In this document: positions 1-64,000 of the stretch, one piece after another
Layout of the letters: the number at the start of each line of letters is the position of its first letter
Numbering within the stretch: the stretch's first letter is position 1
Source: Streptomyces luomodiensis
GTDB taxonomy: Bacteria; Actinomycetota; Actinomycetes; Streptomycetales; Streptomycetaceae
Assembly (NCBI RefSeq): GCF_031679605.1
Contig: NZ_CP117522.1
Coordinates: 6,262,001 to 6,326,000 of the forward strand
DNA: 64,000 nucleotides
Direction of reading: 5' to 3'
Notes under the pieces: model-generated
Database searches by the model: none
What the model was told of the DNA's origin: nothing
The model's input: the letters and a program-made list of their open reading frames with translations, nothing else
Translations under genes and position numbers: made by a program

Positions 1-405
1 GTGGACGTCACGGGGCTGGACCCCGCCGAGGCCATCCGGCACCTGGCCGAGCTGACCTACGACCACCACACCCAGCACGCCGACTTCATCCGGCTGGTGT
101 CCATCGAGAACATCCACCGGGCCGAGCACCTGGCCAAGTCCGAGACGCTGGGCAAGGCCGGCACCCCGGTGATCGACCTGATCTCCGGCATCCTCGCCCG
201 CGGCCGTGAGCAGGGCGTCTTCCGGGACGGCGTCGACGCCGTCGACGTCCACATGATGATCAGCTCATTCGCCGTCTTCCCGGTGGCCAACCAGCACACC
301 TTCGGCACCCTCTTCGGCCGCGACCCCCTCGACCCGGAGCGCCGCGCCCACTACCGCCGGATGCTCGGCGACATGGTCGTGTCCTACCTGCGCGACGGGT
401 CCTGA
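1..405 (+). CDS. TetR-family regulator, C-terminal part
   Basis: This frame is open from the first base of the window, so the GTG at position 1 is probably internal and the N-terminal helix-turn-helix lies upstream. The visible 134 residues are all helical and resemble the ligand-binding and dimerisation domain of TetR/AcrR repressors: a helix with HHTQHADFIRLVSIEN, then an ILARGREQGVFRDGVD turn followed by an hydrophobic AVDVHMMISSFAVFPVANQ helix. The gene ends 45 bp from the stop of the convergent SpoIIE phosphatase gene. The target promoter and ligand cannot be read from this fragment. Confidence 0.7.
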   Translation: MDVTGLDPAEAIRHLAELTYDHHTQHADFIRLVSIENIHRAEHLAKSETLGKAGTPVIDLISGILARGREQGVFRDGVDAVDVHMMISSFAVFPVANQHTFGTLFGRDPLDPERRAHYRRMLGDMVVSYLRDGS

Positions 406-449
406 ACCTCGCGGCGCAGGACCCGTGTTCATCTTCCTCGCGGCGCCGC

Positions 450-2876
450 TCAGGGCATCGCCAGTTCGAACCAGACGACCTTTCCCGTGGACAGCCGGGT
501 CGCGCCCCAGCGCCGGGCCAGCCGGTTCACCAGGTACAGCCCGCGCCCGCCCTCGTCGGACGGCCGGGCCTGGCGCAGCCGCGGCAGCTGGGGGACGTCG
601 TCCCCGACCTCGCAGCGCAGTACGTCCGTGCGCAGCAGCCGCAGCGTGATCGGCCGTTCCGCATAGCGCACCGCGTTGGTCACCACCTCGCTGACCAGCA
701 GCTCCACCGCGTCCGTCAGATCGTCCAGATCCCAGCGGGCCAGCGCCCGGCGGGTCAGCCGGCGCGCCTGCCCGGCCGTCTGCGCCTTCGGGTCCAGGAA
801 CCAGTAGGCGACATCGCTGGGCGCGATGCCCTCGAAGCGGGCCGCGAGCAGCGCCACGTCGTCGTCCCGGTCGCCGGGGCCGAGCATGTCCAGCACCTCG
901 TCGCACAGCGGCTCCAGCGGCGGCGGGTTGGGGCCGGTGAGCCGGGCGGTGGCGGTCAGCCGTTCGCGCAGCTGCTCGATACCGGTCCACACATCGCGCA
1001 TCCGCGATTCGACCAGCCCGTCGGTGTAGAGCATCAGGGTGGCCCCGGCCGGCGCGTCCAGCTCGACCGCCTCGAAGTCGACCCCGCCGACCCCGATCGG
1101 CGCCCCCGGCGGCACCCGCAGCACCTCGGCGCGGCCGCCCCGGTGCAGCAGAAGGGGCGGCGGATGGCCCGCGTTGGCGACCACGATGCGGTGCGCGACG
1201 GGGTCGTAGACCGCGTAGAGGCAGGTGGCCATGCGGTCGGTGCCCAGCCGCTGGGCCTGCTCGTCGAGGTGGTGCAGCACCTCCTGCGGCGGCAGGTCGA
1301 GCCCGGCGAGGGTCTGCGCGGTGGTGCGCAGCTGGCCCATGATCGCGGCGGAGGTCATCGAATGGCCCATCACATCGCCGACCACCAGCGCCACCCGGTT
1401 GCCCGGCAGCGGGATCGCGTCGTACCAGTCGCCGCCCACCCGGGCCGTCTCGGCGGCCGGCAGGTAGCGGCTGGCCAGCCGGACGCCGGTGGGCTGCGGC
1501 AGCGAGTCGGGCAGCATGGTGCGCTGCAACTCGTCCGCGATGTAGACCTCGCGTCCGTACAGCACCGCCTTGTCGACGCCGAGCGCGGTGTGGGTGGCCA
1601 GCTGGGCCGCCACCAGCAGATCGTCCGGTTCGAACGGCGGCCGGTCCGGGCGGCGTACGAACACCGCCGCGCCGATCACCCGGCGGCGGCCGCGCATCGG
1701 GGCCAGCACGGTGCGCTGACCGGTCGCCACGCACGGGCCCTCGCCGAGGAGCTGGGGCAGCGCGGCGCGGGCGGCCTGGGAGTCGCCGAACACCGGCCGC
1801 ACCCCGCGCAGCACCTCGGCCAGCGGACCGCCCGCCTCCACCTCGCACAGCTCGGCCGCCGGGCCCCCGCCCACGGCGGGCGAGAGATCGGACTGCGAGG
1901 ACATCAGCGCCAGCCGGCCGCTGTCGGTGTCCGGGTCCAGCGGAATCCGGTCGGTACGGCGCAGCCGCAGCATCATCGGGCCGACCGGGCGCTCGTCGCC
2001 GACCGGCAGCGGATCACGCAGATACACCAGGATCGCGTCGGCGAAGGTGGGCACGGTGGCCCGGCACAGGCCCAGCACGATCTCGTCCAGGTCGATACCC
2101 CGGGCGATCCGCCGGGTCGCGGCCCCCACGAACCGCAGCCGGTCGCCGCTCCGGTCCCGCGCGGCGGCGTCGGCGGCGGCCCCACCCGCCGGCGGCACCG
2201 GGGGCGCCCCGCCCGCCGGTGTGCCGTACCCCACCTGGCCCGCCGCGGCGGCCGCCGTATGGGTGTCGCCGGGCTGCGCCGGGTGCTCACCCGCACCGGC
2301 GCCCCGCCACGCCGCGCCCCGGCCGCCGCCCTGGGCGGCCGGGGGCTGTTCGCCGGGGCCGGTCCCGCCGTTCCGTCGCGCCGCGCCTCTGGCGGCATTG
2401 CGATCCGCGTCCCACACAGGCTCGCCCTCCGGTGTGCCGTGCTCCGGCTGCGCCGGGTGCTCGCTCTCCGCCGTGTCCCGGCGCTCCCTGCCTCCACCAC
2501 CGCGTGCCGCGGCGGCGCCTCCCCGCCCGTCCGTGCCGTCCGCACCGTCCGCGCCCGTCCCGCCGTGGTGCCCGCATCCGCTCCGATGGGGGTCGCCGCC
2601 GCACGCCGGGGCCGCGCCGCGGTCTCTGGCGCGGGGCGCGGGCTCCTGGCCGGGCCCCGGGGGGCCGTCGTGGGCCGCCGGGGCCGAGGGGCCGTCCGCG
2701 GGGAAGGCGGGACGCGGCCGGCCGCCGTCCGGCTCCTGACCGGGGGCAGCCGTCTGCCGCACGGCGGTCCGCGGGTCCGGGACCGCGCCGTGCGCGTCGT
2801 CGGGCGCGGGCGCGCCCGGGGCGGCGGCAGGGGTGGCCGCCTGCCGCCTGTTGTGGGAGGTGGGGTGCTCCGTCAC
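450..2876 (-). CDS. SpoIIE-type PP2C phosphatase with GAF and HATPase domains
   Basis: This is a putative multidomain serine/threonine phosphatase of the RsbU/SpoIIE kind that acts on anti-sigma-factor antagonists. Roughly the first 235 residues are Pro/Ala/Gly-rich and look disordered. A GAF-like sensor follows (about 237-440). The PP2C core (about 444-675) has ADELQRTMLP, VGGDWYDA, VVGDVMGHS, NAGHPPPL and MLYTDGLVESR. A C-terminal histidine-kinase-like ATPase (about 690-808) has SEVVTNAVRYA and DEGGRGLYLV, as in RsbW-type switch kinases. I chose the GTG giving VTEHPTSH; the frame stays open 17 codons further upstream, so the start is uncertain within the low-complexity head. There are no membrane segments, so it is probably cytosolic. 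In S. coelicolor a similar gene sits near fumC, as far as I recall. Confidence 0.88.
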   Translation of the reverse strand: MTEHPTSHNRRQAATPAAAPGAPAPDDAHGAVPDPRTAVRQTAAPGQEPDGGRPRPAFPADGPSAPAAHDGPPGPGQEPAPRARDRGAAPACGGDPHRSGCGHHGGTGADGADGTDGRGGAAAARGGGGRERRDTAESEHPAQPEHGTPEGEPVWDADRNAARGAARRNGGTGPGEQPPAAQGGGRGAAWRGAGAGEHPAQPGDTHTAAAAAGQVGYGTPAGGAPPVPPAGGAAADAAARDRSGDRLRFVGAATRRIARGIDLDEIVLGLCRATVPTFADAILVYLRDPLPVGDERPVGPMMLRLRRTDRIPLDPDTDSGRLALMSSQSDLSPAVGGGPAAELCEVEAGGPLAEVLRGVRPVFGDSQAARAALPQLLGEGPCVATGQRTVLAPMRGRRRVIGAAVFVRRPDRPPFEPDDLLVAAQLATHTALGVDKAVLYGREVYIADELQRTMLPDSLPQPTGVRLASRYLPAAETARVGGDWYDAIPLPGNRVALVVGDVMGHSMTSAAIMGQLRTTAQTLAGLDLPPQEVLHHLDEQAQRLGTDRMATCLYAVYDPVAHRIVVANAGHPPPLLLHRGGRAEVLRVPPGAPIGVGGVDFEAVELDAPAGATLMLYTDGLVESRMRDVWTGIEQLRERLTATARLTGPNPPPLEPLCDEVLDMLGPGDRDDDVALLAARFEGIAPSDVAYWFLDPKAQTAGQARRLTRRALARWDLDDLTDAVELLVSEVVTNAVRYAERPITLRLLRTDVLRCEVGDDVPQLPRLRQARPSDEGGRGLYLVNRLARRWGATRLSTGKVVWFELAMP

Positions 2877-2933
2877 GCGTGGGTTTCCATCCGTCCGGGG
2901 CCGTGCGCCCGCAGGTCGTGGGCGCACCGAGGG

Positions 2934-3653
2934 TCAGGCACGTCGTCGGCAGTTCAGGAAGATCTGGATCTCGGGTGGTACGCCCGTGCTCGCCGGGGCG
3001 TACGAGTACGCGTCCTCCCCGGCGATCTCGAAGCCCGCATCGCGTACGACCTGGCGCAGCTCGTCCCGCAGATAACCGGATACCCGCACCGAGTGGCCGA
3101 GGAACGGGATGGGGAAGTCGTCGATGTCCGACTCCACCATGCCCAGCGCCAGCAGCCCTTCGGGTCTGAGCACCGCGTGCAGCGCCCGCAGGGCGTACGG
3201 GATCTCCGGGCGGGGCAGCAGCAGCAGCGAGAAGTTGGCGGTGATGCCGTCGAACGAGCCGAGCTCCCGGGGGCCGCCCGGACCGTACCGGCCGCCCACC
3301 CGCAGATCGACGATGTCCACATGGTGGAACGTGGCCTCCGGCACATTGTCCCGGGCGAGCTTGAGCATGCCCTCGGAGATGTCGATGCCGACCACCTCGT
3401 GGCCCGCGTCGACCAGCTGACGGGCCGTGGGCAGACCGGTGCCGCTGCCGACGTCGAGCACCCGGGAGCCGGGCGGAAGCGTTTCGGCCATCCACCGGCC
3501 GGCCGCGATCTGGCCCTCCTTGTGCGGAAAGGCGTCGTCGAGGCGGTCCCCGATGGCGTCGAACGCCTCCGCCTGACCGCTGCGGTCCAGTGCGAGGCGG
3601 TCGAAGTCCGCATAGCCCGCGTAGCCGTCCCCGTACTCGTCCTCACCGCTCAC
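2934..3653 (-). CDS. Class I SAM-dependent methyltransferase
   Basis: The 239-residue product has the Rossmann-fold methyltransferase signature. Motif I is SRVLDVGSGTGLPTAR (about 64-79). An acidic strand end VGIDIS follows for ribose binding, and then a FDGITANFSLLLLPR post-motif region. The start is GTG, preceded by a strong GGAGGGGGCGGGG tract. The substrate cannot be told: the family includes small-molecule and ubiquinone/menaquinone-type enzymes. It is read in the same direction as the downstream SpoIIE gene, with a gap of about 57 bp, so cotranscription is possible. An imperfect palindrome lies just upstream of the start. Confidence 0.82.
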   Translation of the reverse strand: MSGEDEYGDGYAGYADFDRLALDRSGQAEAFDAIGDRLDDAFPHKEGQIAAGRWMAETLPPGSRVLDVGSGTGLPTARQLVDAGHEVVGIDISEGMLKLARDNVPEATFHHVDIVDLRVGGRYGPGGPRELGSFDGITANFSLLLLPRPEIPYALRALHAVLRPEGLLALGMVESDIDDFPIPFLGHSVRVSGYLRDELRQVVRDAGFEIAGEDAYSYAPASTGVPPEIQIFLNCRRRA

Positions 3654-3670
3654 GACCCCGCCCCCTCCAG

Positions 3671-3683
3671 TGACATCACGTCA
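3671..3683. promoter_or_regulatory. Imperfect palindrome upstream of methyltransferase gene
   Basis: The 13 bases tgacatcacgtca form an imperfect dyad (TGACrT arms around one central base), centred 24 bp before the GTG start of the methyltransferase gene. Position and symmetry suit a repressor operator, but no regulator can be assigned and short dyads arise by chance in this composition. Confidence 0.3.
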
Positions 3684-3787
3684 TGTTGTGCGCATCGCCC
3701 GAGACTTGCGTCGGTGCCAGGTGTCCCGCATGGGCAGTGTTCCGGACGACGATCCTACGTTTGAAACACGGGGACACGACAAGAGGT

Positions 3788-4534
3788 TCACCTCGAGTGC
3801 GCCGAGGTGCGCTTCTCGTCCTGCTTCCGGTCCTGCTTCCTGCCCTGTTCCTTGCCCTGTTCGCTGTCCGTACGGCCCCAGTCCGCGGGAAGGGCGGGCA
3901 CGGACCACGCCGGGTCCGGCCGCCAGTCCTCCCACCTGTCCCGGAACGGCGCTCCCCAGGACTCGATGGTCGCGACGGCCGCCCGGCCCGCGGCCCGGAC
4001 CCGCTCCGCCTGCTCGGCGCCCATCAGCCCGGCCCGCTGCGCCTGCGCGAACTCGTCCTCGTCCTTCCATTCCCAGCTGTGGTCGGGGTAGACCGCGATG
4101 TCCAGGAAGTGGTCCTCGGAGTCCACCCCGCGGTCCCCGCGGACCAGCGGCTCCTCCAGGTTCACGTACCAGTTCTTGAACTGCCAGCCGTGGTCCCAGA
4201 ACAGCCACACCGACCACGGGTCGCCGGGCCGCGCGAGCTTCAGCACCCCGGTGCCGAACCACTGGGACAGCGCGGTGGTGCGCGGTTTGGTGTAACGGGT
4301 GGACAGCGGTTCGCGGTGCACCGAGGTGCCGTCGGTGAGCTGCGGTTTGACGCAGGCGGTGCCGGGGGCGAGCCAGACGGCGAGCAGCTCCGGGGTGTCC
4401 TCGACGACGGTCACGGGACGGCAGATGTGGATGTGCTCGGAGGCGTTGGCACGGTAGCGCCACAGGATATGGTCGCCCGGTGCCCACCGGGCGATGTCCG
4501 CCGTCCCCGTCGTCTCCACGATGTCCGCTGTCAT
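3788..4534 (-). CDS. DUF402 domain-containing protein
   Basis: The 248-residue protein matches the DUF402 pattern: an N-terminal strand-rich part with WAPGDHILWRYR, then WLFWDHGWQFKNWYVNLEEP, VDSEDHFLDIAVYPDHSWEWKDEDEF and a helix with QAERVRAAGRAAVATIESW. DUF402 folds include FomD-like and nucleoside-diphosphatase-like proteins that use Asp and Glu residues for metals, so a phosphatase role is possible but not shown. The C-terminus is a charged Lys/Gln/Glu tail. The start has no Shine-Dalgarno sequence; a TAAGAT hexamer lies 6 bp before the ATG on the coding strand, suggesting a leaderless transcript. Confidence 0.8.
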   Translation of the reverse strand: MTADIVETTGTADIARWAPGDHILWRYRANASEHIHICRPVTVVEDTPELLAVWLAPGTACVKPQLTDGTSVHREPLSTRYTKPRTTALSQWFGTGVLKLARPGDPWSVWLFWDHGWQFKNWYVNLEEPLVRGDRGVDSEDHFLDIAVYPDHSWEWKDEDEFAQAQRAGLMGAEQAERVRAAGRAAVATIESWGAPFRDRWEDWRPDPAWSVPALPADWGRTDSEQGKEQGRKQDRKQDEKRTSAHSR

Positions 4535-4597
4535 GAGCAGATCTTAGGTGGGAGCGGGCCGCGGTGCCGTGACCTATGCCGCAACCGGGGGCCAACG

Positions 4598-4682
4598 CCC
4601 GGCTAAGGGTGTGTCATGCGCAGTACGTCGAGCGCCTGGTCCCCCGGCTAAGGGTGTGTCATGCGCAGTACGTCGAGCGCCT
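4598..4682. repeat. 45-bp tandem duplication of the fumC 3' end
   Basis: A 40-base block at 4598-4637 is repeated exactly at 4643-4682, with a period of 45 bp. The right copy holds the last codons and the TAG of fumC (LDVLRMTHP stop). The left copy lies just beyond the stop and would encode the same peptide in the same frame. It is a recent-looking tandem duplication spanning the stop codon. Confidence 0.92.
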
Positions 4683-6066
4683 CGTCCAGCTGCTCCAGGG
4701 TCAGCAGCCCGCGCTCCACATAGCCGGACTCCAGGACCACCTCCCGGATCGTCTTGCGCTCCGCCAGCGACCGCTTGGCCACCTTCGCCGCCTCCTCGTA
4801 GCCGAGGTAGCGGTTGAGCGGGGTGACGACGGACGGTGAGGACTCCGCGTACTCCCGGGCCCGCTCGGCGTTGGCGGTGATCCCGTCGATCGTGCGGTCC
4901 GCGAGCAGCCGGGAGACATTGGCCAGCAGCCGGATCGACTCCAGCAGATTCTTGGCGATCACCGGGAGCATCACATTGAGCTCGAAGTTCCCGGCGGCCC
5001 CGGCCGCGGCGACGGTGGCGTCATTGCCGGTGACCTGCGCCGCGACCATCAGCGTGGCCTCGGGGATCACCGGATTGACCTTCCCCGGCATGATCGAGGA
5101 GCCGGGCTGGAGATCGGGCAGGGCGATCTCGGCGAGCCCGGTGCGCGGGCCCGACGCCATCCAGCGCAGATCGTTGGCGATCTTGGTGAGGCCGACCGCG
5201 ATCGTCCGCAGCTGCCCGGACGTCTCGACCAGCCCGTCCCGCGCGCCCTGCGCCTCGAAGTGGTCCCGGGCCTCGGTCAGCGGCAGCCCGGTGGTACGGG
5301 CCAGCTCGGCGATGACGGCGGCGGCGAACCCGGGCGGGGTGTTGATCCCGGTGCCCACCGCCGTACCGCCCAGCGGCAGCTCGGCCAGCCGGGGCAGCGC
5401 GGCGCGCAGCCGCTCGATCCCGTACCGCACCTGCGCCGCGTAGCCGCCGAACTCCTGGCCGAGGGTCACCGGAGTGGCGTCCATCAGATGGGTCCGCCCC
5501 GCCTTGACCACCTCCGCGAACTCCGCCGCCTTGCGCTCCAGCGCCTCCGCCAGATGGGCCAGGGCCGGGATCAGATCGCCGGTGACCGCCGCGGTGGCGG
5601 CGATGTGGATGGAGGAGGGGAAGACGTCGTTGGACGACTGGCTGGCGTTGACATGGTCGTTGGGATGCACCGCACGGCCCAGGCGCTCGCTCGCCAGGGT
5701 GGCCAGCACCTCGTTGGTGTTCATGTTGGACGAGGTGCCGGAGCCGGTCTGGAAGACGTCCACCGGGAAGTGCTCGTCCCAGCGGCCCGCGGCGACCTCG
5801 GCCGCCGCGTCCGAGATCGCCCCCGCGATGTCCTTGTCCACCACGCCCAGCTCGGCGTTGACCAGGGCGGCCGCGCCCTTGATCCGGGCCAGCGCCTCGA
5901 TGTGCGCCCGCTCCAGGCGCTGCCCGCTGACGGGGAAGTTCTCCACCGCCCGCTGGGTCTGGGCGCGCCACTTGGCGTGCGCGGGCACCCTGACCTCGCC
6001 CATGGAGTCGTGCTCGATGCGGTAGCCCTCCCGGGGGCTGTCGTCGCGGTGGCTCTCGTCGGTCAT
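4648..6066 (-). CDS. fumC: Class II fumarate hydratase
   Basis: Interconverts fumarate and L-malate in the citric acid cycle, as an iron-independent homotetramer in the cytosol. The 472-residue length fits the family. Visible family sequence includes [50 protein letters not shown] and the lyase signature [15 protein letters not shown] with its mobile-loop serine. I chose ATG at 6066 because GGAGGTGTCCCC sits just upstream; an earlier in-frame start gives 13 unlikely residues. The last codons and stop have been tandemly duplicated. A second, iron-sulfur fumarase of unrelated structure is encoded about 5 kb away, so the organism carries both classes. Confidence 0.96.
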
Positions 6067-6144
6067 GGGGACACCTCCGTCCAGCACAGCGTCATCACGC
6101 CACACCGTGTTCCCACGCCCGCCGGACCGACCGGGTGAGCCCGG

Positions 6145-8775
6145 TCACCGTACGGCCTCCGGCGCCCGCGGCGTCTCCACCTCGCCCGTGCGCTTGAGCT
6201 TCTGCCACGGCAGCAGGGCGCCGGTCGCCGCGGTGACACAGGAGTGCAGCAGCACCAGATACATCAGCTGCCGGTAGGCGATCTGCTGCAACGGCAGCGC
6301 GGCCAGCGCCCGGTAGGACTCCCGGTCCAGCCGGAACGCGTACGCCGCGCCCAGCAGCTGCACCAGCAGCAGGGCGCCCCAGGCCAGCAGCGAGCGCACC
6401 GGGTCCAGGAAGATCACCCCGTAGAGGGTGAAGAGGTCGATCAGCGGTGCGCACAGCGGGGTGAGGATCTGAAAGAGCACCACCAGCGGCATCCCCACCC
6501 GGCCGAACCGCCCCGAGGGACCCCGGTCGATCAGCGAGCGGCGGTGCTTCCACAGCGCCTGCATGGTGCCGTAGGACCAGCGGTAGCGCTGCTTCCACAA
6601 CTGGCCGAGGGAGCCGGGCGCCTCGGTCCAGGCGCGGGCGTGCTCCTGGTAGACCACCCGCCAGCCGGCCCGGTGCAGGGCGATGGTGATGTCGGTGTCC
6701 TCGGCCAGGGTGTCCGCGCTCATGCCCCCGGCCTCCAGCAGCGCCCGGCGGCGGAAGGCGCCGATCGCGCCGGGGATGGTGGGCATGCAGCGCAGCAGGT
6801 CGTACATCCGCCGGTCGAGGTTGAAGCCCATCACGTACTCGATGTGCTGCCAGGCGCCGATCAGCTTGCCCCGGTTGCCGACCTTGGCGTTGCCCGCGAC
6901 CGCGCCCACCCGTGAGTCGGCGAACGGACGGACCAGCTCACGGACGGTGGTGGGCTCGAAGACGGTGTCGCCGTCCATCATCACGATCAGCTCGTGGGTG
7001 GCATGGGCGATGCCCCGGTTGAGCGCGGCCGGTTTGCCCGCGTTGGCCTGGCGCAGCACCCGCACGTTGGGCAGCCCCATCGCCTCCGCGATATCGGCGG
7101 TGCCATCGGTCGAGCCGTCGTCCACGACCAGGATCTCGATCGGATGGGTGGACGCGGCCAGCGACGTGAGGGTGTTGGCGATGCACTCCTTCTCGTTGTA
7201 CGCGGGCACGATCACGGTCACCGGATCACCCACCTCCTGCACCCGCCTCCAGCGCCGCCGCTCCCGGGAGCGCCGGTGCCACCAGGCCAGGACCACCATC
7301 AGCAGCAGCCGCCCGATCACCGAGAGGCCCACCAGGCCCAGCAGCCCCATCAGCACCGGCAGGGCGCCGTGGGTGAACGCGGCGGCCCAGATCAGCACCC
7401 GGCCCTCCCAGATCCGCACCGTGCGGGCCGGGTGGTTGGCGCTGTGGGCGCCGAGCGCACCGGTGACGGTGGTGAAGGAGTAGCCCTTCTTCCGCATCCG
7501 TTCGATGTACTGCCCCAGGGCCTTCACGGTCCGCGCGCGGTTGCCGCCCGCGTCGTGGAAGAGCACGGACGCGCCCTTGGTGCCCGGGGGAGTGGCGTTC
7601 TGGACGATCTCCTTCACCGGGGGCCGCTGCCAGTCCTCGCTGTCGGCGTCCACGAAGGCGCTGATGTAGCCCTTGGAGCCGATGTGCTGCTGCACCGGCC
7701 AGGTACGGTCGTCCAGCGCGCGGACCTTGGAGGCGTACGGCGCCCGGAACAGCGAGCTGGTGATGCCCGCCGCACCGGCCAGGGCCAGCTGGGACTGGGC
7801 CAGTTCGCGGTCCATGCGCCCCTTGTCCTGGTACGACAGGTCGACATGGGAGAAGGTGTGCACCCCGACCTCATGGCCCGCGGCCCGCATTCGGCGGACC
7901 AGCTCCGGATGGCGGATCACCATCTGGCCCAGCACGAAGAAGGTGCCCCGCACCTTGTGGCGGCGCAGCACGCCGAGGATCTCCGGGGTCCAGCGGGGGT
8001 CCGGGCCGTCGTCGAAGGTCAGCGCGATGGTCTTGGCCGGGATGGCGTGCTCGGTGGCCTTCCCGGTCCGGTCGAAGGTGATCACCGGACCGCCCTTGCG
8101 CAACCGGTCGGGGACGGTACGGGAGGCGTGTGAGCGGTGCACCCGGGCGTCGTTGCCGATCTCGGCGTCCAGATAGCCGTCCAGCAGCAGCGCGCATACC
8201 AGCGCGAGGAGGGTCGCGAGGGCGAGCACCATCCGGGTACGGGTGCGGAGCTTGCGCAGCCTGACGGTACGGAGGGCGGGCGGGCGGAGCTTGGGGGCGG
8301 CGAGCTTGGTCGGCAGCTTGGGGGTCGGGAACGTGATGGGCAGCTTGGGGGTGGGCAGCTTCCCGGCGCGGACGGTGACCTTGCGCAGCCCGAGGGCGCG
8401 GGGCTTGCCCGGGAGCTTGAGCTTGCCCGGGAGCCTGGCCTTGCCCGTGAGTGCGAGCCTGCCCGGGAGCCTGGCCTTGCCCCGGAGTTTGAGCCTGCCC
8501 GGGAGCTTGAGCCCGCCCGGGAAGCTGACCTTGCCCGTGAGTTTGAGCTTGCCCGGGAGCCTGGCCTTGCCCCGGAGCTTGAGTCTGCCCGGGAGCCTGC
8601 CCTTGCCCTTGCCCCGGAGCTTGAGTCTGCCCGCGAGCGTGAGTCTGCTCCTGAGCCGCGCGGCGCGGCCGGCGGGGCCGGTCAGCCGGAACACCGTGCG
8701 GGGCGCGGCGGCCTGACGGGGCGCGGGGAGCCGGCGGCGTGGCCGCGGCAGCCTCGGCGGTCTGCCGCCGCTCAC
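6145..8775 (-). CDS. Bifunctional polysaccharide deacetylase/glycosyltransferase family 2
   Basis: An 876-residue membrane fusion likely to make and partly deacetylate an extracellular amino-sugar polymer. In order: a basic N-terminal repeat domain (about 45-180) built from LPGKLKLxGKxR-like 12-residue units; one membrane helix (about 182-199); a NodB deacetylase (about 245-440) with TFDDGPDP and the metal-binding HTFSH; membrane helices (about 459-497); a GT2 domain with VIVPAYNE, VVDDGSTDGT, MMDGD, LAEDTD and KQRYRW, the processive-synthase set; then C-terminal helices. The GTG start overlaps the TGA of the upstream gene (GTGA), implying translational coupling. The domain pair resembles MatB of Streptomyces, which I recall makes a poly-N-acetylglucosamine-like polymer that holds mycelial pellets together. 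The polymer made here is not proven. The repeat head is unusual. Confidence 0.9.
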   Translation of the reverse strand: MSGGRPPRLPRPRRRLPAPRQAAAPRTVFRLTGPAGRAARLRSRLTLAGRLKLRGKGKGRLPGRLKLRGKARLPGKLKLTGKVSFPGGLKLPGRLKLRGKARLPGRLALTGKARLPGKLKLPGKPRALGLRKVTVRAGKLPTPKLPITFPTPKLPTKLAAPKLRPPALRTVRLRKLRTRTRMVLALATLLALVCALLLDGYLDAEIGNDARVHRSHASRTVPDRLRKGGPVITFDRTGKATEHAIPAKTIALTFDDGPDPRWTPEILGVLRRHKVRGTFFVLGQMVIRHPELVRRMRAAGHEVGVHTFSHVDLSYQDKGRMDRELAQSQLALAGAAGITSSLFRAPYASKVRALDDRTWPVQQHIGSKGYISAFVDADSEDWQRPPVKEIVQNATPPGTKGASVLFHDAGGNRARTVKALGQYIERMRKKGYSFTTVTGALGAHSANHPARTVRIWEGRVLIWAAAFTHGALPVLMGLLGLVGLSVIGRLLLMVVLAWWHRRSRERRRWRRVQEVGDPVTVIVPAYNEKECIANTLTSLAASTHPIEILVVDDGSTDGTADIAEAMGLPNVRVLRQANAGKPAALNRGIAHATHELIVMMDGDTVFEPTTVRELVRPFADSRVGAVAGNAKVGNRGKLIGAWQHIEYVMGFNLDRRMYDLLRCMPTIPGAIGAFRRRALLEAGGMSADTLAEDTDITIALHRAGWRVVYQEHARAWTEAPGSLGQLWKQRYRWSYGTMQALWKHRRSLIDRGPSGRFGRVGMPLVVLFQILTPLCAPLIDLFTLYGVIFLDPVRSLLAWGALLLVQLLGAAYAFRLDRESYRALAALPLQQIAYRQLMYLVLLHSCVTAATGALLPWQKLKRTGEVETPRAPEAVR
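8404..8640. repeat. Coding tandem repeats, LPGKLKL-type units
   Basis: Degenerate 36-bp units encode about six copies of a 12-residue cationic motif (LPGRLKLRGKAR, LPGKLKLTGKVS and variants) in the N-terminal domain of the deacetylase/glycosyltransferase. Lys, Arg, Leu, Gly and Pro make up nearly all residues. Confidence 0.85.
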
Positions 8776-9779
8776 GACTCCTCGCCCTCGGAGACGGGGG
8801 CGTCCGGCCGGTCGGCCTCGGCGCCGCCCGCGGCGGGCCCCTTGGAACGGCCCGGGAGCTCGGGGGTTTGGGCCTGCGCGGACTGGTGGGACTGCGGTCT
8901 GCGGGTCTGCGGCCGCTGGGTCTGCGGCCGCTGGGACTGCGGTCTGTGGGACTGCGGCCTCTGGGACTGCGGCCTCTGGGGCTGGCGCCTCTGCGACTGC
9001 GGCCTCTGCGACTGCGGCTTCCGCGCCTGCGCCCCCTGGGTCTGCGGCTGCTGAGGGGACTTGGCGTGGCCGGGCCCCGTGGTGCGCCCGGGATCCTGCG
9101 GGTGACCGGATTCCTCGGCCGACGGCCTGGCGGCGGCGGTGGGCTTCCTCGACGGGGTGTGCGAGACGTTCGCCGGTGCCCTGGCGGGCTTGCGGGCGGC
9201 CGGACGCGGATGCGCGGGACTGAGCTCCCGGTGCTTGCCGGACCGGTGTCCCGCGGTGGACTTCCGGCCACCGGCGTGGGCGCGCGCGGGGGAATGCCGC
9301 GGCGCCGCACGGTGGGGCTCGGGCTCGGCGGGCTGCGCGGGCGCGGGCCGCGGCCGGGTGGTGACGGGGTGCAGGGCGTCGGGCTCCCGGGCGCCCGAGG
9401 ACTCCGGACGCCCGGAGCCGTATCGGTGGCGCCGGTGCTGACGGTGGGTCGGGGCGTACTCGTGCGCGTCGGGCCGCTCATCCGACGCCGAGGGCCCCGA
9501 ACGCCCCTCCGGGGCGTGCTTCGGCTCCCGGCCGAACGCCTCGGTGGCGACGGGCCGCCCCGGGATCAGCGTATGCGGGGCGAGGGACGTACCACCCGCG
9601 TAGCCCAACCCCAGGACCGCCGAATAGCCGAGGCAGGCGGCCCCCGCGACTACGCCCACATGCCGTACCAGTCGGCCACGGCGCCCGGAGAGGTCCACGA
9701 ACACGGGCCCCTTACGGGCCACGTCAGCGCGGAGGGGACGCGAAGGCGCGCGCTCGGCCACATCTGACTGAGGATCCAT
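8772..9779 (-). CDS. Repeat-rich single-pass membrane protein, partner of the polysaccharide synthase
   Basis: No known family recognised. The 335-residue product has a short cytoplasmic head, one membrane helix (about 40-60, VGVVAGAACLGYSAVLGLGY) and a long, very basic, His/Pro/Gln/Ser/Arg-rich tail that is probably extracytoplasmic and disordered. Residues about 246-297 are repeats of PQSQR, PQTQR and PQSHR. I chose the ATG giving MDPQSDVAER; the earlier in-frame start would add 17 residues across the promoter. Its stop overlaps the synthase start by four bases, so the two should be made together. By position it resembles MatA next to MatB, but I cannot confirm homology. A near-consensus promoter lies 20 bp upstream. 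It may anchor or bind the polymer. Confidence 0.7.
   Translation of the reverse strand: MDPQSDVAERAPSRPLRADVARKGPVFVDLSGRRGRLVRHVGVVAGAACLGYSAVLGLGYAGGTSLAPHTLIPGRPVATEAFGREPKHAPEGRSGPSASDERPDAHEYAPTHRQHRRHRYGSGRPESSGAREPDALHPVTTRPRPAPAQPAEPEPHRAAPRHSPARAHAGGRKSTAGHRSGKHRELSPAHPRPAARKPARAPANVSHTPSRKPTAAARPSAEESGHPQDPGRTTGPGHAKSPQQPQTQGAQARKPQSQRPQSQRRQPQRPQSQRPQSHRPQSQRPQTQRPQTRRPQSHQSAQAQTPELPGRSKGPAAGGAEADRPDAPVSEGEES
8886..9040. repeat. Coding microsatellite-like PQSQR repeats
   Basis: A 15-18-bp degenerate unit (plus-strand form resembling ctgggactgcggcct) recurs about ten times, encoding RPQSQ/RPQTQ/RPQSH in the minus-strand membrane protein. Copy number is likely to vary between strains. 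Confidence 0.8.
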
Positions 9780-9798
9780 ACGGAAGAGGCTAATGCAG

Positions 9799-9826
9799 AA
9801 AATACGACATGCGACATATAAGTCAA
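9799..9826 (-). promoter_or_regulatory. Near-consensus vegetative promoter for the exopolysaccharide genes
   Basis: On the minus strand TTGACT (9826-9821) and TATTTT (9804-9799) are separated by 16 bp, close to the main sigma-factor consensus. Transcription would start near 9792, about 13 bp before the ATG of the repeat-rich partner gene. The surrounding 80 bp are clearly more AT-rich than the rest of the window. Confidence 0.6.
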
Positions 9827-9945
9827 ACATGCGGTGTGTCCTTGTTCAGTAGGTTCATGGGATATGCGAGGTTTGGCGGGGAGAACGGCGCGGGAGGCGC
9901 AGGCCCCCGGCGCCTCGTACCGGACCACAAGGAGGAGCCAGAGCC

Positions 9946-11088
9946 ATGAGGGCCAGCCCCCGCATGAGCGGAATCGCCGTGGCCGGCGCGGTGGTCTGCG
10001 CCACCATCGCCGTATGGGCGGGACACCACAAACCGTCGGCCGAGCCGCACGCCGCGCCCTCCCGGCCACCGGCGACACAGCCCCCCGCGCCGCGGCAGCC
10101 CGCCGACTTCGTGCCGTACGTCAACGCCTGGGCGGACGCGGGGGACGAGGGGGACGCGGGGGGCGCGGGAGGCGCGGGGTACGACATGGCCGCCGCGGCG
10201 GCGCGCGGGGTCAAGGAGTTCACGCTGGGCTTCGTCGTCGCCGGTGACGGCTGCGCTCCGGTGTGGGACGGCGGCACCCCGCTCGACGACCAGGCGCTGG
10301 AGCTACGGATCGAGGACGTCCGCCGGACCGGCGGCGAGGTGCGGATCTCCTTCGGCGGCGCCGAGGGCACGGAGCTCGCCACCGTCTGCACCGACGTCCC
10401 CGAACTGGCCTCCGCCTACGCCGAGGTGATCGAGCGTTACCAGGCGACCAAGGTCGACTTCGACCTGGAGGGCGACGCGCTGGTCAACACCGAGGCCACC
10501 GCCCGGCGCGCCCAGGCGCTGGCGCTGATCCAGCGCACCCACGAGGGCCTGAACATCTCCTACACCCTGCCCGCCATGCCCGACGGGTTGACCCCGCAGA
10601 GCGTCGCCCAGCTGGAGGCCGTCAAACAGGAGGGGGTCATCCTCTCGTCCGTCAACATCATGGCGATGAACTACAGCGGTGACCACACCGGTGACATGGG
10701 CGACTACGCCATCCAGGCGGCCACCGCCACCCAGGCCCGGCTCCGCGAGGTGTTCGGCATGTCCGACGCCGCCGCCTGGAAGATGCTCGCCGTGACACCG
10801 ATGATCGGGGTCAACGACGTCACCGGCGAGATCTTCACCCTGGAGGACGCGTCCGGTCTGGCGCGGTTCGCCGCGGACAACGGGATCGGACGGCTGTCGA
10901 TGTGGTCCGCCGAACGCGACCAGCCGTGCACCCCGGAGACGTCCCCGTCCGCGGCCCCCACCGACCCCACGGCCGACCCCACGGCCGGCACCCCGGGCGC
11001 CGAGCAGAGCCAGAACGCCGTCCCGAACACCCGCTGTAGCGGTGTCGCCCAGCGCCCCGGCGCCTTCGAGGCGGCGCTGAGGGGCTGA
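9946..11088 (+). CDS. Secreted GH18-type glycosidase (chitinase-like)
   Basis: The 380-residue protein has an N-terminal hydrophobic export segment (about 9-26, IAVAGAVVCATIAVWAG) and a compact TIM-barrel of the GH18 type. The catalytic strand reads KVDFDLEGDA, matching the DxxDxDxE motif with the acid residue near Glu175. MNYSGD supplies the substrate-binding Met-x-Tyr. The C-terminus is a Pro/Thr/Ala-rich linker and ends in FEAALRG, with no separate binding domain. AAGGAGG precedes the ATG. It is divergent from the polysaccharide synthase pair, which suggests a hydrolase that trims or turns over the same amino-sugar polymer, although chitin from elsewhere is equally possible. Confidence 0.82.
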   Translation: MRASPRMSGIAVAGAVVCATIAVWAGHHKPSAEPHAAPSRPPATQPPAPRQPADFVPYVNAWADAGDEGDAGGAGGAGYDMAAAAARGVKEFTLGFVVAGDGCAPVWDGGTPLDDQALELRIEDVRRTGGEVRISFGGAEGTELATVCTDVPELASAYAEVIERYQATKVDFDLEGDALVNTEATARRAQALALIQRTHEGLNISYTLPAMPDGLTPQSVAQLEAVKQEGVILSSVNIMAMNYSGDHTGDMGDYAIQAATATQARLREVFGMSDAAAWKMLAVTPMIGVNDVTGEIFTLEDASGLARFAADNGIGRLSMWSAERDQPCTPETSPSAAPTDPTADPTAGTPGAEQSQNAVPNTRCSGVAQRPGAFEAALRG

Positions 11089-11099
11089 CGGAACGCGCC

Positions 11100-11130
11100 G
11101 GGGCCGGGACGGCGACGCCGCCCCGGCCCC
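11100..11130. terminator. Bidirectional hairpin between convergent genes
   Basis: A 14-bp GC stem with one mismatch and a 3-base loop (left arm from 11100, right arm ending 11130) lies between the stops of the GH18 gene and the class I fumarase gene. It can terminate both. Confidence 0.7.
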
Positions 11131-11143
11131 AAAGCACACCCGC

Positions 11144-12805
11144 TCAGGCCCCGGGCCGCACCGGGATGCTCGTCACGAACGGCTGGGCCGGACCCGGGTC
11201 CGTGAAGAAGTCGTTCCCCTTGTCGTCCACCACGATGAACGCCGGGAAGTCCTCGACCTCGATCTTCCAGACCGCCTCCATGCCCAGCTCCTCGTACTCG
11301 AGGACCTCGACCTTCTTGATGCAGTCCTGGGCCAGCCGTGCGGCCGGGCCGCCGATCGAGCCCAGGTAGAAGCCGCCGTGGGCGTTGCACGCCGCCGTCA
11401 CCTGCTGGGAGCGGTTGCCCTTGGCCAGCATGACCATCGAGCCGCCCGCCGCCTGGAACTGCTCGACGTACGCGTCCATCCGGCCCGCCGTCGTCGGCCC
11501 GAAGGAGCCGGAGGCGTAACCCTCGGGGGTCTTGGCCGGGCCCGCGTAGTAGACCGCGTGGTCGCGCAGGTACTGCGGCATCTCCTCGCCCGCGTCCAGC
11601 CGCTCCTTGATCTTCGCGTGCGCGATGTCGCGCGCCACGACCAGCGGACCGGTCAGCGAGAGCCGGGTCTTGACGGGGTGCTTGGTCAGCTCGGCGCGGA
11701 TCTCGTCCATGGGCCGGTTGAGGTCGATCCGTACCACGTCGGTCTCGTCCAGCTGCTCGTCCGTCGTCTCCGGCAGGAAGCGCGCCGGGTCGGTCTCCAG
11801 CTGCTCCAGGAAGACGCCCTCCGGCGTGATCTTGGCGAGCGCCTGGCGGTCGGCGGAGCAGGAGACCGCGATGGCGACCGGGCAGGAGGCGCCGTGGCGC
11901 GGCAGCCGGACGACCCGGACGTCATGGCAGAAGTACTTGCCGCCGAACTGCGCGCCGATCCCGATCTTCTGCGTGAGCTCGAAGACCTTCTCCTCCAGCT
12001 CCTTGTCGCGGAAGCCGTGGCCGGTCGGGGAGCCTTCGGTGGGCAGCTCGTCCAGGTAGTGCGCGGAGGCGTACTTCGCGGTCTTCAGCGCGTACTCGGC
12101 GCTGGTGCCGCCGACCACGATCGCCAGGTGGTACGGCGGGCAGGCGGCCGTGCCCAGCGAGCGGATCTTCTCCTCCAGGAACTTCATCATCGATGCCTCG
12201 TTCAGCACCGCCTTCGTCTCCTGGTAGAGGAAGGACTTGTTGGCCGAGCCGCCGCCCTTGGCCATGAAGAGGAACTTGTACGCACCGCCGTCGGTCGCGT
12301 ACAGCTCGATCTGCGCGGGCAGGTTGGAGCCGGTGTTCTTCTCCTCCCACATGGTCAGCGGGGCCATCTGGGAGTACCGCAGATTCAGCTTGGTGTACGC
12401 GTCGTAGACGCCGCGCGAGAGGGCCTCCTCGTCGCCGCCTTCGGTGAGCACGTTCTGCCCGCGCTTGCCCATGACGATCGCGGTGCCGGTGTCCTGGCAC
12501 ATCGGGAGCACCCCGGCCGCCGCGATGTTGGCGTTCTTCAGCAGGTCCAGCGCGACGAAGCGGTCGTTGGCGCTGGCCTCCGGGTCGTCGAGGATGCGGC
12601 GCAGCTGGGCCAGGTGGGCGGGGCGCAGGTAGTGCGAGATGTCGTGCATCGCCTCGGCCGCGAGCCTGCGCAGCGCCTCCGGCTCGACCTTCAGGAAGGT
12701 GCGCCCATCGGCCTCGAAGGTGCTCACGCCCTCGGAGGTCACCAGGCGGTAGGGCGTGGTGTCCTCTCCCAGGGGCAGCAGGTCCGAATAGGCAAACTCA
12801 GGCAT
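11144..12805 (-). CDS. Class I fumarate hydratase (iron-sulfur)
   Basis: Interconverts fumarate and malate using an oxygen-labile [4Fe-4S] cluster. The 553-residue length and order fit one-piece FumA/FumB-type enzymes: an alpha part with [39 protein letters not shown] and [16 protein letters not shown], then a beta part with [28 protein letters not shown] and [10 protein letters not shown]. Cluster cysteines are visible in [15 protein letters not shown] and [14 protein letters not shown]. The second ATG (MPEFAYSD) is the likely start because GAGGA lies 9 bp before it, whereas it touches the first ATG. Having classes I and II together may let flux continue when iron or oxygen status changes. 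Confidence 0.95.
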
Positions 12806-13016
12806 TGCGGCCATTCCTCACTCGACGGGGGCTTCGGCTGACTTCGTCGACAGCGCGTCCATAAGCCTAGAACGGGGCAGACGAACGGGACCTGTGAGGT
12901 AGGGCTCAGTAGAGCCGGAGGCAGGGGCAAGGGCAGGGGCGGGTAGGGGAAGGATCAGGGACACTCCAGGGTTCGTCCCCTAGTCGCGATCTATCGCGTC
13001 TCAGTACGCTGAGCCC

Positions 13017-13691
13017 GTGGATGAGCAGCAGCGCGTGCCCCTGACCAAGTCCGCCCCCGTTCCCGCACCCGCGCCCGCGGTGACCCCGGAGGCGGAGCTC
13101 CGCGCGTCCGACGCGGACCGCGACCGGATCGCGGACATCCTGCGGGAGGCCCTCGCCGAAGGGCGGCTCCAGCCCGAGGAGCACGCCGAGCGGATCGACG
13201 CGGTCTACCGCGCCAAGACCCTGGGCGAGCTGGAGCCCTTGGTGCGCGATCTGCCCGCCGCGCCCGTCCGTGGCGCCGCCTCGGCGCCGGTCCGCGAGGC
13301 GGCGGCCGAGCGGCCGCGCACCCTGCCCCAGTCGGAGAACCTGATGGCGATCTTCGGCGGGTCGGTGCGCAAGGGCCGCTGGCGGGTCCGGCCCCGCACG
13401 AACGCCCTGGCGGTCTTCGGCGGTGTGGAAATCGACCTGACCGAGGCGGTGTTCGAGCAGCAGGAGATCGTCATCCATGTGGTGGCCGTCTTCGGCGGGG
13501 TGGAGATCAAGGTTCCGGAGAACGTCTCGCTGCGCAGTTCGGGCTCGGGCGTCTTCGGCGGCTTCGACGTCAAGACGTACGAGGCGCAGGACCCCGACGC
13601 ACCGGTGATCCATGTCACCGGTTTCGCGGTCTTCGGCGGCGTGGAGGCCAAGCCCAAGCGGGGGAAGCGGCTGAAGAACCTGCGCGCGTGA
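13017..13691 (+). CDS. DUF1707 protein with LiaF-like C-terminal domain
   Basis: The 224-residue product has a DUF1707 SHOCT-like domain (about 28-80: LRASDADRDRIADILREALAEG), a Pro/Ala linker, and a beta-rich region (about 108-220) with three AVFGGVE-type turns. That region is like the C-terminal domain of LiaF, which senses cell-wall antibiotic stress in Firmicutes. There are no membrane segments, so it is probably cytosolic or peripheral. There is no Shine-Dalgarno sequence; TACGCT ends 6 bp before the GTG start, so the transcript is probably leaderless. Function in actinobacteria is unknown. Confidence 0.85.
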   Translation: MDEQQRVPLTKSAPVPAPAPAVTPEAELRASDADRDRIADILREALAEGRLQPEEHAERIDAVYRAKTLGELEPLVRDLPAAPVRGAASAPVREAAAERPRTLPQSENLMAIFGGSVRKGRWRVRPRTNALAVFGGVEIDLTEAVFEQQEIVIHVVAVFGGVEIKVPENVSLRSSGSGVFGGFDVKTYEAQDPDAPVIHVTGFAVFGGVEAKPKRGKRLKNLRA

Positions 13692-13914
13692 GTCGCGCAC
13701 GAGTCACGCATGAGCCGTGCACACATCGCGCCATAAGCGCTGAAGAAGGGCCGTGCGGGGCCAACTTCCGGGCGGGACAACGGTGTGCATAAGCACGCGC
13801 ACAGCGGGTAAGGCTTGGTGCATCGTCTCTCGTACGGCTGATGGGGGTGCGAACGGGGCCGTACACCTCGAGGCGGGCAAGGGTGACCACCGGAGCCGTC
13901 GTCAGGAGTAGACC

Positions 13915-14271
13915 GTGCTGCAACCGCATCAGCCCCTGCTGGAAGCCGCCGTGCCCCCGCAGCGCGTCCCCGCGCGGGATCAGGCCGGACCCTGGCACTC
14001 GGAGGCGGTGTGCCGACGGGACGAGGCCGGACTGTTCTTCGCTCCCTCCAAGGAGCCCACGGCTGCCAGGCTGTCGCGGGAGGAGGCAGCCAAGCGCGTC
14101 TGTGCACGCTGCCCGGTCATGGTCGAGTGCCGGGAGCACGCGCTGCTCCAGCCCGAGCCGTACGGCGTATGGGGCGGGCTGACCGCGGCCGAGCGCCGGG
14201 TCGTGCTGGCCCGCCGCCGGCGCCGGGAGGCGGAGCTGCAGCGCGCGGTGCGGGTCGCCGCCGCGGGCTGA
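13915..14271 (+). CDS. wblI: WhiB-like iron-sulfur transcription factor
   Basis: A 118-residue Wbl protein. The four cluster ligands are visible at Cys33 (EAVCRRDE), Cys63, Cys66 and Cys72 (VCARCPVMVEC). The GVWGG turn follows at 84-88 and then a basic tail ERRVVLARRRRREAELQ for DNA contact. Family members bind a redox-sensitive [4Fe-4S] cluster and usually act with the principal sigma factor. GGAG lies 6 bp before the GTG start. The symbol wblI is proposed only from position between the DUF1707 gene and glpX, which I recall as the arrangement in S. coelicolor; the family assignment itself is firm. Confidence 0.88.
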   Translation: MLQPHQPLLEAAVPPQRVPARDQAGPWHSEAVCRRDEAGLFFAPSKEPTAARLSREEAAKRVCARCPVMVECREHALLQPEPYGVWGGLTAAERRVVLARRRRREAELQRAVRVAAAG

Positions 14272-14285
14272 ACTCTTCGGGACTG

Positions 14286-14319
14286 GGGCCGGGTGCCGCC
14301 GGGAGGCGGGACCCGGCCC
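14286..14319. terminator. Hairpin between convergent wbl and glpX genes
   Basis: GGGCCGGGT (14286-14294) pairs perfectly with ACCCGGCCC (14311-14319), with an inner CCGCC/GGCGG stem. It sits between the two convergent stops and could serve both. Confidence 0.65.
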
Positions 14320-14386
14320 TTGTCGTCATCGGTCGCGCTCGGCGTTCCGTGCGTTCAGTGATTTGTGCGCTCGGCGTCCTGTGCGC

Positions 14387-15418
14387 TCAGCTCGGCCGTT
14401 CGAAGTCGACCGAGGCGTAGGCGCGCAGCTTGGCCAGCCGGTGGGTGGAGTCGATCTGCCGGATGGTGCCCGACTTGGACCGCATGACCAGTGACTGGGT
14501 GGTGGCGGTCTCCGCGCGGTACCGCACCCCGCGCAGCAGATCCCCGTCGGTGATGCCGGTGGCGACGAAGAACACATTGTCGCCGCTGACCAGATCGTCG
14601 GTCTCGAGCACCTTGTCGAGGTCATGGCCCGCGTCGAGGGCGCGCTGCCGCTCCTCGTCGTCCTTGGGCCACAGCTTGGCCTGGATGGTGCCGCCGAGGC
14701 ACTTGATCGCACAGGCCGCGATGATGCCCTCCGGCGTACCGCCGATGCCCAGCAGCAGGTCCACGCCGGTGCTCTCGCGCGCGGCCATGATCGCGCCGGC
14801 CACATCGCCGTCGGAGATGAACTTGATCCGGGCGCCCGCCTCCCGGATCTCCTTGACGATGCCCTCGTGGCGAGGGCGGTCGAGGACCACCACGGTGACG
14901 TCCTCGGGGCTGGACTTCTTGGCCTTGGCGATCCGGCGGATGTTCACACCGGGGGGCGCGGTGATGTCGACGAACTCGGCGGCTTCGGGGCCGGTGACGA
15001 GCTTGTCCATGTAGAAGACGGCCGACGGGTCGAACATGGTGCCCCGCTCGGCGACCGCGAGCACGGAGACGGCGTTGGCCATGCCCTTCGCGGTGAGCGT
15101 GGTGCCGTCCACCGGGTCCACGGCCACATCGCACTCCGGGCCGGTGCCGTCGCCCACGCGCTCACCGTTGAAGAGCATCGGGGCCTCGTCCTTCTCCCCT
15201 TCCCCGATGACGACGACGCCGTTCATCGAGACGGTGTGCACGAGGGAGCGCATGGCCTTGACCGCGGCGCCGTCCGCGCCGTTCTTGTCGCCACGGCCCA
15301 CCCAGCGGCCGGAGGCCATGGCGCCCGCCTCGGTGACCCGGACGAGCTCCAGGGCGAGGTTGCGATCGGGAGCCTCGGGGCTGACCTCGAGCTGGGACGG
15401 CAGATGATGCTCGGTCAT
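14387..15418 (-). CDS. glpX: Class II fructose-1,6-bisphosphatase
   Basis: Hydrolyses fructose-1,6-bisphosphate to fructose-6-phosphate, the committed gluconeogenic step; this is the usual FBPase of actinobacteria. The 343-residue sequence shows the lithium-sensitive phosphatase metal motifs [11 protein letters not shown] and [15 protein letters not shown], with [18 protein letters not shown] and VATGITDG later. It is convergent with the wbl gene and divergent from the DUF4245 gene. Close placement to two fumarases and ppgK makes this a central-carbon neighbourhood. Confidence 0.96.
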
Positions 15419-15568
15419 CGGAACGCACCTTTCTGTACGGCGACGGCCGGTGAAGAGATGAGGGTGCTCATGACTTTATCCGCTGATGAGGAGAGTGAGC
15501 AGATAGCCCCACGCATGAGCGCGGCCCTGTTGCGAGGTGCGGCGACCGGATGAGGGACGATAGGGGGC

Positions 15569-16117
15569 GTGGCAGGTATGCGTGGCAAAGAGACGGTCCG
15601 GGACATGGTGCTGTCGCTGGCGGCGATCGGCGTCGTCGCGGCGGCCATCTACCTCTTCGGAATTCCGCATGACGAGGGCGCCGAGGACGCCGGGGTGAAG
15701 ACGGTGGACTACCGCGTGGAGCTGGACACGGCCCGCCGCGCCGCCCCCTATCCGGTGGCCGCCCCCGACCCCGGGAGCCTGCCCGAGGGCTGGCGCGCGA
15801 CCTCGGTGACCTACCGCCCCGCCGCCGCGGAGGACGGCGCGGTGTGGCACCTCGGCTTCCTCGACCCGGAGAAGGAGTACGTCGCGGTCGAGCAGAGCGA
15901 CGGCAAGCCCGTGCCGTTCGTGGAGGACGTCACCCAGCAGGCGCGGGAGACGACGCGGACGCAGCGGATCGACGGCAAGGAGTGGGTCCGCTACGAGGGC
16001 GACAAGTACGACGCGCTGGTGCGCAAGGAGCCGGGCGTGACCACGGTGGTCACCGGGACGGCGTCGTACGGACAGCTGACGAAGATGGCCGCCGCGCTCA
16101 CCGAGAAGAAGGGCTGA
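15569..16117 (+). CDS. DUF4245 domain-containing membrane-anchored protein
   Basis: A 182-residue protein with one N-terminal membrane helix (about 11-29, DMVLSLAAIGVVAAAIYLF) and an outward domain with YPVAAPDPGSLPEGWRATSV, VWHLGFLDPEKEYVAVEQS and TVVTGTASYGQL, the DUF4245 pattern. Its function is not known. It lies between glpX and the nitroreductase gene, is divergent from the former and convergent with the latter. No convincing ribosome binding site precedes the GTG. Confidence 0.82.
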   Translation: MAGMRGKETVRDMVLSLAAIGVVAAAIYLFGIPHDEGAEDAGVKTVDYRVELDTARRAAPYPVAAPDPGSLPEGWRATSVTYRPAAAEDGAVWHLGFLDPEKEYVAVEQSDGKPVPFVEDVTQQARETTRTQRIDGKEWVRYEGDKYDALVRKEPGVTTVVTGTASYGQLTKMAAALTEKKG

Positions 16118-16197
16118 GCGCGACGGCCACGGGGGCCCCTTCGGGGCCGGGGTCCGCCGGGGGTCCGCTGGGGATCCGCTCGGGGGACCGTTGACCG

Positions 16198-16788
16198 TCA
16201 GACCGTGGTGATGACCTGGTCGTAGTCCAGGCGGGGGCCGCGCGGGAACCAGGCGTCCTGGCCCGGTTTGCCGATGTTGATGACCATCAGCGGGGTGTGG
16301 TCGTCGTCCAGGAACTCCTTCTGGACCCCGGCCGGGTCGAAACCGGTCATCGGGCCGGCGGCGAGACCGGCGGCACGGACACCCAGGATGAAGTAACCGG
16401 CCTGGAGCGCGGCGTTGAGCCCCGCGGCCTCCTCACGGGCGGGGCGCTCGGCGAAGAAGACGTCCTTGGCCTGCGGGAAGTGCGGGAAGAGGGCGGGCAG
16501 CTCCTCGTGGAACTCGTTGTCCGCGGCAAGGATCGCGACCAGTGGGGCGCTGGCGGTCTTGGGCCGGTTGCCCTCGGCCATGTGCGGGACCAGGCGCTCA
16601 CGGGCCTCGGCGGAGCGGACCAGCACGATGCGCAGCGGCGACTGGTTGAACGCGGTCGGCCCGTACTTGATCAGGTCGTAGATCGCCTGCACCTGCTCAT
16701 CGGTCACCGGCTCGTCGGTGAAGGTGTTGGCGGTGCGGGCCTCCCGGAAGAGCAGGTCCTGGGCGGCGGGGTCGAGAGCGAGAGTCAT
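16198..16788 (-). CDS. Malonic semialdehyde reductase (nitroreductase family)
   Basis: A 196-residue FMN-dependent nitroreductase-fold enzyme close to RutE/HadB-type malonic semialdehyde reductases: FREARTANTFTDEPV, IKYGPTAFNQSPLRIVLVRS, AEGNRPKTASAPLVAILAAD, GYFILGVRAAGLAAGPMTGF and PLMVINIGKPG. In family members the reaction is NAD(P)H-dependent reduction of malonic semialdehyde to 3-hydroxypropionate, but quinone or nitro substrates are also possible. I chose the ATG at 16788 (MTLALDP) because GAGG lies 8 bp upstream. An AT-rich palindrome lies 55 bp further upstream. Confidence 0.85.
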   Translation of the reverse strand: MTLALDPAAQDLLFREARTANTFTDEPVTDEQVQAIYDLIKYGPTAFNQSPLRIVLVRSAEARERLVPHMAEGNRPKTASAPLVAILAADNEFHEELPALFPHFPQAKDVFFAERPAREEAAGLNAALQAGYFILGVRAAGLAAGPMTGFDPAGVQKEFLDDDHTPLMVINIGKPGQDAWFPRGPRLDYDQVITTV

Positions 16789-16842
16789 GAAAGAAACCTC
16801 TGCACAAGCGGGGATATCGCTGACGGGCACCACTTTACGGCG

Positions 16843-16864
16843 TTTAGATTAATGTTCAACTAAA
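16843..16864. promoter_or_regulatory. AT-rich palindrome upstream of the nitroreductase gene
   Basis: A 22-bp imperfect dyad runs from TTTAG to CTAAA with 8 of 11 positions symmetric, in a notably AT-rich patch. Such sites are typical of MarR or HxlR family operators in front of redox enzymes. No MarR gene lies nearby, so the regulator would act in trans. Confidence 0.5.
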
Positions 16865-16889
16865 ATCCTGTCGCAGCACCACCAAGGTG

Positions 16890-17340
16890 CTCCGAATCAC
16901 ACCACCCCCAAGCATTCGCCCACCCCGCACACGGCGTCTGATCGCCCCCGTGCCCGGCCGCTCCGCGCTCTGCCTGCCCGGCCGCCCGGTCTGCGATCGT
17001 CCTTGGAGCCGGCCCCTGCCGGTCCCCGTGTGTCCGGCCGCCCCGGCCGCCCCCGAGCGCCCCGCACCCGGTGCCCGAGCCCGCCTGGCTGTCCTGCGCC
17101 TGGTCGCCCTGCGTTTGGCCGCCCCCGGTCGTTGCGTGCCCGGTGTCCGGACGCCCCGCGCCTGACCGCCCGGTCTCCGGTGGCCCCGGAGCCGGTCGCT
17201 TCCGGTCGCCCCGCGTCAGGTGCCCGAGCCCTGCCCGGTCGCCCCGGTTCCCGAGCGTTCCGTGACAGGCCCTCGTACCTGGTCACCCTGCGTTCGGTCG
17301 TGTCCGCCCCCGCCCGGTCGCCCCCCTTGCCCGAGCACCA
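16890..17340. other. Low-complexity GC-rich intergenic stretch
   Basis: About 450 bp between the nitroreductase promoter and the xseB terminator contain no convincing gene. The sequence is C-rich on the plus strand and is made of diverged short repeats: the 12-mer gtgcccgagccc recurs at 17071 and 17220 and again in the terminator at 17343, and ggtcgcccc-like motifs recur many times. Open frames here give only Arg/Gly/Pro-rich nonsense. Confidence 0.6.
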
Positions 17341-17367
17341 CCGTGCCCGAGCCCGGTCCGGGCACGG
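17341..17367 (-). terminator. Terminator hairpin after xseB
   Basis: A perfect 9-bp stem (17341-17349 with 17359-17367) and a 9-base loop lie 4 bp beyond the xseB stop. Confidence 0.6.
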
Positions 17368-17371
17368 GCGG

Positions 17372-17674
17372 TCAGCCCTCGGCGGTGGTTCCGGGGCCGT
17401 CCGGGGTCTCGGCCGCCCCTTCGGCCAGTGCCGCGTCCAGCCGCGCCCGTGCGCCCTCCAGCCAGTGGCGGCAGACCTTTGCCAGCTCCTCGCCCCGCTC
17501 CCACAGGGCGAGTGAATCCTCCAGGCTGGTGCCGCCCGCCTCCAGCCGGCGCACCACCTCCACCAGCTCGTCGCGCGCCTGCTCATAGCCGAGCGTCGTC
17601 TCCGCCCGGTCGGCCCCTTCGGCCCCTTCGGCCTGCTCGGCCTGCTCGTCCGTCTGCCCCTGCGTCTTCGACAT
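17372..17674 (-). CDS. xseB: Exodeoxyribonuclease VII small subunit
   Basis: The non-catalytic partner of XseA. Several copies bind one large subunit to form exonuclease VII, which degrades single-stranded DNA in repair. The roughly 100-residue product carries the diagnostic core [21 protein letters not shown] followed by [19 protein letters not shown]. An acidic Glu/Ala-rich head and a tail of low complexity flank it. The ATG at 17674 is preferred; an in-frame GTG at 17683, one base after the xseA stop, is the alternative. Either way it is the second gene of an xseA-xseB operon. Confidence 0.88.
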
Positions 17675-17684
17675 ATCGCTCACC

Positions 17685-18923
17685 CTATTCGGCGGGTCCG
17701 ACAGCTTCGGCGGGTCCGACAGCCGCCCGCACCCGGAACTCGCCCTCGGCGACCCGCGCCCGCAGCTCCTCGCCCTCCGTGACCTCGTCGGCCGCCCGCA
17801 CCACCGAGCCGTCGGGGTGCTGGAGCACCGCATAGCCGCGCCGCAGCGTCGCGGCGGGGGAGAGGGCCACCACCCGGGCCTGGGTGTGGGCCAGCTCGGA
17901 GTCGGCCCGGTCCAGCAGGTGTCCCAGGCAGCGGCGGGCGCGCTCCAGCGCGGACGTGATCCGCTCCTCGCGCTCGTCCACCATGCGGTGCGGCTGCCGC
18001 ATGCACGGCCGGCCCAGCGCGGCGGCCAGCCCCCGCTCCTCCCGGTCCAGCAGCCCGTGCACCGTGCGCAGCGCGCGCTCCCGCAGCTGCTGGATGCGCA
18101 GCAGTTCCTCGCCCACATCCGGGACGATCTTCTTCGCCGCGTCGGTGGGCGTGGAGGCGCGCAGATCGGCGACCAGGTCGAGCAGTGGCGAGTCCGGTTC
18201 ATGGCCGATCGCGGAGACCACCGGCGTACGGCACGCCGCCACCGCCCGCACCAGCTGCTCATCGGAGAACGGCAGCAGGTCCTCCACACTGCCGCCGCCG
18301 CGCGCCACCACGATCACATCCACGGCCGGCAGCGCGTCCAGCTCCTTGACCGCCTCGATCACCTGCGGCACCGCGTGCACCCCCTGCACCGCCACATTGC
18401 GCACCTCGAAGCGGACGGCGGGCCAGCGCAGCCGCGCGTTCTCCAGCACATCGCGCTCGGCGGCCGAGGCGCGCCCGCAGACCAGCCCTATCAGCTGCGG
18501 CAGAAAGGGCAGCGGCTTCTTGCGGTCGGCCGCGAAGAGCCCCTCCGCCGCCAGCGCCTTCTTCAGCCGCTCGAGCCGCGCGAGCAGCTCGCCCACCCCC
18601 ACCGGGCGGATCTCGGCGGCCCGCAGGGACAGCTGGCCGCGCGGTGCGTACCACTCCGGCTTGGCGTGGACCACGACCCGCGCGCCCTCGGCGACCGTGT
18701 CCGCGATCTTGTCGAAGACGGCGCGGAAGCAGGTGACGGTCAGCGAGATGTCGTAACTCGGGTCGCGCAGGGTCAGGAACACCACACCGGCGCCGGGGCG
18801 CCGGGACAGCTGGGTGATCTGCCCTTCGACCCACACCGCGCCGAGCCGGTCGATCCAGCCCCCGATCAGCCGGGAGACCTCGCCGACCGGGATCGGCGCT
18901 TCCGCGGACGTGTTGACAGCCAT
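17685..18923 (-). CDS. xseA: Exodeoxyribonuclease VII large subunit
   Basis: Catalytic subunit of exonuclease VII, acting on single-stranded DNA ends. The 412-residue protein has the N-terminal OB fold ([25 protein letters not shown]), then the nuclease core with [66 protein letters not shown] and the C-terminal [11 protein letters not shown] motif. A long helical part separates the core from the C-terminus as usual. It is divergent from ispH with 62 bp between the start codons. Confidence 0.95.
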
Positions 18924-18972
18924 GACCGCGAGGGTATCGGCCGATACCGACAGACCCCCGGGTCATCGCCCC

Positions 18973-18978
18973 TACCAT
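18973..18978 (+). promoter_or_regulatory. ispH: TACCAT -10 element for leaderless ispH
   Basis: TACCAT lies 7 bp before the ATG at 18986, where the expected transcription start coincides with the start codon. No ribosome binding site is present for this ATG or for the one at 18977, which overlaps the hexamer. Confidence 0.5.
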
Positions 18979-18985
18979 GGGGGAC

Positions 18986-20005
18986 ATGACTGCAACCTCC
19001 GCCCGCCGGGTCCTGCTCGCGGCCCCCCGTGGCTACTGTGCCGGTGTCGACCGTGCCGTGATCGCTGTCGAAAAGGCCCTGGAGCAGTACGGCGCGCCGA
19101 TCTACGTGCGCAAGGAGATCGTCCACAACAAGTACGTCGTCCAGACGCTGGAGAAGAAGGGCGCCATCTTCGTCGACGAGACGGAGGAGGTGCCCGAGGG
19201 CTCGATCGTGATCTTCTCCGCGCACGGTGTCGCGCCGGTCGTCCATGAGGAGGCCGCCCAGCGGAAGCTGGCCACGATCGACGCCACCTGTCCGCTGGTC
19301 ACCAAGGTCCACAAGGAAGCAGTCCGGTTCGCCAAGGAGGACTACGACATCCTCCTGATCGGTCATGAGGGCCATGAGGAGGTCATCGGCACCAGCGGCG
19401 AGGCCCCGGACCACATCACCCTGGTCGACGGCCCCGACGATGTGAAGAACGTCGAGGTGCGCGACGAGTCCAAGGTCGTCTGGCTCTCCCAGACCACCCT
19501 CTCGGTCGACGAGACCATGGAGACCGTGGACGCGCTCAAGGAGCGCTTCCCGAAGCTCATCAGCCCGCCCAGCGACGACATCTGCTACGCGACCCAGAAC
19601 CGCCAGACCGCGATCAAGCAGGTGGCGGCCGAGTCCGACCTGGTCATCGTCGTCGGCTCCAAGAACTCCTCCAACTCGGTGCGGCTGGTGGAGGTCGCCC
19701 TCGGCGCGGGCGCCAAGGCCGGCCATCTGGTCGACTACGCGAGCGAGATCGACGAGGCATGGCTGGAGGGCGTCAGCACGGTCGGCGTGACCTCCGGCGC
19801 CTCGGTGCCGGACGTGCTCGTCGAGGGCGTCCTGGAGTGGCTGGCCGAGCGCGGCTTCGGCGATGTCGAGGTCGTCCAGCCCATGCAGGAGTCCCTGACC
19901 TTCTCGCTGCCCAAGGAGCTGCGCCGGGACCTGCGGGCCGAGGCCGCCGCGGCGGTCGCGACGGGCGCGGCGGGCGCGGGCCGGCCGGAGGGGCCGCGGC
20001 GGTGA
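18986..20005 (+). CDS. ispH: 4-hydroxy-3-methylbut-2-enyl diphosphate reductase
   Basis: Last step of the non-mevalonate isoprenoid pathway: reduces HMBPP to isopentenyl and dimethylallyl diphosphate with a [4Fe-4S] cluster. The three cluster cysteines are visible in [23 protein letters not shown] and [11 protein letters not shown]. The proton-relay Glu/Thr region ([10 protein letters not shown]) and [11 protein letters not shown] are also present. An in-frame ATG at 18977 gives three more residues, but a TACCAT hexamer overlapping it favours a leaderless start at 18986. The stop overlaps the GTG of ppgK by three bases, so the two are coupled. Roughly 339 residues. Confidence 0.96.
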
Positions 20006-20793
20006 CGGACGGACAGGGGGGCACCGGGGCGTTCGCGGCGAAGGTGTTCGGCGTCGACATCGGTGGTTCGGGCATCAAGGGCGCCCCGGTGGACCTGGGC
20101 CGGGGCGAGCTCGCGGAGGAGCGCCGTAAGGTGCTCACCCCGCATCCGGCCACGCCCGACGCGGTCCTGGACGGAGTGGTGGAGGTCGTCCGGCATTTCG
20201 ACTGGTCCGGGCTGCCGGTCGGGGTGACCTTCCCGGGTGTGGTGCGCAACGGCGTCACCCTTACCGCCGCCAATGTCGACAAGGGCTGGATCGGCACCGA
20301 TCTGGCGTCGCGGCTCGGCGGGCGACTGGGCTGTCCCGTCACGGTGCTGAACGACGCGGACGCGGCCGGGGTCGCGGAGGTGGCCTTCGGCGCGGCCCGC
20401 GGCGTCAAGGGCACCGTGATCGTGCTCACCCTGGGCACCGGCATCGGCAGCGCGGTCTTCACCGACGGGCAGCTGGTCCCCAACACCGAGCTGGGCCATC
20501 TGGAGCTGGACGGCCACGAGGCGGAGAAGCGGGCCTCGACCAAGGTCAAGGAGGACGAGGACCTCAGCTGGTCGCACTGGGCGCGCCGGGTGCGCAAGTA
20601 TCTCCAGCATCTGGAGATGCTCTTCTCGCCGGAGCTCTTCGTGCTGGGCGGCGGGGTGAGCCGTAAGGCGCACAAGTTCCTGCCGCTGATCGAGGGCGTC
20701 AGGGCCGAGATCGTCCCGGCGCGGCTACAGAACAACGCGGGGATCGTGGGTGCCGCGATGGCCGCGGCCGCTGCTGCTGGCGACGCCGGGTGA
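20002..20793 (+). CDS. ppgK: Polyphosphate glucokinase
   Basis: ROK-family kinase that phosphorylates glucose with inorganic polyphosphate (often ATP too). The 263-residue protein has the phosphate loop [18 protein letters not shown], the catalytic base region [28 protein letters not shown] and the ROK segment [15 protein letters not shown]. The actinobacterial PpgK segment [20 protein letters not shown] follows. GTG overlaps the ispH stop (GTGA), so the two form an operon. The last 95 bp overlap the convergent DUF6542 gene. Confidence 0.95.
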
Positions 20794-21373
20794 TCAGCAC
20801 CACCCGCCGTACGAGCACGATCACGGCGGTCAGCAGCGTTCCCGTGTAGAGCCAGCCGGCCTGCAAGGACAGCGCGGTGAACACCCCTACCGCCTGTCCG
20901 CCGAACCCCGCCGAACCCTCGTTGATCGGCAGCAGTCCGACCGTGTAGGCCAGCGGCACCGTCACCGGCCCCGCCAGCAGATCGGCGGGGCGCACCCACA
21001 GCCCGCAGGCCACGCACACCGGCAGGAAGAGCACGCTGTAGACGGTGGGGGAGCCGGAGCACAGCAGCGCGTCGAGGCAGCCGAGGACGAACATCGCGAG
21101 CGTGGTCAGCAGCCCCGCGCCCAGCCCGGTCAGCCGGGGGCTCGGCAGGGACAGCCCTCGGGCCCGGCGCAGCGCGGCGGCCGGCCCGGCGGCACGGCGG
21201 CCGGACGGCCCCGGCCGCCGTGCCGCCGCCTGCCGCGGGGCCCTCGGCGCGCCGCCGGGGCGCCCACGGCTCCGCTCCGTCCTCCTGCCCCGGCCCGTAT
21301 ACGTATCGTCCGCGGCCGGGCGGGGCGACGGGGCCGCTGCCCGGCGGGGCGTACGCGTCCTGTAATGCTCCAC
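20699..21373 (-). CDS. DUF6542-type integral membrane protein
   Basis: The 224-residue product has a basic, Pro/Arg-rich disordered head (about 1-75) and then four hydrophobic helices from LTGLGAGLLTTLAMFVLGCLD to GWLYTGTLLTAVIVLVRRVVL, ending in an Arg/Pro-rich tail. The layout matches proteins annotated DUF6542 in Streptomyces; the function is unknown. I chose the GTG giving VEHYRTRTP because TACGTT ends 6 bp before it, suggesting a leaderless transcript. Its 3' end overlaps the ppgK 3' end in a tail-to-tail manner. Confidence 0.7.
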   Translation of the reverse strand: MEHYRTRTPRRAAAPSPRPAADDTYTGRGRRTERSRGRPGGAPRAPRQAAARRPGPSGRRAAGPAAALRRARGLSLPSPRLTGLGAGLLTTLAMFVLGCLDALLCSGSPTVYSVLFLPVCVACGLWVRPADLLAGPVTVPLAYTVGLLPINEGSAGFGGQAVGVFTALSLQAGWLYTGTLLTAVIVLVRRVVLITRRRQQQRPRPSRHPRSPRCSVAAPGRSRP

Positions 21374-21559
21374 CTGACCAACGTAGGTGGCCGGAGGACA
21401 GGAATCCGGTCTTGGACACGCCCTTCGCAGGACCTTGGCAGTGTGTTCGACGGATTGTCGGCCCGGCCGGGTGATCGGGGACGGCCCCGTAGACTGGTGG
21501 ACCGGCCCCACCGGGGCTCGTCATCCGTCCTCACATTCTCGCTACGGGAAGTCGCCAAC

Positions 21560-22648
<1,089 letters not shown>

Positions 22649-22660
22649 TACGTCCGGGGC

Positions 22661-22700
22661 AAGGCCGTCTGACCTGCGGCGGAGTGGGTCGGGCGGCCTT
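22661..22700 (+). terminator. Terminator after ychF
   Basis: A 14-bp stem (22661-22674 with 22687-22700, two G-U pairs) and a 12-base loop, followed by TTT, begins 12 bp after the ychF stop. Confidence 0.7.
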
Positions 22701-23072
22701 TGCGGTCCGCACACGGTCCGCAGCGTGCTGACGTCGGTCAGTGCGTGGGGGAGCGGCTACGCCGTTTCGTCGACCTGTGGCTGAGCATCGGCGGACTGGT
22801 CCGCGTATGCCTTGTCGACGGCGGCCCGGGTAGACCACGGGCCCGCCTTGCGGCGACCACGCAGCCGCCGCAGCCCTCACAGCCAGCCCAGCCCTCGCTC
22901 ACCTTCGAGCTCCCCGATGGCTCCCTCCAGCATGTGCGGGTCACCCAGGTGCTCAACGCGGGCTACGCCGGACGCAGCCAGGAGAGGCGACAACGAGCCG
23001 TTTCGCCGAGACGGACCAGCGCTGTCGGACTCCGCTTCCGTGCTCCAGCCGGCCGGCTGTACCCGGACGGGC
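22701..23072. other. Gene-poor spacer after ychF
   Basis: Apart from the short relict at 22867-22985, I see no gene, RNA or repeat. The block gcccgggtagaccacgggc near 22825 is a short dyad of uncertain meaning. Confidence 0.4.
22867..22985 (+). pseudogene. Relict 5' end of a DUF2848-like gene
   Basis: One frame reads LTFELPDGSLQHVRV followed by TQVLNAGYAGRSQ, which looks like the N-terminus of DUF2848 (fumarylacetoacetate-hydrolase-like) proteins, and then degenerates into Arg-rich nonsense. No start codon with a ribosome site is visible and no downstream remainder was found. The assignment rests on remembered family sequence. Confidence 0.35.
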
Positions 23073-23411
23073 TCACTGAGAGTCGTCGTGCTGTTCGGCT
23101 GCGGCGCGGCGGAACTCCGCGTTGATGCGCTGAGCTTCTTCGAGCTGGTCCTCGAGGATGACGATGCGGCAGGCGGCCTCGATCGGCATGCCCTGGTCGA
23201 CGAGTTCGCGGGCGCGGGCGGCGATCCGCAGCTGGTAGCGGGAGTACCGGCGGTGCCCGCCCTCCGAGCGGAGCGGGGTGATGAGACGGGCCTCACCGAT
23301 GGCGCGGAGAAAGCCGGGCGTGGTGCCGAGCATCTCTGCTGCCCGTCCCATGGTGTAGGCGGGGTAGTCGTCGTCGTCCAGACGACCACTGAGCGGATTG
23401 TCTGCCGTCAT
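23073..23411 (-). CDS. MerR-family transcriptional regulator
   Basis: The 112-residue protein has a winged helix-turn-helix (about 17-75: AYTMGRAAEMLGTTPGFLRAIGEARL, then EGGHRRYSRYQLRIAARARELVDQG) and a short coiled dimerisation helix ending in QLEEAQRINAEFRRAA. It has no cysteine-rich metal site and no ligand domain, so it is a short MerR-like regulator of unknown signal. GAGGTGAGA lies immediately before the ATG at 23411. A very stable hairpin lies 27 bp upstream in the leader. Confidence 0.83.
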   Translation of the reverse strand: MTADNPLSGRLDDDDYPAYTMGRAAEMLGTTPGFLRAIGEARLITPLRSEGGHRRYSRYQLRIAARARELVDQGMPIEAACRIVILEDQLEEAQRINAEFRRAAAEQHDDSQ

Positions 23412-23437
23412 TCTCACCTCGTTGAGCAACGCGTCGA

Positions 23438-23468
23438 GGGGCCCTGGTGCCGTATGCACCAGGGCCCC
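23438..23468 (-). other. Perfect 13-bp hairpin in the merR leader
   Basis: GGGGCCCTGGTGC (23438-23450) pairs perfectly with GCACCAGGGCCCC (23456-23468) around a 5-base loop. On the minus strand it precedes the merR-like start by 27 bp. It could be a leader element or the terminator of a lost upstream gene. Confidence 0.6.
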
Positions 23469-24001
23469 GAAGGAAATTCAACACCATCTGTCGGCCCTAC
23501 TGCTGTGCCGACCTTCTGTTTTCCGCTACGCCGCCCGGGAAGGGCGGGACCGCGGGGATCGTGGATGCGTGACCGGGGACCACCTTCCATTCCAAGGTCT
23601 TGCGGTACCCGGACCGGTTCTCCGTGCCCGGGGGATCCTGATGGCGTCCGCTTCCTCCGTTCTTCGCTGAGTCATCCACTGCTGGGTGCGTGCCCGGTGC
23701 GGCTGCCGTCCCGTCGCCTTCCTGGCTGGGAACGACCTGGCTTCGCGACTGCGCAGCCGCACCGACCTGCGAACTTCATGTTGTTCTACCCGCCAGTTCG
23801 TGTCTGCCGGGTCTCGCTTGACTCTGTCTACGGGAGAAATCGTAGCCAGGTAACTGACGAAAGTCTACTCTGGCGAGCATAGGTTTTGACCTGTGGGGAC
23901 CCTAGGCAACCCCTGCGGCACCTCGGCCAGAGACGTTGGCACGTTCACCGCTGCGTTCAGTGGGGCCCAGCCGGCCGGGCAGGCGAATAAAATCGGCTCT
24001 T
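23469..24001. other. Intergenic region between divergent merR-like gene and small ORF
   Basis: About 530 bp with a lower GC content than the surroundings, especially 23780-23900. No coding frame shows actinobacterial codon bias. It should hold both divergent promoters; the clear one is TAAAAT at 23988-23993 for the plus-strand gene. Confidence 0.4.
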
Positions 24002-24382
24002 ATGTCGAACGCTGACGAACTGCTCGTTGACGTGGCCGCCATGGTGGAATCCGAGCAGAGCAATCAGATGTCCCTGACCGTGGTCACCGGCGGCGCTGTC
24101 ATCACCGGACGGTTGGCTCCCGAAGCCGTGTGGAGGCAGCGTGTGTCCGAGATCCTGAGGGACTCGGACCGCCTCGGTCCCTTCTCCGGCGTCTTCACCC
24201 ACGATGAGCCGCAGGATCAGGACCGGCCTGCCCGCGGCGAGCCGCCCACGCATCTGCACTTCCACGTCGCCCGGATCCTGCAAGGCAGCATGGGCATCCC
24301 CGAGACGGGCGGGATGTACCGTGTTGCGATCAAGGACGTCAGCGGCTGGACCGTTGGCGACTTCAGCTACTCCGACTCATGA
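24002..24382 (+). CDS. Small unrecognised protein
   Basis: I do not recognise this 126-residue protein. It starts with an amphipathic helix (NADELLVDVAAMVESEQ), then a strand-turn-strand MSLTVVTGGAVITGRLAP. A charged loop DEPQDQDRPARGEPP separates this from HLHFHVARILQGSMG and YRVAIKDVSGWTVGDFSYSDS. The layout loosely recalls small gas-vesicle accessory proteins (GvpU-like), but that is weak. TAAAAT ends 8 bp before the ATG and there is no Shine-Dalgarno sequence, so the transcript is probably leaderless. A 16-bp perfect terminator hairpin follows. Confidence 0.65.
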   Translation: MSNADELLVDVAAMVESEQSNQMSLTVVTGGAVITGRLAPEAVWRQRVSEILRDSDRLGPFSGVFTHDEPQDQDRPARGEPPTHLHFHVARILQGSMGIPETGGMYRVAIKDVSGWTVGDFSYSDS

Positions 24383-24440
24383 GTCACGAACCCCCGGCCG
24401 GCCCGGGAGGCGCTGCGGTGCCGACCGGACGCTGAACCCG

Positions 24441-24478
24441 TTGAGGGCTCGACCGGAGCGTGCCGGTCGAGCCCTCAA
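24441..24478. terminator. Perfect 16-bp bidirectional terminator
   Basis: TTGAGGGCTCGACCGG (24441-24456) pairs without mismatch with 24463-24478 around a 6-base loop. It lies between two convergent genes and has A/T-rich ends on both sides. Confidence 0.8.
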
Positions 24479-24514
24479 TGCCGTTCTGGTCCCGGCTTCC
24501 GCCTGTCCCGCCGG

Positions 24515-24823
24515 TTACCTGGGCGCGGGGGTGCCGAGCTGAGCCGACGCTTCCTCCAGCGGAGTGAGGCCGCGCGTGGGGGAGGTGTCGGGGAGGGCGC
24601 GGCACACGAAGCCGAGGCGGGTCATGGCCCTGGTGACTTCGCCGGCGGTGAAGTCACGACGGTCCTGCCCGGTGATGACCTCGCCCACCTGCTTCACCGG
24701 GTACTGGCGGCGGCCGATGATCACGGACTCACCCGTGACGAGTTCGGGTGTGACGCCCTTCATCGACGCCAGCACTCCACTTTTGGTCAGGTCGAACGGG
24801 AAACGGGCGATGATGCAGCGCAT
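24515..24823 (-). CDS. Conserved small protein next to the DEAD-box helicase
   Basis: The 102-residue product begins MRCIIARFPFDLTKSGV and continues with VTGESVIIGRRQYPVKQVGEV and DFTAGEVTRAMTRLGFVC. I recall similar short proteins encoded beside cold-shock and RNA-helicase genes in other Streptomyces, but know no function. The first half is strand-rich and the second helical; there are no membrane segments. GAGG lies 5 bp before the ATG. It is read in the same direction as the helicase gene, but a strong hairpin separates them. Confidence 0.72.
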   Translation of the reverse strand: MRCIIARFPFDLTKSGVLASMKGVTPELVTGESVIIGRRQYPVKQVGEVITGQDRRDFTAGEVTRAMTRLGFVCRALPDTSPTRGLTPLEEASAQLGTPAPR

Positions 24824-24881
24824 GGGTGCCTCATAGGTAGGAGGGAGAGGGTCTGACCGGGGGAGAGGGCTTGAACGCCCA

Positions 24882-24922
24882 CGGCCCGGCCCTGCTCGTC
24901 GAGGCCGGGCAGGGCCGGGCCG
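24882..24922 (-). terminator. Hairpin between helicase gene and the 102-aa gene
   Basis: A perfect 14-bp stem (24882-24895 with 24909-24922) and 13-base loop lie 40 bp downstream of the helicase stop. It probably ends most helicase transcripts, leaving the 102-aa gene with partial read-through or its own promoter. Confidence 0.7.
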
Positions 24923-24961
24923 CCGGTACCGGGAATGGGCAGGAGCCCGATCGCGAACGTT

Positions 24962-26485
24962 CTAGGCTGCCGCGTCGGGGGCCGACTGCCGCTGAGCCGT
25001 GCGGCGCGCCGCACGGCCGGTCGGACGGTCCGCAGTGGTACGGCTGCGCCGACCGCGAGACGCGGGGGCGCCGCGCTCGGAGCGCTTGTCCACCGGTGCC
25101 GTGAGGACGACCGGGATGCCCGACGGAGCCCGCGCACCGGTGATGCGGTTCAGTTCCGCTTCACCCGAGCGGACCTGGGTGGTCCGAGGGCGGATTCCGG
25201 CGTCCGACATGAGACGGGTCGTGCCGCGGCGCTGGCTGGGCGTCACCAGGGTGACGACGAGACCGGACTCGCCGGCGCGGGCCGTGCGGCCTCCCCGGTG
25301 AAGGTAGTCCTTGTGGTCACTGGGCGGGTCCACGTTGACCACCAGGTCGAGGTTGTCGACATGGATACCGCGTGCCGCGACATTGGTCGCCACCAGGACC
25401 GTCACATGCCCCGTCTTGAACTGGGCCAGGGTCCGGGTACGCTGCGGCTGCGACTTTCCACCGTGCAGTGCGGCGGCCCGTACCCCGCTCTCCAGCAGGT
25501 GCCTGGTGAGCTGGTCGACGGCACGCTTGGTGTCCAGGAACATGATCACTCGGCCCTCGCGCGCCGCGATCTCCGTGGTCACCTGATGCTTGTCCGTGCC
25601 GTGCACATGCAGTACGTGGTGCTCCATCGTGGTGACCGCAGCCGCGGACGGGTCAATGGAGTGGACCACCGGGTCGATCAGGTACCGGCGGACCAGAAGG
25701 TCGACGTTGCGGTCCAAGGTGGCTGAGAACAGCATCCGTTGCCCCTCCGGGCGTACCTGCTCCAGCAGTGCTGTGACCTGCGGCATGAAGCCCATGTCGG
25801 TCATCTGGTCGGCTTCGTCCAGGACGGTGATGCCGACCTGGTCCAGGCGGCAGTCGCCCCGCTTGACGAGGTCCTTCAGCCGGCCAGGCGTCGCGACGAC
25901 GACCTCCGCCCCGCCACGCAGCGCACCGGCCTGCTTGCCGATCGACATCCCACCGACCACCGTGGCCAGCCGCAGCTGCACGGAGCGGGCGTACGGAGTG
26001 AGCGCATCGGCGACCTGCTGTGCCAGCTCCCGGGTGGGCACCAGCACCAGCGCCAGCGGCTGCCGGGGCTCGGCTCGCCGGCCGGCCGTACGGGCCAGCA
26101 GCGCCAGGCCGAAGGCGAGGGTCTTGCCGGAACCGGTGCGCCCGCGGCCGAGTACGTCACGACCCGCGAGGGAGTTCGGCAGGGTCGCCGCCTGGATCGG
26201 AAACGGTGCGGTCACGCCTTCGGCGATGAGCGCGGCCAGCAACTGCCGGGGCATCTCGAGATCAGCGAACGCCTCGACGGCGGGGAGCGCGGGGCTGATC
26301 GTTATTGGCACGGCGAACTCCCCCCGCGGTGCGGCGGGGCGGTCCCCGTAACCGCGTGAACGGCTCGGAGTGCCGGAGCGTTTGGAAACCGTAGTCGCCA
26401 AGCGGCTGCCGCCCTTTCGGGAACCCGAACTGCCGGTACGGGCATGGTCACGGGTGAATCGGTCGTTCGTACGTGTGCGGTTCAT
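24962..26485 (-). CDS. DEAD-box RNA helicase
   Basis: ATP-dependent RNA helicase of the RhlE/CsdA type. The 507-residue protein has a basic Arg/Ser-rich head (about 1-60), then the core. Visible motifs: Q motif region FADLEMPRQLLAALIAEGVTAPFPIQ, motif I GRTGSGKT, Ia VPTRELAQQ, TPGRL, motif II VLDEAD, motif III SATLD, VATNVAARGIHVDNLDLV and motif VI HRGGRTARAG. A basic Arg-rich tail for RNA contact follows. The ATG at 26485 has GAGGAAGG just upstream; that ribosome site is buried in a 12-bp hairpin. Being next to a cold-shock gene suggests a role in unfolding RNA at low temperature. Confidence 0.94.
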   Translation of the reverse strand: MNRTRTNDRFTRDHARTGSSGSRKGGSRLATTVSKRSGTPSRSRGYGDRPAAPRGEFAVPITISPALPAVEAFADLEMPRQLLAALIAEGVTAPFPIQAATLPNSLAGRDVLGRGRTGSGKTLAFGLALLARTAGRRAEPRQPLALVLVPTRELAQQVADALTPYARSVQLRLATVVGGMSIGKQAGALRGGAEVVVATPGRLKDLVKRGDCRLDQVGITVLDEADQMTDMGFMPQVTALLEQVRPEGQRMLFSATLDRNVDLLVRRYLIDPVVHSIDPSAAAVTTMEHHVLHVHGTDKHQVTTEIAAREGRVIMFLDTKRAVDQLTRHLLESGVRAAALHGGKSQPQRTRTLAQFKTGHVTVLVATNVAARGIHVDNLDLVVNVDPPSDHKDYLHRGGRTARAGESGLVVTLVTPSQRRGTTRLMSDAGIRPRTTQVRSGEAELNRITGARAPSGIPVVLTAPVDKRSERGAPASRGRRSRTTADRPTGRAARRTAQRQSAPDAAA

Positions 26486-26493
26486 GCGGAACC

Positions 26494-26520
26494 TTCCTCG
26501 ATGCGGCACGCATCAAGGAA
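26494..26520 (-). promoter_or_regulatory. Hairpin sequestering the helicase ribosome binding site
   Basis: On the minus-strand mRNA, twelve bases (26520-26509) pair with 26505-26494 around a 3-base loop, with one G-U pair. The 3' arm contains GAGGAA, the core of the helicase Shine-Dalgarno sequence, and ends 8 bases before the AUG. Translation would require the hairpin to open. Confidence 0.65.
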
Positions 26521-26702
26521 TTCCAGCGGTGCTGAGCAGCGCAGAGAATCGCAAGAACGGGCCATGAAATGCGACAGCGGATTCGGCCGGAGCGGAATAC
26601 TCACGGGTTGGGGCGCTGAAAAGGTGACGCGAAGCGGGCCGGGGAGGCCGACGCGTCGAGTGTGGCGTGATGGGGGGACCGCGCCATGCGGTGCAACGGC
26701 TC

Positions 26703-26729
26703 GGGGCCCGCACCCAAAGTGCGGGCCCC
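26703..26729 (-). terminator. Terminator after the cold-shock gene
   Basis: A perfect 11-bp stem (26703-26713 with 26719-26729) and 5-base loop lie 25 bp past the cold-shock stop on its coding strand. Confidence 0.78.
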
Positions 26730-26753
26730 AGCTGCGAACTATGCGCGTCAGGA

Positions 26754-26957
26754 TCAGGCGGGAACGATGTTCTCGGCCGTCGGGCCCTTCTTGCCCTGGG
26801 CGATGTCGAAGCTCACCTTCTGGCCTTCCAGGAGCTCGCGGAAACCTTGGGTGGCGATGTTCGAGTAGTGGGCGAACACGTCAGCGCCGCCACCGTCCTG
26901 CTCGATGAAGCCGAAACCCTTTTCCGCGTTGAACCACTTCACGGTGCCAGTAGTCAT
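26754..26957 (-). CDS. CspA-family cold-shock protein
   Basis: A 67-residue single OB-fold protein that binds single-stranded RNA and DNA and melts RNA structure. It carries both nucleic-acid-binding motifs: KGFGFIEQD (RNP1) and VFAHYSNI (RNP2), after [12 protein letters not shown]. The full-length match to the 7-kDa actinobacterial Csp family is clear. GAAGGAGAT precedes the ATG by 8 bp. The long leader holds a second hairpin. It has its own terminator, upstream of the helicase leader. Confidence 0.97.
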
Positions 26958-26984
26958 GTGTCATATCTCCTTCGGGGCAGTGTC

Positions 26985-27010
26985 CGGAGTCCCGCACTGT
27001 GCGGACTCCG
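26985..27010 (-). promoter_or_regulatory. Leader hairpin of the cold-shock gene
   Basis: The arms 26985-26996 and 27000-27010 pair along 11 bp with one bulged base and a 3-base loop. The hairpin lies about 12 bases before the GAAGGAGAT ribosome site in the mRNA. Cold-shock mRNAs commonly have structured leaders that control stability and translation with temperature. Confidence 0.6.
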
Positions 27011-27408
27011 CGTCGCCGCGATGATTGCCCCGTCCGGGAAATGACCGGAAATACAAAAGAACTCCCATTGGCATGGAAAGCCAGTGAGGGCGCTTGAAGT
27101 CTTGGGAACCACAACTGCAACTGGGATCAACAGTAGCACGGCACATTCGGCTACGCGCGGTAAGCCATTACGCTCCGTTGTTGTCTCAGAAATACTCATC
27201 GCGCGCTGCGGCGATTTCTCACTTCGCGACCACAGATATGGGTCCGCCCGGAACACCTGCTCGACCGGTTGACGGCCGGCCGTGGCGTATCGGCGGTGCC
27301 TCGTCTCGGAGCAGTCCCAGGCCCGCCGTCGCTGAACGTATGCATGACCCGCGGGACGCGGGTAACCCGGCTGATGGCCCACCCGCGGACAAGGAGGGGA
27401 ACAACGCC
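27011..27408. other. Divergent promoter region, cold-shock gene and oxidoreductase
   Basis: About 400 bp with AT-rich tracts (for example around 27045-27075 and 27110-27200) fit promoter and long leader of the cold-shock gene on the minus strand. The right end serves the plus-strand oxidoreductase. No credible gene is visible. TACTGT on the minus strand near 27131 is a possible -10. Confidence 0.4.
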
Positions 27409-28035
27409 GTGCGCATAGGAATCATCGGAGCGGGCCGTATCGGCTCGACCCTGGCCCGCCACTTCGCCTCGATCGGCTACGAAGTGGCGATCGCCAACTC
27501 CCGCGGCCCCGACACCCTGGCCGGCCTGGTGGCCGACATCGGCGGCCCGATCCGCGCGATGACCGCCGAGGAGGCGGCCCGGTTCGGCGAGGCGGTGGTC
27601 GTGTCCATCCCCTACGGCCGCTACCGGGAGCTGCCGACCGAGCCGCTGCGCGGCAAGGTCGTCATCGACACCTGCAACTACTACCCCGAGCGGGACGGGC
27701 ACGACCCGGATCTCGACGGCGACGCCACCACCTCGAGCGAGAAGATCCAGGCCCACACCGGCGCCAACCTGGTCAAGGCGTTCAACGCGATCTACTGGGA
27801 GAACCTGCGCGACCACGCCCGCCCCAAGGGCGCTGCCGACCGGGTGGCCATCCCGCTGTCCGGCAACGACGAGGAGGCCAAGGCCGCGGTGGCCGGGCTG
27901 ATCCGCGACATCGGCTTCGACCCCGTGGACGCCGGACATCTGGGCGAGGGCGGCCGCAAGCACCAGCCGGGCAGCCGCGTCTACGCCACCGAGATGTCGT
28001 CCGCCGAGACCAGCGCCCTGCTGCACGTCGCCTGA
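27409..28035 (+). CDS. NADPH-dependent F420 reductase-like protein
   Basis: The 208-residue protein begins with a Rossmann dinucleotide fold, VRIGIIGAGRIGSTLARHFASIGYEV, and continues with ANSRGPDTL, VVVSIPYGRYRELP, VVIDTCNYYPERDG and NLVKAFNAIYWENL. This is the pattern of the F420H2:NADP oxidoreductase family (coenzyme F420 reductases and related NADP-binding proteins). The true substrate may differ, since many short homologues are uncharacterised. AAGGAGGGG lies 9 bp before the GTG, which fixes the start. It appears to be monocistronic and is followed by a convergent peptidase gene. Confidence 0.85.
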   Translation: MRIGIIGAGRIGSTLARHFASIGYEVAIANSRGPDTLAGLVADIGGPIRAMTAEEAARFGEAVVVSIPYGRYRELPTEPLRGKVVIDTCNYYPERDGHDPDLDGDATTSSEKIQAHTGANLVKAFNAIYWENLRDHARPKGAADRVAIPLSGNDEEAKAAVAGLIRDIGFDPVDAGHLGEGGRKHQPGSRVYATEMSSAETSALLHVA

Positions 28036-28130
28036 TTCAGCTGTTCCGCTTCGGGGCGAGCTTGCTCAGTTCCCCCTTGACCCGTAGCGGCTCCGGGCGG
28101 CCGGGGGTGGTCGCTTCTTCCGGCGTCGGG

Positions 28131-29606
28131 TCAGGGCTTCTCCGGCTTGCCCGCGCCGTACAGCCAGACGTCGAAGAGGCGGGTCAGATCCTTGCCGGAG
28201 ATCCGTTCGCACAGGTCGGTGAACTGTTTGGTGTCCGCGTTGCCGTGCCGGTGGTCCGTGAGCCAGGTGCGGAGGATGGTGAAGAAGGCCGTGTCGCCCA
28301 CGGTCCGGCGGAGCTTGTGCAACGCCATCGCGCCGCGGCCGTAGACGGGCGGGCCGGAGACGCCGGCGACGCTCGGGGGATCGGCGGGCGGGAAGGCCCA
28401 GATGCCGTCGCTCTCGGCGTCGCTGCCGGTGTAGAAGTCGTCGAAGATCTGCTGGGCGGTGCGGCCCCCGTGGTCCTCCTCCCACAGCCACTCGGCGTAG
28501 GTGGCGAAGCCCTCGTTGAGCCACATGTCCTTCCAGGTCCGGGGGGTGACCGAGTTGCCGAACCACTGGTGGGCCAGCTCGTGCACGACGAGCGTCCCGT
28601 CCGGGGCGGCGTCGAAGTACGGCTTGGTCTGGGTCTCCAGGGCGTAGCCGAGGCCGGGGAGGTGGTCGACGATCGCGCCGGTGGAGGAGAAGGGGTACGG
28701 GCTGCGGAAGGTGCGGCTCTCCCAGGCGATGACGTCGCCGACCTGGTCGCCGATGTGCGCCGTGCTGACGCCCTCGACGGGGTCCACGGCGACGTACCGG
28801 GGCAGCGCCGTGCCGTGGGCGGCCGTGGCGCTGACGTCGAAGCGGCCGATGGCGACGGTGGCCAGATAGCCGGCCATGGGCTCGCCGGTGTGCCACCGGA
28901 AGGTGGTGCGGTCTCCTTGCGTCTCCTGGCGCTTCAGCTCGCCGTTGGACACGGCGGTGTAGCCCTTGGGCACGGTGACGGCGATGTCGTAGGTGGCCTT
29001 GTCGGAGGGGTGGTGGTTGCCGGGGAACCAGGTCATGGAGCCGGTCGGCTCGCCGAGGGCCACGGCGCCGTCGTGGGTGCGGAGCCAGCCCTCCTGCGCG
29101 CCGTCCTCGCCCGTGAGGGTCTTCGGCTCGCCGTCGTAGACGACGGTGGTGGTGAAGGTGCGGCCCTTGGGGAGGGCCGTGGCGGGGGTGAGGATCAATT
29201 CGGTGCCGCTGCGGGCGGCCTGGGCGGGGCGGCCGTTCACCGTGGCCTTCCGCACCCGCAGCCCGTCGAGGTCGAGGTGGAAGGAGCTCAGGGCGCGGGT
29301 GGCGCGGGCGGTGATCCGGGCGGTGCCCTCGAGCCGGTGGGAGGTGGGCGTGTAGTCGAGGGCGAGCCGGTAGCCCCGCACGTCGTAGCCGCCGTTGCCG
29401 AGCCGGGGGAAGAGCGCGTCGCCGACCCCCGCCGAGCCCGGCCGGGCGGCGGTCGCCCCATGGACGTCGTCCTGCGCCCCGGCACCTCCCGTGCAGCCCG
29501 CGCACAGCGCGAGCAGCAGCAGCCCGCCGAGCAGCGCCGGCAGCCTGCCCGGCAGGGCGCCTGAGCGGTGGCGAACGGACGCGCCCGCCCCGGTTGGCCT
29601 GGTCAT
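28131..29606 (-). CDS. M1-family zinc metallopeptidase, putative lipoprotein
   Basis: An exported aminopeptidase-like enzyme. The 491-residue protein has a signal segment LPALLGGLLLLALCAGC with a lipobox-like CAGC, an N-terminal beta domain (VRGYRLALDYTPTSHRLEGT onward) and the M1 catalytic helix HELAHQWFG. WLNEGFATYAEW supplies the third zinc ligand. It is shorter than full-length M1 aminopeptidases and lacks the large C-terminal helical domain, as in many Streptomyces secreted members. The Cys lies at the expected place but the -3 residue is Cys rather than Leu, so lipidation is uncertain. An earlier in-frame start at 29672 is possible. Confidence 0.9.
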   Translation of the reverse strand: MTRPTGAGASVRHRSGALPGRLPALLGGLLLLALCAGCTGGAGAQDDVHGATAARPGSAGVGDALFPRLGNGGYDVRGYRLALDYTPTSHRLEGTARITARATRALSSFHLDLDGLRVRKATVNGRPAQAARSGTELILTPATALPKGRTFTTTVVYDGEPKTLTGEDGAQEGWLRTHDGAVALGEPTGSMTWFPGNHHPSDKATYDIAVTVPKGYTAVSNGELKRQETQGDRTTFRWHTGEPMAGYLATVAIGRFDVSATAAHGTALPRYVAVDPVEGVSTAHIGDQVGDVIAWESRTFRSPYPFSSTGAIVDHLPGLGYALETQTKPYFDAAPDGTLVVHELAHQWFGNSVTPRTWKDMWLNEGFATYAEWLWEEDHGGRTAQQIFDDFYTGSDAESDGIWAFPPADPPSVAGVSGPPVYGRGAMALHKLRRTVGDTAFFTILRTWLTDHRHGNADTKQFTDLCERISGKDLTRLFDVWLYGAGKPEKP

Positions 29607-29901
29607 CCCCGCTCCGGCTCGGGCGCTGGTGGTGTGCGGTGCCGCCCGGCGCCCGGACGCCGCTCCGCCCACTCCGACAGCGGTTCGTCGTCCATCTCGG
29701 TTCCTTGCGTCGGTGATGGCCAGTTTGGAGGTTATTGGAGGTTAGCCGCCGCTGGAGACGTTCGGCGGGCATCTGCGCGGCGTCGCGGCCGGGAAGGTGG
29801 GTGGGTTGCCGGGCGCCGGGCAGCCCACCCCGTTTTGGTCAAGTTAAACGTCTCTGAGCTGAGTTCACTACTTCCAGCGAAGCCCTGGCCTTCAGTTGCA
29901 A

Positions 29902-29922
29902 TTGACAACAACGAGTTGTCAA
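29902..29922. promoter_or_regulatory. Perfect palindrome in front of the GntR gene
   Basis: TTGACAAC (29902-29909), a 5-base spacer and GTTGTCAA (29915-29922) make a perfect dyad, 33 bp before the GTG start. A further TGTCAA half-site lies at 29935-29940. TTGACA inside it could be a -35 hexamer. This is what an autoregulatory GntR operator looks like. Confidence 0.75.
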
Positions 29923-29954
29923 GCTGTTGCTGACTGTCAACCCAGGGAGTGCAC

Positions 29955-30707
29955 GTGGCCTTTGGTGACCAGCCCGCATACCTCCGCGTCGCCGACGATC
30001 TGCGGAAGAAGATCGCCGCGGGTGAGCTGCCGCCGCATGCGCGTCTCCCCTCACAGGCCAGGATCCGGGAGGAGTACGGGGTCTCCGACACCGTCGCCCT
30101 GGAGGCCCGCAAGGTGCTGATGGCCGAGGGGCTGGTCGAGGGGCGCTCCGGGTCCGGTACGTATGTGCGGGCGCAGCCCGTGCCGCGCCGGGTCGTCCGC
30201 GGTGGGTTCCACGCCGCCGGTGAGACCACGCCCTTCCGCCAGGAGCAGGCCGATGAACGGATCACCGGCACCTGGGACGCCGACAGCGCGCAGGAGGAGG
30301 CCGGGCCGGAGACCGCCGGGCGGCTGGGGATCGAGGCGGGGGAGCGGGTGATGCGCACCCGCTATGTGTTCCGCTCGCACGGCGAGGCGGTGATGCTCTC
30401 CACCTCCTGGGAGCCGCTCGCGGTCACCGGGCGCACGCCGGTGATGCTGCCCGAGGAGGGCCCGCTGGCCGGGCGCGGGGTGGTCGACCGGATGGCCGCC
30501 CTCGACCTGGTGGTGGACAACGTGGCGGAGGAGGTCGGCGCGCGGCCCGGCCGGGCCGAGGAGGTGCTGGCGCTCGGCGGGGTGCCGGGCCACTGGGTGC
30601 TGGTCACCTCGCGTACGTACTACGCGGGCGGGCGTCCGGTGGAGACGGCCGATCTCGTGGTGCTCGCCGAGCGCTATCGGATCTCTTACCGGTTGCCCGT
30701 GAGGTGA
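29955..30707 (+). CDS. GntR/HutC-family transcriptional regulator
   Basis: The 250-residue protein has an N-terminal winged helix (about 1-70: YLRVADDLRKKIAAGELPPHARLPSQARIREEYGVS in outline, ending SGSGTYV) and a UTRA ligand domain (about 85-245, with AGERVMRTRYVFRSHGEAV and TSRTYYAGGRPVETADLV). HutC-type members respond to small metabolites or act as plasmid-type autorepressors. AGGGAG lies 5 bp before the GTG at 29955, so I chose that over the GTG at 29949. A perfect palindrome just upstream suggests autorepression. Confidence 0.9.
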   Translation: MAFGDQPAYLRVADDLRKKIAAGELPPHARLPSQARIREEYGVSDTVALEARKVLMAEGLVEGRSGSGTYVRAQPVPRRVVRGGFHAAGETTPFRQEQADERITGTWDADSAQEEAGPETAGRLGIEAGERVMRTRYVFRSHGEAVMLSTSWEPLAVTGRTPVMLPEEGPLAGRGVVDRMAALDLVVDNVAEEVGARPGRAEEVLALGGVPGHWVLVTSRTYYAGGRPVETADLVVLAERYRISYRLPVR

Positions 30708-30770
30708 TCACCGCACGGACGGCCTCATGCGGCCGCTGCGGCGCCGCACCCGCTGTTACCGCCCACGCCG

Positions 30771-30808
30771 CTTCCCACGGTGCTTCCCACGGTGCGTAGG
30801 GCACCGTG
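30771..30808 (+). terminator. Repeat-containing hairpin after the GntR gene
   Basis: A 12-bp unit cttcccacggtg is present twice in tandem (30771-30794). The second copy's CACGGTGC (30788-30795) pairs perfectly with GCACCGTG (30801-30808). It lies 64 bp after the gntR stop and may be a terminator. Confidence 0.5.
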
Positions 30809-30974
30809 CGTACGGTCCCGGTTACCCACACGTAAGCGCGGTTCCCGCGTTTCGTGTTGCGAACGTCACATCGACGCCGGTGAAAGGGGTTACCGGAAAT
30901 CGATCGTCCATTTCGCTTTTACGATGGATCGGTTTGTGTCCGGTCGTCAGGGGGGCGAAGGGAGTGCCAGGAAC

Positions 30975-32660
30975 TTGAGCACGGAGCAGGGTTCCCACTC
31001 GCATTATCGAAGGTCACTCGGACCGGTGGCCCTCACCGCTGTGGGTCTCGGGTCGATCATCGGCTCCGGCTGGCTCTTCGGCGCCGCGCGCGCCGCCGCG
31101 CTGGCCGGGCCCGCCGCCATCCTGGCCTGGGTGATCGGCGCCGCCGTCGCCCTGACCATCGCCCTCACCTACTCCGAGCTGGGCTCGATGTTCCCCAAGG
31201 CCGGGGGCATGGTCCGGTACGGCCAGTACTCCCACGGCTCGCTCGCCGGGTATCTGGCCGCCTGGGCCAACTGGATCGCCATCGTCTCGGTGATCCCCGG
31301 TGAGGCCACCGCCTCCGTGCAGTACATGAGTTCCTGGGACTTCGGCTGGGCCGAGGGGCTGTACGACGGGAAGGAGCTGACCGGCAGCGGTGTCGCGCTC
31401 GCGTCCGTGCTGCTGCTCGTCTACTTCTTCCTCAACTGGTTCGCGATCACCCTCTTTGCGAAGACGAACACCGCGATCACCGTCTTCAAGGTGGTCGTGC
31501 CGACCCTGACCGCCGGCGCGCTGCTGCTGTCGCACTTCGACACCGGCAATATCACCGACAACGGCGGCTTCACCCCCAACGGCTGGAACGCCGTGTTCAC
31601 CGCGGTCGCCGTCTCCGGCATCGTCTGGGCCTACAACGGCTTCCAGTCGCCGCTGAACATGGCGGGCGAGGCCCGTGAGCCGGGGAAGTCGCTGCCCAAG
31701 GCCGTCATCAGCTCGATCCTCATCGCGCTGGTCATCTACGTCGCGCTCCAGATCGCCTTCCTGACCGCCGTCCCCGCCGCCGATCTGCAGCACGGCGGCT
31801 GGGACGGGCTCTCCTTCAACTCCCCGCTCGCCGACCTGTCCCTGGCCTGGGGCCTGAACTGGCTGGCGATGCTGCTGTACGCCGACGCCTTCATCTCCCC
31901 CTCCGGCACCGGCATGATCTACGCGGCCACCACCTCCCGCATGATCCAGGGTGTCCAGGAGAACGGCCATCTGCCGGGGATCTTCGGCAAGGTCGACCCC
32001 AAGACCGGTATCCCGCGCCCGGCGCTGGTGCTCAACCTGGTGATCGCCTTCGCCTTCCTCGCGGTCTTCCGCGGCTGGGGCTCGCTGGCCGAGATCGTCT
32101 CCGTCGCCACCGTGATCTCGTACATCACCGGTCCGGTCGCCGTGATGTCGCTGCGCCGCCTCTCCCCGGATCTGCCGCGGCCGGTCAAGCTGCGCGCGAT
32201 GCCGGTGATCGCGCCGATCGCGATGGTCTTCGGCTCGCTCGTCCTGTACTGGGCCCGCTGGCCGCTCACCGGCAAGGTCATCCTGATCATGGCGATCGGG
32301 CTGCCGGTCTGGGCCTGGTACGAACTGCGCAAGCCGTGGGCGCAGCTGCGGCCGCATCTGGCCGCCGGTGTCTGGATGGTCGCGTATCTGCTGGTCATGG
32401 CGGCTGTGTCATGGGCCGGCGGCAAGGAGTTCGGTGGCCGCGGCTATCTGCCGGAGGGCTGGGACATCCTGATCGTCGCCCTGATCGGGCTGGCCTTCTA
32501 CGCCTGGGGCATCCGCAGCGCCTGGCGCAATCCGACGCTGCTGGAGACCGAGCGCGAACTGGGCGCCGCCCCGGCCGGTGAGCCGGGCGAGGACGGCGCG
32601 GACGGCGATGGCGACGACCAGCCGAAGACCGAAGCGCGCGCCGGAGACATGGCCGGATGA
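30975..32660 (+). CDS. APC-family amino acid permease
   Basis: A polytopic transporter of the amino acid-polyamine-organocation superfamily. The 561-residue protein has about twelve membrane helices. The first unwound helix has the typical GLGSIIGSGWLFG, followed by ALAGPAAILAWVIGAAVAL and the conserved YSELGSMFPKAGGMVRY. The charged C-terminal tail is Asp/Glu-rich and cytosolic. The likely start is TTG at 30975, ten bases after GAAGGGAG; an ATG at 30924 in frame is the alternative. The substrate cannot be read from sequence. It lies downstream of the GntR gene but with its own 260-bp upstream region, so regulation by that repressor is only a possibility. Confidence 0.9.
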   Translation: MSTEQGSHSHYRRSLGPVALTAVGLGSIIGSGWLFGAARAAALAGPAAILAWVIGAAVALTIALTYSELGSMFPKAGGMVRYGQYSHGSLAGYLAAWANWIAIVSVIPGEATASVQYMSSWDFGWAEGLYDGKELTGSGVALASVLLLVYFFLNWFAITLFAKTNTAITVFKVVVPTLTAGALLLSHFDTGNITDNGGFTPNGWNAVFTAVAVSGIVWAYNGFQSPLNMAGEAREPGKSLPKAVISSILIALVIYVALQIAFLTAVPAADLQHGGWDGLSFNSPLADLSLAWGLNWLAMLLYADAFISPSGTGMIYAATTSRMIQGVQENGHLPGIFGKVDPKTGIPRPALVLNLVIAFAFLAVFRGWGSLAEIVSVATVISYITGPVAVMSLRRLSPDLPRPVKLRAMPVIAPIAMVFGSLVLYWARWPLTGKVILIMAIGLPVWAWYELRKPWAQLRPHLAAGVWMVAYLLVMAAVSWAGGKEFGGRGYLPEGWDILIVALIGLAFYAWGIRSAWRNPTLLETERELGAAPAGEPGEDGADGDGDDQPKTEARAGDMAG

Positions 32661-32718
32661 GTGCCTCCTGGTAAGAACACGTATCCGCTGCGTGAAGGTA
32701 GGGCGTAGGCTCGGGCAT

Positions 32719-32796
32719 ATGCGGATCGGGAATTCCTTAATGGTGTCGCGTGGGCGTACGCCCGAGCGCGCCACAGCGGAGGGGGCGGGGAGATGA
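32719..32796 (+). CDS. Possible leaderless leader peptide upstream of SPOR gene
   Basis: A 25-codon frame starts with ATG 7 bp after a TAGGCT hexamer, as in leaderless genes here. It ends in a TGA that overlaps the ATG of the SPOR gene (ATGA). The peptide reads MRIGNSLMVSRGRT and then a low-complexity end. It may couple translation to the next gene, or be chance. Confidence 0.3.
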   Translation: MRIGNSLMVSRGRTPERATAEGAGR

Positions 32797-32978
32797 GTGA
32801 CGGGAACGCTGTGCTGCCCTGGCTCGTCATCCGCCAGGACACCAACGGCAACCGCTACCGCGTCGGGCGCTACGCCACGAGGACGGAGGCCCAGGAGGTG
32901 GCCGACCGACTCGAGGGACAGGGCCAGGAGCAGCTGTACGTGGTCGAGCGGACCGCCGCGTCCCGTCAGTCCGGTTAG
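32793..32978 (+). CDS. Small SPOR-domain-like protein
   Basis: A 61-residue protein: LPWLVIRQDTNGNRYRVGRY then TRTEAQEVADRLEGQGQEQLYVVER. It has the strand-helix-strand outline of a SPOR repeat, which in other proteins binds denuded peptidoglycan. It has no signal peptide, so a cytosolic role is more likely here. A purine-rich GGAGGGGGCGGGGAG tract precedes the ATG. It is followed by a Nudix gene 187 bp downstream. Confidence 0.7.
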   Translation: MSDGNAVLPWLVIRQDTNGNRYRVGRYATRTEAQEVADRLEGQGQEQLYVVERTAASRQSG

Positions 32979-33164
32979 CCGGCCGGTCCGGTCAGCCCGG
33001 GTTCGGTCAGCTAGCCGGTCCGGTCAGCCCGACGGTCCGGACAGCCCGACGGTCCGGACAGCCGTACGACGACGCACGTCACCATGAGCCCCGGGGCGCC
33101 CGCCCCGGGGCTCCGGTGTCCTTCGGGGCGGACCGGATCTGCGGCAGGGGCTAGGGTGCGGCGC

Positions 33165-33662
33165 ATGAGCGTGCGTGTGGTGGTGGGTGGAGCGGTGTTC
33201 GACCGGGGGCGGCTGCTGGCCGCGCGGCGCAGCGCCCCGCCCGATCTCGCGGGCCGCTGGGAGCTGCCCGGCGGCAAGGCCGAGCCCGGGGAGACCCCGC
33301 AGCAGACGCTCGTCCGCGAACTGCGCGAGGAGCTCGGGGTCGAGGTCGAGCCGCTCGAACCGCTGCCGGGGGAGTGGGCCCTGAAGCCCGGCTATGTGCT
33401 GCGGGTGTGGACCGCGGCCCTGCGCTCCGGCGAACCGCGCCCGCTGGAGGACCACGACGAGCTGCGCTGGCTCCCCCCGGACCGGGTGGACGAGGTGGAC
33501 TGGCTGGACGAGGACCGCCCCGCGGTGGCGGAGGCGGTCCGCCGGCTGCGCGCCGACGCCGCGGAGGCCGTCGGGGGTACCGCAGCCGCACAGACCACCG
33601 GCGGTACCGGGGCCGGCGAAGCCGCTGGTGGCGGCGGGGGTGCTGGTCCGCGTACGCCGTGA
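33165..33662 (+). CDS. Nudix hydrolase, MutT-like
   Basis: A 165-residue (d)NTP pyrophosphatase of the MutT kind, probably removing oxidised nucleotides such as 8-oxo-dGTP. The Nudix box is complete: GGKAEPGETPQQTLVREL then REELGV, with the metal-binding Glu residues. The start VRVVVGGAVFDRGRLLAARR and RWELPGG also fit MutT. The tail after about 135 is Gly/Ala/Thr-rich low complexity. TAGGGT ends 7 bp before the ATG and no ribosome site is present, so the mRNA is probably leaderless; an in-frame ATG at 33084 is rejected. Confidence 0.9.
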   Translation: MSVRVVVGGAVFDRGRLLAARRSAPPDLAGRWELPGGKAEPGETPQQTLVRELREELGVEVEPLEPLPGEWALKPGYVLRVWTAALRSGEPRPLEDHDELRWLPPDRVDEVDWLDEDRPAVAEAVRRLRADAAEAVGGTAAAQTTGGTGAGEAAGGGGGAGPRTP

Positions 33663-33909
33663 GGCCGGTCCCGCGCGGGGCGCCCCCCCAGGTCGCGAAC
33701 TGGGAAATCCATGGGGTTCGAGCCGCCTCCGCCCGGTTAGGAGTGAGGTGGAGCGCTGATCATGAGCGCTTCGCCAAAAGCCGGGACGGAAACCGATGGC
33801 GGGCTGAGATAGTGCTGTGATCGTGAAGACCGTACTCCGGATGGCCGAAGTGCTGGATACTCGGCTATCTGTAGCCGGTCGGAGCACCTGAGCCGGAGGG
33901 GACGGGCGC

Positions 33910-36612
33910 ATGAGCGAGAAGCCAGCGGGGGCTGAAATGCCCGAGGAGACGGTTGGTTCGCAGGTGTCGCCAGTGTCACAGGGGCCGTCGGTGCCGGATA
34001 TGCCGCTCATGTCGCCGATGTCGTCGATGTGGCAGAGCAGCCCGCCCGGCTCGATCTATGACTACATCCGGGTCGCCTCGTTCGCGCTGGGACCCGACGG
34101 CCGGATCGCGCAGTGGAGCGAACGGGCCTCGGAGCTGCTCGGGCTGACGGCGCGGCAGGCCATCGGCAAGGACCCGGTGGAGGCGTTCGTACCGCCCCAG
34201 TTGCAGGAGCCCGGCCATCGCGCGGTGGCCGACATCCTGGATGGCCGGGAGTGGACCGGGCTGGTCCCCTACCACAACCCCAAGGCGCCGAACGGACAGG
34301 GCATCGCCGAGGTCTATGTGATGCCCGCCAAGGACGCGCTCGGGGAGCGGGGCGCGCTCTGTATCGCGGTCGACGTCAGCGCGTTGCGCGGACTGGAAAC
34401 CGATCTTGCTTCTTCACAGGCCGTTTTCGGTCAATCTCCGCTTGGCTTCTTCCTCTTCGGCACCGATCTGCGGATGCTCCGCGTCAACGAGCGCTTTGCG
34501 AAGGTTTTCGGCCGCCCCACCGACCAGTACCGCGGTACGACCCCGTACGATCTGCTGCCGCGCGGTGAGGCCGACCGGCTGACCGCCGCCCTGCGCCAGG
34601 TCCTGGACAGCGGGCAGTCGCTGACCGATATGCCGATCGTGGGCCAGGTGCCGGGCAGCCCCGACCGGCGCCGCTGGTCGGTGTCGCTCTACCGGCTGCA
34701 CAGCGGCTCCGGCCGCCCCATCGGCGTGGCCGGACTCGCCACCGATGTCACCGGCCGCCGCCGTGCCGAACAGGAGGCCGCGGGCGTACGGCGCAATCTG
34801 GCGCTGCTGAACGAGGCCGGGGCCCGAATAGGCACCTCGCTCGACCTGGAGACCACCGCCCGCGAACTGCTGGACGTGGCCGTGCCGCAGTTCTGCGACC
34901 TGGCCTCCGTCGACCTCTACCAGGGGCTGCTCTCCGGTGACGAGACCCCGCCCGGACTCGCCGACGGCAGCGCCGAGCTGCGCCGCGTCGCCTTCGCCAG
35001 CGCGGTCTCCGACGGCCCGGTGGCCTTCGGCGACATCTGTCGCGCCGACACCGTGGACGACCGCAAGCCGATCCAGGTCGGCGAGGTGCACCGCTACCCC
35101 TTCAACTCGCTGTGCGCCCACGCCCTGCGCACCGCCCAGGTCCGGGTCGTCCCCGGCCGGGACGGCAGCGAGGGCCTGGAGCTCGGCGCCTTGCTCCAGT
35201 CCACCCTCCTGGTGCCGATGGTCGCCCGCGACACCGTGGTCGGCCTGGCCCAGTTCTCCCGTGCCAAGGGCAGCGAGCCGTTCGGCGAACGGGACCGCGC
35301 GCTCGCCGTCGAGCTGGCCGCCCGCGCCGCCGTCAGCATCGACAACGCCCGGCTCTACCGCAGAGAACACGAGCGCGCGCTGATACTCCAGCGCAGCCTG
35401 CTCCCGCCCGGCGACCCGGAGGCCGCCGGGCTCGACATCGCCTGCCGCTATCTGCCGGGGAACGCGGCGACCGAGGTGGGCGGCGACTGGTTCGACGTGA
35501 TCGAGCTGCCCGGTCACCGCACCGCGCTGGTGGTCGGCGACGTCATGGGGCGGGGGCTGCGCGCCGCCGTCGCCATGGGCGAGCTGCGCACCGCCGTACG
35601 CACCCTCGCCCTGCTCGACCTGGAGCCCGCCGAGGTGCTCTCCGCGCTCGACGAGATCGCCCGCGGCCTGGGCACACCGGGCGGCTCGCACGCCGGCGCG
35701 CGGTCGGGCTCGCGCGCCCTCGCCCGTGGCGGCACGGCCGCCGACGACTCCTCGGACCTGTCCGAGGTCTACCTCGCCACCTGCGTCTACGCCGTCTACG
35801 ACCCGGTCACCCGCCGCTGTACCTTCGCCAACGCCGGACATCCGCCCCCCGTCCTCGTCGAACCCGGGGAGGGCGCCCTGCTGATGGAGGTCCCGCCGGG
35901 CATGCCGCTCGGCGTCGGCGGCGAGCCGTTCGAGGAGATCGAGGTCGAGCTGCCCGACGGCGCGCTGCTGGCCCTCTACACCGACGGTCTGGTGGAATCC
36001 CGCGACCACACCCTCGACGAGGGGCTCCTCGCCCTGCGCGCGGCCCTCGACACCTCGGACCGCGCCGGCGGCGGGAAGGCCGTGGCCAGGTCCCTCGAGG
36101 ACGTCTGCGACCACGTCCTGAGCACCCTCGACACCCACCACGGCGAGGACGACATCGCCCTGCTGATGGCCCGGGTGCAGGGCCTGTCGGCCGAGTCGGT
36201 CGGCGACTGGCGCCTCCCCAGCGCCCCGCGGTCGGTGGGCCGGGCCCGCGAACTGGCCCGTGAGCAGCTGGAGTCCTGGGGGCTGGACGAACTGGTGGAC
36301 ACCACCGAGCTCCTGGTCAGCGAGCTGGTGACGAACGCCCTGCGGTACGGCGAGGGCGAGATCCGGCTGCGGCTGCTGCTGGACCGCACGCTGGTGTGCG
36401 AGGTCTGGGACGGCGGTCTGGTCCAGCCCCGGCGGCGGCGCGCCCGGGACACCGACGAGGGCGGGCGCGGACTTCAGCTGGTCGGGCTGCTCAGCGCGGG
36501 CTGGGGAAGCCGGCGGACCCCGCTCGGCAAGACCGTCTGGTTCGAGCTGGCCCTCCCGGACGGCCAGTCCTCGGGACCGGACTCGGTGGAGGCGCTGCTC
36601 AGCCTGTGGTGA
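33910..36612 (+). CDS. PAS-GAF-PP2C-HATPase sensor phosphatase (SpoIIE type)
   Basis: A 900-residue cytosolic signalling protein. In order: two PAS domains (about 46-155 and 162-290: IRVASFALGPDGRIAQWSER; VFGQSPLGFFLFGTDLRMLR), a GAF domain (about 295-485), a PP2C phosphatase (about 490-755) and an HATPase (about 770-895). PP2C motifs are LILQRSLLPPG, VGGDWFDVIEL, VVGDVMGRGLRAA, FANAGHPPPV, ALYTDGLVESRDH and GEDDIALLMAR. The HATPase has SELVTNALRYGEGE and DEGGRGLQLVGLL. The PP2C domain holds a Gly/Ser/Ala-rich insert near 588-617. GGAGGGG precedes the ATG. It probably sets the phosphorylation of an anti-sigma antagonist in response to ligand or redox state. This is the second such protein in the window. 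Confidence 0.93.
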   Translation: MSEKPAGAEMPEETVGSQVSPVSQGPSVPDMPLMSPMSSMWQSSPPGSIYDYIRVASFALGPDGRIAQWSERASELLGLTARQAIGKDPVEAFVPPQLQEPGHRAVADILDGREWTGLVPYHNPKAPNGQGIAEVYVMPAKDALGERGALCIAVDVSALRGLETDLASSQAVFGQSPLGFFLFGTDLRMLRVNERFAKVFGRPTDQYRGTTPYDLLPRGEADRLTAALRQVLDSGQSLTDMPIVGQVPGSPDRRRWSVSLYRLHSGSGRPIGVAGLATDVTGRRRAEQEAAGVRRNLALLNEAGARIGTSLDLETTARELLDVAVPQFCDLASVDLYQGLLSGDETPPGLADGSAELRRVAFASAVSDGPVAFGDICRADTVDDRKPIQVGEVHRYPFNSLCAHALRTAQVRVVPGRDGSEGLELGALLQSTLLVPMVARDTVVGLAQFSRAKGSEPFGERDRALAVELAARAAVSIDNARLYRREHERALILQRSLLPPGDPEAAGLDIACRYLPGNAATEVGGDWFDVIELPGHRTALVVGDVMGRGLRAAVAMGELRTAVRTLALLDLEPAEVLSALDEIARGLGTPGGSHAGARSGSRALARGGTAADDSSDLSEVYLATCVYAVYDPVTRRCTFANAGHPPPVLVEPGEGALLMEVPPGMPLGVGGEPFEEIEVELPDGALLALYTDGLVESRDHTLDEGLLALRAALDTSDRAGGGKAVARSLEDVCDHVLSTLDTHHGEDDIALLMARVQGLSAESVGDWRLPSAPRSVGRARELAREQLESWGLDELVDTTELLVSELVTNALRYGEGEIRLRLLLDRTLVCEVWDGGLVQPRRRRARDTDEGGRGLQLVGLLSAGWGSRRTPLGKTVWFELALPDGQSSGPDSVEALLSLW

Positions 36613-36628
36613 CGACGGGCGGAGCCAT

Positions 36629-36703
36629 CCATGGCGGGCCCGCCGTCACCCTGCTTCACCTGGCCGGACCCACCCATGGCGGGCCCCGCCGTCACCCTGC
36701 TTC
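36629..36703. repeat. Direct repeat with palindromic core between convergent genes
   Basis: A roughly 29-bp block (ccatggcgggcc, an optional c, then cgccgtcaccctgcttc) occurs at 36629-36657 and 36674-36703. Each copy has a GGCGGGC/GCCCGCC-like dyad that can form a hairpin, so it may serve as paired terminators for the SpoIIE and sdhB genes. Confidence 0.7.
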
Positions 36704-36851
36704 GCCGGCCCTTCGTCCGCGACGACCGGCCCCCTCCGGCCGACGCGCCGGCCCGCGCGGGACCCTCCCGTCGCGCGCCGCGGGTCGGCTCGGGCGGCGG
36801 GCCGCCGTCGGCGGGCCCGCGACATGACGAGGGACGTCACCGCCCCGGCGG

Positions 36852-37622
36852 CTACTGCCCGCGACGGCGGATCTTGTTGCCGAGCCAGACCAGCGGATCG
36901 TACTTACGGTCCACCGCCCGCTCCTTGAGCGGGATCAGGGCGTTGTCGGTGATCTTGATCTGTTCGGGGCAGACCTCCGTACAGCACTTGGTGATGTTGC
37001 AGTAGCCCAGACCGTGCTCCTCCTGGGCGGCGCGCTTGCGGTCGAGGCCGGTGTCGGCCGCCGCGTCCAGCGGGTGCATGTCCAGCTCCGCGACCCGCAT
37101 CAGGAAGCGCGGCCCTGCGAACGCCTCCTTGTTCTCCTCGAAGTCGCGCACCACATGGCAGGTGTCCTGGCACAGGAAGCATTCGATGCACTTGCGGAAC
37201 TCCTGCGAGCGCCCCACGTCCTCCTGCCACATCCGGTACTCGCCCGGCCCCAGCCCCTCCGGTGGTACGAAGGACGGCACCTCACGGGCCTTGGCGTAGT
37301 TGAAGGACACGTCCGTCACCAGGTCCCGCACCACCGGGAAGGCGCGCAGCGGGGTGATGGTGATCGTCTCGTCCTGGTCGAACACCGACATCCGGGTCAT
37401 GCACAGCAGCCGGGGCCGGCCGTTGACCTCGGCGCTGCACGACCCGCACTTGCCCGCCTTGCAGTTCCAGCGGACCGCCAGATCGGGGGCCTGGGTCGCC
37501 TGGAGCCGGTGGACGATGTCGAGGACGACCTCGCCCTCGTTGACCTCGACGTGGAAGTCCTTCAGACCGCCGCCGTCCCGGTCGCCCCGCCACACCCGGA
37601 AGTGGGCCTCATACGCGCTCAC
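36852..37622 (-). CDS. sdhB: Succinate dehydrogenase/fumarate reductase iron-sulfur subunit
   Basis: Electron-transfer subunit of complex II, linking the flavoprotein to the membrane anchor. The 256-residue protein has a [2Fe-2S] ferredoxin domain with Cys54, Cys59, Cys62 and Cys74 (WNCKAGKCGSC, RLLC). The [4Fe-4S]/[3Fe-4S] domain has RKCIECFLCQDTC and YCNITKCCTEVCPEQI. The GTG start overlaps the sdhA stop (GTGA). The subunit spacing and long sequence fit the actinobacterial Sdh1 kind rather than the E. coli kind. Confidence 0.95.
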   Translation of the reverse strand: MSAYEAHFRVWRGDRDGGGLKDFHVEVNEGEVVLDIVHRLQATQAPDLAVRWNCKAGKCGSCSAEVNGRPRLLCMTRMSVFDQDETITITPLRAFPVVRDLVTDVSFNYAKAREVPSFVPPEGLGPGEYRMWQEDVGRSQEFRKCIECFLCQDTCHVVRDFEENKEAFAGPRFLMRVAELDMHPLDAAADTGLDRKRAAQEEHGLGYCNITKCCTEVCPEQIKITDNALIPLKERAVDRKYDPLVWLGNKIRRRGQ

Positions 37623-39595
37623 TGGGTCAGCTCCTCGTCCGTCAGGTACTTCACCAGCTCTTCCTTTTCGAACAGGTTCAGCAGATCGGGCCGGATGGGC
37701 GGCGTCTCACGCCGCTCCAGCCGGATCTGGCCGCGTCCGGTGTCGGGTGCCGCCAGACCGCCCGAGGGGTCGGAGAGCCGGCAGACCAGATTGAGCCGCC
37801 GCCATGCGCGGTCCATCTCCGGACAGTCGTCGCGGGTGTGCCCGCCACGGCTCTCCGTCCGCTCCAGCGCGGCGCGCGCCACGCACTCGCTGACCAGCAG
37901 CATGTTGCGCAGATCGATGGCCAGGTGCCAGCCGGGGTTGAACTGCCGGTGCCCCTCGACCCCGGCGCGGTGCGCCCGGACCCGCAGATCGGCCAGCCGG
38001 TGCAGCGCCTCCTCCATCTCCTCGGCCCTCCTGATGATCCCCACCAGGTCGTTCATCGACTGCTGGAGCTGCTGGTGGAGGGTGTACGGGTTCTCCGGCG
38101 GCGCGGACGGCCCCGCGACAGCCTCCGTCGGTTCCCCCGCCTCCCCCGGCTCGCCGGCCTCGGCGCTGAACGGGCGCAGCGCCTCGGCCGCCGCCAGGTC
38201 CAGCTGGGCCTCGTCCGGCACCGGGCGGGCGCCGGAGGCCGCGACCTGTTGGGCGTACCGGGCCGCGTGGAGCCCGGCGCGGCGCCCGAAGACCAGCAGG
38301 TCGGAGAGGGAGTTGCCGCCGAGCCGGTTGGAGCCGTGCATACCGCCCGCGACCTCGCCCGCGGCGAACAGTCCGGGCACCCCGGCCGCGGCCGCGGTGT
38401 CCGGGTCGACGTCCACCCCGCCCATCACGTAGTGACAGGTGGGGCCCACCTCCATGGGCTCGGCGGTGATGTCGACGTCCGCGAGCTCCTTGAACTGGTG
38501 GTGCATCGAGGGCAGCCGCCGCTTGATCACCTCGGCGGACATCCGGGTGGAGACGTCGAGGAAGACCCCGCCGTGCGGGGAGCCCCGGCCCGCCTTCACC
38601 TCGGCGTTGATGGCGCGGGCCACCTCGTCGCGGGGGAGCAGCTCGGGCGGGCGGCGGTTGTGGTCCGGGTCCTCGTACCAGCGGTCGGCCTCGTCCTCGG
38701 ACTGGGCGTACTTCTCCTTGAAGACGTCCGGGATGTAGTCGAACATGAACCGCTTGCCCTCGCTGTTGCGCAGCACCCCGCCGTCGCCGCGCACCGACTC
38801 GGTGACCAGGATGCCCTTGACCGAGGGCGGCCAGACCATACCGGTGGGATGGAACTGCACGAACTCCATGTTGATCAGCGAGGCGCCCGCGAGCAGGGCC
38901 AGCGCGTGGCCGTCGCCGGTGTACTCCCAGGAGTTCGAGGTGACCTTGAAGGACTTGCCGATACCGCCGGTGGCCAGCACCACCGCCGGGGCCTCCAGGG
39001 CGAAGAACCGGCCGGACTCGCGCTCGTAGCCGAAGACCCCGGCGACCCGGTCGCCGTCCTTGATGATCCGGGTGACCGTGCACTCCTGGAAGACCTTCAG
39101 CCGGGCCTCGTAGTCGCCGGTCGCGGCCTTGTCCTCCTGCTGGAGGGAGACGATCTTCTGCTGGAGGGTGCGGATCAGCTCCAGCCCGGTGCGGTCCCCG
39201 ACATGGGCGAGACGGGGGTACTCATGGCCGCCGAAGTTCCGCTGGGAGATCTTCCCCTCCGGGGTGCGGTCGAAGAGCGCGCCCCAGGTCTCCAGCTCCC
39301 AGACCCGGTCCGGGGCCTCCTGGGCGTGCAGCTCGGCCATCCGCCAGTGGTTGAGGAACTTGCCCCCGCGCATGGTGTCGCGGAAGTGCACCTGCCAGTT
39401 GTCGCGCTCGTTGACGTTGCCCATGCTGGCCGCGATGCCGCCCTCGGCCATCACCGTATGGGCCTTGCCGAACAGCGACTTGCAGATGACGGCGCAGCGC
39501 ATGCCCTGCTCGCGGGCCTCGATCGCGGCCCGCAGCCCGGCGCCGCCCGCGCCGATCACGACCACGTCCCACGCCTGCCGCTCGACTTGCGTCAT
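37619..39595 (-). CDS. sdhA: Succinate dehydrogenase/fumarate reductase flavoprotein subunit
   Basis: Catalytic FAD subunit that oxidises succinate to fumarate. The 658-residue protein has the dinucleotide fold VVVIGAGGAGLRAAIEARE, the covalent-FAD histidine region GKAHTVMAEGGIAASMG, active-site segments such as NMEFVQFHPTGM, and CHYVMGGVDVD. The FAD-capping AAGEVAGGMHGSNRLGGNSL and the C-terminal helical domain (residues after about 500) follow. A Glu/Ala-rich insertion lies around 475-495. It is in an operon with the membrane anchor upstream and sdhB downstream. Confidence 0.96.
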   Translation of the reverse strand: MTQVERQAWDVVVIGAGGAGLRAAIEAREQGMRCAVICKSLFGKAHTVMAEGGIAASMGNVNERDNWQVHFRDTMRGGKFLNHWRMAELHAQEAPDRVWELETWGALFDRTPEGKISQRNFGGHEYPRLAHVGDRTGLELIRTLQQKIVSLQQEDKAATGDYEARLKVFQECTVTRIIKDGDRVAGVFGYERESGRFFALEAPAVVLATGGIGKSFKVTSNSWEYTGDGHALALLAGASLINMEFVQFHPTGMVWPPSVKGILVTESVRGDGGVLRNSEGKRFMFDYIPDVFKEKYAQSEDEADRWYEDPDHNRRPPELLPRDEVARAINAEVKAGRGSPHGGVFLDVSTRMSAEVIKRRLPSMHHQFKELADVDITAEPMEVGPTCHYVMGGVDVDPDTAAAAGVPGLFAAGEVAGGMHGSNRLGGNSLSDLLVFGRRAGLHAARYAQQVAASGARPVPDEAQLDLAAAEALRPFSAEAGEPGEAGEPTEAVAGPSAPPENPYTLHQQLQQSMNDLVGIIRRAEEMEEALHRLADLRVRAHRAGVEGHRQFNPGWHLAIDLRNMLLVSECVARAALERTESRGGHTRDDCPEMDRAWRRLNLVCRLSDPSGGLAAPDTGRGQIRLERRETPPIRPDLLNLFEKEELVKYLTDEELTQ

Positions 39596-39610
39596 CGATG
39601 AGCACCTCTC

Positions 39611-40456
39611 CTAGAAAAAGCGGGGATCGTCGAAGGCACCGCTGGCCACCAGATAGACGTAGAAGTCGGCGACGGCGACGCTGATCAGAGAGGCCCAGGC
39701 GAGCTGCATATGGCGCATGTTGAGTTCGCTCACCCAGCCCCAGAGCCGGTAGCGCACCGGATGCCGGGAGAAGTGCTTCAGCCGGCCGCCGACGATATGC
39801 CGGCAGGAGTGGCAGGAGAGGGTGTACGCCCAGATCAGCGCGATGTTGACGAGCAGCACCAGCGTGCCAAGGCCCATATGGCCCCAGCGGCCGTGCTCGT
39901 CCCGGAAGCCGAGCACGGTGTCGTAGGTGAGGATTCCCGCGACGATCACCGCGAAGTAGAAGAAGTAGCGGTGGACGTTCTGCAGGATCAGCGGGAAGCG
40001 GGTCTCGCCGGTGTAGGTGGTGCGCGGCTCGGCGACGGCGCAGGCGGGCGGTGAGGCCCAGAAGCCCCGGTAATACGCCTTGCGGTAGTAGTAGCAGGTG
40101 AGCCGGAAGCCCAGCGGGAAGATCAGGATCAGCAGCGCGGGGGACAGGCCCCACCACGCGCCGAAGATCTCCCAGTTGGCGCCGCCCTTCATCGGTACGC
40201 AGTTCTGCGCGATACAGGGCGAGTAGAAGGGGGAGACGTACGGCTCGGCGTAGTAGTCGTCCCCGGCGAAGGCCCGCCAGGTGGAGTAGACGACGAACGC
40301 GAACAGCCCGGCGGCGGTGACCGCCGGGGCGAGCCACCAGCGGTCGCTGCGCAGATGGCGGCCGGGGATGGCGGCACGGGAGGCGCTGTGCACCCCGTGC
40401 GGGGCCGTCCGGCGGTCGGGGGGCGTGACGGCTTGCGGATCGGTGCCTGTGGCCAA
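39611..40456 (-). CDS. Complex II membrane anchor of the Sdh1 type
   Basis: The roughly 281-residue protein has five hydrophobic helices, starting at WWLAPAVTAAGLFAFVVYSTW and ending at MQLAWASLISVAVADFYVYLV. Conserved His residues (NVHRYFFYF, SCHSCRHIVGG, NMRHMQLAW) suit haem or quinone binding. This single-gene anchor upstream of sdhA-sdhB matches the mycobacterial and Streptomyces Sdh1 arrangement. I prefer TTG at 40456 because GGAG lies 6 bp before it; ATG at 40501 would add 15 residues and has no ribosome site. It is the first gene of the operon after a small coiled-coil gene. Confidence 0.82.
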   Translation of the reverse strand: MATGTDPQAVTPPDRRTAPHGVHSASRAAIPGRHLRSDRWWLAPAVTAAGLFAFVVYSTWRAFAGDDYYAEPYVSPFYSPCIAQNCVPMKGGANWEIFGAWWGLSPALLILIFPLGFRLTCYYYRKAYYRGFWASPPACAVAEPRTTYTGETRFPLILQNVHRYFFYFAVIVAGILTYDTVLGFRDEHGRWGHMGLGTLVLLVNIALIWAYTLSCHSCRHIVGGRLKHFSRHPVRYRLWGWVSELNMRHMQLAWASLISVAVADFYVYLVASGAFDDPRFF

Positions 40457-40531
40457 GGGGAACTCCGCGGTGGAGTGGTGTGGGGGGACGGTGGGGCGCA
40501 TCCCGCCGACGCGGGGCGCGCCGGACCGTCC

Positions 40532-40816
40532 CTAGGGCGCGTGGCGATCGCGCGCGCCGAGGCCCTCGTCATCGACGTCCGACCACAGCGCACTGTTGTA
40601 CGGCGCGTCGGGGACCAGAACCATCTCGGGGCGTGATCGCTCCTCGGGAGCCGTCTCGCGCAACAGGGCGAGGCTTTCGCGCAGGTGGTCCGCGTCGGTG
40701 CGGACCCGGCGTATCTCCAGCCCGTCGGCGCCGACCCGCTGCTCCAGCCGGGAGACGGAGCGGACCAGGTCATCGAGACAGCGTTGGACGGCCGTCAAGT
40801 CGTCGTTCAAGGACAT
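40532..40816 (-). CDS. Small coiled-coil protein upstream of the sdh operon
   Basis: I do not recognise a family. The 94-residue protein is mostly one helix with heptad-like spacing (LTAVQRCLDDLVRSVSRLEQ, VRTDADHLRESLALLRE) and a short tail with MVLVPDAPYNSALW. There is no membrane segment. GAGGG lies 7 bp before the ATG. It is read in the same direction as the sdh genes, 75 bp before the anchor start, so it may be cotranscribed. A similar short gene occurs at this place in S. coelicolor, as far as I recall. Confidence 0.7.
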   Translation of the reverse strand: MSLNDDLTAVQRCLDDLVRSVSRLEQRVGADGLEIRRVRTDADHLRESLALLRETAPEERSRPEMVLVPDAPYNSALWSDVDDEGLGARDRHAP

Positions 40817-41123
40817 GACTTGCCCTCACTTCCGCGGTTGCGGTTGGCGACGCTCATGCGACAGCGAGTGTTACGCGCCGCGGTCGTGGTTGTGAAGGGA
40901 TCTGTCGTGATTGGCGGAGCCACCGGCGCGATTCCGCCGCAGTGCGCCGGAGCGCGCGCCCGTCGCATTGATCCGGTCGGGTGATCCTTTCCCCTCGTGG
41001 CCGTCTCCGTGGCCGTCTCAGCGTGCTGTCTCATGAACCGTCGCTTTGAGTGAGGAGTATATGCGATCAACGTCACATTGTGCCAAATGCGCATATATCC
41101 GTCACCCTGCGGAGGTACGAGCC

Positions 41124-43298
41124 ATGCCCATCGCCAAGCGCCGCCGCGCCATGTTGCTCGCCGTGGGGGTGATGCTGCCGCTTCCCGTGCTGACCGGCTG
41201 TAGCTCGGACGACGACGGCCCGCCGCCGCGCGCCGCCTGGGACATCGCCTCCGCACCACGCACCGGGACCACCGGCACCGGAACCCTGCGCTGGGCCCTG
41301 GACGCGACGCCCGCCACCTTCAACACCTTCCGGCCGCAAGCCGACACGGGCACCCAGCGGGTCGCCGGCGCTGTGCTGCCCTCCCTCTACACCCTCGACG
41401 CCCGGGGCAGGCCGCAGCGCAACGGCGACTATCTGACCGCCGCCGACGTCACCTCGAGCGACCCCAAGCAGGTCGTGGTCTACAAGCTCAACCCCAAGGC
41501 GGTGTGGAGCGACGGGCGCCCGATCGGCGCGGAGGACTTCCAGGCCCAGTGGAAGGCGTTGCGCGGCACCGACGCGGCGTACGGGACGGCGCGCAACGCC
41601 GGATACGACCGGATCGCGAAGATCGAACCCGGGGACAAGGAGCACGAGGTCAAGGTCACCTTCGCCAAGCCGTACACCGACTGGCGCTCGCTGTTCACCC
41701 CGCTGTACCCGAAGAGCGTGATGGGCAACCCGGCGGTCTTCTCCGCGGCGGCCGGCAAGGGCCTCGCGGTCGGCGCCGGGCCCTTCATGGTGCGCCAGGT
41801 CACGGACACCTCCGTCACCCTCGTCCGCAACCCCCGCTGGTGGGGCGACCGGGCCCGGCTGAGCCGGGTGATGTTCCTGGCGGTGCCGGCCGAGAAGCGG
41901 GCCGAGGCCCTGATCGCCGGGCAGCTGGACCTGGCCGAGGTGGACCGGGCCACCGCCCGGCGCATCCGGGCCGCCAGCCCCCGCAAGCAGGCCGCGGGCG
42001 CCACCCGGGGCTCCTCGGCCCCGGGCGAGGCGGGCGCGCCGGAGCCGTCCGCCGGCGGTCGGGAGGCGGCCGGCGGTCGGGAGGCGGCGGACGGTCGGGA
42101 GGCGGCCGGGGCGGCGGCGGGAGCCGGCACCGGCACGAACCGGTCGCGGACCCGGGCGCTCAGCAGGTTCACCCTGCGCAAGGCCCTGGACCCCGCCTAC
42201 ACCCAGCTCGCCCTCAACGGCACCAAGGGCCCGCTCGCCGATGAGCGGGTGCGCCGCGCGGTGGCCCGCGCGATCGACCGCAAGGCCCTCGCGAAGCTGG
42301 TGCTGAAGCCGCTGGGGCTGCCGGCCGATCCGCTCGGCAACCATCTGCTGATGGCGGGCCAGTCGGGCTACAAGGACCACAGCGGTGCCCTCGGCGCCCC
42401 GGACACCCATGCCGCGCAGTCGCTGCTCGCCGACGCGGGCTGGCGGGCGAGCGACGCGGGCCGGCAGAAGGCGCTCGACGGCAAGACGGACGACCGGGGC
42501 AGGCGGCGGAGCGCCCCGACGGCCATGGCCACGGACCCCGCCACGGCTCCGGCCACGGACTCGTCCGCGTACGCGCCCGGCACGGACCCGTCCGCGTACG
42601 CGCCCGGCACGGACCCCGCCGCCCAGGGCGCCCCGAATTTCGCCACCGAGAGCGCCTCCGGTGCCGCTACCGAGAGCGCCTCCGGCACCCCCACCGAGAG
42701 CGCTTCCGGTGCCGCCCCCGCGGCCGGGGACGCGGGGCGGTCCGGACGGGTCGGGGAGGCGGCGGTCGTACGGAAGAAGGGGCGGCCGCTGGTGCTGCGC
42801 TTCGTGCTCCCCGACGACCGGACCGGCGCCCAGCTGCGCACGGTCGGCGAGCGCATCGCGCGGATGCTGGAGAAGATCGGCGTCCGTACCGAGATCACCA
42901 GGGTTCCGGGTGAGAGCTACTTCCGGGACCACATCGTCACCGGCGACTACGACCTGGCCCTCTACTCCTGGCCCGCCTCCGCCTACCCGGCCACCGACGG
43001 CCGCCCGATCTACGCCAAGCCGCAGCCGGCCGCCGACGGCTCCCTGGTCGTCGAGCAGAACTACACCCGGGTGGGCACGGACCAGATCGACCAGCTCTTC
43101 GACCAGGCGCTCACCGAGCTGGACGGCGGCACCTCCCGCTCCCTGGTCAGCCGCGCGGACTCGCGGATCTGGGCGGCGGCCGGATCGATTCCGCTCTATC
43201 AGCGCCCCCAGCTGGTCGCGATGCGCAAGGGACTGGTCAACGCGGGCGCCTTCGGCTTCGCCACCCCCCGCTACCAGGACATCGGCTTCCGCCGCTAG
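41124..43298 (+). CDS. Orphan family 5 peptide-binding lipoprotein with low-complexity inserts
   Basis: An extracellular solute-binding protein of the OppA/DppA type with no permease next to it. The 724-residue protein has a lipoprotein signal (AVGVMLPLPVLTGCSS). The binding fold includes LRWALDATPATFNTFRPQ, VYKLNPKAVWSDGRPIGAEDF, AVGAGPFMVRQVTDTSVTLVRNPRWWG, DERVRRAVARAIDRKALAK and DYDLALYSWPASAYP. It is well over the usual 520-600 residues because of two Ala/Gly/Ser/Thr-rich inserts (about 300-345 and 455-550) encoded by in-frame tandem repeats. GCGGAGG precedes the ATG. It may use a permease encoded elsewhere or act as a sensor. It is followed by a hairpin and then typA. Confidence 0.88.
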   Translation: MPIAKRRRAMLLAVGVMLPLPVLTGCSSDDDGPPPRAAWDIASAPRTGTTGTGTLRWALDATPATFNTFRPQADTGTQRVAGAVLPSLYTLDARGRPQRNGDYLTAADVTSSDPKQVVVYKLNPKAVWSDGRPIGAEDFQAQWKALRGTDAAYGTARNAGYDRIAKIEPGDKEHEVKVTFAKPYTDWRSLFTPLYPKSVMGNPAVFSAAAGKGLAVGAGPFMVRQVTDTSVTLVRNPRWWGDRARLSRVMFLAVPAEKRAEALIAGQLDLAEVDRATARRIRAASPRKQAAGATRGSSAPGEAGAPEPSAGGREAAGGREAADGREAAGAAAGAGTGTNRSRTRALSRFTLRKALDPAYTQLALNGTKGPLADERVRRAVARAIDRKALAKLVLKPLGLPADPLGNHLLMAGQSGYKDHSGALGAPDTHAAQSLLADAGWRASDAGRQKALDGKTDDRGRRRSAPTAMATDPATAPATDSSAYAPGTDPSAYAPGTDPAAQGAPNFATESASGAATESASGTPTESASGAAPAAGDAGRSGRVGEAAVVRKKGRPLVLRFVLPDDRTGAQLRTVGERIARMLEKIGVRTEITRVPGESYFRDHIVTGDYDLALYSWPASAYPATDGRPIYAKPQPAADGSLVVEQNYTRVGTDQIDQLFDQALTELDGGTSRSLVSRADSRIWAAAGSIPLYQRPQLVAMRKGLVNAGAFGFATPRYQDIGFRR
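42057..42110. repeat. 18-bp in-frame tandem repeat, three copies
   Basis: Units starting at 42057, 42075 and 42093 (ggtcgggaggcggc core) encode GREAAG-type hexapeptides in the lipoprotein's first insert. Confidence 0.85.
42556..42713. repeat. 27-bp and 24-bp in-frame tandem repeats
   Basis: Two 27-bp units (encoding SSAYAPGTD and PSAYAPGTD) are followed by three 24-bp units starting at 42642, 42666 and 42690 (encoding ATESASGA-like octapeptides). Both lie in the second insert of the orphan lipoprotein. Confidence 0.85.
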
Positions 43299-43321
43299 AG
43301 CCGCTGGACAGGAAGGACGGC

Positions 43322-43359
43322 GGGCGCGGGGACGGGCTGCGGCATCCGTCCTCGCGCCC
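43322..43359 (+). terminator. Terminator after the orphan lipoprotein gene
   Basis: A 14-bp stem (43322-43335 with 43346-43359, one G-U pair) and 10-base loop lie 24 bp after the stop. Confidence 0.7.
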
Positions 43360-43365
43360 TCCCCG

Positions 43366-43371
43366 TACCAT
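43366..43371 (+). promoter_or_regulatory. typA: TACCAT -10 element for typA
   Basis: TACCAT follows directly after the preceding terminator. Transcription would start near 43378, giving a leader of about 85 bases before the typA ATG. Confidence 0.4.
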
Positions 43372-43462
43372 GGGGGTGAGGCCGAGGCGTGATCAGCCCG
43401 GCGGAAGGCGCGCCGCACCAGGAGCGCGCCGCCACCCACGAAACCGGGAGAAGCGCGCTTCT

Positions 43463-45358
43463 ATGCCCACGCGCCACGACATTCGTAACGTCGCCATCGT
43501 CGCCCACGTCGACCACGGCAAGACGACCCTCGTCGACGCCATGCTCAAGCAGGCGGGTGCGTTCGCCGCTCACCAGCAGGTGGACGACCGGGTCATGGAC
43601 TCCAACGACCTGGAGCGCGAGAAGGGCATCACCATTCTCGCGAAGAACACCGCCGTGAAGTACCACCCGGCGGACGGCGGCGACCCCGTCACCATCAACA
43701 TCATCGACACGCCCGGCCACGCCGACTTCGGCGGTGAGGTCGAGCGCGGTCTGTCCATGGTCGACGCGGTGGTCCTGCTGGTGGACGCCTCCGAGGGGCC
43801 GCTGCCGCAGACCCGCTTCGTGCTGCGCAAGGCGCTCCAGGCCAAGCTGCCGGTGATCCTGTGCATCAACAAGACGGACCGCCCGGACTCCCGGATCGAC
43901 GAGGTCGTCAACGAGGCGTACGACCTGTTCCTGGACCTGGACGCGACCGAGGAGCAGATCGAGTTCCCCATCGTCTACGCCTGTGCGCGCGACGGTGTGG
44001 CCTCGCTGACCAAGCCGGAGGACGGCACCGTCCCGGCCGACAGCGACAGCCTCCAGCCGTTCTTCTCCACCCTGCTGGAGACCGTCCCGGCGCCCGAGTA
44101 CGACGCGGCCGCGCCGCTCCAGGCCCATGTCACCAACCTGGACGCGGACAACTTCCTCGGCCGGATCGCGCTGCTCAGGGTCGAGCAGGGTGAGCTGAAG
44201 AAGGGCCAGACGGTCGCGTGGATCAAGCGCGACGGCACCATCTCCAACGTCCGGATCACCGAGCTGCTGATGACCGAGGCGCTCACCCGCAAGCCCGCCG
44301 AGGTGGCCGGCCCCGGTGACATCTGCGCCGTCGCGGGCATTCCCGACATCATGATCGGCGAGACCCTGGCCGATCCGGAGAACCCGATCGCGCTGCCGCT
44401 GATCACCGTCGACGAGCCCGCCATCTCGATGACCATCGGCACCAACACCTCCCCGCTGGTCGGCCGTGGCCCCGGCGGCAAGGGCGCGGACAAGTCGGCC
44501 GTGAAGGACCGGAAGGTCACCGCCCGGCTGGTCAAGGACCGCCTCGAGCGCGAGCTGGTCGGTAACGTCTCGCTGCGCGTGCTGCCCACCGACCGCCCGG
44601 ACGCCTGGGAGGTGCAGGGCCGGGGCGAGCTGGCGCTGGCGATCCTGGTGGAGACCATGCGCCGGGAGGGCTTCGAGCTGACCGTCGGCAAGCCGCAGGT
44701 GGTCACCCGCGAGATCGACGGCAAGGTGCACGAGCCGGTCGAGCGCATCACCATCGACGTGCCCGAGGAGCACATGGGCGCGGTCACCCAGCTCATGGGC
44801 ACCCGCAAGGGCCGGATGGACAACATGTCCAACCACGGCTCCGGCTGGGTCCGCATGGAGTTCATCGTCCCCTCCCGCGGTCTGATCGGCTTCCGTACCG
44901 AGTTCCTGACCTCGACCCGCGGTACCGGTATCGCGCACTCCATCCACGAGGGCCACGAGCCGTGGTTCGGCGAGCTGAAGACCCGTAACAACGGCTCGCT
45001 GGTGGCCGACCGCGCGGGCGCGGTGACCGCCTTCGCGATGACCAACCTCCAGGAGCGCGGTGTGCTGTTCGTCTCGCCGGGCACCGAGGTGTACGAGGGC
45101 ATGATCGTCGGCGAGAACTCCCGCTCCGACGACATGGACGTCAACATCACCAAGGAGAAGAAGCTCACCAACATGCGGTCCTCCACCGCGGATGTGACCG
45201 AGTCCCTGGTCCCGCCGCGGCTGCTGTCGCTCGAGCAGTCCCTGGAGTTCTGCCGCGACGACGAGTGCGTCGAGGTGACGCCGGAGACGGTGCGCATCCG
45301 CAAGGTGGTGCTCGACCAGAAGGAGCGCGCCCGGACCGCCGCCCGCGCCAAGCGCTGA
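43463..45358 (+). CDS. typA: Translational GTPase TypA/BipA
   Basis: Ribosome-associated GTPase of the EF-G family involved in stress adaptation and large-subunit assembly. The 631-residue protein has G1 AHVDHGKTTLVD, switch EREKGITILAKNTAV, G3 DTPGHADFGGEV, G4 NKTDRPDSR, EF-Tu domain 2 (LQAHVTNLDADNFLGRIALLRV), and the BipA-specific C-terminal part with NMSNHGSGWVRMEF and SRGLIGFRTEFLT. GGGAG lies 12 bp before the ATG at 43463. It has its own likely promoter and a strong terminator and is followed by the peptide transporter operon. Confidence 0.96.
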   Translation: MPTRHDIRNVAIVAHVDHGKTTLVDAMLKQAGAFAAHQQVDDRVMDSNDLEREKGITILAKNTAVKYHPADGGDPVTINIIDTPGHADFGGEVERGLSMVDAVVLLVDASEGPLPQTRFVLRKALQAKLPVILCINKTDRPDSRIDEVVNEAYDLFLDLDATEEQIEFPIVYACARDGVASLTKPEDGTVPADSDSLQPFFSTLLETVPAPEYDAAAPLQAHVTNLDADNFLGRIALLRVEQGELKKGQTVAWIKRDGTISNVRITELLMTEALTRKPAEVAGPGDICAVAGIPDIMIGETLADPENPIALPLITVDEPAISMTIGTNTSPLVGRGPGGKGADKSAVKDRKVTARLVKDRLERELVGNVSLRVLPTDRPDAWEVQGRGELALAILVETMRREGFELTVGKPQVVTREIDGKVHEPVERITIDVPEEHMGAVTQLMGTRKGRMDNMSNHGSGWVRMEFIVPSRGLIGFRTEFLTSTRGTGIAHSIHEGHEPWFGELKTRNNGSLVADRAGAVTAFAMTNLQERGVLFVSPGTEVYEGMIVGENSRSDDMDVNITKEKKLTNMRSSTADVTESLVPPRLLSLEQSLEFCRDDECVEVTPETVRIRKVVLDQKERARTAARAKR

Positions 45359-45491
45359 CGCGTACGGCCGCGTGCTGGGCGCTGACGCGCACAGCCACGC
45401 GCCGGGCGCCGGAAAGGCCATGCCGCGCGCCGATGCGCACCCCGGCGCCGGTCACTGAGCGTAGGCGCCCCACCGTGCGTCCGTGAGCTCC

Positions 45492-45537
45492 CAACGGCCC
45501 GGACCCACCGCTTCCACAGCGGGGGTCCGGGCCGTTG
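45492..45537 (+). terminator. Strong hairpin after typA
   Basis: CAACGGCCCGGACCC (45492-45506) pairs perfectly with 45523-45537, with an inner CCGC/GCGG stem in the loop. Confidence 0.75.
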
Positions 45538-45901
45538 CCATGTCAGGAAGGTGTCAGTCAAGCGGTTATGCGGATTCGCGTGTCCGGATATCGGTGTTCG
45601 GGCTCCGCATGATGTGTTAACAGTCCGTTTCGCGTGTGTCTGTCTGGGGCAGTTTTGTCCGGATTTCGAAGCTCCGCGCGTAGATGCTGTGACCAAAGCG
45701 AGACCCATAAGGTGTGGTTTAAGGGCCGGACGTGCTCAATCATGGGGTCCATTGAGCTCGGGTCAATGGGTCACACGCTGTGGGGAGCGCGGACCTACGA
45801 GCGCATCTGGGGGGTTCCGGTCCCTTTCGCTGTCAGGGGTGTCAGCGTGTCTCCGGGCGCCCCCTCTCGTAGTGACAGTGGACTCCTGAGGAGGCAAACC
45901 C
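45538..45901 (+). promoter_or_regulatory. Long upstream region of the first peptide transporter operon
   Basis: About 360 bp without a gene, distinctly less GC-rich than the rest, precede the lipoprotein start. It contains a 7-bp inverted repeat CCATTGA-N7-TCAATGG at 45749-45769. The right end has the strong ribosome site GAGGAGG 7 bp before the ATG. A leader this long suggests complex control, as expected for a development-linked transporter. Confidence 0.5.
45749..45769. promoter_or_regulatory. Inverted repeat upstream of transporter operon 1
   Basis: CCATTGA and TCAATGG are perfectly symmetric around 7 bases, about 130 bp before the lipoprotein start. It is a candidate regulator site; no regulator can be named. 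Confidence 0.4.
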
Positions 45902-47542
45902 ATGCGCGGTGCCAAGAGCGCCAAGTGGGTCGCGTTGGCAGCGGTTGTGGCGCTGGCCGCGACCGCCTGTGGTGGCGGCGACAGTGACAGCGGCAGCAAT
46001 GACATGAACAAGGGCACGGCGGACCCGAACGGGATCATCACCGCCCAGCTGAGCGAGCCGCAGAACCCGCTGCAGCCGGCGAACGCCAAGGAGAGCCAGG
46101 GCAGCCGCGTGCTCCGCACGATCTTCGCGGGTCTGGTGGACTACGAGCCGGGCACCGGCAAGCTGGTGTACGTCAACGCCGAGTCCGTCACCCCCAACAA
46201 GGACTCCTCCGTCTGGACCGTCAAGCTCAAGCCGGGCTGGAAGTTCCACAACGGCGAGACTGTGACCGCCAAGTCCTACGTGGACTCCTGGAACTGGTCG
46301 GCCAACGTGTCGAACAACCAGACCAACTCCAGCTGGTTCCAGGACATCAAGGGCTACGAGGACGTCCACCCGGAGAAGGGCAAGCCCAAGGCCGACAAGA
46401 TGTCCGGCCTGAAGGTCGTCAACGACAACGAGTTCAAGATCGAGCTCAACAGCTCGGTCTCGTACTTCGCCTACAAGCTGGGCTACGACGTCTGGGCCCC
46501 GCTGCCCACCGGCTTCTTCAAGGACCCCAAGGGCTTCGGTGAGAAGCCGGTCGGCAACGGTCCCTACAAGTTCGTCTCCTGGGACCACAAGAAGATGATC
46601 AAGGTCCGGAAGTTCGCGGACTACAAGGGCCCGAACAAGGCCAAGAACGGCGGCATCGACTTCAAGAACTACACCACCGCCGACGCGGCCTACTCGGACC
46701 TGCGCTCGAACAACCTCGACTGGATCGAGCAGGTCCCGACCACCGCGCTCACCAACTACAAGAGCGACCTGGGCAGCCGCGCGATCGACGAGGAGTACTC
46801 GGCGGTCCAGTCGATCGTCCCGGCCTTCTACACCAAGCAGTTCAAGGACATCGACCCCAAGGTCATCCAGGGTCTGTCCATGGCGATCGACCGTGACACG
46901 ATCACCAAGACCGTGCTGCACGGCTCCCGCACCCCGGCCGACAGCTATGTCGCCCGCGGTGTGCTCGGCTACAAGGCCGGCGCGCTGAAGGAGCAGGTCA
47001 CCTACGACCCGGCCAAGGCCAAGGCGCTCATCAAGGAGGGCGGCGGCGTCCCGGGCAACAAGATCTCGATCCAGTACAACGCCGACCAGGACCACAAGCC
47101 CTGGGTGGACGCGGTCTGCAACAGCATCCGCAAGGCCACCGGCGTCGACTGCGTCGGCGACTCCAAGCCCGACTTCCAGGCCGACCTGAACGCCCGTGAC
47201 AAGCACCAGGTCAAGTCCATGTACCGCGGTGGCTGGGTGCTCGACTACCCGGTCAACTCGAACTTCATGAGGGACCTCTACGGCTCCAAGGCGGCCGGTA
47301 ACACCAGCGGCTACGCCAACAAGGAGTTCGACGAGCTCGCCAACAAGGCAGACAAGGCCGCCACCCTGGACGAGACCGTGAAGCTCTACCAGCAGGCGGA
47401 GCAGGTCCTCGCGAAGGACATGCCGGCGATCCCGCTGTGGTTCTACAAGGTCAACAGCGGCCAGTCCAACAAGATCCTGGGCAAGATCCCCTACGGCCAG
47501 GACGGCGACCCCATCTTCACCGACGTGCAGGTGAAGAAGTAA
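45902..47542 (+). CDS. Peptide ABC transporter substrate-binding lipoprotein (BldKB-like), cluster 1
   Basis: Extracellular family 5 binding protein for oligopeptides. The 546-residue protein has a lipoprotein signal VALAAVVALAATACGGG. The body includes ITAQLSEPQNPLQPANAKES, VKLKPGWKFHNGETVTAKSYVDSWN, VGNGPYKFVSWDHKKMIKVRK, IQGLSMAIDRDTITKTVLHG and AKDMPAIPLWFYKVNSG. Its Lys- and Asn-rich make-up differs from the Arg-rich neighbours. It is the first gene of five. A 16-bp perfect hairpin after the stop probably limits read-through so that the lipoprotein outnumbers the permease. Position after typA and gene order resemble the bldK region that imports an extracellular signal peptide needed for aerial growth in S. 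coelicolor. Confidence 0.93.
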   Translation: MRGAKSAKWVALAAVVALAATACGGGDSDSGSNDMNKGTADPNGIITAQLSEPQNPLQPANAKESQGSRVLRTIFAGLVDYEPGTGKLVYVNAESVTPNKDSSVWTVKLKPGWKFHNGETVTAKSYVDSWNWSANVSNNQTNSSWFQDIKGYEDVHPEKGKPKADKMSGLKVVNDNEFKIELNSSVSYFAYKLGYDVWAPLPTGFFKDPKGFGEKPVGNGPYKFVSWDHKKMIKVRKFADYKGPNKAKNGGIDFKNYTTADAAYSDLRSNNLDWIEQVPTTALTNYKSDLGSRAIDEEYSAVQSIVPAFYTKQFKDIDPKVIQGLSMAIDRDTITKTVLHGSRTPADSYVARGVLGYKAGALKEQVTYDPAKAKALIKEGGGVPGNKISIQYNADQDHKPWVDAVCNSIRKATGVDCVGDSKPDFQADLNARDKHQVKSMYRGGWVLDYPVNSNFMRDLYGSKAAGNTSGYANKEFDELANKADKAATLDETVKLYQQAEQVLAKDMPAIPLWFYKVNSGQSNKILGKIPYGQDGDPIFTDVQVKK

Positions 47543-47559
47543 TCATCGGGACCAGCCGG

Positions 47560-47600
47560 CCGGTGCCGCCGCTCCTCCCACCGGGGAGCGGCGGCACCGG
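47560..47600 (+). terminator. Attenuator-like hairpin inside transporter operon 1
   Basis: A perfect 16-bp stem (47560-47575 with 47585-47600) and 9-base loop lie 17 bp after the lipoprotein stop and 91 bp before the permease start. There is no T run, so partial termination or 3' end stabilisation of the lipoprotein mRNA is likely. Confidence 0.75.
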
Positions 47601-47691
47601 TCCGCAGGCGTGAGGCCCGCAGCTCATCCCCCCACCCGCGTGGCGCAGACGAGACGTGGCCTTCGCCGCCCCCCAACGGCATGGAGGCATA

Positions 47692-48618
47692 ATGGGGCGC
47701 TACGTCGCCAGGCGACTGCTCCAGATGATCCCGGTCTTCATCGGGACCACACTGATTATTTTCCTCATGGTCCACGTCCTCCCCGGTGATCCCATCCGGG
47801 CGATGTGGGGAGACAAGGCCGCGGACCCCGCGCAGGTCGCGTCCCTGCGTCATGAGTTCGGGCTGGACCAGCCCCTGTGGAAGCAGTACCTCGACTACAT
47901 GGCCGACCTCTTCCAGGGAGACTTCGGCAAGACCTTCGGCGGCCGCCCGGTCTCCGAGGAGATGGGCATGGCCTTCCCGGTGACCCTCCGCCTCGCGGCG
48001 GTGGCCCTCACCATCGAAATGATCGTCGGCATCGGGCTCGGTGCCTGGGCCGGTCTGCGGGCCGGCCGCGCCGCCGACACCGGCGTGCTGATCTTCACGA
48101 TGATCGTCATCTCGATGCCGGTCTTCGTCTTCGGCTACCTGGCCCGGTTCATCTTCGCCGACGAGCTCGGCTGGCTTCCGCCGAACGTGCAGGACTCGAT
48201 GGACGTCCAGCAGCTGCTGCTGCCCGGCTTCGTCCTCGCGATGCTCTCCATGGCGTATGTGGCCCGGCTGACCCGGACCACGTTCGCGGAGAACCTGCGC
48301 GCCGACTACATGCGCACCGCGCTCGCCAAGGGCCTGCCGCGCCGCCGGATCGTCGGCGTCCACCTGCTGCGCAACTCGCTCATCCCCGTGGTCACCTTCC
48401 TCGGCACCGACGTCGGCGCGCTGGTCGGCGGCGCGGTGGTCACCGAGGGCATCTTCAACGTCCAGGGCGTCGGCAATCTGCTCTTCAAGGCGCTCGGGCA
48501 GCGGGAAGGCTCCACCATCGTCGGCATCGTGACCGTCTTCGTTCTCGTCATCCTGCTGATCAATCTGCTCGTCGACCTGCTGTACGCGGTCCTGGACCCG
48601 AGGATCCGGTATGCCTGA
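47692..48618 (+). CDS. Peptide ABC transporter permease 1, cluster 1
   Basis: OppB/DppB-type inner-membrane subunit. The 308-residue protein begins MGRYVARRLLQMIPVFIGTTLI, has six membrane helices, and carries the cytoplasmic EAA-loop near residues 195-225 (NLRADYMRTALAKGLPRRRIVGVH). It ends DLLYAVLDPRIRYA as OppB proteins do. GGAGG lies 4 bp before the ATG at 47692. Its end overlaps the next gene by 8 bp. Confidence 0.95.
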   Translation: MGRYVARRLLQMIPVFIGTTLIIFLMVHVLPGDPIRAMWGDKAADPAQVASLRHEFGLDQPLWKQYLDYMADLFQGDFGKTFGGRPVSEEMGMAFPVTLRLAAVALTIEMIVGIGLGAWAGLRAGRAADTGVLIFTMIVISMPVFVFGYLARFIFADELGWLPPNVQDSMDVQQLLLPGFVLAMLSMAYVARLTRTTFAENLRADYMRTALAKGLPRRRIVGVHLLRNSLIPVVTFLGTDVGALVGGAVVTEGIFNVQGVGNLLFKALGQREGSTIVGIVTVFVLVILLINLLVDLLYAVLDPRIRYA

Positions 48619-49600
48619 CGTGACCAAATCCCCGTCCGGATCGCCGTCCGGCACGGCAGTCGACACGGCGGTCGACGCCGTGGCCCCGCCGACCGAGGTG
48701 GACACCGCCCCCGTCGCCGGCCCCGCCCCCCAGGGCAAGCCGCGCTCGCTGTGGGGTGACGCCTGGTACGAACTGCGCCATCGCCCGCTGTTCTGGATCT
48801 CGGCGGTGCTGCTGGTGCTGCTGCTGTTCATCGCGGCGTTCCCCGGCCTGTTCACCGGCGCCGACCCGCGCGACGGCGATCTGACCAACCACTTCCTCAG
48901 CAAGCCCGAGCTGACCCACTTCTTCCAGGCCGACTGGTTCGGCTACGACGGTCAGGGCCGCTCCATCTACGCCCGCGTCATCTACGGCACCCGCGCCTCC
49001 ATCCTGGTCGGCGTCGGCGTGACCGTGGTGGTGACCCTCTTCGGCGGTCTGCTGGGCATGGTGGCCGGGTACTTCGGCGGCTGGATCGACTCGATCATCT
49101 CCCGGCTCGTCGACATCTTCTTCGGTCTGCCGTTCCTGCTCGGCGCGATGGTCGTCCTGAACGCGTTCACCGAGCGCAAGGTGTACGTGGTCATCGCGGC
49201 CCTGGCCTTCCTCGGCTGGACGACGATCGCCCGGGTGATGCGCAGTTCGGTGATCACGGCCAAGCAGGCGGACTACGTCACCGCGGCGCGGGCGCTCGGC
49301 GCGGGCACGCCCCGGATCCTCTTCCGGCACGTCCTGCCGAACGCGCTGGCCCCCACCATCGTGGTGGCCACCATCTCCCTCGGCGCGTACATCTCCGCCG
49401 AGGCCACGCTGTCCTTCCTCGGTCTCGGCCTCGCCGACCCCACCATCTCCTGGGGCATCGACATCTCCGACGCCAAGGACGCCATCCGGGACAACCCGCA
49501 TGTGATGTTGTTCCCGGCCGGAATGCTGAGCCTGACCGTCTTCGCATTCATCACGCTCGGCGACGCGGTGCGCGACGCCCTCGACCCCAAGCTGCGCTGA
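48611..49600 (+). CDS. Peptide ABC transporter permease 2, cluster 1
   Basis: OppC/DppC-type subunit. The 329-residue protein has a Pro/Ala-rich cytoplasmic head (about 1-45), an OppC N-terminal helix (FWISAVLLVLLLFIAAFPGLF) and the periplasmic HFFQADWFGYDGQGRSIYARVIYG segment in outline. The EAA loop is QADYVTAARALGAGTPRILFRHVLPN, read in two parts. It ends GDAVRDALDPKLR. The ATG overlaps the previous stop region by 8 bp, and GGAGGG precedes the following gene. Confidence 0.95.
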   Translation: MPDVTKSPSGSPSGTAVDTAVDAVAPPTEVDTAPVAGPAPQGKPRSLWGDAWYELRHRPLFWISAVLLVLLLFIAAFPGLFTGADPRDGDLTNHFLSKPELTHFFQADWFGYDGQGRSIYARVIYGTRASILVGVGVTVVVTLFGGLLGMVAGYFGGWIDSIISRLVDIFFGLPFLLGAMVVLNAFTERKVYVVIAALAFLGWTTIARVMRSSVITAKQADYVTAARALGAGTPRILFRHVLPNALAPTIVVATISLGAYISAEATLSFLGLGLADPTISWGIDISDAKDAIRDNPHVMLFPAGMLSLTVFAFITLGDAVRDALDPKLR

Positions 49601-49611
49601 GGAGGGCGTAC

Positions 49612-50670
49612 GTGACCACCATCGAGAAGACCGCGGACGACGCCGTCCGTCAGGGCGCCGGCGACGACGGCACCCCGCTGCTGGAAGTCCGCGACCTGCA
49701 TGTGGAGTTCCACACCCGGGACGGTGTCGCCAAGGCCGTCAACGGCGTCAACTACAACGTCCACGCCGGTGAGACGCTCGCCGTCCTCGGCGAGTCCGGC
49801 TCCGGCAAGTCCGTGACCGCCCAGGCGATCATGGGCATCCTCGACATGCCGCCCGGCAAGATCCCGCAGGGCCAGATCCTGTTCCGGGGCGAGGACATGC
49901 TCACCATGTCGGGGGAGGAGCGCCGGAAGATCCGCGGCCAGAAGATCGCCATGATCTTCCAGGACGCCCTCTCGGCGCTGAACCCGGTGCTCACCGTGGG
50001 CTACCAGCTCGGCGAGATGTTCCGGGTCCACCAGGGCCTGTCCAAGAAGGAGGCCAAGGCCAAGGCCATCGAGCTGATGGACCGGGTGCGCATCCCGGCG
50101 GCCAAGGAGCGGGTGGGCGACTACCCGCACCAGTTCTCCGGCGGTATGCGCCAGCGCATCATGATCGCCATGGCGATGGCGCTGGAGCCGGACCTGATCA
50201 TCGCCGACGAGCCGACCACCGCCCTGGACGTGACCGTCCAGGCCCAGGTGATGGACCTGCTCGCCGAGCTCCAGCGCGAGTACCACATGGGTCTGATCCT
50301 GATCACCCACGACCTGGGTGTGGTGGCGGACGTCGCCGACAAGATCGCCGTGATGTACGCGGGACGGATCGTGGAGACCGCCCCCGTGCACGAGCTCTAC
50401 AAGCGCCCCGCCCACCCGTACACCCGCGGTCTGCTGGACTCGATCCCGCGCCTGGACCGCAAGGGCCAGGAGCTCTACGCGATCAAGGGTCTGCCGCCCA
50501 ACCTGCTCAAGATCCCCTCGGGCTGTGCCTTCAACCCGCGCTGCCCCAAGGCGCAGGACATCTGCCGTACGGAGGTCCCCGCCCTGGTACCGGTCACCGA
50601 GCAGGACGGCACGGAGCTGCCGGGCCGCGGCAGCGCCTGCCACTTCTGGAAGGAGACCCTCCATGGCTGA
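49612..50670 (+). CDS. Peptide ABC transporter ATPase 1 (DppD/OppD-like), cluster 1
   Basis: Cytosolic ATPase. The 352-residue protein has Walker [10 protein letters not shown] loop [15 protein letters not shown], signature FSGGMRQR, Walker [14 protein letters not shown] and H loop [14 protein letters not shown]. The oligopeptide-type C-terminal extension has CAFNPRCPKAQDICR with cysteines that in some relatives bind an iron-sulfur cluster. The GTG start follows GAGGAGGG. It overlaps the next gene by 8 bp. Confidence 0.95.
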   Translation: MTTIEKTADDAVRQGAGDDGTPLLEVRDLHVEFHTRDGVAKAVNGVNYNVHAGETLAVLGESGSGKSVTAQAIMGILDMPPGKIPQGQILFRGEDMLTMSGEERRKIRGQKIAMIFQDALSALNPVLTVGYQLGEMFRVHQGLSKKEAKAKAIELMDRVRIPAAKERVGDYPHQFSGGMRQRIMIAMAMALEPDLIIADEPTTALDVTVQAQVMDLLAELQREYHMGLILITHDLGVVADVADKIAVMYAGRIVETAPVHELYKRPAHPYTRGLLDSIPRLDRKGQELYAIKGLPPNLLKIPSGCAFNPRCPKAQDICRTEVPALVPVTEQDGTELPGRGSACHFWKETLHG

Positions 50671-51820
50671 CACCGAGAAGACCGAGACGGCCGTGGAGCC
50701 GGCCGCGGACGCCACCCCCAACGTCACGGAGGTGGAGACGGTCGACGCGGCCACCGAGGACGAGGCGGTCGCCGCGCTCGAGGCGAAGGTCGACCGCGGC
50801 GAGCCGATCCTCCAGGTGCGCAACCTGGTCAAGCACTTCCCGCTGACCCAGGGCATCCTCTTCAAGCGGCAGATCGGCGCCGTCAAGGCGGTCGACGGCG
50901 TCTCCTTCGACCTCTACCAGGGCGAGACCCTCGGCATCGTCGGCGAGTCGGGCTGCGGCAAGTCCACCGTCGCCAAGCTGCTGATGACCCTGGAGACCGC
51001 CACCGCGGGCGAGGTCTTCTACAAGGGCCAGGACATCACCAAGCTGTCGGGCCGCGCGCTGCGGGCCGTCCGCCGCAACATCCAGATGGTGTTCCAGGAC
51101 CCCTACACCTCGCTCAACCCGCGCATGACGGTGGGCGACATCATCGGGGAGCCCTTCGAGATCCACCCCGAGGTGGCCCCCAAGGGCGACCGCCGCCGCA
51201 AGGTCCAGGAACTCCTGGACGTGGTGGGCCTCAACCCCGAGTACATCAACCGCTATCCGCACCAGTTCTCCGGCGGCCAGCGCCAGCGCATCGGCATCGC
51301 CCGCGGGCTCGCCCTCAACCCGGAGATCATCATCTGCGACGAGCCGGTCTCCGCGCTCGACGTCTCCGTCCAGGCACAGGTCATCAACCTGATGGAGGGC
51401 CTCCAGGACGAGTTCAACCTCTCCTACATCTTCATCGCCCACGACCTGTCCATCGTCCGGCACATCTCCGACCGGGTCGGCGTGATGTACCTGGGCAAGA
51501 TGGCCGAGATCGGCTCCGACACCGAGATCTACGACCACCCGACGCACCCCTACACCCAGGCGCTGCTGTCGGCCGTCCCGGTCCCGGACCCGGAGTCGCG
51601 CGAGGGCCGCGAGCGCATCATCCTCACCGGCGACGTGCCCTCCCCGGCCAACCCGCCCTCCGGCTGCCGCTTCCGCACCCGCTGCTGGAAGGCCGAGGAC
51701 AAGTGCGCCAAGGAGACCCCGCTCCTGGCCATCCCCGAGCGCTTCGCCGGCACGGATTCGCCGGCGGCGCACGAGTCGGCGTGCCACTTCGCGGAGGAGA
51801 AGGACGTGGTCCACGCCTGA
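50663..51820 (+). CDS. Peptide ABC transporter ATPase 2 (OppF-like), cluster 1
   Basis: Partner ATPase of the transporter. The 385-residue protein has an acidic head of about 45 residues (MADTEKTETAVEPAADATPN) absent from the second cluster's copy. The ATPase core has [62 protein letters not shown] and FIAHDLSIVRHISD. The C-terminal extension has [21 protein letters not shown] precedes the ATG inside the end of the previous gene. A very long hairpin follows. Confidence 0.95.
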   Translation: MADTEKTETAVEPAADATPNVTEVETVDAATEDEAVAALEAKVDRGEPILQVRNLVKHFPLTQGILFKRQIGAVKAVDGVSFDLYQGETLGIVGESGCGKSTVAKLLMTLETATAGEVFYKGQDITKLSGRALRAVRRNIQMVFQDPYTSLNPRMTVGDIIGEPFEIHPEVAPKGDRRRKVQELLDVVGLNPEYINRYPHQFSGGQRQRIGIARGLALNPEIIICDEPVSALDVSVQAQVINLMEGLQDEFNLSYIFIAHDLSIVRHISDRVGVMYLGKMAEIGSDTEIYDHPTHPYTQALLSAVPVPDPESREGRERIILTGDVPSPANPPSGCRFRTRCWKAEDKCAKETPLLAIPERFAGTDSPAAHESACHFAEEKDVVHA

Positions 51821-51842
51821 CGCTTCCACGCGGGCCGCTGCC

Positions 51843-51904
51843 GAACGACGAGGGCCCGCCCGGACCGTGCTGATCACGGTCCGGGCGGGCCCTCCCCGTC
51901 GTTC
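51843..51904. terminator. Long bidirectional terminator after transporter operon 1
   Basis: GGGCCCGCCCGGACCGTG and its complement form an 18-bp perfect stem with a 5-base loop (left arm about 51852-51869, right arm 51875-51892). Flanking gaacgacg (51843-51850) and cgtcgttc can extend it. It also reaches the stop of the convergent RelE-like gene. Confidence 0.85.
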
Positions 51905-52178
51905 AGGCCCCGTCCGACTCGGGCCAATGCCGCACCCGGACGACGAGGATGGTGGTGAGGCGACGATGCTCCTGATACCAGACGATCAGTCGGCCCTCTG
52001 CATGGTCGAGTAATCGAGACACCCCGGACTCATGAATCGGTGGCTCGCCGAGGTACTTGACGGCAGCGGCGTCGGCCAGCCGCTGGGCGAGCCGCTCAAC
52101 ATCGTGCTTGATCTGCGGGTCCAGCCCGCCGACCACGTTCTCGGTATCGGGCAGGTATTCCCAGGTCCAATCGCTCAC
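51903..52178 (-). CDS. RelE-like toxin
   Basis: A 91-residue protein with the RelE/ParE outline: WTWEYLPDTENVVGGLDPQIKHDV as an N-terminal strand-helix, a Leu/Ala-rich helix with LAQRLADAAAVKYL, then strands SRLLDHAEGRLIVWYQEHRR (in parts) and TTILVVRVRHWPES. RelE-family toxins cleave mRNA at the ribosome, but catalytic residues are variable and I cannot confirm activity. The GTG start overlaps the TGA of the DUF6247-like gene (GTGA), the tight coupling expected of a toxin-antitoxin pair. Confidence 0.75.
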   Translation of the reverse strand: MSDWTWEYLPDTENVVGGLDPQIKHDVERLAQRLADAAAVKYLGEPPIHESGVSRLLDHAEGRLIVWYQEHRRLTTILVVRVRHWPESDGA

Positions 52179-52600
52179 GCTGCGACCTCACGGCGCGCGG
52201 CGTCCAGCAGCATCCCGATCTCGGCTGAGGCCCGCCGGGCGTCCTCGATACTGGGCGCCTCGGCGACGGCCACCTCCAGCTCGTGGAGCCGCCGGGCCCG
52301 GCCCGGATAGCGCCGCAGAGCCACGAACACTCCCCAGCGGTGGAGGAAGGTGTGCATGGGGACGGTGCTGTCGGTTTGCACCGCCTCCTGCCAGGCGTTA
52401 TGGAACTCCTCCTCGAACCGGACAGCGGCGCTGAGGTCCAGGGAGCGCACGGCGACCCGCAACGCTTGTTCGGTCAGCGGCGGCATGGGGAACAGCGGCT
52501 CGTCGTGGGAGTCCTCTATGGGCTGTGTGCTCACGGCGCTGTCTCCTCCGGTGTGCCGTAGGGCGTCCACGTAGGGTGATCGCTGGGGGCCGATGTTCAT
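52175..52600 (-). CDS. DUF6247-like protein, candidate antitoxin
   Basis: A 141-residue, mainly helical protein. After a disordered head it reads LPMPPLTEQALRVAVRSLD-like sequence, then VRFEEEFHNAWQEAVQTDST, FLHRWGVFVALRRYPGRARR and EDARRASAEIGMLLDAARRE. It resembles DUF6247 proteins, which are often encoded before RelE-like toxins in Streptomyces. The ATG overlaps the stop of the upstream ATPase gene (ATGA) and its own stop overlaps the RelE start, so all three are one operon. It probably neutralises the toxin, by inference from position only. Confidence 0.7.
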   Translation of the reverse strand: MNIGPQRSPYVDALRHTGGDSAVSTQPIEDSHDEPLFPMPPLTEQALRVAVRSLDLSAAVRFEEEFHNAWQEAVQTDSTVPMHTFLHRWGVFVALRRYPGRARRLHELEVAVAEAPSIEDARRASAEIGMLLDAARREVAA

Positions 52601-52974
52601 CCAGTTTGCCCCATCGCGGGTGGCGGCGGGTTCAGCGTGAACCATACGGCCTTGCCGGTGACGCCCGCGTCCTTGTCGGTGTAGTCGTGTACGCCCCAGG
52701 TGTCGGAGCACGACTCGACGATCGTGAGGCCGCGCCCGCCCTCGTCCTCGGCGGCAGCCGCCCCCGGCTGCGGCAGCCCGCACCCGGAGTCCCACACGGT
52801 GACCCGGAAGTCGGACGGTGTGGGCTCCCAGTCCATGCTGACGTAGGCGTCGGTGGTGGTGTTCCGGTACGCGTTGGTGACCAGCTCCGACACGAGCAAC
52901 TCAGCCGTATCGACGATGCAGTCGAGCCGCGCCGCCCGGAGGACATGGCGGATGGTGGCCCGTACGACGCCCAC
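52597..52974 (-). CDS. RsbW-like ATP-binding protein, 5' end disrupted
   Basis: A 125-residue GHKL ATPase-fold protein: DTAELLVSELVTNAYRNT, FRVTVWDSGCGLP and DEGGRGLTIVESCSDTWGV. Streptomyces has many such anti-sigma-like kinases. The family N-terminus appears to continue upstream without a start codon as TSWFIPHDPRAVG (codons up to about 53007), and the frame closes at 53035. The true start has probably been lost by deletion, and the GTG at 52974 is only the first available start. It heads the operon with the DUF6247-like and RelE-like genes. Confidence 0.75.
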   Translation of the reverse strand: MGVVRATIRHVLRAARLDCIVDTAELLVSELVTNAYRNTTTDAYVSMDWEPTPSDFRVTVWDSGCGLPQPGAAAAEDEGGRGLTIVESCSDTWGVHDYTDKDAGVTGKAVWFTLNPPPPAMGQTG

Positions 52975-52993
52975 GGCGCGCGGGTCGTGCGGG

Positions 52994-53422
52994 ATGAACC
53001 AGCTGGTTCTGTCGGGCGAGCGGCCTCCCTGCTTTCACGCCATCATCCACGAGGCGGCACTGCGTGTCCTCTACGGAGGCCGCACGGTGATGCGCGATCA
53101 GCTGCTGCGGCTCATTCAGGCATCGCGGCTGCCGAATGTCACCATCCAGATCGTGCCCATCGACAACGAGGGAAGCGCGGCCTTCAGCCACCCCTTCATG
53201 GTGATCGAACCGAGTGTGCCGGAGTTGAGTACAGTGCTCGTGGACCAGTTCGGCGGATCCGAGTTCCTTGACGACCTGGACGCGGTCACCGATTACCGGC
53301 AGTCCTTCCAGCGGCTGAGCGAGCTGGCCCTGCCGTCCGTGGATGCCGAAGCCGCGCCGGAGACCCGGACCGGGAAAGATTCGCTCGGACTCCTCCAGCA
53401 CATCCTGTATCCCCTGCTCTAG
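52994..53422 (+). pseudogene. Scr1-family (DUF5753) regulator lacking its HTH
   Basis: The 142 residues (VLSGERPPCFHAIIHEAALR, VMRDQLLRLIQASRLPNVTIQIVP, FMVIEPSVPELSTVLVDQF, YRQSFQRLSELALP) are the C-terminal part of a DUF5753 protein. The family normally has about 270-290 residues with an N-terminal XRE helix-turn-helix, which is missing. The 5' end abuts the disrupted ATPase gene on the other strand, so a deletion between divergent genes probably removed both heads. The ATG at 52994 has no ribosome site. It is followed by DUF397, the usual partner; such pairs (Scr1/Scr2) have been described as a toxin-antitoxin system in S. coelicolor. Confidence 0.75.
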
Positions 53423-53434
53423 GAGAAGGCCCGA

Positions 53435-53635
53435 ATGTCTCCCCTTCAGTGGCGCAAGTCCAGCTTCAGCTCCGGGGACGCCGCCAACTGCGTGGAACTC
53501 GCCGCCGATCCCACCGGCCGCCCTCACCTGCGCGAGAGCGACGACCCGGAGGTCGTCATAGCCACCACCCCGCCCGCGCTCCGCGCGTTCCTGCGGGCCG
53601 CGAAGACGGGGAGGTTCGACCGCCTCGAAGGGTGA
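53435..53635 (+). CDS. DUF397 protein (Scr2-like)
   Basis: The 66-residue protein is a complete DUF397 domain: LQWRKSSFSSGDAANCVELA, then RESDDPEVVIATTPPALRAFLRAAKTG. These small proteins follow Scr1-like regulators and can be toxic or modulate development in Streptomyces. AGGAGAAGG lies 4 bp before the ATG, 12 bp after the end of the truncated Scr1-like gene. With its partner decapitated, its regulation may be altered. Confidence 0.88.
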   Translation: MSPLQWRKSSFSSGDAANCVELAADPTGRPHLRESDDPEVVIATTPPALRAFLRAAKTGRFDRLEG

Positions 53636-53932
53636 TCCGCCCCAGGCGACGTCGGACCGCCGAACCCCCTCCCAGGACGGTCCAACATCGCACTCGGCCC
53701 CGCCCCGCCCGGTACCCCTCGCATCATCTGCCGGGACCGCGCGCCGTTCTTCGCAGAAGGCGCCTCGGCCGGAGCTTGAATCGGCGGCGCCTTGTGCTCC
53801 AGCAGTTCCATGTGCTCCCGTCGGCTGATTCTCACTCCTCCTGAGTGATGACACGTATGCGCCCGGCGGTTGACGCCCGTGGGGGCAGTGGTGAATGAGA
53901 CTTGAACTCCCTTTCCTCAGTTGGGAGTTCAG
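53636..53932. other. Spacer between DUF397 gene and membrane protein gene
   Basis: No convincing gene. A minus-strand frame near 53740-53835 reads MELLEHKAPPIQAPAEAP with a ribosome-like site, but it soon becomes low complexity, so it is at most a relict. The right end has GGGAG for the next gene. Confidence 0.4.
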
Positions 53933-54874
53933 GTGGATCGGTGGGATTGGATCGGGCGGGTCGCGGCGTATGGGGCAGCGCTGGCGCTGACGCCCTACCT
54001 GCTGATCAAGGTGTCGTGGGTGGTCGGTTCGCTCTTGGGGCTGCTGCCGGTAGGGACCGGGTTCGGCAAGACGGAGTGGGTGGTGCTCAACAGCGCAACG
54101 ATCGGTATGGCAGGGATCGGGATCGCGGTGGCGCTCGCGCTGGTGCGGCCGTGGGGGATGCGCATACCGGGAGCGCCGTTGGCTTTCTGCGCTTGGGTGG
54201 GGACGGGGTTCCTCGTCCCGGTGTTGCCGTACGCCGTTCTCAGTCCGCTGCTGGGCTCGGCGGATGGCAATCCGAAGAGTGGGAGTGACGCCGGCCCGTC
54301 GATGCCGGTATGGGAGGCCGCGCTGATTCAGATCGGGTTTGTAGGCATGGGGCTGGGTCTGGCCATCGCGCTGCCCGCGTACTTGCGGCGGCGCTGGCCG
54401 GACGCGTTCGCGGGCCGGCTCGGGGACGGTGGGGAGGGCTCGCCAAGGGTGCTGCCATGGATGGCCGTGGTCGGCGCCGCAGTCGGTCTCATCTGGCTGT
54501 ACTGGGCGGTGGGCGGCACCGTAGGTGTCGCCCACCGCGGCGAGCGGGACCTCGCTTGGTATGTGCTGTCCGGAGTTCTCGGGCTTTGGGCGTTCGCGGC
54601 GTCCGTCGCCACCTGGGCTGCCGTCCGAGGCCGGCCCGCACGAGTCCCTCGGTGGGGTCCAATGGTGCTCGGCTGGATTGGCTCGGGCTCATTGTTCGCC
54701 TGGAGCGGCTGGAAGCTTCCGTTCACCCTGTACCTGGCAGTCGCACAACCGGCCGATGCGGCCCTGCCGGAAAACCTCGCGCTCGCGGCAGTCTTGCACC
54801 TCGCAGCAGTGGGGGCGGGCGCCGCAATGCTGCGAGCGCTCGTTCGTACGCGGCTGGTGTCATCGAACTCGTAG
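53933..54874 (+). CDS. Polytopic membrane protein of unknown function
   Basis: No family recognised. The 313-residue protein has about eight hydrophobic segments, for example VAAYGAALALTPYLLIKVSWVV (in part), TIGMAGIGIAVALALV, FVGMGLGLAIALPAYL, MAVVGAAVGLIWLYW and LAAVLHLAAVGAGAAML. Soluble loops are short. GGGAG lies 5 bp before the GTG at 53933, so I preferred that to the TTG at 53921. Codon use is less GC-biased than that of the flanking transporter operons, which suggests later acquisition. The neighbours give no clue to its role. Confidence 0.72.
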   Translation: MDRWDWIGRVAAYGAALALTPYLLIKVSWVVGSLLGLLPVGTGFGKTEWVVLNSATIGMAGIGIAVALALVRPWGMRIPGAPLAFCAWVGTGFLVPVLPYAVLSPLLGSADGNPKSGSDAGPSMPVWEAALIQIGFVGMGLGLAIALPAYLRRRWPDAFAGRLGDGGEGSPRVLPWMAVVGAAVGLIWLYWAVGGTVGVAHRGERDLAWYVLSGVLGLWAFAASVATWAAVRGRPARVPRWGPMVLGWIGSGSLFAWSGWKLPFTLYLAVAQPADAALPENLALAAVLHLAAVGAGAAMLRALVRTRLVSSNS

Positions 54875-55147
54875 ACGACCCTCTCTCTCCCGTGGCGCTG
54901 TGGCGGCTGGACGTCGCCCTGCGGGAGATGGTCGCTCCGCCGACGCATACAGGCCACGAAGCGTCATCGAGCACGGAAGCTGTGCCAGAACCGATTCTCG
55001 TGAACAAAGCCAGGCGGTCGGCGACGGTGCCCGGCCCCTTATTCCCCGGTGTTACCGCCCACAGCTTTGGCAGGGGAACCGGTCAGCGCATGGCGGCGTC
55101 CATCCTGGCACTCTGCCGATCATGACTTCTGACCGAGGACCGTACCT
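54875..55147. other. Spacer before the histidine phosphatase gene
   Basis: About 270 bp with no recognised gene, RNA or repeat. Confidence 0.4.
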
Positions 55148-55771
55148 GTGACTGACGTGGCCACCCGCTACCTCTACCTCGCCCGGCACGGCGAGGCTAC
55201 AGAGGACGAAAGCGAACTGACCGACACCGGCCGCCGACAGGCCGTGCTGCTCGGCCGGCGGCTCCGCCGCAGCCCGCTCTCGGCGATCCATCACGGTCCG
55301 CTCCCGCGGGCCGCGCAGACCGCCCGGCTGGTCGGCGACCAGATGGGCAGCGTTCCCCTGCACTGCTCGGAGCTGGTGGGGGACTACGTCCCCTACCGGC
55401 CACAAAGAGAAGAGCTACCTCCGGACCTCGCCGAGACCATGCTCGACCGCTTGGCGCAATTCCCCGCCGAGGGAGGCGAAGGAGGACCGAAGCTGGCACA
55501 GAGGGCTCTCGCACGGTTTGCCGGCCCTGTCGAGGGCGACGAGCCTCGCCACGAGCTCGTCGTCACCCACAACTTCCTCATCGGATGGCTCGTCCGGGCC
55601 GCCCTGGACGCCCCCAAGTGGCGTTGGCTGGGTCTCAACCACGCCAACGCGGCTCTGACCGTCATCCGATACGCACCAGGCCGCCCCACTTCCGTGCTGG
55701 TCTACAACGACACGGGGCACCTCCCCGATGAGCTTCGGTGGACCGGTTTCCCAGCGGACCTTCACCTCTGA
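55148..55771 (+). CDS. Histidine phosphatase family protein
   Basis: A 207-residue phosphoglycerate-mutase-like phosphatase. The phospho-acceptor motif is YLARHGEAT (His14 area), followed by ELTDTGRRQAVLLGRRL, the conserved phosphate-pocket Arg in GPLPRAAQTARLV, and the second catalytic His in LVVTHNFLIGWLVR. The substrate is unknown. GAGGA lies 8 bp before the GTG; a GTG three codons later is possible. It lies beside a phosphotransferase gene in the accessory stretch between the two peptide transporters. Confidence 0.88.
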   Translation: MTDVATRYLYLARHGEATEDESELTDTGRRQAVLLGRRLRRSPLSAIHHGPLPRAAQTARLVGDQMGSVPLHCSELVGDYVPYRPQREELPPDLAETMLDRLAQFPAEGGEGGPKLAQRALARFAGPVEGDEPRHELVVTHNFLIGWLVRAALDAPKWRWLGLNHANAALTVIRYAPGRPTSVLVYNDTGHLPDELRWTGFPADLHL

Positions 55772-55841
55772 TGTCTCGGCCGTAATCGCTTGACGCAGAT
55801 CCGCCCGGAACCAGGCCGCCCCCCGATTACCGTTGCTCCAC

Positions 55842-56759
55842 ATGACGGCCACCGAGATGGACATCACCGAGGACCTGATCCGGGATCTGCTGCGCGAGCA
55901 GCATCCCGACCTGGCGGATCGCCCCTTGAAGCTCGGAGCGCTCGGCTGGGACAACCAAGTGTGGCGGCTCGGTGACGACCTCGCCGTCCGGATGCCCTGG
56001 GCGACGCGGTCCGCGGACGCGCTGCTGCGCAAGGAACACGCCTGGCTGCCCCTCCTGGCCCCGCGTCTTCCTCTGCAGATCCCCGTCCCGCAGCGTCTTG
56101 GCGAGCCCTCCGAACGGTTTCCGCGGCCCTGGCTCGTCACCACCTGGGTGCCGGGCGAGCCCGCCGACCGCGCCCCCGCCACGCGTGCCGCGGAGGCGGC
56201 CGTCACCCTGGCCGACTTCCTGACCGCCCTCCACCACCCCGCTCCCGACGGGGCGCCCTCCGGCCGGGACCGCGGTGGCCGGCTGGCCGACACCGCCGAA
56301 TACTTCGCCCGAGAGCTCGCCTCGGCCACCGAATCGGGGCTGATCCGCGACCCGGACGCCGTTCGCGCGGTCTGGGAGGACGCCGCCGCCGCGCCGGACT
56401 GGGCAGGTCCACGCGTCTGGCTCCACGGCGACCTGCATCCAGCCAACATCCTGACCACGAACGGCACCTTCTCCGGCGTGATCGACTTCGGTGATCTCTT
56501 CGCCGGCGACCCGGCCTGCGACCTCGCCGCCGCCTGGATCCTGCTGCCGGACGGCGCCGTCGACCGTTTCCACCAGACCTACCAGCCGAGCCCGGACGCC
56601 GCGACGCTGCGCCGCGCCCGCGGCTGGGCGGTGCTGCGCGCCCTCGTCGGCATCCACGTCGGAGACGCCGGCGTCCACGGCCGCCCCGGAGGCAAACCCA
56701 CCTGGGGCCCACCCGCCCACGCCTCGTTGCGACGCCTCATCGCATCGGCCCATCAGTGA
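55842..56759 (+). CDS. Aminoglycoside phosphotransferase (APH) family kinase
   Basis: A 305-residue protein-kinase-like small-molecule kinase. The catalytic loop is WLHGDLHPANILTTNG (HGDxxxxN) and the metal-binding IDFGDLFAGDPACDLA follows. The N-terminus has LGALGWDNQVWRLGDDLAVRMP with the ATP-binding lysine region replaced by a VRM strand. The family includes antibiotic kinases, but also homoserine, fructosamine and macrolide kinases, so a resistance role should not be assumed. TACCGT ends 8 bp before the ATG and there is no ribosome site, suggesting a leaderless mRNA. Confidence 0.87.
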   Translation: MTATEMDITEDLIRDLLREQHPDLADRPLKLGALGWDNQVWRLGDDLAVRMPWATRSADALLRKEHAWLPLLAPRLPLQIPVPQRLGEPSERFPRPWLVTTWVPGEPADRAPATRAAEAAVTLADFLTALHHPAPDGAPSGRDRGGRLADTAEYFARELASATESGLIRDPDAVRAVWEDAAAAPDWAGPRVWLHGDLHPANILTTNGTFSGVIDFGDLFAGDPACDLAAAWILLPDGAVDRFHQTYQPSPDAATLRRARGWAVLRALVGIHVGDAGVHGRPGGKPTWGPPAHASLRRLIASAHQ

Positions 56760-56876
56760 TCGAGCATCCCGCCGGCCCGACTGCTTGATCTCACGCAACT
56801 CATACATCAAACGGCTTCCGAATATCCGGTAACAAGGCTTGAAACAGAGGCTGTTGATGCGGGACAGTGCTGAAGA

Positions 56877-56918
56877 AAGCGCTTGCCGAGCGAGGGGCGT
56901 ACCGCTCGGCTCGCGCTT
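56877..56918 (+). terminator. Hairpin between the APH-family gene and transporter operon 2
   Basis: GCCGAGCG (56885-56892) pairs with CGCTCGGC (56903-56910). After a 2-base internal loop AAGCGC pairs with GCGCTT. It lies 117 bp after the kinase stop and 122 bp before the lipoprotein start, so it may be a terminator or a leader element. Confidence 0.5.
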
Positions 56919-57039
56919 CACCAAGCCTCCCTCACCTCCGGCCCGCCTCCCCGGACAGCGGTCATCGACGTGCGCCGCCGCCGTAGCCGATGTCAGATGG
57001 GCCTAAGGCGGATCTTGGACCGGATCCTCGGGAGGCGCC

Positions 57040-58683
57040 ATGCGTCGCGGAGTCCCGTATTCCCTGCGTGTCAGGCGCACGCTGTCCGTCCTCTGCGTGT
57101 CCGCCGTCGCCCTGCCCCTGACGGCCTGCGGCGGCGGGGACGGTGGTGCCGAGCCCGGTGTCATCCGCTCGTCCTGGGGCGATCCCCCCAATCCGCTGGA
57201 GCCGGCCAACACCAACGACGTCCAGGGCGGCAAGGTGCTGGACATGATCTTCCGGGGGCTCAAGCGCTACGACCCGCGGACCGGCGAGGCCAAGAACGCG
57301 CTCGCGGACCGGATCGAGAGCTCCGACCAGCGGAACTACACCATCACCTTGAAGAAGGGCCGGCGGTTCGCCAACGGGGAGAAGGTCACCGCCGCCTCCT
57401 TCGTGGACGCCTGGAACTACGGCGCCCGGATCGACCACCAGCAGCGCAACGCGTACTTCTTCGAGTACATCGAGGGCTATGACAAGGTCCATCCCGCCTC
57501 CGGCGGCGCCCCCACCGCCAAGACCCTCTCCGGGCTGCGGGTCAAGGACGAGCGGACCTTCACCGTCCGGCTCACCCAGAAGTTCTCCACCTGGCCCAAG
57601 ACCCTGGGCTACAACGCCTACGTACCGCTGCCCCGGGCGTTCTTCGAGGACCATGCCGCCTGGCTGAACAAGCCCATCGGCAACGGCCCGTACCGGGTGC
57701 GGTCCTACACCAAGGGCTCGGTGATGAAGCTGCGCGCCTGGGAGGGGTATCCAGGACCCGACAAGGCCCGTAACAAGGGGGTCGATCTGCGGGTCTACAC
57801 CGACAACAACACCGCCTACACCGATCTCCAGGCGGGCAATCTCGATCTGGTCGACGACGTCCCGGCGCAGCAGCTGAAGTTCGTCCGCTCCGATCTCGGC
57901 GACCGCTACCTCAACCAGCCCGCCGGGATCATCCAGACCCTCACCTTCCCGATGTACGACCGGGCCTGGAGCGGCCCGGCCAAGGCGGGGCTCCGCCGGG
58001 GGATCTCGATGGCGATCAACCGGGCGCAGATCACCGAGCGGATCTTCCACGGCACCCGCACCCCCGCGACCGACTGGACCTCCCCGGTCCTGCGCCACCA
58101 GGGCGGCTACCGGCCGGGGCTGTGCGGGGGCGCCTGCCGCTACGACCCGGTCCGGGCGCGCAAGCTGATCAAGGCGGCCGGGGGGCTGCCGGGCGGCCGG
58201 ATGACGATCACGTACAACGCCGACACCGGCTCCCACAAGGACTGGGTGGACGCGGTCTGCAACAGCGTCAACACCGTGCTGAGAAGCGACCGGGCGTGTG
58301 TCGGCAGACCGGTCGGCACCTTCGCCGACTACCGCAACAAGATGGCGGGCAAGAAGATGACCGGGCCGTTCCGGGCCGGCTGGCAGATGGACTACCCGCT
58401 GATCCAGAACTTCCTCCAGCCGCTCTACTACACCGGCGCCTCCTCCAACGACGGCCACTTCAGCGACACCGGCTTCGACCGGCTGGTGAACCAGGCCAAC
58501 GCCGCCTCCGCCGACGGCCCGGCCATCGCCGGGTTCCAGGACGCGGAGAAGATCCTCGCCGCGCAGATGCCCGCCATTCCGCTGTGGTACCAGAACGGCA
58601 GCGCGGGCTATTCGCGGCGGCTCAGCCAGGTGGCGCTCAATCAGTTCAGCGTCCCGGTCTACGCGCAGATCAGGGTGGGCTGA
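57040..58683 (+). CDS. Peptide ABC transporter substrate-binding lipoprotein, cluster 2
   Basis: Extracellular oligopeptide-binding protein. The 547-residue protein has a lipoprotein signal LSVLCVSAVALPLTACGGG. The body includes IRSSWGDPPNPLEPANTNDV, MIFRGLKRYDPRTGEAKN, ITLKKGRRFANGEKVTAASF, IGNGPYRVRSYTKGSVMKLR, GLRRGISMAINRAQITERIF and AAQMPAIPLWYQNGSAGYS. It aligns by eye along its whole length with the cluster 1 lipoprotein, so the two arose by duplication, but it is clearly diverged and Arg-richer. GGGAGG precedes the ATG by 5 bp. Only 3 bp separate its stop from the permease start, unlike cluster 1. Confidence 0.93.
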   Translation: MRRGVPYSLRVRRTLSVLCVSAVALPLTACGGGDGGAEPGVIRSSWGDPPNPLEPANTNDVQGGKVLDMIFRGLKRYDPRTGEAKNALADRIESSDQRNYTITLKKGRRFANGEKVTAASFVDAWNYGARIDHQQRNAYFFEYIEGYDKVHPASGGAPTAKTLSGLRVKDERTFTVRLTQKFSTWPKTLGYNAYVPLPRAFFEDHAAWLNKPIGNGPYRVRSYTKGSVMKLRAWEGYPGPDKARNKGVDLRVYTDNNTAYTDLQAGNLDLVDDVPAQQLKFVRSDLGDRYLNQPAGIIQTLTFPMYDRAWSGPAKAGLRRGISMAINRAQITERIFHGTRTPATDWTSPVLRHQGGYRPGLCGGACRYDPVRARKLIKAAGGLPGGRMTITYNADTGSHKDWVDAVCNSVNTVLRSDRACVGRPVGTFADYRNKMAGKKMTGPFRAGWQMDYPLIQNFLQPLYYTGASSNDGHFSDTGFDRLVNQANAASADGPAIAGFQDAEKILAAQMPAIPLWYQNGSAGYSRRLSQVALNQFSVPVYAQIRVG

Positions 58684-58686
58684 GCC

Positions 58687-59610
58687 ATGGGCCGCTATAC
58701 GCTGCGGCGGCTGCTGCAGATGATCCCGGTGTTCATCGGCTCCACCTTCCTGATCTTCTTCATGGTGTACGCGCTCGGCGACCCGGTCGCCGCGCTCTTC
58801 GGCGACAAGGCCCCCGACCCCGCCACCGCCGCCCGCATCCGTAAGGACCTTTATCTCGACGAGCCGCTGTGGCGCCAGTACCTGCACTACATGGGGCAGA
58901 TCTTCAGCGGGCACTTCGGTACGGCGTTCAACGGCCGGCCGGTGACCGAGCTGATGGCGAGCGCGTTCCCCGTCACCCTCCGGCTCACCCTGGTCGCGGT
59001 CGTCTTCGAGATGGCGCTGGGCATCACCCTGGGCGTGCTCAGCGGGCTGCGCCGCGGCCGGGGGCTGGACACCTCGGTGCTGCTGCTCACCCTGGTCGTG
59101 GTCTCCGTCCCGACCTTCGTCAGCGGCACGGTGCTCCAGTATCTGTTCGGCGTGAGCTGGGGCTGGGCCAGGCCGTCGGTCTCACCCGAGGCGCCGCTGG
59201 GCGAACTGCTGCTGCCCGGGGTGGTGCTGGGGCTGGTGTCGCTCGCGTACACCACCCGCCTCACCCGTACCTCCATCGTGGAGAACGCCCGTGCCGACTA
59301 CGTCCGCACCGCCGTCGCCAAGGGGCTGCCGCGCCACCGGATCGTCACCCGGCATCTGCTGCGCAACTCGCTGATCCCGGTGGTGACCTTCATCGGCACG
59401 GACATCGGCGCGCTGATGGGCGGGGCGATCGTCACCGAGCGGATCTTCAACATCCACGGTGTGGGCTACCAGCTCTACCAGGGCATCCTGCGCCAGAACT
59501 CGCCGACCGTCGTCGGCTTCGTGACCATCCTGGTGATCGTCTTCCTGCTCGCCAATCTGCTCGTCGACCTCCTCTACGCCGTGCTCGACCCGAGGATCCG
59601 GTATGCCTGA
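58687..59610 (+). CDS. Peptide ABC transporter permease 1, cluster 2
   Basis: OppB/DppB-type subunit. The 307-residue protein begins MGRYTLRRLLQMIPVFIGST, closely matching cluster 1. It has six membrane helices and the EAA loop NARADYVRTAVAKGLPRHRI. It ends DLLYAVLDPRIRYA. It overlaps the next gene by 8 bp, exactly as in cluster 1. Confidence 0.95.
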   Translation: MGRYTLRRLLQMIPVFIGSTFLIFFMVYALGDPVAALFGDKAPDPATAARIRKDLYLDEPLWRQYLHYMGQIFSGHFGTAFNGRPVTELMASAFPVTLRLTLVAVVFEMALGITLGVLSGLRRGRGLDTSVLLLTLVVVSVPTFVSGTVLQYLFGVSWGWARPSVSPEAPLGELLLPGVVLGLVSLAYTTRLTRTSIVENARADYVRTAVAKGLPRHRIVTRHLLRNSLIPVVTFIGTDIGALMGGAIVTERIFNIHGVGYQLYQGILRQNSPTVVGFVTILVIVFLLANLLVDLLYAVLDPRIRYA

Positions 59611-60655
59611 GCCTTTTGACACGCGCTACCCCACGCGCTACGACATGAGCTACGACATGACCGAGGCGACCGCACCGGCCGACCGCGGCGGCGGCCCTGT
59701 GGACCTCGCCGTCTCCGGCCCCCCAACCCTGACGGGCGGCCCCCGGCATCTGCGCCGCCTCTGGCGCAAGAACTCCGGCCGCCGCTCCGGAGGGCCGGCC
59801 GGAGCGGCGGCCGGACGGGGACTGTGGTCCGACGCCTGGCACGATCTGCGCCGCAACCCGGTCTTCATCCTCTCCGCGCTGATCATCCTCTTCCTCGTCG
59901 TGATCGCGATCTGGCCGCAGCTGATCGCGAGCGGTAACCCGTACCACGGCGACCTCGCCAAGGCGCAGGACGGCCCGGCCCCCGGCCACCCCTTCGGCTA
60001 CGACCTCCAGGGCCGCGACGTCTACACCCGCACCGTCTACGGCGCCCGCACCTCCATCACCGTCGGCATCTGCGCCACCCTCGGCGCGGCGCTGCTGGGC
60101 AGCGTGCTGGGCGGGCTCGCCGGGTACTTCGGCGGCTGGTGGGACGCGCTGCTCTCACGCGTCGCCGACGTCTTCTTCGCCATCCCGATCCTGCTGGGCG
60201 GGCTGGTCTTCCTGTCCGTGGTCACCAGCGGCTCGGTCTGGCCGGTCGTCGGCTTCATCGTGCTGCTGGGCTGGCCGCAGATCTCCCGGATCGCCCGCGG
60301 CTCGGTGGTGACCGTCAAGGAGCACGACTACGTACAGGCGGCGCGGGCGCTCGGCGCGAGCGGCGGCCGGACGCTGCTGCGCCATGTCGCGCCCAATGCC
60401 GTGGCCCCCGTGATCGTCGTCTCGACCATCGCGCTGGGCACCTACATCTCGCTGGAGGCCACGCTGTCCTTCCTGGGCGTGGGGCTCAAACCGCCCACCG
60501 TCTCCTGGGGCATCGACATCTCCTCCGCCGCCACCCAGATCCGCAACGCGCCGCACATGCTGATGTGGCCGGCCGGGGCGCTGTCCATCACGGTCCTGGC
60601 GTTCATCATGCTCGGCGACGCGGTGCGCGACGCCCTCGACCCCAAGCTGCGGTGA
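59603..60655 (+). CDS. Peptide ABC transporter permease 2, cluster 2
   Basis: OppC/DppC-type subunit. The 350-residue protein has a longer cytoplasmic head (about 65 residues) than the cluster 1 copy, then NPVFILSALIILFLVVIAIW, the segment HPFGYDLQGRDVYTRTVYGA and the EAA-loop KEHDYVQAARALGASGGRTL. It ends GDAVRDALDPKLR. Confidence 0.95.
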   Translation: MPEPFDTRYPTRYDMSYDMTEATAPADRGGGPVDLAVSGPPTLTGGPRHLRRLWRKNSGRRSGGPAGAAAGRGLWSDAWHDLRRNPVFILSALIILFLVVIAIWPQLIASGNPYHGDLAKAQDGPAPGHPFGYDLQGRDVYTRTVYGARTSITVGICATLGAALLGSVLGGLAGYFGGWWDALLSRVADVFFAIPILLGGLVFLSVVTSGSVWPVVGFIVLLGWPQISRIARGSVVTVKEHDYVQAARALGASGGRTLLRHVAPNAVAPVIVVSTIALGTYISLEATLSFLGVGLKPPTVSWGIDISSAATQIRNAPHMLMWPAGALSITVLAFIMLGDAVRDALDPKLR

Positions 60656-60669
60656 GGAGCTGAGCTGCC

Positions 60670-61761
60670 GTGACCCGCCTGCTGGAGGTACGGGACCTCC
60701 GCGTCGAATTCCGCACCCGGGACGGGATCGCCGAGGCCGTCGGCGGGGTGAGCTACGCCGTGGACGCGGGCCGCACCCTCGCCGTGCTGGGCGAGTCGGG
60801 GTCCGGCAAGTCCGTGACCGCCCAGGCGGTCATGGGCATCCTCGACTCCCCGCCCGGCCGGGTCACCGGCGGCCAGGTGCTGTTCCGGGGGCGGGACCTG
60901 CTGACGATGGGCGCGCGGGAGCGCCGCCGGATCCGGGGCGCCGAGATGGCGATGATCTTCCAGGACGCGCTCTCCGCCCTCAACCCGGTGCTCCCCGTGG
61001 GCGCCCAGCTCGCCGAGATGTACGAGGTGCACCGCGGGATGTCCCGCAAGGACGCCCGGCGGCGGGCGGTGGAGCTGATGGACCGGGTCCGCATCCCGGC
61101 GGCGGGGCAGCGGGCCGGGGACTATCCGCACCAGTTCTCCGGGGGCATGCGCCAGCGCATCATGATCGCCATGGCCATGGCGCTGGAGCCGGACCTGATC
61201 ATCGCCGACGAGCCGACCACGGCCCTGGACGTCACCGTCCAGGCCCAGGTCATGGAGCTGCTCGCGGAGCTGCGCCGGGAGTACGCCATGGGGCTGGTCC
61301 TGATCACCCATGACCTGGGCGTGGTCGCGGACGTGGCCGACACCATCGCCGTGATGTACGCGGGCCGGATCGTGGAGACCGCTCCGGTACGCGACCTCTA
61401 CCGCCGCCCCGCCCACCCCTACACCCGGGGACTGCTGGACTCGGTGCCGCGCGTGGACCACCGGGCGAATGGGGGGCACCGGGCCAACGGGGACCACCGG
61501 GCCGACGGGGGCAACCGTGCCGACGGGGGCCACCGGGGCGAGCGGCTCTACGCGATCAAGGGAGCGCCGCCCAGCCCCCTCGCCATGCCCTCCGGCTGCC
61601 CCTTCAACCCCCGCTGCCCGCGCGCCCAGGAGATCTGCCGTGTCGAGCGCCCGCCGCTGTACGAGGTGACGGCGACGGGCACGTCCGCCCCGTCCGGCCG
61701 GACCAGCGCCTGCCACTTCTGGAAGGACGAACTCGATGCCCTCGCCCCCCTCGACGCCTGA
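60670..61761 (+). CDS. Peptide ABC transporter ATPase 1, cluster 2
   Basis: OppD-like ATPase. The 363-residue protein has [73 protein letters not shown] and the C-terminal [15 protein letters not shown] short His/Arg/Asn/Gly repeat, [19 protein letters not shown] (about 268-286), is inserted in the C-terminal part and is absent from cluster 1. GTG start after GAGGAGCTGAGC. It overlaps the next gene by 26 bp. Confidence 0.95.
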
Positions 61762-62788
61762 GTCCGCCACCGCGCCCGTCCTCGAGGTCCGCGACCTCGC
61801 CAAGCACTATCCGCTGACCCAGGGGGTGCTGGTGAAGCGGCGGATCGGTGCCGTCCGGGCGGTCGACACGGTCTCCTTCGCCCTGCGGCGCGGGGAGACG
61901 CTCGGCATCGTCGGCGAGTCCGGCTGCGGCAAGTCCACCGTCGCCAAGCTGCTGGTCGGCCTGGAGCGGCCGACCGCCGGCTCGATCCACTACCGGGGCG
62001 AGGACATCTCCCGGCTGTCCGGCCGGGCGCTGCGGGCGGTCCGCCGCAACATCCAGATGGTCTTCCAGGACCCCTACACCTCGCTCAACCCGCGCATGAC
62101 GGTGGGCGACATCATCGGGGAGCCCTTCGAGATCCACCCCGAGGCGGCGCCCAAGGGCGACCGGCGGCGGGCGGTCCAGGAGCTGCTGGAGGTGGTGGGG
62201 CTCAGCCCCGAACACCTCAACCGCTATCCGCACCAGTTCTCCGGCGGCCAGCGCCAGCGCGTCGGCATCGCCCGGGGCCTGGCCCTGCGGCCGGACGTCA
62301 TCGTCGCGGACGAGCCGGTCTCGGCGCTGGACGTATCGGTGCAGGCGCAGGTGGTCAATCTGATGGGGAGCCTCCAGGACGAGTTCGGCCTGTCCTACGT
62401 CTTCATCGCCCATGACCTGTCGGTGGTCCGGCACATCTCCGACCGGATCGCCGTGATGTACCTGGGCCGCATCGCCGAAACGGGAACGGGCCCCGAGATC
62501 TACGACCACCCCACCCATCCGTACACCCAGGCGCTGCTCTCCGCCGTCCCGGTCCCGGACCCGGAGTCGTACCAGGGCCGCGAGCGCATCGTCCTGACCG
62601 GCGACGTGCCCTCCCCGGCCAACCCGCCCTCCGGCTGCCGCTTCCGCACCCGCTGCTGGAAGGCCCAGGACCGCTGCGCGGCGCAGGCACCGGCGCTGAC
62701 GGTCCCGGCGGGCCTGTCGGGGGCGGCCGCGCATCCGTCGGCGTGCCACTTCGCGGAGGAGCGCCAGGTGGTGCGGACGCCGTCCTGA
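61736..62788 (+). CDS. Peptide ABC transporter ATPase 2, cluster 2
   Basis: OppF-like ATPase. The 350-residue protein has [75 protein letters not shown] and [14 protein letters not shown]. It lacks the acidic head of the cluster 1 copy. GGAAGG lies 7 bp before the ATG inside the previous gene. It ends the operon. Confidence 0.95.
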
Positions 62789-62839
62789 GTCGGCGGGATA
62801 CGGCCGCTCCGGCGGAATGCGGCCGCTTATGATCGCGGG

Positions 62840-63622
62840 ATGCCACGAGACGACCTTCAGCGGGTCCGGGACTTCCGGCTCTCCTTCGCCCGTCGCCAGG
62901 CGGCCGAGGTGCGGGAGGTGCCGGGCGGGTTCCTGGTGCTGGACGTACGGTACGCGCGTTCCCATGAGCACAATCAGCTGCATGTCGTCGGGCCCGCCGA
63001 CCCCGAGGGACTGCCCGGTCTCGCCGACGAGACCCTGGCGCCCTTGCCGCACCGCCGGATCACGGTCCATGACGAGGCCCTCGGGCTCCTCTGTGTGCCC
63101 GTGCTGGAGCGGGCCGGGTACCGCCACGTCACCGAGGTGCTGATGGTGCACACCGGCCCGGTGCCCAAGGCGTCGGCGGCCGATGTGGTGGAGCGGGAGC
63201 TGGGGCCGGAGCCGCATGGGCTGCTTCGGCGGGCGGTGACGGCGCAGCAGCGGCGGTGGATGCCGGACGCGGACGAGCGGACCGTGCACGACCTCGTGGA
63301 GCGGCGCGAGGCCCGGCGGGCGGGGGCCGAGGAGGTGCTCTTCCTGGCCGCCCACGACGACAGCGGCGAGGTCGTCTCGTGGGCCGATCTGTATCTGGCG
63401 CCCGCCGCCGGAATCGCCCAGATCGAGGAGGTGGTGACCGCCGAGCCGTACCTCCGCCGTGGCTACGCCGACGCCGTCGTGACCGCCGCGCTGCGCCGCG
63501 CGGCCGCCGCCGGATGCGCGCTGCGGTTCCTCGTCGCCGACCAGGACGACTGGCCGCTGCACTGGTACGGCCGCCGCGGGTTCACCGCCGTCGGCCGTAC
63601 GCACGCCTTCACGCGCTGCTGA
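62840..63622 (+). CDS. GNAT-family N-acetyltransferase
   Basis: A 260-residue protein with a GNAT fold in its C-terminal half. AGIAQIEEVVTAEPYLRRGYADAV has the acetyl-CoA loop (RRGYA in place of RxxGxG/A), and LRFLVADQDDWPLHWYGRRGF the final strand and Tyr. The N-terminal half (with EVREVPGGFLVLDVRYARSH) may be a second degenerate GNAT domain. TATGAT ends 6 bp before the ATG and no ribosome site is present, so the transcript is probably leaderless. The last four codons and stop are the first unit of a tandem repeat. Confidence 0.85.
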   Translation: MPRDDLQRVRDFRLSFARRQAAEVREVPGGFLVLDVRYARSHEHNQLHVVGPADPEGLPGLADETLAPLPHRRITVHDEALGLLCVPVLERAGYRHVTEVLMVHTGPVPKASAADVVERELGPEPHGLLRRAVTAQQRRWMPDADERTVHDLVERREARRAGAEEVLFLAAHDDSGEVVSWADLYLAPAAGIAQIEEVVTAEPYLRRGYADAVVTAALRRAAAAGCALRFLVADQDDWPLHWYGRRGFTAVGRTHAFTRC

Positions 63623-63723
63623 GCCGCCGTTTCACGCGCTGCCGGGCCGCCGCTTCACGCGCTGCCGGGCCGCCGCTTCACGCGCTGCCGGGCCGCCGCT
63701 TCACTCGCTGCCGAGCCGGCCGC
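63608..63723. repeat. 23-bp tandem repeat array, five copies
   Basis: Units ttcacgcgctgccgggccgccgc start at 63631, 63654 and 63677, with diverged units at 63608 (containing the GNAT stop codon) and 63700 (24 bp). The three inner copies are identical. Confidence 0.92.
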
Positions 63724-63729
63724 TTCGGG

Positions 63730-64000
63730 TCACGGCTCCTTGCGCGGCGGTGCGTCCGGGCCCGCCTCGGCCGCGATCAGCGCCGGATCGAGGACGACGT
63801 CCTCCGCGCGGGCCTCGAGGCTCGGGTCCTCGGGGAAGTGGCAGGCGGACAGGTGGCCCTCGCGGTTGCCGTCCAGCCGCAGCAGCGGGGGCTCCTGCCG
63901 GGCGCACAGGTCCTGGGCCTTCCAGCAGCGGGTGCGGAAGCGGCAGCCGGTGGGCGGGTTGATGGGGGAGGGCACGTCCCCGGCGAGCCGGATGCGTTCC
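63730..64000 (-). CDS. Peptide ABC transporter ATPase, C-terminal part (third system)
   Basis: The frame is open to the window edge, so only about 90 C-terminal residues are visible. [20 protein letters not shown] and KAQDLCARQEPPLL are the oligopeptide/dipeptide ATPase C-terminal extension, followed by HLSACHFPEDPSLEARAEDVV. It has a longer acidic tail than the two complete systems. It is convergent with the GNAT gene and belongs to a third peptide or nickel-type transporter outside the window. Confidence 0.85.
   Translation of the reverse strand, partial: ERIRLAGDVPSPINPPTGCRFRTRCWKAQDLCARQEPPLLRLDGNREGHLSACHFPEDPSLEARAEDVVLDPALIAAEAGPDAPPRKEP

Follow-up and report, generated by a model that had tools for sequence, protein, structure and literature searches.

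What does a stable hairpin do over the ribosome binding site of a DEAD-box RNA helicase gene, and what could open it? The question is raised by a locus in a stretch of 64,000 nt of the Streptomyces luomodiensis genome (the window). An earlier note had described here a 12-bp stem with a 3-base loop, which encloses the Shine-Dalgarno (SD) core GAGGAA 8 nt before the helicase start codon and has a cold-shock protein (csp) gene as neighbour, and had proposed a thermoswitch or an autoregulatory switch. We combined RNA folding, covariation analysis of the two arms, searches of related genomes and a comparison with the literature.

The hairpin and its surroundings

All features of this locus lie on the minus strand, and positions are those of the window. 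The hairpin (26494-26520) reads UUCCUUGAUGCG-UGC-CGCAUCGAGGAA from 26520 to 26494, that is 12 pairs including one U-G, closed by the triloop UGC. The RNA of these 27 nt folds at -17.0 kcal/mol (z = -5.7, with none of 200 shuffles as good), and the outer U-A pair is open in its minimum free energy structure. The 3' arm holds GAGGAA, the part of the SD stretch GAGGAAGG (26492-26499) that lies in the stem, and this core ends 8 nt 5' of the helicase ATG (26483-26485). Sequence and fold therefore confirm the stem, loop and spacing first described. The apical motif CGUGCCG (26504-26510) is near-constant outside the SD arm (columns 27-34 of alignment A3, below). The stem by itself is unremarkable because raw stem matches of this size are frequent. 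Stems of at least 12 pairs with a loop of 3-8 nt have a chance rate of 0.75 per 64-kb strand (20 Markov resamples), and the real window contains 16 on the plus and 15 on the minus strand, several of them being alternative loops at one place and many being GC-rich. It is the placement over the SD sequence and the conservation that carry the case.

The gene behind the hairpin (24962-26485) codes for a DEAD-box RNA helicase of 507 aa with the DEAD motif, the helicase core and a conserved MNRTRTND-like start. It stays below the NCBIfam cut-offs in the best 25 of 36 families, and its top match, DbpA, scores 306.9 bits against a cut-off of 524, so the subfamily was not assigned. Upstream lies the csp gene (26754-26957, 67 aa, by family match), followed by a conserved terminator-like hairpin without a U run (26702-26730), about 140 variable nt and a conserved block of about 110 nt. 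According to a conservation profile of 91 loci, this block runs from the box GGCCCGUUCUUGCGAUUC (26546-26563, about 60-78 nt 5' of the ATG) via the hairpin to about 10 codons inside the helicase gene. The early helicase codons seem to be constrained at the nucleotide level too, as 54 of the 82 rows with Thr at position 4 use the rare codon ACA for it, compared with 47 of 2631 later Thr codons (104 rows). A scan of 26400-27400 for promoters of the sigma70-like type found none. As a separate observation, the terminator-like hairpin after csp is strongly conserved, and read-through there may further control the helicase.

Several other structures and reading frames were considered for the block. 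In the RNA fold, the stem can be extended by GGAA (26521-26524) pairing with UUCC (26488-26491) around a GG bulge, and the covariation support for this optional lower stem is marginal (8/300 and 11/300). An alternative fold places a small hairpin, GGUUC-CGCAU-GAACC (26479-26493), beside the main stem with the AUG in its loop; it is conserved, but was rejected with 1 double-changed cell against 0.2 in shuffled alignments (62/300). A hairpin between GATTC of the box and GGAAT, which would rival the lower stem, gave mixed results (0/300 for paired share and pair types, 72/300 for double-changed cells) and was not retained. A four-way junction of the upstream box with codons 5-9 was likewise dropped, since its high RNAalifold probability came without a clear covariation excess (0, 5 and 5 double-changed cells in its helices vs 0.1, 5.4 and 2.9 shuffled). 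A GTG start within the loop, giving an ORF of 515 aa, was discarded because, by eye, the GTG is missing where the loop is CGC. A conserved upstream ORF ending at the helicase ATG was also rejected. In the window such a frame could begin with an ATG at -79 and reach the helicase start in an ATGA overlap, but inspection by eye showed no such ATG in most of the loci examined and frame-breaking indels in some.

Conservation, distribution and gene context

Covariation between the arms, whose absence the earlier note had listed among its refuting outcomes, was found in the stem core in each of three data sets. Alignment A1 comprises 67 of 70 rows (64 distinct; L040, L065 and L066 left out) collected by DNA similarity only. 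In A1, 91.8% of cells are paired and 42 cells are double-changed, compared with 15.7 after shuffling (0/500), the best pair being composed of U-A 24, C-G 22 and U-G 16. When A1 was slid by +1 as a control, six pairs also had a double change, but in 7 cells vs 42, with 49.1% paired. A set of 106 rows gave 38 double-changed cells in the core helix vs 0.8 (0/300), and its three loop-adjacent pairs show no covariation (76.4% paired vs 76.1 shuffled). Alignment A3 covers three families with 62 of 64 rows (L117 and L173 left out), the 64 being hand-picked for variety from about 190 loci; here 23 cells are double-changed vs 9.6 (0/500), whereas the number of double-change pairs (143/500) and of pair types (75/500) is not significant. 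On a tree of 159 helicases, pair -30/-14 underwent at least 21 pair-type changes. A tree-aware test gave 2-5 supported independent contrasts per pair among the pairs listed, too few for significance, and pair -26/-18 leaned the wrong way (0.6 vs 1.4). In divergent genera the arms differ, yet on reading the sequences CCTTCCTC often stands opposite GAGGAAGG. Judged from these alignments, pairing in the stem core is mostly kept where the arms change.

DNA matches to the leader were found in 83 of 101 genomes of the genus, often with 2-4 per genome, and the window's own genome holds one copy by this measure. Within the family, the covariance model R1 matched 101 of 121 genomes, representing 15 of 17 genera, and within the class 21 of 197; R2, built from three families, found matches in 42 of 345 genomes of the class at a threshold of E 1e-4. 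Both models were built on supplied structures, and some later rows came from R1 matches, so these counts lean towards the structure. The pattern occurs in at least 120 named stretches, and the 80 titles listed name Streptomyces, one Wenjunlia and one actinobacterium. Among twelve R2 places examined in the class, csp and helicase genes were both present at four (L404, L412, L413 and L415), csp alone at one (L414) and neither at seven. Class-wide conservation was rejected on the basis of these seven places and the 42 matching genomes; the leader is patchy beyond the family. Matches were seen in 8 of 80 genomes of family f17, with a helicase at 7 and csp at 5 of 9 places, and in 10 of 61 genomes of family f37, with both genes at 9 of 10 distinct places.

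A DEAD-box helicase gene lies downstream at 170 of 178 loci (166 of 174 distinct) and a same-strand csp gene upstream at 165 of 178 (161 of 174 distinct), so that the csp neighbour seen in the window is near-constant. Four loci that lack a helicase (L107-L109 and L165) seem to be chance matches, and at L035 and L038 no long reading frame follows from the leader's start codon. Covariation, distribution and context are those of a conserved structured RNA specific to helicase genes. As far as comparative sequence analysis goes, the leader is real, masks the SD sequence and occurs family-wide in front of DEAD-box helicase genes linked to csp.

At two further loci, L040 and L059, the leader and the first helicase codons stand before other ORFs (judged by eye, one for a CBS-type protein and the other for an alpha/beta hydrolase); these are perhaps natural leader captures.

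All 20 family genomes without an R1 match still have DEAD-box helicase matches, although in two of them (G109 and G162) the best is only 52-55% identical. Of 30 loci examined from these genomes, 24 have csp upstream. By eye, hairpin-like variants are present at some (e.g., L345, L364 and L368), and no hairpin was recognised at several others (e.g., L348, L353 and L357-L359). At the csp-helicase locus L066 the 3' half is retained, the 5' arm is gone and the SD sequence is predicted to be exposed. Such loci indicate that the hairpin is not indispensable.

The loop CGNGCC is near-fixed across the three families while some neighbouring pairs vary (C32 and C33 in all 62 rows, G28 in 60, C27 and G30 in 58). 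Another leader, also conserved and about 200 nt long (L180:1100-1345, equal to G000:C1:5329097-5329342), precedes the gene of a paralogous DEAD-box helicase (56% identical) in the window's own genome; it was matched in 40 of 41 genus genomes with one copy each. This second leader carries GCGUGCCG at a hairpin tip with GGAAGG just behind (20 rows), and no csp match was found near it in 21 loci. The resemblance between the two helicase leaders was judged by eye. The 5' arm of the SD-masking hairpin is itself near-constant across paralogues.

Searches with Rfam 15 gave no match over the hairpin in 25000-29500 of the window up to E 1, nor over the hairpin or the paralogue leader in six further loci up to E 0.5. 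Weak matches to the cspA thermoregulator (RF01766) were seen near csp genes, all below the gathering score of 78 bits: L120 1598-1936 (-), 36.9; L197 1067-1421 (+), 30.1; L017 1004-1416 (+), 24.0; and window 26700-27126 (-), 19.1. Perhaps they reflect mere coding similarity. In the open-licence literature we found no published description of this element, though print at large may differ; a study that searched S. avermitilis, among others, for novel RNAs uses 'helicase' once and 'DEAD' never in its main text, as far as available (PMC11109978).

SD masking and competing explanations

SD accessibility was compared at 151 loci with both genes, loci having been dropped if they were without both genes, without a clear start or identical in sequence, along with one without an SD sequence. 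At 30 C the predicted probability of being unpaired is 0.002 (median) for the helicase SD and 0.575 for that of csp; the helicase SD is the less accessible one at 143 loci, and falls below 0.2 at 126 loci vs 4 for csp. It exceeds 0.2 at 25 loci and 0.5 at 7. The helicase SD is also weaker, with a median longest match of 4 nt vs 6 for csp. These predictions bear out the proposed masking, and the hairpin very likely masks helicase translation. In S. coelicolor, higher G+C upstream of the start and leaders of low free energy accompany low translation efficiency, according to the part of the source available (PMC4895711).

The thermoswitch that was initially suggested did not hold up in the model. 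From 4 to 70 C, GAGG of the window hairpin is unpaired with a probability of at most 0.021 (at least 97.9% paired), and only the last two A of GAGGAA fray more on heating. The SD sequence does lie in a helix, as in an RNA thermometer, but this helix, in the model, does not open within the growth range, and across 170 loci the median stability is -13.3, -11.6 and -10.3 kcal/mol at 30, 37 and 42 C, respectively. That heat melts the hairpin and frees the SD is consistent with the place of csp and helicase genes in temperature stress, with a minority of weak hairpins (the range at 37 C is -18.9 to -0.9 kcal/mol, using a fixed cut that misfits loci with indels) and with a report that at 42 C six csp genes of S. 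coelicolor are translated more efficiently and have fewer transcripts, section 13 of which names no such helicase (PMC6009599). But the csp SDs are predicted to be open, and a csp heat response would not need such a hairpin. A cspA-like two-fold switch is conceivable, although no second fold has strong covariation support. We regard a thermometer as the least probable of the explanations. Hardly more credible is a DNA operator, that is an inverted repeat bound by a dimeric transcription factor, for which one could cite the conserved imperfect palindrome with several copies per genome and the excess of A-C over G-U at four of six non-core pairs (14 vs 2, 11 vs 0, 11 vs 6 and 81 vs 15), which is unexpected for RNA pairing. 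A-C mismatches dominate at pair -26/-18 (81/158). However, an operator does not account for the near-fixed position over the SD at the start codon, and in the six core pairs of 159 loci there are 58 G-U cells vs 8 A-C, which points to an RNA rather than a DNA palindrome. Of the remaining non-core pairs, -25/-19 also has G-U above A-C (20 vs 8) and one has neither.

Two other explanations accept the RNA hairpin and assign it a different role. It might be a constant attenuator, which only fixes a low helicase-to-Csp ratio in a shared transcript and regulates nothing. This possibility, which we consider unlikely but the most serious competitor, agrees with the predicted state of the 151 loci, where the csp SD is open and the helicase SD mostly closed, and with the csp-helicase loci at which no hairpin is recognisable. 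Yet a fixed attenuator would have no need for the loop CGNGCC to persist as the helix changes, nor for conservation of the upstream box and the early codons within a block of about 110 nt. Alternatively, another trans factor could open or cleave the hairpin, such as a small RNA that base-pairs to the 5' arm or RNase III. The near-constancy of the 5' arm across paralogues favours such a factor, and RNase III is known to free a masked SD in adhE of E. coli; however, the stem is short for that enzyme. No helicase of this type is named as a target in the accessible part of an S. venezuelae study of RNase III and RNase J (PMC12096830). We hold a trans factor of this kind to be doubtful, more so than the attenuator.

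A default-off leader and its relatives

The reading we prefer, at a probability of about 0.55, is a default-off cis-acting helicase leader in which Csp and/or the helicase act on the hairpin, leading to regulation or autoregulation. The leader would hold helicase synthesis off by default and release it according to the RNA-remodelling state of the cell. Abundant Csp and/or helicase would act on the hairpin, with the constant loop CGNGCC as the proposed recognition site, and the protein would either open the helix (a positive or feed-forward loop) or clamp it (a negative loop). From established work (de Smit and van Duin), initiation is expected to stay very low when the SD lies in a helix as stable as this one, at -12 to -17 kcal/mol. 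Going by the sequence evidence, regulation by helicase or Csp is our best guess, autoregulation of the helicase is plausible, and we lean slightly to opening over clamping. Positive feedback is an odd sign for a stress helicase, and the conserved loop could equally serve another protein, a small RNA or a nuclease.

Transcript levels bear on the weight of this control. In wild-type S. coelicolor, the csp gene SCO4684 reads 3087 and the next gene, the helicase SCO4685, reads 16; changes in topA increase both readings (+4.08/+3.43 and +3.00/+2.67 log2), in the data available from that source (PMC6637917). The helicase transcript is low relative to csp, already about 190-fold under it in these data, so that much of the control may precede translation (PMC6637917). 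SCO3731/3732 and SCO5921/5920 are, we presume from numbers and annotations, further csp-helicase pairs.

A default-off leader of this type would extend the cis-regulatory RNAs of Streptomyces by an unlisted, family-wide one and provide a candidate default-off translational element for these organisms. The translation of an RNA-remodelling enzyme would itself hinge on RNA unwinding, and helicase autoregulation becomes testable by simple reporters. A broader and rather speculative extension, which we rate as improbable at present, is that helicase leaders of actinomycetes form a family around a common recognised loop, RCGYGCCG, through which free helicase or Csp is sensed. The csp-linked helicases would then mask their SD, while the single-copy paralogue would set the same loop just before GGAAGG. 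If so, one RNA sensor would couple several RNA-remodelling enzymes.

Among known systems, the DEAD-box helicase DeaD of E. coli is similar in that it reportedly regulates its own synthesis by way of its mRNA, via mRNA stability and Rho-dependent termination (Ojha and Jain 2020, RNA 26:1160, by title); it differs in that DeaD is not known to have an SD-masking hairpin. CrhR of Synechocystis is likewise a temperature-linked RNA helicase with autoregulated expression, but its control is by transcript and protein half-life, and the words 'UTR' and 'Shine' are absent from the available main text (PMC3485376). The cspA thermoregulator is also a cold-shock gene leader with weak matches near csp genes here, but these matches do not cover the helicase hairpin and none attains the gathering score. 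ROSE and fourU thermometers share the SD-masking hairpin; theirs melt within the physiological range, whereas the helicase hairpin described here, in the model, does not.
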